21,962 nucleotides of DNA from a virus. The translations under genes were made by a program, and so were the position numbers. Shown here one piece after another: positions 1-21,962 of the stretch (position 1 is its first letter; each line of letters starts with the position of its first letter). The stretch is taken from positions 1-21,962 of the IMG/VR virus record IMGVR_UViG_3300036716_000433, one strand, 5' to 3'. The notes below the pieces were generated by a model that saw nothing but the letters and a program-made list of their open reading frames with translations, was not told where the DNA came from and did not search any database.

Positions 1-2
1 AC

Positions 3-122
3 TGGCGTCAGGTTATGTGCTACCTTGATAAATCTAAGGTAGTAAAGAAGATTAAACGTCAATATAATAAACGTTTCAGAAGGATAGAAAAGGAACAGAT
101 TAAACAGGAATTAGACCAATGA
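3..122 (+). CDS. C-terminal end of a small basic protein (5' truncated by window)
   Basis: An open frame enters from the left edge and stops with TGA at 120-122. That stop overlaps the ATG of the carbamoyltransferase at 119 in an ATGA junction. The visible 39 residues are very rich in Lys, Arg and Gln, with no recognisable motif. They could be the tail of a longer protein, or a tiny basic ORF starting at the internal ATG at 15-17. The 4-nt overlap and the absence of stops support real coding. I do not recognise a family. Confidence 0.5.
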   Translation, partial: WRQVMCYLDKSKVVKKIKRQYNKRFRRIEKEQIKQELDQ

Positions 123-1492
123 AAGTAGTGGGAATTAGTGAAGGATTTCATGACGCTTCCGCTTCTTTAGTGGAAGTTTCTCCCTATACAGACGAAACAA
201 AAATTCTCGAGTGCCACCAAGCTGAAAGGTTTACTGGAGTAAAGAACGATCCAGTCCTCCCAGAATTTTTACGATATCCGCACGCAGATGTCTCCGTTTT
301 TTACGAAGATACTGAACTTAAGAACCAACGTAGAGCAGATCAAAACATGTCGCTCACAGAATATGAGAATAGGTGTTCATACCATTTGAAACATCATGAG
401 AGTCATGCAGCAGCAGCTTATTATACTGCACCTTTTGATGATGATATTGTTGTAGTTGTAATTGATGCTATTGGAGAGTGGGACTGCTCAAGTATATGGA
501 TTCCAAGAAATGGAAAATTGGAATGTGTCAGCAACTGGAAGTACCCACATAGTATCGGACTATTCTACAGTGCTATAACGAAGCGTATTGGATTGAAACC
601 AAACGAAGATGAATACATTACTATGGGTATGGCGGCTTATGGAGAACCAAGTATAAATATGAGGTGGATGTTTGACCTACCAGATCAAAATTGGCACAGG
701 GGCATACCTCTAGCATTTTTTGGAGGAATGGCTCCTGAAGATATAGCGGCTAGTGCTCAAGCTGAAGTTGAGAGACAGATCACTCAAGTAATGAACGTAG
801 CACAAAACTACGGAAAGAACCTTTGTTATGGAGGTGGAGTAGCTTTAAACTGTGTGGCTAATAGTAGGATATTACCTAGCAGATTTAAAAAGAGATGGAT
901 ATTTCCTAATCCAGGCGATGCAGGAAGTAGTTTAGGAGCGGCACTAGGTTATCTAGGACGCAAAGTTGAATATAAACATTGTTTTTGGGGTAATGAAATA
1001 GTAGGTACACCTAACCCAAGAAGAATAGTAGACTATCTACTTTTAAATAAGGTAGTAGGAGTAGCAAATGGAAAGACAGAATTTGGACCTAGAGCTTTGG
1101 GCAATCGCTCTCTGCTTGGTGATGTGCGGTATGATATTAAACGCACAGTTAATCGTATTAAAAGACGACAGAAGTTCCGCCCTTTTGCCCCCGCAATCTT
1201 GGAGGAGTATTTTGATGAATACTTCGAAGGAGAAAAGAACGAGTTTATGCAATACACTTGTAAAGCCAAACATGATTACAAATCAGTCACGCATGTTGAT
1301 GGTAGCGCAAGAGTTCAGGTTGTAACTAAAGACAACCCTTCAATCCTGAGAAAGATATTAGAAAATTATTATGAAAGAACTGGAATACCAATGTTATTAA
1401 ATACAAGTCTAAATGTAAAAGGAAAGCCCATAGTTAATGATGGCGTGCAGGCAGATGAGTTTAGAAAACTAACAGGAGTACATGTATTTTGA
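119..1492 (+). CDS. Carbamoyltransferase, NodU/TobZ/CmcH family
   Basis: This family transfers a carbamoyl group from carbamoyl phosphate, via carbamoyl-AMP, to a hydroxyl on a sugar or other small molecule. The N-terminal Kae1/ASKHA-like domain shows GISEGFHDASASLVE (residues 5-19), a His pair in HHESHAAAA (92-100), Asp116 in VVVVIDAIGE, and GGGVALNCVAN (238-248) followed by PNPGDAGSSLGAALGY. The C-terminal carbamoyltransferase domain (about 310-457) shows TEFGPRALGNRSLLGD, FRPFAPAIL and MLLNTSLNVKGKP. At 457 aa it is shorter than cellular members of about 570-600 aa, with a trimmed C-terminus. The segment where relatives usually read EGK-x-MGLA reads NEDEYITMGMA here. The start overlaps the upstream stop (ATGA), and the stop overlaps the TTG start of the SGNH-like gene. 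The two are coupled and may act on the same product (inference). The acceptor is unknown. Confidence 0.9.
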   Translation: MKVVGISEGFHDASASLVEVSPYTDETKILECHQAERFTGVKNDPVLPEFLRYPHADVSVFYEDTELKNQRRADQNMSLTEYENRCSYHLKHHESHAAAAYYTAPFDDDIVVVVIDAIGEWDCSSIWIPRNGKLECVSNWKYPHSIGLFYSAITKRIGLKPNEDEYITMGMAAYGEPSINMRWMFDLPDQNWHRGIPLAFFGGMAPEDIAASAQAEVERQITQVMNVAQNYGKNLCYGGGVALNCVANSRILPSRFKKRWIFPNPGDAGSSLGAALGYLGRKVEYKHCFWGNEIVGTPNPRRIVDYLLLNKVVGVANGKTEFGPRALGNRSLLGDVRYDIKRTVNRIKRRQKFRPFAPAILEEYFDEYFEGEKNEFMQYTCKAKHDYKSVTHVDGSARVQVVTKDNPSILRKILENYYERTGIPMLLNTSLNVKGKPIVNDGVQADEFRKLTGVHVF

Positions 1493-2319
1493 TTTACTTT
1501 AATGGTTGCAGTTTTGTTAATGGTTTTGAACTTAAAAATAAGTTCAAGGATCGCTTTAGTAATCTTGTCTGTGAAGAACTAGGACAAGAAGAAGATAATG
1601 ATGCTAAGGTAGGAGGATCTAATTGTAGGATCTGGAGAACTACTATGAATCATTGTTTAACTAATAAGTATGATTGTGCTATTATAGTATGGACAGGCGT
1701 AAATAGAATGGAGTATCTACAAGCTGGAGAAAATAAATCTGGTAATATATTCAAACCTTCTAATGATATACAAGTACCTAGATGGCGTGCAACTAATTGG
1801 AAAACTTATGCACTAAGACACGCTCATGGGGATCAAATTGATAAGTCCAAAACAAACCTATTTAAACACCCAGATCAAACTGATCACCAGTACTTAATTC
1901 TTAATGGCTTTATGAAAGAGTTAAGACACATAAGATGGAATTTAAAATATACAATATCTTATATGCTTGCAACCAAATACTTCTTAGAGTCACTAGATAT
2001 TCCTTATCTATTTTATACATTTTCAAGTGGGCAGTATAAACCCTTCTTGTATTTGCTAGATGAGGACTATTTGGAAGCTGCTAACAACTACTGGCAGAGT
2101 TTAGAATTGAGTAAAAAACAAGTAGTAAAAGAATTACCTTGCTTACTGGAAGATGGCTTCTATGATATGGCACAAAAGGCTAAGCTACCTTTCGGAGAGA
2201 AAGACCACCCACTAGAGGCGGCACATAGAATGATGGCAGACAGAATAGTAAAGGACATGGAACACAATGACATATATATTGACCCTGACAGGAAGCAATA
2301 TAGCAGGAGATTACAATGA
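1489..2319 (+). CDS. SGNH/GDSL-hydrolase-like protein
   Basis: A 276-aa protein with the block layout of SGNH esterases. Block I is NGCSFVNGFEL, with the candidate nucleophile Ser8. Block II probably lies in VGGSNCRIW (41-49). Block III is WTGVNRMEY, with Asn72. Block V is KDHPLEAAH, with Asp239 and His240 (or His246). Family members are esterases or acetyl/acyl hydrolases, and phages use them for glycan O-deacylation. It starts with TTG at 1489, overlapping the carbamoyltransferase stop as TTGA. This start puts the block I motif at the very N-terminus, as is usual. No signal peptide is seen, so a cytoplasmic role is likely. Being paired with a carbamoyltransferase suggests both work on one sugar-like product, but no sequence feature proves it. 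Confidence 0.65.
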   Translation: MIYFNGCSFVNGFELKNKFKDRFSNLVCEELGQEEDNDAKVGGSNCRIWRTTMNHCLTNKYDCAIIVWTGVNRMEYLQAGENKSGNIFKPSNDIQVPRWRATNWKTYALRHAHGDQIDKSKTNLFKHPDQTDHQYLILNGFMKELRHIRWNLKYTISYMLATKYFLESLDIPYLFYTFSSGQYKPFLYLLDEDYLEAANNYWQSLELSKKQVVKELPCLLEDGFYDMAQKAKLPFGEKDHPLEAAHRMMADRIVKDMEHNDIYIDPDRKQYSRRLQ

Positions 2320-2441
2320 CATATATTAAAAAGTTAATTAAAAAAATTAAAATTTGGTACTTTGAGTATAAGCTACGCAAAACTTACAAGGAAGATACCT
2401 ATGTCTATGAAGACGAAGAAAATTTTAATCCCAAAAAATAA
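2316..2441 (+). CDS. Small basic/acidic hypothetical protein (41 aa)
   Basis: The short ORF begins with an ATG overlapping the upstream TGA (ATGA) and ends with TAA just before promoter P1. The N-terminal half is Lys/Ile-rich and amphipathic, and the C-terminal half is acidic (a YEDEEN stretch). I recognise no family. The coupled start and the lack of any other gene in this stretch support it as a real small gene, the last of the upstream operon. Confidence 0.5.
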   Translation: MTYIKKLIKKIKIWYFEYKLRKTYKEDTYVYEDEENFNPKK

Positions 2442-2462
2442 GTGATAAACTGAAAAAATCTC

Positions 2463-2491
2463 TTGACACACGGTGAATTTTTTAGTATAAT
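2463..2491 (+). promoter_or_regulatory. Promoter P1, sigma70 consensus
   Basis: TTGACA at 2463-2468 and TATAAT at 2486-2491 are separated by exactly 17 nt. Both hexamers match the bacterial sigma70 consensus perfectly. The spacer shares fixed positions with P2 and P3, including TTT and G immediately before TATAAT, and ATA follows the -10. Transcription should start near 2498, only about 15 nt before the first candidate ATG of the LigA-like gene. Confidence 0.9.
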
Positions 2492-2512
2492 ATACAATAT
2501 AAATGAAAAAGA

Positions 2513-3286
2513 ATGAGAATTGAGCGAATGGAACAAATTTTAGCCCCAACCAACTGTCCTTCTTGCGACAGCGACTTAGAGTTTAGAAATGAACTACTAT
2601 ATTGTTTAGACAAGATGTGTCCAGCTCAATGGGACAAAAAGTTAAAACACTTCGCCTCATCTTTGAAAATAAAGGGGCTAGGCCCTTCAACCATTAAAAA
2701 GTTGGATATCCTAGATTACCCAGAACTTTATGAGCTTACTGTCGGGGAAATCACCGTCAGACTGGGCTCTGAAAAACTAGCTACCAAGTTGGCACTCGAG
2801 ATTGTTAATTCATGTAAATGTGATTTACAAACCTTACTACCAGCTTTTGCTATTCCGCTTTTTGGTCGATCAGCTTCTCAGAAATTATGCGAAAGAATTA
2901 CCTCTATCGAAGAAGTAACCGAAGCAAGCTGCATTGAAGCAGGTATCGGTCCGAAAGCAACATCTAATCTATTAAATTGGTTAGATACCGAGTTTTATGC
3001 AAACGAGTATGACAAACTATTACCTTTTACTTTCAAATCAAAGAAAGTTATAAAACGAGATATAATAGGAACTGTCTGTATTTCTGGAAGACTCAACAGT
3101 TTCCCTAGCAAAGCTCATGCACAAAAAGTTCTGGAGAACCACGGCTATGCCGTAAAAACCAGTCTGACGAAAGACTGCACTTATCTAATCAATGAGAGTG
3201 GAATTGAGTCGGCAAAAACGCAGACTGCTCGGGAACGAGGAGTCATTATTATTAACAATTTAAACCAATTTATAGAGGAAAAATAA
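2513..3286 (+). CDS. LigA C-terminal-like protein (zinc finger, HhH, BRCT) without adenylation domain
   Basis: This protein matches the C-terminal half of NAD-dependent DNA ligase. It has a Cys4 zinc finger (C15, C18, C31, C36, ending in the typical CPAQ), then helix-hairpin-helix segments (IKGLGPSTIKKL at about 53-64, and a second set at about 105-158), and a BRCT domain (about 183-257, containing GTVCISGRLNSFPSKAHA). The nucleotidyltransferase and OB domains, including KxDG, are absent, so it cannot ligate by itself. The retained domains bind DNA and nicks in LigA. A likely role is DNA recruitment or partnering with a ligase encoded elsewhere (inference). It is first behind P1. The start is uncertain: ATG 2513 lacks a Shine-Dalgarno, and ATG 2528 has a weak GAG 4 nt upstream. 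Either keeps all domains. Confidence 0.8.
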   Translation: MRIERMEQILAPTNCPSCDSDLEFRNELLYCLDKMCPAQWDKKLKHFASSLKIKGLGPSTIKKLDILDYPELYELTVGEITVRLGSEKLATKLALEIVNSCKCDLQTLLPAFAIPLFGRSASQKLCERITSIEEVTEASCIEAGIGPKATSNLLNWLDTEFYANEYDKLLPFTFKSKKVIKRDIIGTVCISGRLNSFPSKAHAQKVLENHGYAVKTSLTKDCTYLINESGIESAKTQTARERGVIIINNLNQFIEEK

Positions 3287-3287
3287 A

Positions 3288-4010
3288 ATGGCATTACCTA
3301 AATGGACAGACGAAAGGACTTCAGCATTAGAGTCTTTCGTTGGTGACGAAACCCCCGTTTCTCAAGCTACAGTAGCTTCTGCTGCTGACGAACTTGAAAC
3401 TTCAGTAAGAAGTGTAAGTTCTAAACTTAGAAAAATGGGATATGATGTTGAGCTCGCTTCTAGTAGCAATACTAAGTCTTTCACAGACGATCAAGAAGCA
3501 ACTTTAAGAGCTTTTGTAACCGACAATTCTGGTGGTTACACTTACGCTGAAATCGCTTCAAATTTTGAAGGCGGAAACTTCAGTGCAAAATCAATTCAAG
3601 GTAAGATCCTTTCTATGCAACTTACAGAGCATGTGAAACCAGCACCTAAAGTAGAGTCTGTTAAGACTTATACTGAAGCTGAAGAAGCAACTTTTGTAGG
3701 AATGGTTAATGACGGCGCATTTATAGAAGGAATTGCAGAGTCTCTTGGTAAGAGTGTAAACTCTATCAGAGGAAAAGCACTTTCTTTACTTAGAGCTGGC
3801 GAAATAAACGCTATCCCTAAGCAAGAGCACACTAAAGGTTCTGGAAAAGCAGATCCACTAGCTGAGCTTACAATCGACGACATGACTGTTGAAGAAATTG
3901 CTGATGAAATCGGTAAAACTGTAAGAGGTGTAAAGACTATGTTGACAAGACGTGGACTTATATGCGCTGACTACGACGGTTCAGCAAGAAAAGAAAGAGT
4001 TCAATCTTAA
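3288..4010 (+). CDS. Putative DNA-binding protein with four tandem HTH/SANT-like modules
   Basis: The 240-aa protein is built from four related modules at residues about 6-51, 65-112, 128-170 and 192-226. The first three open with W/F/Y-T-(D/E)-(D/E/A)-(E/Q/R) and an acidic helix. All four end in a likely recognition helix of the type S/K-V-x-S/G-(V/I)-x-x-K: SVRSVSSKLRKMG, SAKSIQGKILSMQ, SVNSIRGKALSLL and TVRGVKTMLTRRG. This resembles Myb/SANT or sigma-like trihelical DNA-binding folds. A GAGGAAA Shine-Dalgarno precedes the ATG, 1 nt after the LigA-like stop. Its position before the helicase, and the hairpin that follows, fit a phage transcription or replication regulator. That function is inferred, and no exact family name is claimed. 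Confidence 0.7.
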   Translation: MALPKWTDERTSALESFVGDETPVSQATVASAADELETSVRSVSSKLRKMGYDVELASSSNTKSFTDDQEATLRAFVTDNSGGYTYAEIASNFEGGNFSAKSIQGKILSMQLTEHVKPAPKVESVKTYTEAEEATFVGMVNDGAFIEGIAESLGKSVNSIRGKALSLLRAGEINAIPKQEHTKGSGKADPLAELTIDDMTVEEIADEIGKTVRGVKTMLTRRGLICADYDGSARKERVQS

Positions 4011-4028
4011 CTTTTTATTGTCAGGAAC

Positions 4029-4057
4029 AACTAGGGGGGATTTAATCTTCCCTAGTT
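4029..4057 (+). promoter_or_regulatory. 13-bp RNA hairpin between regulator and helicase genes
   Basis: The intergenic stretch can fold into a 13-bp stem (arms 4029-4041 and 4045-4057) with a TTA loop. The stem contains two G-U pairs and otherwise pairs perfectly. No U-tract follows, so it is not a classical intrinsic terminator. It ends 6 nt before the GGGAGAG Shine-Dalgarno (4064-4070) of the helicase at 4075. It could be an RNase processing site, a stability element or a translational control element. Which one is not shown. Confidence 0.6.
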
Positions 4058-4074
4058 AATCTTGGGAGAGATAA

Positions 4075-5439
4075 ATGACAGTAGAGAGTGCATTACTTAA
4101 ACAAATACTTGCGGGCGGAGATTTCGATACTTGGAATCGCCTGAAGCAACATTACCTACCCGAAGGCGAATATCAAAAGTTATGGAAGGTAGTGGACAAG
4201 CACGTCCACAAATTCCATGCTCTCCCAACTTTCGATGCTTTAAAAGCAGAACTTCGGTCTAGGGAATTACAAGAAAATATTTATGCAATCGAAGCTGTCG
4301 AAACTGATGTACCTGCGTACGAACTACTTGAGTATTTAAAAGACCAGTTTACCCAAACGGAAATTCTGAATAAGCTCGAGTTCTATATTGATGAAACAAT
4401 TAGTATAGCAGATGCAAAAGAAAACATAGACCACCTACAAGAAATTGTAGTACAGGTTCAAGATAGAGTTGATACAATGGCAGATAGTGACGAAATGGAT
4501 ACTATTGAGTTGTTTGACTCAGAAGAAGATTTAGCTAATTATCTACCTCTTGGGTTAAACCAAGACTACGATATTAACTTTCAGTTCTCTCCCAAAGACT
4601 TGGTCGTTGTGGGAGCACAAAGAGGACACGGGAAATCTTTCACTTGTTGTAATGTAGCAGTACACGCACAACAAAGTGGTCGAAGTGTTCTTTATTTTAC
4701 AATAGAAATGGATTCCAGACCAATACTTCAAAGAATGTGTAGCATGGCTACAAATGTACCACTCGGTAGACTTATAAAGAGAAATCTTTATGAGAAAGAA
4801 TGGAACAAAGTAGGAGAATGGTGGGCAGATCGTTTCATCGGAGGAGATGAAGTACTTAAACAGTATAACATCTACAACGATTTCGATAAGTTCCATTATG
4901 ATCTATCCAGAAATTGTGAGATAAAGAAAGAAGGACAGATTGATGTGTTCTACGATCCTGGCTTAACTATGGCTAAAGTTATTAGCACGGTTAGACAGAA
5001 GAAAGTAGAATACCCCGACCTCGGTTTAGTAGTCATTGACTATTTAAACCAAGTGCGTCGCCACAACGCTCCGAGTCGCTCTGGGCAATACGAATGGACA
5101 GAACAAATTGAGATTAGTAAAGCAATGAAAACACTTGCTCAAGATCAAAATTGTATGGTTCTGTCTGCTTATCAAACCAACCCTAAAGGCGAAGCCCGAT
5201 TCTCAAGAGGTATTCTTGATGCAGTCGATGCTGCGTTTACCTTAGAACATTGGGGCAAAGAGGAGAATTGTATTAAGTTCAAATGTGATAAAATGAGAAA
5301 TGGTGAAATGAAATCTTTTGTTAGTGAGCTCGATTGGGAGACACTAAAGATCGGTCCAATGACTGCATTGGATCCAGATCATAAAGAAGATTTAAAAGAA
5401 CAAATGGGAGGCTCAGGTGAGACGTACAGTGACTTATGA
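4075..5439 (+). CDS. DnaB-type (SF4) replicative DNA helicase
   Basis: A RecA-fold hexameric helicase that would unwind the fork 5'-3' with the primase encoded at 8146. The 454-aa protein has an N-terminal helical domain (about 1-150). The C-terminal ATPase core carries Walker A GAQRGHGKS (180-188), the FTIEM motif with catalytic-type Glu211, Walker B LGLVVIDY (316-323) and the SAYQTN sensor-like motif (364-369). The order matches DnaB/T4 gp41. The start has a strong GGGAGAG site 4 nt upstream and follows the hairpin at 4029-4057. The end overlaps the GTG start of the next gene by 23 nt. An SF4 recombinase-type ATPase is a less likely alternative. Confidence 0.88.
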   Translation: MTVESALLKQILAGGDFDTWNRLKQHYLPEGEYQKLWKVVDKHVHKFHALPTFDALKAELRSRELQENIYAIEAVETDVPAYELLEYLKDQFTQTEILNKLEFYIDETISIADAKENIDHLQEIVVQVQDRVDTMADSDEMDTIELFDSEEDLANYLPLGLNQDYDINFQFSPKDLVVVGAQRGHGKSFTCCNVAVHAQQSGRSVLYFTIEMDSRPILQRMCSMATNVPLGRLIKRNLYEKEWNKVGEWWADRFIGGDEVLKQYNIYNDFDKFHYDLSRNCEIKKEGQIDVFYDPGLTMAKVISTVRQKKVEYPDLGLVVIDYLNQVRRHNAPSRSGQYEWTEQIEISKAMKTLAQDQNCMVLSAYQTNPKGEARFSRGILDAVDAAFTLEHWGKEENCIKFKCDKMRNGEMKSFVSELDWETLKIGPMTALDPDHKEDLKEQMGGSGETYSDL

Positions 5440-6157
5440 CGTAAAGAGCATTCCCTTTCAGGCTGCCATATTTGAAGTTAGTATGAGAGACTTTCCTACT
5501 GCCAATTTTAAAGAATTAAACTCAGGAGCGTACGTTCCTATTTGGCTAGAAAGACAGGAAGAAAGAATACATTTACGCTTATTTACTTTTATAGAGTCTG
5601 TATTAAATCAGGGATTCAGAGACCCCTGTATAATATGGAGCGATATTAAGAGTGGTAAAATGAGAATACACCCCGGCGTAAATCAATTTATTTTATATGA
5701 TCTAATTAAAGATCAAATAATCACGCCTCGTAAAAAGAAGTATGATTTAAATGGGTGGGTAATAGATTTTAATTGCCAACACAGAGATGAATACTTAGGA
5801 ATATTTGAAAACATTAAACCCCTACCAAGAGATGAAAATGGGAATAATAATTTAAAGTGGAAATTAGATCATAGAACAACACCAAATGGAGAGGATCAGT
5901 ATGAATTCTCCCCAAAAAGATCTCTCTATCTAGGAGATGTATATTATATGGGTACGAAAGAGAGGTGGGAATATAAACAAGAAGCACACAGAGGCTTTGG
6001 GTGTTGGTACAGAGGGGAGAAGTTTTACGATATTGGTGGGAATGACCCCATACAGTATGAAATTAACACAGTTTCGGGGATCTATCAGTTGTTTTTAAAA
6101 CACTTTTTTGATTGGAACCCTGACATATGGCAAGAGAAATATTATGAAAGCAGGTAA
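5417..6157 (+). CDS. ParB/Srx-like domain protein (tentative)
   Basis: A 246-aa protein starting at GTG 5417, chosen because GGGAGG lies 5 nt upstream; it overlaps the helicase end. Residues about 45-90 run through a helix ending in NQGFRDPCIIW, then KSGKMRIHPGVNQFILYDLI. This resembles the ParB-like fold pattern of an xGxxxPI strand followed by a short (H/D)GxxR-type motif and a helix. The canonical Arg is replaced, so nuclease or CTPase activity is doubtful. The C-terminal part has many aromatic residues (WYRGEKFYDIGG) and no motif I know. It belongs to the same run as a second ParB-like protein at 7514. The function is unknown. Confidence 0.45.
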   Translation: MRRTVTYDVKSIPFQAAIFEVSMRDFPTANFKELNSGAYVPIWLERQEERIHLRLFTFIESVLNQGFRDPCIIWSDIKSGKMRIHPGVNQFILYDLIKDQIITPRKKKYDLNGWVIDFNCQHRDEYLGIFENIKPLPRDENGNNNLKWKLDHRTTPNGEDQYEFSPKRSLYLGDVYYMGTKERWEYKQEAHRGFGCWYRGEKFYDIGGNDPIQYEINTVSGIYQLFLKHFFDWNPDIWQEKYYESR

Positions 6158-6626
6158 AATATGGGGACAAACAGAACTGATCCATGCCAACGGAGTTTTG
6201 GAGTTCCACAGAATAGAATATAAAGCTGGTATAAAATGTTCAGAACATGAACACCAGTTTAAATGGAATGGGTTTTTTGTAGAATCAGGCAAAATGCTCA
6301 TCAGAGTTTGGCAAAATGATTATGACTTAGTTGATGAAACTATATTACTTCCAGGCGACTTTACACAAGTTAAGCCCGGTTGTATTCATCAATTTGAAGG
6401 CATAGAAGATGGAGTAGCATTTGAACTATATTGGGCAGAGTTTAATCATGGCGATATTAAAAGACGCTCAGTAGGTAGTATAACTTATACGACCTATCCA
6501 CCAGAAGATAATCCTTCTGATATAGAGCGAGACTATGATGATCCTATGGTAAAGGCATTGGAACGAATAAACAAAGACGATCCTCATGACAACGAAGTAT
6601 TTGGAGAGGGATCAATATTCAAATGA
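6144..6626 (+). CDS. Cupin-fold protein
   Basis: A 160-aa protein with a single cupin barrel. Motif 1 is G29-x5-H35-x-H37 followed by Glu47 and Gly49 (SEHEHQFKWNGFFVESGK). Motif 2 is GDFTQVKPGCIHQF, with His82. These His/Glu residues are the usual metal ligands. Such proteins are isomerases, dioxygenases or sugar-nucleotide epimerase-like enzymes, and the specific reaction cannot be read. The C-terminal 60 residues are acidic and low in hydrophobics. I chose ATG 6144 over an upstream TTG at 6108 because it begins at the natural N-terminus and overlaps the preceding gene by only 14 nt. The end overlaps the 2OG oxygenase as ATGA, which suggests coupled function. Confidence 0.75.
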   Translation: MKAGKIWGQTELIHANGVLEFHRIEYKAGIKCSEHEHQFKWNGFFVESGKMLIRVWQNDYDLVDETILLPGDFTQVKPGCIHQFEGIEDGVAFELYWAEFNHGDIKRRSVGSITYTTYPPEDNPSDIERDYDDPMVKALERINKDDPHDNEVFGEGSIFK

Positions 6627-7234
6627 ATAACTTTCTAGCTTATACGAATAAAGTTTTATCTAATGAGGATATTAAGTTCTTAAATGATGACTATGATAAA
6701 CATGAGCCACAAGTTATAAAACGATTTGGAAATCTATTTCACTTGGAACAAAGATTTCCCCCAGAAGTACATGAACATATAACTTCTAAGTTACACCCTA
6801 CTGTTCCTGTAGCACATTATTATTTAAATTATACAGAAGGTTCTTTTTGTCGTATGCATCACGATAATGATGTCTCACTAACTACTATAACTCTAATAGA
6901 TCAAGATCATAATTTAGAGGGTGGAGAGACTATAGTTAATGATCCATTCGAGAAGAAGCACTATGAGGAATATCATACTTTCTCTTGGCAAGATCCTAAA
7001 GACTATGCTTTTGATGGTTCTTTTATATGTCCTAGAGTAGTAGATTTAAAAGTAGGAGAAACACTATTCTTACACCAAATGCACGGAGTGGCAAAAGTAA
7101 GAACAGGATTTAGAAAAGTATTTATAACATGGCACGCAAACCAAACATATTTACACAACACTTCAGCATTTTTAGGAGGAGCCCCACATGATACTAGAAA
7201 AGGGAATTGGCCCAAGGAAGAAAACAAACAATGA
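6623..7234 (+). CDS. 2-oxoglutarate/Fe(II)-dependent oxygenase (prolyl 4-hydroxylase-like)
   Basis: The enzyme would couple 2-oxoglutarate decarboxylation to hydroxylation of an unknown substrate. The 203-aa sequence shows the double-stranded beta-helix signature. The metal-binding pair HxD is in CRMHHDND (H79, D81), a GGET strand follows (100-103), the distal His153 is in HQMHGV, and Arg163, ten residues later in RTGFRKVFITWH, would bind the 2-oxoglutarate carboxylate. All key residues are present. It starts within an ATGA overlap with the cupin gene. Phage relatives act on proteins, small molecules or modified bases. Nothing here decides between them. Confidence 0.85.
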   Translation: MNNFLAYTNKVLSNEDIKFLNDDYDKHEPQVIKRFGNLFHLEQRFPPEVHEHITSKLHPTVPVAHYYLNYTEGSFCRMHHDNDVSLTTITLIDQDHNLEGGETIVNDPFEKKHYEEYHTFSWQDPKDYAFDGSFICPRVVDLKVGETLFLHQMHGVAKVRTGFRKVFITWHANQTYLHNTSAFLGGAPHDTRKGNWPKEENKQ

Positions 7235-7281
7235 CAGTATTTTCATTGGAGTTTGAAACATTAGATAACGCAGGAGCATTT

Positions 7282-7524
7282 ATGAAGATTAAAAAAATAA
7301 GTAAAGTTAACCCCGTTGCGAAAGCATCAAGGAATAAGCCTGGCGCAGGCGCACATAAGTCTAAAAAAGACTATGATAGAAAAGTAGGAAAACAAGAACT
7401 ACTGGACGAGCTAAAAGCACAGCAAGAAGTAACAAGGGGTATCTCAGATTTTACACGCTTAGAAGAAGAGATACTAGAATTAGAAGAAGAAATTAGAAAG
7501 GAAGCAGAGGAAGATGGCAAATGA
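7282..7524 (+). CDS. Small basic/coiled-coil phage protein
   Basis: The first half is basic (KIKKISKVNPVAKASRNKPG, then a Lys-rich GAHKSKKDYDRK stretch). The second half is a Glu-rich predicted coiled coil (about residues 38-76). I chose ATG 7282 because AGGAG lies 5 nt upstream. An in-frame ATG at 7231 overlaps the oxygenase stop as ATGA and would add 17 residues, so the start is not settled. The end overlaps the next gene by 11 nt. Similar short Lys-rich phage proteins exist, but I know no function for them. A nucleic-acid-binding or scaffolding accessory role is a guess. Confidence 0.6.
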   Translation: MKIKKISKVNPVAKASRNKPGAGAHKSKKDYDRKVGKQELLDELKAQQEVTRGISDFTRLEEEILELEEEIRKEAEEDGK

Positions 7525-8098
7525 CAGAGTAAGCAGAGCAACAGCAGAGCTAGTACCACTACCCCCGCATACTTGGTATGTTAAAACGATTTCTTGGCTT
7601 TTAGAACAACCTAAAGTTAAAGAAAATATAAAAAGTGTACCATTGAATAAAAATTTAATGGACAGCTTATCAGAACATGGAATGTTAAGTCCTATTTTGA
7701 CCATGCCTAATTGGTACCCAATAGCGGGTAGTCAGAGAATGAGGTGTATGGCAGAGTTAGTTCCAACTAATCCTTGGCTTGGAGATCAAGAAATAAGAGT
7801 TTGTCGTATAGACAAAGAATATTGGCTAGTATGGTACCTCTGGGGTGAAAAAGATTTTAGAGATAAAGCAGTAGCAATATATTTTCAAATGGTTGAGTTG
7901 GTCTGGAAGAGCATGTACTATGAAGAAGCTCAAGATCCAAGTGGTAAATTGATGACAGATTTTGAAAAGGAAGGGGACGAACTTGAATGGAATCATAAAT
8001 CAGAATTAGGGCAAGCAAGAATTAAAGCAAAAAGATTGAAGGATCTAATAAAGACACCATTAGAACCCTCTATAAACAAGGACGGAAAGTCCTCTTAA
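7514..8098 (+). CDS. ParB-like nuclease domain protein
   Basis: A 194-aa protein. Residues about 25-75 show a ParB-type N-terminal domain: a helix (LNKNLMDSLSEHGMLSPILT) leading to a beta strand, then PNWYPIAGSQRMRCMAEL. This matches the I-x-G-x-R-R/M-x-A-x pattern of the ParB/Srx box, with Gly-Ser-Gln-Arg in place of DGxRR. The C-terminal half is helical and charged and may bind DNA or a partner. Phage ParB-like proteins are variously nucleases, CTP switches or regulators. It starts inside the preceding gene with GAGG just upstream and is the last gene before promoter P2. The class is fairly clear, the activity is not. Confidence 0.6.
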   Translation: MANDRVSRATAELVPLPPHTWYVKTISWLLEQPKVKENIKSVPLNKNLMDSLSEHGMLSPILTMPNWYPIAGSQRMRCMAELVPTNPWLGDQEIRVCRIDKEYWLVWYLWGEKDFRDKAVAIYFQMVELVWKSMYYEEAQDPSGKLMTDFEKEGDELEWNHKSELGQARIKAKRLKDLIKTPLEPSINKDGKSS

Positions 8099-8107
8099 AA
8101 ATACTTC

Positions 8108-8136
8108 TTGACAAATGGTTAAAAATTTAGTATAAT
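8108..8136 (+). promoter_or_regulatory. Promoter P2, sigma70 consensus, nearly leaderless primase start
   Basis: TTGACA at 8108-8113 and TATAAT at 8131-8136 are separated by 17 nt. The pattern is nearly the same as P1 and P3. The primase ATG is at 8146, only 9 nt after the -10 box, so transcription from about 8143 would leave a leader of about 0-4 nt with no room for a Shine-Dalgarno. Confidence 0.9.
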
Positions 8137-8145
8137 ATATAAATA

Positions 8146-8988
8146 ATGATAGCAATAGATTTACTTAGCGAGCGCAACATAGATTTTACTGTTAAAGGAC
8201 AGGACGCTATTATATCATGTCTAAATCCTGAACATGATGACAATAACCCTAGCTGTAGGGTTGATAAAATAACAGGCATAATGCATTGTTTTTCCTGTGG
8301 TTTCTCAGGAAACCTATTCACATACTTTGGGGCTCCAGAGAGTCCATTAGAAGTTAGAATACACAGACTTAAAGCAAAAATTGCGAAATCAAAATCGCAA
8401 GCTGTAGGTATCCAACTCCCAGAGGATAGAATAGAATGGAAAGGTGGTTCCTTTAGGAACATCTCAGAGGAAACTCTGAAGATATGGCAGGCTTTCACTT
8501 GGAATGTTCCAAAGTTTGAAGGTCGCATCATCTTTCCCATTCGAGACATTACAGGAAAGACCGTAGCATTATTAGGCAGAAAGATTAGTGGAATGAATGA
8601 TAAGTATTATATCTATCCACAAGGAGTAGAAATGCCCTTCTGCCCAGCAAAGGTTAAGCCCATAAATAATAGAGTAATACTAGTAGAAGGTATATTTGAT
8701 GCTTTGAATTTATGGGATCACGGATTAAAAAATACAGTATGTTGTTTTGGAACTCAACAAATGAATTGGGTTAAACTCTCCCTCTTAAAATTACAAGGGG
8801 TACAGGGTATAGACATAATGTATGACGGAGACGATGCTGGTAAACAAGCAGCAGAGACTCTGAAAGGCGTAGCAGAGAAGATGGAAATGGGAGTACAAAT
8901 AGTAAATCTACCAGACGGACAAGACCCAGGCAACTTCAATGCTGACATGATTAAACGATTAAAGAAACAATTATACGGAAAAGAATGA
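8146..8988 (+). CDS. DnaG-type DNA primase (CHC2 zinc finger and Toprim)
   Basis: It would lay down RNA primers for the DnaB-type helicase/polymerase replisome. The 280-aa protein has a CHC2 zinc finger with C25, H30, C48 and C51 (CLNPEH and HCFSCG). A Toprim domain follows, with Glu181 in ILVEGIFDAL and acidic residues D227, D229 and D230 in MYDGDDAG. The catalytic residues are intact. It is much shorter than cellular DnaG (about 580 aa) and has no helicase-interaction domain, as expected for phage primases. No usable in-frame start lies close downstream of ATG 8146, so the mRNA from P2 is probably read leaderless. The stop overlaps the next gene as ATGA. Confidence 0.92.
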   Translation: MIAIDLLSERNIDFTVKGQDAIISCLNPEHDDNNPSCRVDKITGIMHCFSCGFSGNLFTYFGAPESPLEVRIHRLKAKIAKSKSQAVGIQLPEDRIEWKGGSFRNISEETLKIWQAFTWNVPKFEGRIIFPIRDITGKTVALLGRKISGMNDKYYIYPQGVEMPFCPAKVKPINNRVILVEGIFDALNLWDHGLKNTVCCFGTQQMNWVKLSLLKLQGVQGIDIMYDGDDAGKQAAETLKGVAEKMEMGVQIVNLPDGQDPGNFNADMIKRLKKQLYGKE

Positions 8989-9194
8989 AGAAATGGTATC
9001 AAAAACTGTGGGAAAGTAAAGAGGAAAGAGAACTTGAGAAAAAAGTCAATGCAGACGCTGATCCCGATGATCTAACCATAGAAAATGCGTATAAGACTAG
9101 ATGGATATGGTATCATACAATCTTAGCGGGACTTATGTTTTTTGCTAATATGATACTGTTAGCAATATTTTTACTATTGGCGATAAAATTATGA
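8985..9194 (+). CDS. Small single-pass membrane protein (69 aa)
   Basis: The first about 40 residues are charged. They are followed by a Trp/Tyr-rich boundary and one hydrophobic helix at about residues 44-68 (GLMFFANMILLAIFLLLAI). No cleavage site is seen, so it is probably an inner-membrane protein with its N-terminus outside the membrane core. ATGA overlaps at both ends tie it to the primase and the nuclease gene. No family is recognised. Confidence 0.65.
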   Translation: MKKWYQKLWESKEERELEKKVNADADPDDLTIENAYKTRWIWYHTILAGLMFFANMILLAIFLLLAIKL

Positions 9195-9733
9195 ACTTAG
9201 ATTACGAAAAAGAATTAAGAGATGCTATCTTCGGATTGCATACTCGTAGATTCGGCACAGTTGCCGAGATCATGGTTAAAAAGATAATTAACGGACACAT
9301 GAGTGAAAAGTTAAATTACGATCTTTTTGACAAAATTAACAATACGAGAATAGAGTGTAAATTTTCACGAGTACAAAGATCACATACTGTGAAAATAACG
9401 GAGCAGAATGTTCTAAAGGCTTTACAGTTTGAAACTGATAGGCATATTCTATTCGCAGACCGAGAAGATTATGATTGGGATAGTAATATTCAACAAGTAA
9501 AAAAGTCTGAATTTGACCAATTATTTTACGGAGTATTCTTCTCAGATCTTATAGCGATATTTAGAATAGACGCTGATGAGATAGGAGAAAATGTAAACTA
9601 CTCCGACAAACAACACAGAGGAAATACTGGAGAAGGACAGTTCCATTTGAACAATAAGAATATCCAGTATCATTTAAAACACCACTTATATAAATATATA
9701 AGTTATAACGAGTTACAAGAATGGCTACAGTAG
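9191..9733 (+). CDS. PD-(D/E)XK-fold nuclease, putative
   Basis: A 180-aa protein. After a helix with Glu26 (GTVAEIMVKKI), residues 43-60 contain Asp44/Asp47 and the IECKF motif (E55-x-K57), the D...ExK arrangement of the PD-(D/E)XK fold. The core is followed by a helix (SHTVKITEQNVLKAL) and a His-rich C-terminus. It could be a Holliday-junction, replication-linked or restriction-type endonuclease. It lies between the primase and the polymerase, and its end overlaps the polymerase start by 13 nt, so a replication or repair role is favoured by position. The exact substrate is unknown. Confidence 0.65.
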   Translation: MNLDYEKELRDAIFGLHTRRFGTVAEIMVKKIINGHMSEKLNYDLFDKINNTRIECKFSRVQRSHTVKITEQNVLKALQFETDRHILFADREDYDWDSNIQQVKKSEFDQLFYGVFFSDLIAIFRIDADEIGENVNYSDKQHRGNTGEGQFHLNNKNIQYHLKHHLYKYISYNELQEWLQ

Positions 9734-11979
9734 CACTAATAGAAACAAAACCAACTGCTCAGAATTACGATAAGTATTTTGAGTTTGAATTTGACAGGTT
9801 TGCCTTATGTTCAGACAGTTCTAAACAAAAGGTATTAAAGAAAGATGTGGATTTAGAAATAAATTCAGATGATTATGACTGGCTTATCTTAGTTGGAGCT
9901 GAAGCATTCAAATACTTTACTAGAAAGACCTCAATAACAGAGTACAATGGTAAGATCATTGATGAGAAGTTTTTAGCTCTTATCAATCCTGCTATTATTA
10001 AGTTCAAACCTGAAGCAAAGAAAAGCTTTGAAGAAGCATTAGAAAGTATTAGTGGTTATATTAGCGGAGAATTAAAATTAGAGAAATTAGATGAAGATAA
10101 ATGCTACGGAATACAAGACAAAGAAGGAATACTTAAGTTCTTACAGAAGGCAAGTGATGCTCCGCGAGGATACATTGCCCTTGACTCAGAAACAAGCGCT
10201 CTCTATGCTAGAGATGGTTATATGCTTGGGTTCAGTATGTCTTACGAGCCTGATCACGGTTGCTATTGTGACGCTGATGTTATAGACTCTGATGTAGAAG
10301 AAGCTATGCAAGAACTGTTTAATAAGAAAACAGTAGTCTTTCATAATGCTAAGTTCGACCTTCAATGGTTCGAGTATCATTTCAACTTCAAATTTCCAAA
10401 GTTTGAAGATACAATGCTTATGCATTATATGTTTGATGAAAACCCAGGCACGCATGGTCTTAAACAACTTGCAATGAAGCACACTCCATATGGAGATTAT
10501 GAAAAACCATTAGATGACTGGAGTACTAACTATAGGAAACAACACGGTATACTTAAAGCCGCCTTTAGTTATGATTTGATACCTTTTGATATAATGAAGA
10601 ACTACGCAGCTATGGACGCTGTAGTAACCTTTTTATTATATGAAAAGATGTCGGCAGCTATAGTAAAGAATAAAAAACTCAAGTGGGTATATGACAATAT
10701 ATTACTTGAAGGTTGTAACTTCTTAAAGCAAGTAGAAAGTAATGGAGTACCTTTTGATAGGGAAAGATTAGAAATGGCACAAGAAGTTATGCAAAAAGAT
10801 ATTAACGCTGCGATAGAAAAGTTATATGAGTTTCCTGAGGTAAGACAGTTTGAGAAAGCTAAAGGATCTGACTTCAACCCCAACAGTACAGTTCAATTAC
10901 GATCACTTTTATATGATTATATTGGTCTAACCCCAACGGGTAAAAAGACGGGTACTGGGGCTGATTCCACTGATGCCGAAGTTTTAGGGCAATTAGCGGA
11001 GAGTCATGCAGTTCCGAAACTTATCCTCGAGATACGGCAAAAAGTAAAAATTAAATCTACATATTTGGATAAAATTATACCAAATTTAGATAGAGACAAA
11101 AGATTAAGAACAGGATTCAATTTACATGGGACTACTAGCGGTAGACTATCTAGTAGTGGTAAACTGAATATGCAGCAATTGCCTAGAGATAATCCGACTG
11201 TTAAAGGTTGCATAAAAGCAACTGAAGGCACAAAGATTGTTTCAATGGATTTGACTACGGCGGAAGTGTATGTTGCCGCAGTTTTGTCAAAAGACAAAGG
11301 TTTGCAAGATGTATTTAAGAGTGGAGGAAACTTCCATAGTACGATTGCAAAACAAGTCTTTAAATTGCCTTGCGAAGTTGAGCAAGTAGATGAACTCTAC
11401 AAAGATAGGCGTCAACAAGCAAAAGCTGTTACATTTGGAATAATGTACGGAGCTGGCCCAGCTAAGATTAGTTGGCAAGTGACGAAAGACTCTGGTAAAG
11501 AGTTTAACATACGAGAAGCAAGTAGAGTTATTGCGGGATACTTTGAGTCATTCCCCAATCTTAAAAAGTGGCTAGATGATTGTAATGCTTATATTAGGGC
11601 AAATGCATTTATTTATAGTCAATTTGGGCGGAAGCGTAGACTTCCAAATGCCCAGAGCAAGGATAAAGGTATCTCATCTCACGAGATTCGTAGTGGTATT
11701 AACTTCTTGGTTCAATCTGTTGCATCGGACATCAACCTATTGGGTGCAATAGATATGCAAAAATATATCAATAGGACGGGAATGAAATCTAAAATCTTCG
11801 CACTTGTGCATGATTCAATTCTAGCAGAAGTACCAGAAGATGAAATGGAAATCTATTGTAAACAACTGAAATCCCTCGTTCAAAAGGATCGAGGCTTTTC
11901 AATACCAGGCTGCCCTGTGGGTTGCGACTTTGAAATAGGGGACGACTACAGTTTTGGTAAGTGGGAAAATTATTATTAA
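9721..11979 (+). CDS. Family A DNA polymerase with 3'-5' exonuclease domain
   Basis: The probable replicative polymerase. In order: an N-terminal domain (about 1-125) with VGAEAFKYF and a LINPAIIKFKPEAKK segment that recalls the end of a uracil-DNA-glycosylase-like fold; the exonuclease domain with ExoI D155/E157 (LDSETSA), ExoII HNAKFDLQ (208-215) and ExoIII YAAMDAVVT (295-303); and the polymerase domain. Motif A is SMDLTTAEVYV (D510, E515). Motif B has R564, K568, F572 and Y576. Motif C is LVHDSI (H697, D698). The residue equivalent to E. coli Phe762 is Phe572. Motif A lacks the usual YSQIEL wording, and motif C has Ser instead of Glu, while both metal-binding Asp are kept. No 5' nuclease domain is present. 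The 752-aa length suits phage PolA. Confidence 0.95.
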   Translation: MATVALIETKPTAQNYDKYFEFEFDRFALCSDSSKQKVLKKDVDLEINSDDYDWLILVGAEAFKYFTRKTSITEYNGKIIDEKFLALINPAIIKFKPEAKKSFEEALESISGYISGELKLEKLDEDKCYGIQDKEGILKFLQKASDAPRGYIALDSETSALYARDGYMLGFSMSYEPDHGCYCDADVIDSDVEEAMQELFNKKTVVFHNAKFDLQWFEYHFNFKFPKFEDTMLMHYMFDENPGTHGLKQLAMKHTPYGDYEKPLDDWSTNYRKQHGILKAAFSYDLIPFDIMKNYAAMDAVVTFLLYEKMSAAIVKNKKLKWVYDNILLEGCNFLKQVESNGVPFDRERLEMAQEVMQKDINAAIEKLYEFPEVRQFEKAKGSDFNPNSTVQLRSLLYDYIGLTPTGKKTGTGADSTDAEVLGQLAESHAVPKLILEIRQKVKIKSTYLDKIIPNLDRDKRLRTGFNLHGTTSGRLSSSGKLNMQQLPRDNPTVKGCIKATEGTKIVSMDLTTAEVYVAAVLSKDKGLQDVFKSGGNFHSTIAKQVFKLPCEVEQVDELYKDRRQQAKAVTFGIMYGAGPAKISWQVTKDSGKEFNIREASRVIAGYFESFPNLKKWLDDCNAYIRANAFIYSQFGRKRRLPNAQSKDKGISSHEIRSGINFLVQSVASDINLLGAIDMQKYINRTGMKSKIFALVHDSILAEVPEDEMEIYCKQLKSLVQKDRGFSIPGCPVGCDFEIGDDYSFGKWENYY

Positions 11980-11985
11980 AAAGAA

Positions 11986-12132
11986 ATGGATCTTAATAAA
12001 AAGAAACGGGCTAGACTTGGTCCGAACGATTACGCACGTCGAAGAAGTGCTAGAAGAGCAGATGACACCGCCTTGGTCGGTTTGTGTATTATAATCTTCG
12101 TAACAATGTGTTATTCATTAACAACTTTATAA
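11986..12132 (+). CDS. Small basic single-pass membrane protein (48 aa)
   Basis: The ORF starts 6 nt after the polymerase stop. The first about 25 residues are strongly basic (clusters such as KKKR and RRRS), followed by one hydrophobic helix (about 29-47, LVGLCIIIFVTMCYSLTTL). This gives a positive-inside, N-in membrane anchor. No family is recognised. It is followed 12 nt later by the small lipoprotein gene, a pairing that could form a two-part envelope module (inference). Confidence 0.55.
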   Translation: MDLNKKKRARLGPNDYARRRSARRADDTALVGLCIIIFVTMCYSLTTL

Positions 12133-12144
12133 GGGGGAATCGAC

Positions 12145-12312
12145 ATGACTAGATATTTACTGATGGCAGTACTTCTAGTTAGTTGCAGTAGTGCTGGCGA
12201 ATACTATTTAGATCAACCTGAATTTGAGTGGGTAGAACCCTTAATATTTCAGGATAATCTTTTAAGATGTAGAAGCCAAGATACATGCAGCGTAGACGAA
12301 TTATTTAACTAG
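12145..12312 (+). CDS. Small lipoprotein (55 aa)
   Basis: A strong AGGGGG Shine-Dalgarno precedes the ATG. The N-terminus is a short lipoprotein signal: TR, then LLMAVLLVSC with a lipobox ending at Cys14. The mature peptide would be about 42 residues and acidic, with two further Cys. Small outer-membrane lipoproteins in phages serve as outer spanins or in superinfection exclusion. Here no lysis genes are adjacent, so the role is open. It supports a Gram-negative host. Confidence 0.65.
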   Translation: MTRYLLMAVLLVSCSSAGEYYLDQPEFEWVEPLIFQDNLLRCRSQDTCSVDELFN

Positions 12313-12320
12313 GAAAGACA

Positions 12321-12965
12321 ATGAGAAAAGTAGGAATTACAGGACATACAAGTGGAATAGGTAAAGAAATCTATGAGCATTGCATGTTTAAGGGGTACGA
12401 AGTGCATGGCTATAGTAGAGCTACAGGCTTTAATATGGTAGTTAACGATGCAGATGATATTATTAACGATATTCTAAGGAGAGACTTAGATTATGTTTTT
12501 AATAACGCATGGTTACCTAGACTTCAAAACAAAATTTTAAAAGTCTTACATTGGCAATGGAGAGACAGAGAAGGTAAGTACATAGTAAATACTGGATCTG
12601 GAAGTATATATCAACCTGGCTTAACAGGCGATGCGTATACTAAAGACAAAACAGAATTAAGAGACTACTGTATTGAGGCTGCTAACACATGGCCTTTGGA
12701 TAACAAATGTAGGATCTTTAATGTTAGTATGGGGTGGGTTAATACCGCTATGGTAGTTGAGGAAAATGAGAATTTCTTAGATGCTTACTCAGCCGCACTA
12801 ATAATGTTAAATTTAATAGAAGAACAGAAGTATGTTGTTCCTGAATTAGTAATAGGGACACCACAAATACCACGAGAAGAAATTGAAAAAGTTGTCAATA
12901 AAGCAAATGAATATATAGTTAACTCTATTGTACAAAGTAATATCGATGCTGGTAAACGAAGGTAG
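12321..12965 (+). CDS. Short-chain dehydrogenase/reductase (SDR) family protein
   Basis: A 214-aa Rossmann enzyme, probably NAD(P)-dependent. The dinucleotide-binding motif is TGHTSGIG (residues 7-14). An NNAW segment (61-64) matches the SDR NNAG position. Ser93/Ser95 in TGSGSIY and Y106-x3-K110 form the catalytic Ser-Tyr-Lys set. The sequence is short and the C-terminal substrate region is reduced. The start has AGGA 6 nt upstream. The substrate is unknown. It is followed by a sulfotransferase and a QueC-like enzyme, which suggests a shared pathway on a small molecule or nucleotide sugar (inference). Confidence 0.75.
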   Translation: MRKVGITGHTSGIGKEIYEHCMFKGYEVHGYSRATGFNMVVNDADDIINDILRRDLDYVFNNAWLPRLQNKILKVLHWQWRDREGKYIVNTGSGSIYQPGLTGDAYTKDKTELRDYCIEAANTWPLDNKCRIFNVSMGWVNTAMVVEENENFLDAYSAALIMLNLIEEQKYVVPELVIGTPQIPREEIEKVVNKANEYIVNSIVQSNIDAGKRR

Positions 12966-13566
12966 ACTAGGATTTGTTCACATTCCGAGAACGGGTGGAA
13001 CAAGTGTTGAACGGGCTTTAGCAGTAAAGTATAGAAGCGCTACGGCATTAGTCAATCCGCAGCCAATGGAACAAGCTATACAGAAACAGACTACAGTCAC
13101 TCATGGTACTAAAGAACTTCAGAAGAAGCACGCTACGTATCATGAGATGATTCAGTTTTATCCAGACTATAAATATTATACTGTAGTAAGACACCCTCAA
13201 GCAAGACTTGAGAGTATTTACCGCTTCTTTGTATGGACTAAGTTAGTACATACACCTTTTGAGGAGTGGATTTATCGTATGATATACGGACTAATGTATA
13301 ATGTACCAGATACAATAGTAGATAATAAACCATATTTAGTAGATATGAATCACCCTTACTTTCAAACAGATTTTATAGGTGAAGCAGAGGTACACAAATT
13401 AGAAGAACAAACAATTTGGGAAGCATTAAATATTCAGCCACGGCATGACTTTAATGTTCCTAATAATACTTACAGACCAATAAACTGGAGTAAAGATAGT
13501 ATAAAACTGATGGAAAAATTCTATCAGAAAGACTATGAATTATTAAATTATGATAGAAACAATTAA
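12946..13566 (+). CDS. Sulfotransferase family protein
   Basis: A 206-aa P-loop-type sulfotransferase that would move a sulfuryl group from PAPS to an acceptor. The 5'-phosphosulfate loop is HIPRTGGTS (residues 12-20). The 3'-phosphate-binding region is VVRHPQARLESIYRF, with the expected Arg and Ser. I chose ATG 12946 over a TTG at 12928. It overlaps the SDR gene by 20 nt and puts the loop close to the N-terminus as usual. No signal peptide or membrane segment is seen, so it would act in the cytoplasm. Acceptors in this family are glycans, lipids or small molecules, and none can be read here. Confidence 0.8.
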   Translation: MLVNEGRLGFVHIPRTGGTSVERALAVKYRSATALVNPQPMEQAIQKQTTVTHGTKELQKKHATYHEMIQFYPDYKYYTVVRHPQARLESIYRFFVWTKLVHTPFEEWIYRMIYGLMYNVPDTIVDNKPYLVDMNHPYFQTDFIGEAEVHKLEEQTIWEALNIQPRHDFNVPNNTYRPINWSKDSIKLMEKFYQKDYELLNYDRNN

Positions 13567-13738
13567 AAAACATATAAACAAAATTATCATATTATTTTGT
13601 ATAATAGGTATGATATTAGCCCCCGACAACCCTTCATTCGCAGTAATGTGTTTATGCTTGATTGCAATAATGATTAAGATAGGCGGAAAACATTTTAGCG
13701 ATATAGTATTAAAACGATGGATTAAAGGAAAATGGTAG
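13550..13738 (+). CDS. Small membrane protein (62 aa, two segments)
   Basis: Two hydrophobic segments are visible, at about residues 12-25 (IIILFCIIGMILAP) and 29-44 (SFAVMCLCLIAIMIKI), in a basic protein. It overlaps the sulfotransferase end by 17 nt and the next gene's start by 7 nt. I know no family. A membrane anchor or envelope-modifying role is a guess. Confidence 0.6.
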   Translation: MIETIKKHINKIIILFCIIGMILAPDNPSFAVMCLCLIAIMIKIGGKHFSDIVLKRWIKGKW

Positions 13739-14508
13739 AAGATTTATTAGTATCGACAGAAGAAATTAACAAAGCGTGTGCAGAAAATTCTGACTGTAAT
13801 GCTTACATGCCTCTTAGTGCAGGAGTAGAAAGTACAGCTACTTTATTATATGCTGTAAAAGACCCAGAGATAAAACCTTTCTGTGTTCACTGGTACGAAC
13901 CACGCTATGGAGATTTTGCTGACGCAATGGCTTTTTATAGTAGAAAACAGGCGGAATATTTTAATTTACCGTATGGAAACGATACTTCTATGCTTTCTAA
14001 GAGTGGGTATCATCGAGAGGTTCCAATTATTGTAAGTGGACTTAGTTCTTTTATGGGGTGTGTATTAGGCGCTCCTGGAGGTATTAAATGGAAATGGTTT
14101 ATGCTAGGAGGCAACGCTGAAGATGATATGCGTATGCGTCTACAGTTTAGAGAGTACCGCAAAATTATGATAAATTATTTAAGCGATTGTTTAGATACAT
14201 CTGGTGTACACTTTGATGCAATCAGAGATGTTCCAGAAGTAAGAAATCCTTTAGATTTTATGTCTAAAGCAGAAATGCTTTCTTTAATAATGCGTCATGA
14301 TCCAAATCTATATAAAATGATTTGGACTTGTATTTCTCCTAAAGGAACTCTTACTAAAGATGATGAGATTACTGGATATATTCCATGTGGAGAATGTTAC
14401 AAGTGCGGAGAGTTTAAAGCCGCACATAAATTAGCAAAGGACGCTAAGTTTAGATATCAGGAAGGGAAAGAGTATTATACTCGTTTTCTTAAAGCTGATG
14501 GAACATAA
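13732..14508 (+). CDS. QueC-like PP-loop ATPase with Cys4 zinc site
   Basis: Residues 28-35, LSAGVEST, are a variant of the PP-loop SGGxDST. The C-terminal part has C200, C219, C222 and C225 in CISPKG and CGECYKCGEFKAAH, the four-Cys zinc site typical of QueC. QueC turns 7-carboxy-7-deazaguanine into preQ0 using ATP and ammonia. Phages use preQ0 and relatives to modify DNA guanines. Here no queD, queE, folE or dpdA gene is visible. The PP-loop is not canonical: Ala replaces Gly and Glu replaces Asp. It could be a different PP-loop ligase with a QueC-like zinc ribbon. It overlaps its neighbours at both ends. Confidence 0.65.
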   Translation: MVEDLLVSTEEINKACAENSDCNAYMPLSAGVESTATLLYAVKDPEIKPFCVHWYEPRYGDFADAMAFYSRKQAEYFNLPYGNDTSMLSKSGYHREVPIIVSGLSSFMGCVLGAPGGIKWKWFMLGGNAEDDMRMRLQFREYRKIMINYLSDCLDTSGVHFDAIRDVPEVRNPLDFMSKAEMLSLIMRHDPNLYKMIWTCISPKGTLTKDDEITGYIPCGECYKCGEFKAAHKLAKDAKFRYQEGKEYYTRFLKADGT

Positions 14509-15094
14509 ACTTATATCAGGATTTTTAGAACAAGAAACCTGTGATATTTTAGAAGAACATTTAAGACTACAAAAAGAAGCAGGAAGATGTAGGTATGCAA
14601 ATGTCAACGGACTTCCACAGGGGAAAAGTTTTGATTTATATGGAGATAGCTTTTGTGAAGCTATAGGAATTTATAAAACTCCAGTTATAAATAAATATAC
14701 AGGTAAAACTCTAAGTCTTACTTATGGACTTATGAGAGAGTATGAAAAAGGTGCCTCACTTAGATGGCACAGGGATCGTTGGCAATGTGAATACTCTATT
14801 ACTGTACAAGTAAGTAAAGGAGTATGGCCAATGCACTTTACAGAAAATTATATAGGTGGTTTATGGGAAGCACAAACTTCAGTAATACTACAAAGAGGAG
14901 ACGCTATTTTTTATAAGGGTTGCGAGATATACCACAGTAGAAACGTCCTTCCTCATAAAACTTCTAGGCATCTATTTTTACATTATGTTGAAAAGAATAG
15001 TGCGCTAGATAATAAAGATAATAGAATAGGCTACGGAACGCTTGAAAAACAGGAGATTTTAAAAGATGTCAGCAATCGTAAAAGAGGAATATAG
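14498..15094 (+). CDS. 2-oxoglutarate/Fe(II)-dependent oxygenase, second copy
   Basis: A 198-aa protein. The HxD pair is H91-x-D93 in LRWHRDRW. The distal His146 is in EIYHSRNVL, and Arg157 eleven residues later (KTSRHLFLHY) would contact 2-oxoglutarate. Further landmarks are GDAIFYKG before the distal His and an N-terminal ISGFLEQETCDIL helix. The start overlaps the QueC-like gene by 11 nt. The two oxygenases in the window are not obvious duplicates, as their spacing and sequence differ. The substrate is unknown. Company with QueC-like, GNAT-like and amidotransferase genes suggests a tailored small molecule or base. Confidence 0.75.
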   Translation: MEHKLISGFLEQETCDILEEHLRLQKEAGRCRYANVNGLPQGKSFDLYGDSFCEAIGIYKTPVINKYTGKTLSLTYGLMREYEKGASLRWHRDRWQCEYSITVQVSKGVWPMHFTENYIGGLWEAQTSVILQRGDAIFYKGCEIYHSRNVLPHKTSRHLFLHYVEKNSALDNKDNRIGYGTLEKQEILKDVSNRKRGI

Positions 15095-15662
15095 TGATGG
15101 AATCGTTAAAGAGATTCGACACTACAAAGATTTAACAAAAGAAGAATACTTTAAAATACTAGAACAACGAATGAATCAGTTCGTAGTATGGAATAAACGT
15201 ATAATGAACCCAATTGATAAGCACGATCAAAGTGCACATTTTATATTGATTTGGGAACGAGACAAGCTACTAGGGTGTACTAGAGTTTGTGATCCATACA
15301 CTCATGTATATACTCATGCAGAAACAGGAGTAGAGTATCAATATCCTGTATGGGATAAATGCACAATAGTAGATATGCGAGTATCTATGTTTCCTACAGA
15401 CTCCTCCAATGCAGTATGCCACATGTGGGCTCCTGAATGGGGATTAAGAATTGCAGGAACTCAAAATGGTATGCTAGATTCGTACGCAGACGGACACCCA
15501 ATATTACTAGCATATGCAAAGCAAGAGAAAAACTTGCATTTTATTGGGGAACATATGGATCAATGGGGATACATAGGATATAGGTGGGTTTACGAACCCG
15601 AAAATAAACAGGATTCGGAGAAACTTTTTGCTACATATGTAGAGAAACATGAGAGGACATAG
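15066..15662 (+). CDS. GNAT-like acyltransferase, possibly LuxI-type (tentative)
   Basis: A 198-aa protein starting at ATG 15066, which has AGGAG about 10 nt upstream and overlaps the previous gene by 29 nt. Residues about 30-75 (HFILIWERDKLLGCTRVCDP) resemble the central strand-loop-strand of GNAT or acyl-homoserine-lactone-synthase folds, where a substrate-facing region is followed by a G-x-x-R-type strand. Later WAPEWGLRIAGTQNGM and Trp-rich segments have no match I can name. Function and fold are both low confidence. It may instead be a phage-specific protein of unknown role. Confidence 0.4.
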   Translation: MSAIVKEEYSDGIVKEIRHYKDLTKEEYFKILEQRMNQFVVWNKRIMNPIDKHDQSAHFILIWERDKLLGCTRVCDPYTHVYTHAETGVEYQYPVWDKCTIVDMRVSMFPTDSSNAVCHMWAPEWGLRIAGTQNGMLDSYADGHPILLAYAKQEKNLHFIGEHMDQWGYIGYRWVYEPENKQDSEKLFATYVEKHERT

Positions 15663-16218
15663 AAGACGATTCCAGAGTAAAGTAAGAAGAAGGCAGCAAT
15701 CGCAGAGAAGATGTATGAGACTACGAAAAAGCAGAGCGTATACTATAGAGGACTTAACTTTCCCCTTATTTGTTATACATACAGATAGTGCTGAAGTAAT
15801 AGATGGTATTCTGTGGATTGAAGATCAAGTTTTAGATGACTTGAATATGCCAGGCGAAACTTTAGGGGCAAGAAGATTACAGAGTCCAATGAAAAGTATT
15901 TATCCCTTAAAGTATATGATCGAAGATGAAATAGGACTAATGAAGCACAGGGGAAGCACATTTATTGATAATGACGGAAAAGTCATAAACTATGAAAAGA
16001 CAAGAAATCTTAAGTTAAAATATCATAAAATTGCAAAAAGAGAAAAGAAAGGAATAGCTACAGTCTTGTGGCTTAAAGATGTACCCTTCCCATTCGCAGA
16101 AAAAAGCCCGCCCGATATAGAAATTACTTGGGCAGGAGTCTTATACGACCACGGAATCCCTTGGAAGATATATGAGTTTTCTGAAGAAAAAAGAAAGGAT
16201 ACTTGGAGAAAGATTTGA
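15649..16218 (+). CDS. Hypothetical phage protein, 189 aa
   Basis: No family recognised. The first about 29 residues are almost all Arg/Lys/Gln/Ser. From about residue 31 the protein looks normal, with hydrophobic strands (FPLFVIHTD, ILWIEDQV) and a basic middle part (about 110-145). The start is doubtful. ATG 15649 overlaps the previous gene by 14 nt, but the Arg-rich beginning looks like an out-of-frame translation. ATG 15715 also fits and would remove 22 residues. The stop overlaps the TTG start of the lipoprotein gene as TTGA. Confidence 0.6.
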   Translation: MRGHRRRFQSKVRRRQQSQRRCMRLRKSRAYTIEDLTFPLFVIHTDSAEVIDGILWIEDQVLDDLNMPGETLGARRLQSPMKSIYPLKYMIEDEIGLMKHRGSTFIDNDGKVINYEKTRNLKLKYHKIAKREKKGIATVLWLKDVPFPFAEKSPPDIEITWAGVLYDHGIPWKIYEFSEEKRKDTWRKI

Positions 16219-16496
16219 TAAAAGAATATTTAAAAGGAGTTTTAGTACTACTAGTCTTACTGATAATGATGGTAGGCTGTAGTGTACATAAACCAATAGA
16301 CGGGCTGTGTTATACAGATAAAAGAGGGACTTATCTGTGTGAAGAAACTGATAGAACACTAGAAATCGAAAGAGAACTAGATAAAGAAATAGAACAGCAA
16401 ATTATAGACCCTCCAATGGATATGTTTGAGCATTGTAAAGGGCTACAGGAAACTGACGCTTGGCATTGGTGCATAAACATACATAGGATAGCATAA
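16215..16496 (+). CDS. Lipoprotein with Cys-rich acidic mature region
   Basis: I take TTG 16215 as the start. It overlaps the upstream TGA (TTGA), and GGAG lies 5 nt upstream. The N-terminal 22 residues are a type II signal: charged start, then LKGVLVLLVLLIMMVGC with the lipobox Cys22. The mature part of about 70 residues has four more Cys (in GLCY, YLCE, EHCK and HWCI), and a Glu-rich helix lies between the pairs, which suggests disulphides in the periplasm. No homologue is recognised. An envelope role is expected, such as superinfection exclusion or a spanin-like function. Confidence 0.65.
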   Translation: MIKEYLKGVLVLLVLLIMMVGCSVHKPIDGLCYTDKRGTYLCEETDRTLEIERELDKEIEQQIIDPPMDMFEHCKGLQETDAWHWCINIHRIA

Positions 16497-16810
16497 TGGA
16501 TTACCAAAAAATTATAGACAAAATGCATGAAGGCATTATTTTATTAGAGTACACTAGCTTAGTTAGTGGGAAACACAAAATAAGAGAAGTAACTACTTGT
16601 CATAAGTACTTACCAAGAAACGCACAAGTATTTAATAAAGATTGGACTCAAAATTCGTCAGATCAGAAGATGCTTTGTTATGATCTAGAATTTGAAAAAT
16701 GGGACGATATTGATATAAATACAATAGTTGCTTGGCAAGAAATTGAAGGAAAAGATTGGAAAGTAAAAATGGCACAGCAAACTGATCTTAATTGGGACGG
16801 CAATGTTTAA
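16496..16810 (+). CDS. Small phage protein with SH3-like (DUF2693-like) pattern
   Basis: A 104-aa cytoplasmic protein that starts in a TAATG junction. Residues about 9-40 (MHEGIILLEYTSL, GKHKIREVTTCHKYLP) resemble small phage domains with a short G-V-x-V-x-F strand followed by G-x-x-R-x-(M/V)-x-x-T. The rest is acidic and Trp-rich. Such domains are mostly of unknown function in T4-like phages. Its end overlaps the start of the asparagine-synthetase-like gene by 1 nt. Confidence 0.45.
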   Translation: MDYQKIIDKMHEGIILLEYTSLVSGKHKIREVTTCHKYLPRNAQVFNKDWTQNSSDQKMLCYDLEFEKWDDIDINTIVAWQEIEGKDWKVKMAQQTDLNWDGNV

Positions 16811-18324
16811 TGTGCGGATTTGCAGGAACTACTAATCACCCTCTAATAGAGATGATGATAAAGAAGCAGGAGCATCGCGGACCTGATGCTCTTGAGTATT
16901 GGAATGATGAAAATTTTGCCTTTGCTCATGTACTCTTAGACATCAATGGAGAAAGGCAAGTACAACCTTATATAACACCTAAGGGCAATGTATTATTATT
17001 TAATGGAGAGATGTATGACACGACAATTCCCAATGATACAGAATGGCTAGGAAAAGCATTAGACAAGTATGGATTCAAATTTTTGGAGCATACAGATTGG
17101 CATGGATCAATCGCGTGGTACCTACCTAAGCAGGGCAAACTAGTTCTAATACGAGATCATTTTGGGGCGAAACCTTTATGGTGGAGATGGGACGGAAAGC
17201 AGTTTGAATTTAGTACAACTCTGACTAGTTTTCTAGGTAAAGAAATTGATGAGTCTAGATTTAGTAGTAAATTTTTAGAAAATACTCAAAGTTTTGGAGA
17301 TCAAAGTATCTATAAGTCTATCTATAAGGTAGAGCCAGGTGCGTGGTTAGAGTTTGATTTAAACGATAATTTTAAACTTCATAGAAGAAACCTATGGAGC
17401 TATTTTGATATTGGATCTGAGCCGTTAGATACGGCTGAATTTAGATTTAATATCAAAGAAGCAGTCCATAAAGTTGCAAAAAATATAAATAAGACAGCAC
17501 TATTTTTAAGTGGTGGAATGGATAGTACAGTAGTTGCTTCCCTTTTAAGAGATTCTGATTTAGATTTAGAAATTTTTACAATGGGGTATGACTTAAATCA
17601 ACAGGGGCTACACGGATTACATAAAGAACACGCTTGGGAATCTGATATGGCAGTTAAAACTGCTAGAGACTGGGGGTATAAAGTACATAGAATAACCCTA
17701 GACAGAGATGATAGAGCGCACTTTGGAAAGATGTGGTTAGCAAATACACACTATATGTGGGCTGATCATAATAGACAGGCTCCTCGTTATCTTCTATGCC
17801 AAGCAGCTAAAGCAGCAGGGTGTAAGGTAGTTCTTACAGGAGATAGTGGAGATGAATTATTTACAGGATACTATCACCATAGAAACAGATTTCGAGAAAA
17901 TGAATGTGAAAACATGACTAGATTCATGTCTCAACAGAGATGGTTTCCATATAAAGCGTTTGGAGATGATCATCTAAATAACTCTCTTTTTTCAGATTTA
18001 CTATGTACATCAGAACAGAATATTTTAGCAACTGATCAAACTGCTGGAATGTTTGGAATGGAAAGTAGAATTCCTTTACTTACTCAATCTTTTGCTAAGT
18101 ATTGTTTAAGTATTAAAGGAAGTGTAAAATTTAGACAAACAAAGAAGTACAAAAAAGGTACAAACAAATTTTTAATGCGGGAAGTAATGAAAGATTACTT
18201 ACCTGAACATGTGCGCTTAAGGACTCAAAAAGTGGGTTGGTCGAGCCCGTGGGATAATAACCACCCTAGACTAAGTCCTAAGTGGAGAATACAAGCAGCA
18301 CAATTTATTAGGACACAGATATAA
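16810..18324 (+). CDS. Asparagine synthetase B-like glutamine amidotransferase
   Basis: A 504-aa enzyme of class II GATase plus PP-loop AsnB architecture. I chose ATG 16810 because it gives MCGFAG with Cys2 as nucleophile, after which HRGPDA (22-27), NGEMYD (65-70) and RDHFGAKPL (115-123) follow as in AsnB. The synthetase domain has SGGMDST (234-240), the conserved TGDSGDELFTGY, and ESRIPLL near the C-terminus. Normally the reaction is Asp + Gln + ATP to Asn + Glu. Phage homologues may amidate other carboxylates. It is about 50 aa shorter than E. coli AsnB (554 aa). The start overlaps the preceding stop (TAATG), and the stop overlaps the bL33-like gene the same way. Confidence 0.88.
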   Translation: MCGFAGTTNHPLIEMMIKKQEHRGPDALEYWNDENFAFAHVLLDINGERQVQPYITPKGNVLLFNGEMYDTTIPNDTEWLGKALDKYGFKFLEHTDWHGSIAWYLPKQGKLVLIRDHFGAKPLWWRWDGKQFEFSTTLTSFLGKEIDESRFSSKFLENTQSFGDQSIYKSIYKVEPGAWLEFDLNDNFKLHRRNLWSYFDIGSEPLDTAEFRFNIKEAVHKVAKNINKTALFLSGGMDSTVVASLLRDSDLDLEIFTMGYDLNQQGLHGLHKEHAWESDMAVKTARDWGYKVHRITLDRDDRAHFGKMWLANTHYMWADHNRQAPRYLLCQAAKAAGCKVVLTGDSGDELFTGYYHHRNRFRENECENMTRFMSQQRWFPYKAFGDDHLNNSLFSDLLCTSEQNILATDQTAGMFGMESRIPLLTQSFAKYCLSIKGSVKFRQTKKYKKGTNKFLMREVMKDYLPEHVRLRTQKVGWSSPWDNNHPRLSPKWRIQAAQFIRTQI

Positions 18325-18521
18325 TGGCAAAGGCTAAACAACAAATTGTATATATGATTCCAGAAGGAGAATCTAGGGATAGCCATACCTATCATTATAG
18401 CACTATTAAAACTAAAAGTATGCTTTCAGATGGTAAAAAACTTAGACTAAGAAAGTTTAACCCAGTAAAAAATAAACATGAAATGTTTGTAGAAGCAAAG
18501 TTACCGAGACACACAAAATGA
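18324..18521 (+). CDS. rpmG: Ribosomal protein bL33 homologue
   Basis: A 65-aa protein whose second half matches bL33. The segment KLRLRKFNPVKNKHEMFVEA aligns with E. coli L33 [20 protein letters not shown], and it is preceded by a YHYSTIKTK segment matching the FYTTTKN of L33. It has no Cys pair, so it belongs to the C-minus (non-zinc) type. It begins with MAKAKQQIV, similar to the MAK start of L33. Length is 65 aa against 55 in E. coli, with a small N-terminal insertion and a C-terminal extension. Phage genomes with ribosomal proteins are known. Here it could supply or replace host bL33 in the 50S subunit (inference). It is coupled to the genes on both sides. Confidence 0.85.
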   Translation: MAKAKQQIVYMIPEGESRDSHTYHYSTIKTKSMLSDGKKLRLRKFNPVKNKHEMFVEAKLPRHTK

Positions 18522-18790
18522 AAAAGCAAAAAACATCAGAATTATGGGGTAGATATAGAACAACTACTTATGATTGGTACTTAAAGTGGATAGCTAGTGT
18601 AGTTATACTTTGTGCTATGTCTATAAGAGGGGTTCCTCATCTAACAGAGTGGGATCTAATGTTATCAACTATAGGAGTATTCATGTGGTTAATAGTATCT
18701 CTTGTGTGGAAAGATAGAGCTTTGATTTTATTAAATGGAGTAGGTTTACTATTCCTAGCAAAAACTTATATAAGTATGTATTTGGTATGA
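18518..18790 (+). CDS. Small membrane protein (90 aa, about 3 segments)
   Basis: The start overlaps the bL33-like stop as ATGA. Hydrophobic segments are visible at about residues 24-36 (IASVVILCAMSI), 48-63 (LSTIGVFMWLIVSLVW) and 69-88 (LILLNGVGLLFLAKTYISM). The first 22 residues are polar and basic. No family is recognised. The run of small membrane ORFs from 18518 to 18885 is a coupled set and looks like an envelope-directed module. Confidence 0.6.
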   Translation: MKKQKTSELWGRYRTTTYDWYLKWIASVVILCAMSIRGVPHLTEWDLMLSTIGVFMWLIVSLVWKDRALILLNGVGLLFLAKTYISMYLV

Positions 18791-18885
18791 CCCCTCAAGA
18801 ATTACCTATAGGTGTGTGGACAGGCTACTTGATATTGTTCAGTATGTGCTTTATATTATTCTATATTGCATGGAAGGACAAATGA
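18787..18885 (+). CDS. Tiny membrane protein (32 aa)
   Basis: The ORF starts in an ATGA overlap with the gene before and ends in an ATGA overlap with the helicase. It is almost one hydrophobic helix (about 9-29, GVWTGYLILFSMCFILFYIAW) with a short Lys-Asp-Lys tail. The double coupling argues for real translation. Its function is unknown. Confidence 0.5.
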   Translation: MTPQELPIGVWTGYLILFSMCFILFYIAWKDK

Positions 18886-20162
18886 AGGCAGTTTTAAGTA
18901 ACAGAATACAAATAGAAGGAAATACTGCGTTGCTTACGGAGATGGAGGAAGAACTTACATATACATTACCTCCCCGTATGCCACAAGATCCACCTATGGT
19001 TATAAAAACAATAAGACCTTTAAGAGATGGTTTAGTTTCTATACCTATGGGAAGATTGGATTTAATCCCAGATGATTATGATATTATCGATAAGCGAGTA
19101 TCTGTGCCTGTAGACTTTCCTGAATTTAAGTTTACTTTAAGGCAAAGTCAAAAAATGACAGTTGATGAAGTAGAAGACAGCGCTATAATTAACGCTTGGG
19201 TAAGTTGGGGAAAGACAGTAGCAGCTTTAGCAATAGCTAAGAAACTTGGACAAAAAACACTAGTAGTTACACATACAACTAATTTGAGGAATCAATGGGA
19301 AAAAGAAGTACAGAAAGCTTTCGGCATACGGGCTGGCAGAATCGGGTCAGGGGAAATGAACACTTCGCCCCCAATAGTAGTGGGGAACATTCAGACTTTA
19401 TACCGTCGCGTAGACGATATAAAACGTTTATTCGGAACAGTTATTTTAGACGAGATGCATCACGTTTCGTCCCCTACATTTACCCGAATAATAGATGAAA
19501 TGCCTGCAAGATATAAGGTTGGACTGACAGGAACATTAGAACGGAAAGACGGAAGACATGTAGTATTTAGAGACTACTTTGGAAGTACAGTACTAAAACC
19601 ACCAAAAGAAAATTACATGACTCCAAAAGTTCATGTTATTAAATCGGAAGTACGATTTCTAGACGGTTCTTATACCCCATGGGCAGAAAGAGTTAATCAT
19701 CTAGTAAATACGGAAGAATATGTACATAGTATTAGTTTGATTGCTTCTAAGTATGCAGCTGAAGGGCATAAAGTATTAGTAGTATCGGATAGAGTTGCAT
19801 TTCTAAAAGTTTGTCATAAATTGGTAGGAGATAATTCAGTATGTATTACAGGCGATATGGACTTTGTGGAAAGAGAGAAAACTATGAAACTAATTGGGAG
19901 ATCTAAAAATATACTGTTTGGAACACAAGCAATATTTTCAGAAGGTATATCTTTAGATGATCTTAGTTGTTTAGTATTGGCTACACCAGTAAATAATGAA
20001 CCACTATTAACGCAGTTAATTGGTAGAGTAATACGACAAAAAGAGGGCAAGTTACAGCCTACTGTTGTAGATATTCATTTAAAAGGTAAAACAGCTACTA
20101 GACAGGCAAACGCCAGAATGGGTTATTACATAAAACAAGATTATAAGGTTAGAGTATTATGA
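18882..20162 (+). CDS. UvsW-like SF2 DNA helicase
   Basis: A 426-aa superfamily 2 helicase. A Q-like region LRQSQKMTVDEV (87-98) is followed by Walker A in NAWVSWGKTVAAL (K111, T112), where the usual first Gly is replaced by Ala. Further motifs are VVTHTTNLRNQW (Ia), Walker B LDEMHH (D190, E191), GLTGTLERKDG (III), GTQAIFSEGISL (V region) and QLIGRVIRQKEGK (VI, R382 and R385). The layout matches T4 UvsW, which reverses forks and resolves recombination intermediates. The gene starts at ATG 18882, in the ATGA overlap, with GGAAGG upstream. An in-frame ATG at 18816 would add 22 residues that belong to the preceding small ORF in another frame. A Gly-poor Walker A is common in phage SF2 helicases. 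Confidence 0.85.
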   Translation: MKAVLSNRIQIEGNTALLTEMEEELTYTLPPRMPQDPPMVIKTIRPLRDGLVSIPMGRLDLIPDDYDIIDKRVSVPVDFPEFKFTLRQSQKMTVDEVEDSAIINAWVSWGKTVAALAIAKKLGQKTLVVTHTTNLRNQWEKEVQKAFGIRAGRIGSGEMNTSPPIVVGNIQTLYRRVDDIKRLFGTVILDEMHHVSSPTFTRIIDEMPARYKVGLTGTLERKDGRHVVFRDYFGSTVLKPPKENYMTPKVHVIKSEVRFLDGSYTPWAERVNHLVNTEEYVHSISLIASKYAAEGHKVLVVSDRVAFLKVCHKLVGDNSVCITGDMDFVEREKTMKLIGRSKNILFGTQAIFSEGISLDDLSCLVLATPVNNEPLLTQLIGRVIRQKEGKLQPTVVDIHLKGKTATRQANARMGYYIKQDYKVRVL

Positions 20163-20204
20163 AAGGGTTTAAAGGGAATGTGTTGAGCAGAGAAAAAATA
20201 GTGC

Positions 20205-20233
20205 TTGACAAACGCTTGTATTTTTGGTATAAT
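20205..20233 (+). promoter_or_regulatory. Promoter P3, sigma70 consensus
   Basis: TTGACA at 20205-20210 and TATAAT at 20228-20233 are separated by 17 nt, as in P1 and P2, with the same conserved spacer pattern. The first candidate ATG (20236) begins 2 nt after the -10 box, which is upstream of the expected start site near 20240. Confidence 0.88.
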
Positions 20234-20235
20234 AT

Positions 20236-20646
20236 ATGATATATTATAATTGGAAAAAGATTGTAGAAGCGAGCAACGGAAACGTTGGTGACATTATTAC
20301 AATCCTTAGAATAATTACTTATAGAATTACACCTAAGAATTATTATGATAAAACGTTTAAGTTTTATGAAAAGAATTTTGGTGGTAGTAGTTTTCTGATA
20401 AACCCAGATAAACTACTTACTACTGGTCGTGCTCAATATAGTGATAAAGAAGTTGCAGAATATGTTGGTGTCGCATCATACCGCAATTATCATGAGTACG
20501 TAAAAACTAAAGATACCAACTTAGACCTCATTTTCTGTAAAGTTAGTGAGGACATTATTAGAAAAAACAGACTGCTCGAAATTAGAGAGGGGTTTATTCA
20601 CTTTAAATTTGAGGAGACAACAACGGAGAAATATTATGGCAATTAG
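20236..20646 (+). CDS. Hypothetical protein, 136 aa
   Basis: No family recognised. The protein is aromatic- and Lys-rich, with segments such as ITPKNYYDKTFKFYEKNF and YSDKEVAEYVGVASYRNYHE, the latter looking like a helix-turn-helix of the form KEVAEYVGV-(A/S)-Y. It may therefore bind DNA. The annotated ATG 20236 overlaps the P3 region too closely for transcription from P3 to include it. A true start farther down, read from a non-ATG codon, is possible, or the promoter is not used as predicted. It ends 11 nt into the SSB gene. Confidence 0.55.
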   Translation: MIYYNWKKIVEASNGNVGDIITILRIITYRITPKNYYDKTFKFYEKNFGGSSFLINPDKLLTTGRAQYSDKEVAEYVGVASYRNYHEYVKTKDTNLDLIFCKVSEDIIRKNRLLEIREGFIHFKFEETTTEKYYGN

Positions 20647-21262
20647 CTTTAATCAAACCAAGGGCTCTGCCCAAAAAGACAAAATTGAAACTTACAATTT
20701 TGGCAACAAAGAGGATCACAAAGTTCGTCTAGTAGGCGATCTACTTCCTCGTTACGTTTATTGGGTTAAAGGCGAGAACAACAAAAATATTCCAATGGAA
20801 TGTTTGTCGTTCGACAGGGAAACCGAAACCTTTAACAACAAGGAACACGATCACGTTCGTGATTTTTACCCAGACTTAAAATGTGGTTGGGCATACGCTG
20901 TCCAAGGCATAGACTACGCTGATAATAAAATCAAAGTAGTTAATTTGAAAAGAAAACTTTTCGATCAAATTATGGTCGCTATGGAAGACTTAGGCAACCC
21001 AACAGATAATGAATCTGGCTGGGACGTTTATTTTAAAAGATTGAAGACTGGACCGCAGGTCTTTAATGTAGAGTACCAATTACAGGCACTCAAATGTAAG
21101 CCTCGTGCTTTAGAAGATTGGGAATCAGACTTAGTTGGAGAACTAAAGTCTATGGACGACGTACTTCCGCGTCCTACCCCTGATGCTCAACTAGAGTTAC
21201 TAAAGAGAATTACAGCTGCGGGCAAAGAAGAAACTGTTGATGAGGAGTTTGACGTATCATGA
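20636..21262 (+). CDS. Putative single-stranded DNA-binding protein (gp32-like)
   Basis: A 208-aa protein starting at ATG 20636, with GGAG at 20625-20628 (7-nt spacing). The N-terminal MAISFNQTKGSAQKDKIETY is followed by an OB-fold-like stretch (VRLVGDLLPRYVYWVKG, VYFKRLKTGPQVFNVEYQL). The C-terminus is Asp/Glu-rich (VDEEFDVS), as in phage SSBs that recruit partners by an acidic tail. It overlaps the peroxiredoxin start by 4 nt. Together with the helicases, primase and gp47-like gene it fits a T4-type replisome. The family assignment is inferred from layout and composition rather than a diagnostic motif. Confidence 0.65.
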   Translation: MAISFNQTKGSAQKDKIETYNFGNKEDHKVRLVGDLLPRYVYWVKGENNKNIPMECLSFDRETETFNNKEHDHVRDFYPDLKCGWAYAVQGIDYADNKIKVVNLKRKLFDQIMVAMEDLGNPTDNESGWDVYFKRLKTGPQVFNVEYQLQALKCKPRALEDWESDLVGELKSMDDVLPRPTPDAQLELLKRITAAGKEETVDEEFDVS

Positions 21263-21768
21263 TTACGGTAGGCGATGTATTCCCTGAATTTGAACTAACA
21301 GGTGTTGACAAGGATAATAACTTTGTAGATATAGATGACAACGGACTTTTAGGAAGTTGGTCTGTACTATACTTTTATCCAAAAGACTTCACTTTTATAT
21401 GTCCTACAGAAATACAGGGTTTCGATGCATTAGTAGGAAATGATGTAGACGTTCTGGGATTCAGTCCAGATAACGAGTTCTGTAAAATAGCATGGAAAGA
21501 AGACAATGAGCTTATCCGTGATATAGAACATACTCTAGTAGCAGATTGTAGTAATCAACTTGCTATGGAAGTAGGAATAGTATCTAATGAATGGGTTCCA
21601 TACAGAGCCACCTTTATCCTCGATGAGGATAACGTCATTCAATCTTTAGCAGTGAATGCTCTCGATACAGGAAGAAACCACTATGAAGTCGAAAGGACAC
21701 TTGAGGCTCTCAGAGCTGGCGGACTTACTGGTTGTAACTGGCACAACGGAGAGGACTTCGTAGCATGA
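21259..21768 (+). CDS. 2-Cys peroxiredoxin (AhpC/TSA family)
   Basis: The enzyme reduces H2O2 and organic peroxides by a Cys thiol. The peroxidatic Cys48 sits in PKDFTFICPTE with Thr45 in the P-x3-T-x2-C signature. R116 in YRATFI is the conserved Arg. A second Cys159 in GLTGCNW near the C-terminus would be the resolving Cys. At 169 aa it is shorter than cellular AhpC (about 187), and the C-terminal region is abbreviated. It would need a host reductase or thioredoxin. It overlaps the SSB stop and the next start as ATGA. A phage metabolic gene here suggests protection of phage replication from oxidative stress (inference). Confidence 0.9.
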   Translation: MITVGDVFPEFELTGVDKDNNFVDIDDNGLLGSWSVLYFYPKDFTFICPTEIQGFDALVGNDVDVLGFSPDNEFCKIAWKEDNELIRDIEHTLVADCSNQLAMEVGIVSNEWVPYRATFILDEDNVIQSLAVNALDTGRNHYEVERTLEALRAGGLTGCNWHNGEDFVA

Positions 21769-21962
21769 TTTTATTCACAGCAGACTGGCACTTAAAGCTA
21801 GGGCAGAAGAATGTACCAATGGAATGGGCGTGCGCTCGTTATAAGTTATTTTTCGACCAAATAAAAGAGTTGGAAACTGACTGTGATATGCATATCATAG
21901 GTGGGGACTTGTTTGATCGAGTTCCCTCTATGGACGAATTAACACTTTATTTCGATTTTATT
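21765..21962 (+). CDS. SbcD/Mre11 (T4 gp47)-like nuclease, 5' part only
   Basis: The ORF starts in an ATGA overlap and runs off the window. The first 66 residues show the calcineurin-like phosphoesterase signature: DWH at residues 7-9 (LFTADWHLKLG) and GGDLFDR (about 49-55), the metal-binding D-x-H and G-D motifs. This is the family of the Mre11/SbcD recombination nuclease, which works with an SbcC/gp46 ATPase expected downstream. The rest is not visible. Confidence 0.85.
   Translation, partial: MILFTADWHLKLGQKNVPMEWACARYKLFFDQIKELETDCDMHIIGGDLFDRVPSMDELTLYFDFI

Follow-up and report, generated by a model that had tools for sequence, protein, structure and literature searches.

The AhpC enzyme family and the concept of phages carrying host enzymes are both well established. 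The closest described systems to the gene reported here are the three-Cys AhpCs, which carry two C-terminal cysteines (CxC). According to the available excerpts of the published reports, the resolving cysteine of Mycobacterium tuberculosis AhpC is C174 and its third cysteine is C176 (PMC5505994), with Cys176 able to substitute for Cys174 only to some extent (PMC6626918). In Burkholderia thailandensis AhpC the excerpted text describes the two C-terminal cysteines as interchangeable, and a C171S mutant retaining only Cys173 as still active with AhpD or Trx (PMC6626918). For Escherichia coli AhpC, tail residues 172–187 are given as required for AhpF (excerpt of PMC5124861). Peroxiredoxin has been mentioned in RNA virus contigs (excerpt of PMC12806420). 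Our literature search, with most subscription papers outside its scope, found no description of the viral peroxiredoxin clade presented below; new to the searched literature is a marine viral clade that spans phage types and whose gene sits precisely next to SSB or other DNA genes.

The peroxiredoxin gene and its neighbors

The window, that is, the whole 21,962-base virus record that we analyzed, contains an intact open reading frame whose product, judged by its sequence, is an AhpC-type peroxiredoxin of a phage (Table 1). The protein matches the Pfam AhpC-TSA family with 83 bits against a cut-off of 26, and its closest solved structure by sequence, M. tuberculosis AhpC (2bmx), is also the top PDB match of an AlphaFold2 monomer model (pLDDT 80, with the final residues badly modelled). 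The preliminary description had named Thr45, Cys48, and R116 as catalytic residues of a phage peroxiredoxin, and all three can be read at those positions in the translation, together with P41, which we take to complete the PxxxTxxC peroxiredoxin motif with T45 and C48. The AhpC of E. coli and Salmonella belongs to the same Pfam family and has the same peroxidatic site; however, the viral protein lacks its resolving-cysteine position, has a shorter AhpF-binding tail, and falls below the curated cut-off of the NCBI AhpC equivalog TIGR03137 (102.8 versus 272 bits).

As had been proposed, the gene lies between an SSB-like and a gp47-like gene, with an ATGA overlap at either end. Translation is probably coupled, because the gene fits exactly between its two neighbors. 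The gp47 gene runs off the window, and we found it complete in L001 (8507–9463; phrog_100, 4e-39), from a longer contig whose peroxiredoxin is identical; there the order continues from SbcD to SbcC, a RusA-like resolvase, an exonuclease, and NrdA. Given the helicase and SSB on one side and these genes on the other, the earlier term "recombination operon" was fair, and replication, recombination, and nucleotide operon is the better name.

The window also encodes a D5-like regulator and a family A polymerase of T5-like type, which shares 46.5% identity with T5-type Salmonella phages. Two further host-type genes occur in the same phage, a Nol-like carbamoyltransferase (119–1492, + strand) and an asparagine-synthase/glutamine amidotransferase protein (16792–18324, + strand). 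A 198-aa protein (14498–15094, + strand) matches a PHROG annotated as "ferrochelatase" (4e-27) and no Pfam family.

Table 1. Coordinates of the peroxiredoxin gene, its key codons, and the surrounding gene block in the window
Feature	Position	Strand	Evidence or occurrence
DNA helicase, first gene of conserved block	18816–20162	+	phrog_16, 1.8e-63; same order in related loci
Conserved 136-aa protein	20236–20646	+	phrog_4258, 3.4e-22; precedes SSB in most SSB-containing relatives
Single-strand DNA binding protein (SSB), ATG at 20636	20636–21262	+	phrog_1607, 5.3e-30
ATGA overlap, SSB stop/peroxiredoxin start	21259–21262	+	−4 spacing in 57/57 relatives having the gene
AhpC-type peroxiredoxin (predicted), 169 aa, ATG start	21259–21768	+	Pfam PF00578, 2.1e-23; 2bmx, 3.4e-29
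Cys48 codon, peroxidatic cysteine	21400–21402	+	81/81 viral
Cys75 codon, extra cysteine	21481–21483	+	Invariant in 81/81 viral; Cys in 26/80 genome loci
Arg116 codon, catalytic arginine	21604–21606	+	81/81 viral; 80/80 genome loci
Thr157 codon, canonical resolving-Cys position	21727–21729	+	Thr in 81/81 viral; Cys in 74/80 genome loci
Cys159 codon, probable resolving cysteine, equivalent of M. tuberculosis Cys176	21733–21735	+	81/81 viral; 80/80 genome loci
ATGA overlap, peroxiredoxin stop/gp47 start	21765–21768	+	55/55 relatives showing both genes
SbcD/gp47-like nuclease subunit, truncated by window end	21765–21962	+	phrog_100, 3.2e-10

Probable resolving cysteine and electron donor

A scan of viral contigs with the protein returned at least 599 relatives among 600 candidate stretches. 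The best 80 of these (58%–100% identity) were retained and aligned with the peroxiredoxin of the window. Residues 40–52, C75, R116, T157, G158, C159, and W161 were identical in all 81 sequences. The six phage pairs whose dS could be measured and was not saturated gave a dN/dS of 0.11–0.21 (our own Nei–Gojobori script; three other pairs gave no value, two having a dS of zero and one being saturated), which points to purifying selection on the viral peroxiredoxin. Chance is ruled out by these invariant residues and by a gene order found again in dozens of contigs. Cys75 is among the invariant residues, although the peroxidatic cysteine is Cys48 and the likely resolving one Cys159; the idea that Cys75 is a residue specific to the viruses was discarded because some genome loci also have Cys there (Table 1). 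The short C-terminal tail is likewise not peculiar to viruses, as 29 of 77 genome loci (L085–L161) match the viral length of 7 or 8 residues past the Trp position.

The arrangement of the typical 2-Cys (Prx1/AhpC) subfamily, with a resolving cysteine four positions ahead of the conserved Trp (CxxxW), is absent, as is the CxC of the three-Cys AhpCs: all 81 viral sequences read TGC, with Thr157 at the canonical position. Members of that subfamily also assemble as dimers into decamer or dodecamer rings; the model made here was of a single chain. Compared with M. tuberculosis AhpC, the first C-terminal cysteine (Cys174) is thus Thr157 in the viral protein, and Cys176 aligns with Cys159. The earlier proposal of Cys159 as a C-terminal resolving cysteine therefore stands in part: the residue is there and is a credible resolver, whereas the canonical resolving position is held by T157. 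Cys159 is credible as the sole resolver because the equivalent Cys173 alone keeps B. thailandensis AhpC active (excerpt of PMC6626918), and our alignment suggests that it is probably the resolving cysteine; a one-Cys or other mechanism may operate instead, since the canonical cysteine is missing.

The preliminary description had also offered AhpF as a reducing partner, which now appears unlikely, because the tail required for AhpF in E. coli (excerpt of PMC5124861) is shortened by about ten residues (our own count from the conserved Trp) and AhpF exceeded the NCBI cut-off in none of five bacteria bearing the viral-type or sister gene. An AhpD (CMD) domain, the partner in the three-Cys AhpC–AhpD type, was found in none of 29 viral records. 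Thioredoxin was found in none of 30; most of the records searched, and possibly all of the 29, are fragments, and the absence of either partner proves little. Glutaredoxin scored over the cut-off in six of 30 viral records, with none in the window or in the record of L001. Phage glutaredoxins commonly serve ribonucleotide reductase, and this co-occurrence is thus weak evidence. Thioredoxin was present in all three searched bacteria carrying the viral-type or sister gene, and the host thioredoxin would be the likeliest donor.

An optional cassette and its possible role

Using the SSB as a query, we compared 80 related viral loci. Peroxiredoxin is next to SSB in 57, gp47 follows directly in 20, and three end too early. 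Every junction is a 4-base ATGA overlap, whether SSB–peroxiredoxin (57/57), peroxiredoxin–gp47 (55/55), or direct SSB–gp47 (20/20). With gp59 of a T4-like relative as the query, peroxiredoxin was upstream in 59 of 80 loci (59 of the 71 informative), lacking in 12, and nine had too little upstream sequence. The gene is therefore not essential to the operon, being naturally missing from 20 of the SSB loci (77 informative) and from 12 of the gp59 loci (71 informative). By parsimony, its presence needs at least four changes on the SSB tree and on the gp59 tree, of which three and two, respectively, are forced by well-supported branches (the trees exclude identical proteins and loci whose flanks were too short). 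Two loci outside the tree (L336 and L337) lack peroxiredoxin and share their gp59 protein with a locus that bears it. Given the exact junctions and these changes, the gene has been gained or lost cleanly. It is an optional cassette with exact boundaries, widespread and common to unrelated phages, with phage genes on both sides, as in phage auxiliary genes (morons); the preliminary description had not mentioned this.

The surroundings of the cassette fall into several kinds. Among the best 80 relatives, 45 have the neighborhood of helicase, 136-aa protein, SSB, and gp47; of the other 35, 14 are followed by gp33 and gp59, and gp32 is present in 11, the same clade lying ahead of gp33–gp59–gp32 in T4-like phages. 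A second sample ignored identity rank and was picked by the motif AGGLTGCxW; 117 of 120 stretches were classified (three were missed), and peroxiredoxin was present in 116 (L420 gave no match). These comprised 65 SSB–peroxiredoxin–gp47 loci, 16 peroxiredoxin–gp33–gp59–gp32 loci, four near UvsX, nine after PhoH/exonuclease, one before a helicase, two before phrog_19197, six beside Hsp20 or a 458-aa unknown, eight others, and five with short flanks. A phrog_11903 protein occurs upstream of the peroxiredoxin in L040 (6871–7992) and relatives, the cluster being found in 18 of the 35 loci of the best 80 without SSB.

We consider it likely, on the residues and gene order, that the gene encodes a thiol peroxidase of an uncultured marine T5-like phage, made with the replication proteins and lowering peroxide during DNA synthesis. 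We infer that Cys48, activated by Thr45 and Arg116, would reduce hydrogen peroxide or an organic peroxide and become a sulfenic acid, which Cys159, probably from the partner subunit, would resolve to a disulfide; host thioredoxin (phage glutaredoxin in some relatives) would then recycle the enzyme. It would be produced together with SSB, SbcCD, resolvase, exonuclease, and ribonucleotide reductase, and lower peroxide in the DNA-synthesis phase would most likely help protect DNA, iron- or radical-containing enzymes, and host metabolism. The position of the gene makes protection of replicating DNA plausible, and general redox protection is nearly as good a fit. In the latter case, the gene would be a moron that only aids host metabolism against peroxide, placed at an insertion-tolerant junction of an early operon for reasons unrelated to DNA. 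This is a serious possibility, if a somewhat doubtful one; it shares its peroxidase chemistry with the preferred explanation and differs in purpose, and our confidences in the two overlap. It accords with a gene that is optional, exactly bounded at gene junctions, and found in several differing contexts, including Hsp20 and unknown neighbors. It accords less well with the 95 of 116 pattern-sample loci (classes A–E) that sit among or next to genes for DNA replication, recombination, or repair, a plain tally of loci rather than a statistical comparison with random placement in phage genomes.

A closer tie to DNA, in which the peroxiredoxin binds or redox-gates SSB or SbcCD, appears improbable. 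The recurrent slot beside SSB and gp47, the proximity to gp59/gp32 or UvsX in other phages, and a C-terminal tail (DFVA/EFVG) conserved with differing codons in two phage types would suit it, but natural operons lacking the gene exist. Mimicry of the SSB tail is a weak rival only: the T5-like peroxiredoxin tail resembles that of SSB (EFDVS/EFDVA), whereas in T4-like phages the gp32 tail differs (DDTLSYFAKLAKES) while the peroxiredoxin tail stays, and mimicry fails there. A pure Shine–Dalgarno constraint on the tail is not favored either, as the residues are kept although the two phage types use different codons. We give an equally low probability to a protein that is no longer a peroxidase, being instead a chaperone, a redox-signalling protein, or the product of a degraded gene; the Thr that replaces the canonical resolving cysteine throughout the alignment speaks for it, and against it are the invariant catalytic residues, a dN/dS well below 1, and the activity of a homolog with the equivalent single resolving cysteine (excerpt of PMC6626918). 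Bacterial contamination or misassembly could be suspected from the deposited phage collection, in which 17 of 50,697 records match, none above 33% identity, and most look to us like contaminants. The probability that this explains our locus is practically nil: it recurs across many independent contigs with phage genes on both sides and identical junctions, which refutes the idea. With no deposited phage record matching above 33% identity, the clade may serve as a marker, and the natural operons with the gene (57/80) and without it (20/80) make phage DNA replication under oxidative stress testable at sea.

Viral and bacterial relatives

The closest matches in the genome collection were a SAR86 MAG (55% identity), a gammaproteobacterial MAG (53%), and a SAR86 single-cell genome (47%); the others were mostly CPCNW/CPCNR AhpCs, and these three-Cys proteins are the nearest genome matches outside marine gammaproteobacteria. 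The family of the SAR86 MAG includes a further genome with a 61% copy, a close copy being present in only two of the family's 107 genomes, and a 58% copy was found in one of 22 genomes of the gammaproteobacterial MAG's family. The bacterial copies are surrounded by bacterial genes (TonB receptor, LysR regulator, and peroxidase-domain gene). In the SAR86 MAG (L082, 5683–11882) the order is TonB receptor, viral-type peroxiredoxin, LysR regulator, and katG-like peroxidase; to us the regulator looks like oxyR and the peroxidase-domain gene like katG, and we count this neighborhood in favor of the peroxidase reading. A search of 203 genomes from the order of the SAR86 MAG did not recover the SSB of the window, a result that by itself says nothing about the host.

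We inferred a tree from 73 sequences, 41 from phages (thinned at 88% identity) and 32 derived from genomes. All 41 phage sequences and four bacterial ones form one clade (support 100), with the four bacterial genes nested within. Sister to it (support 90) is a SAR86 AhpC pair (L084 and L235) at 46%–51% identity, found in bacterial genomes and likewise without the first C-terminal cysteine (LTACNW). T5-like and T4-like copies intermix, with 7 and 8 changes, two of them forced by well-supported branches; these labels were assigned by neighborhood, and some "T4-like" rows have no T4 gene in view. An AU test did not reject a phage-only clade (P = 0.49), so that transfer may have gone in either direction, and we dropped phage-to-bacterium transfer as a proven event.

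As with other phage auxiliary metabolic genes or morons, a host-type enzyme occupies an optional slot. It differs from ordinary morons in forming a virus-dominated clade that spans T5-like and T4-like phages and, in the T5-like phages, in its ATGA overlaps with DNA genes. A wider reading, which we rate as rather unlikely, would have a virus-dominated lineage, with its own signature of one resolving cysteine, pass between T5-like and T4-like marine phages that are not related, its place in or next to replication and recombination genes reflecting a need to control peroxide at the viral replication fork; marine gammaproteobacteria, SAR86 among them, would have reacquired the gene in its viral form and kept it for antioxidant purposes close to oxyR- and katG-like genes. 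Finally, we noted a Micromonospora open reading frame (L101, match at 5904) in which, by our reading, AhpC continues into AhpD-like sequence, a possible fusion.
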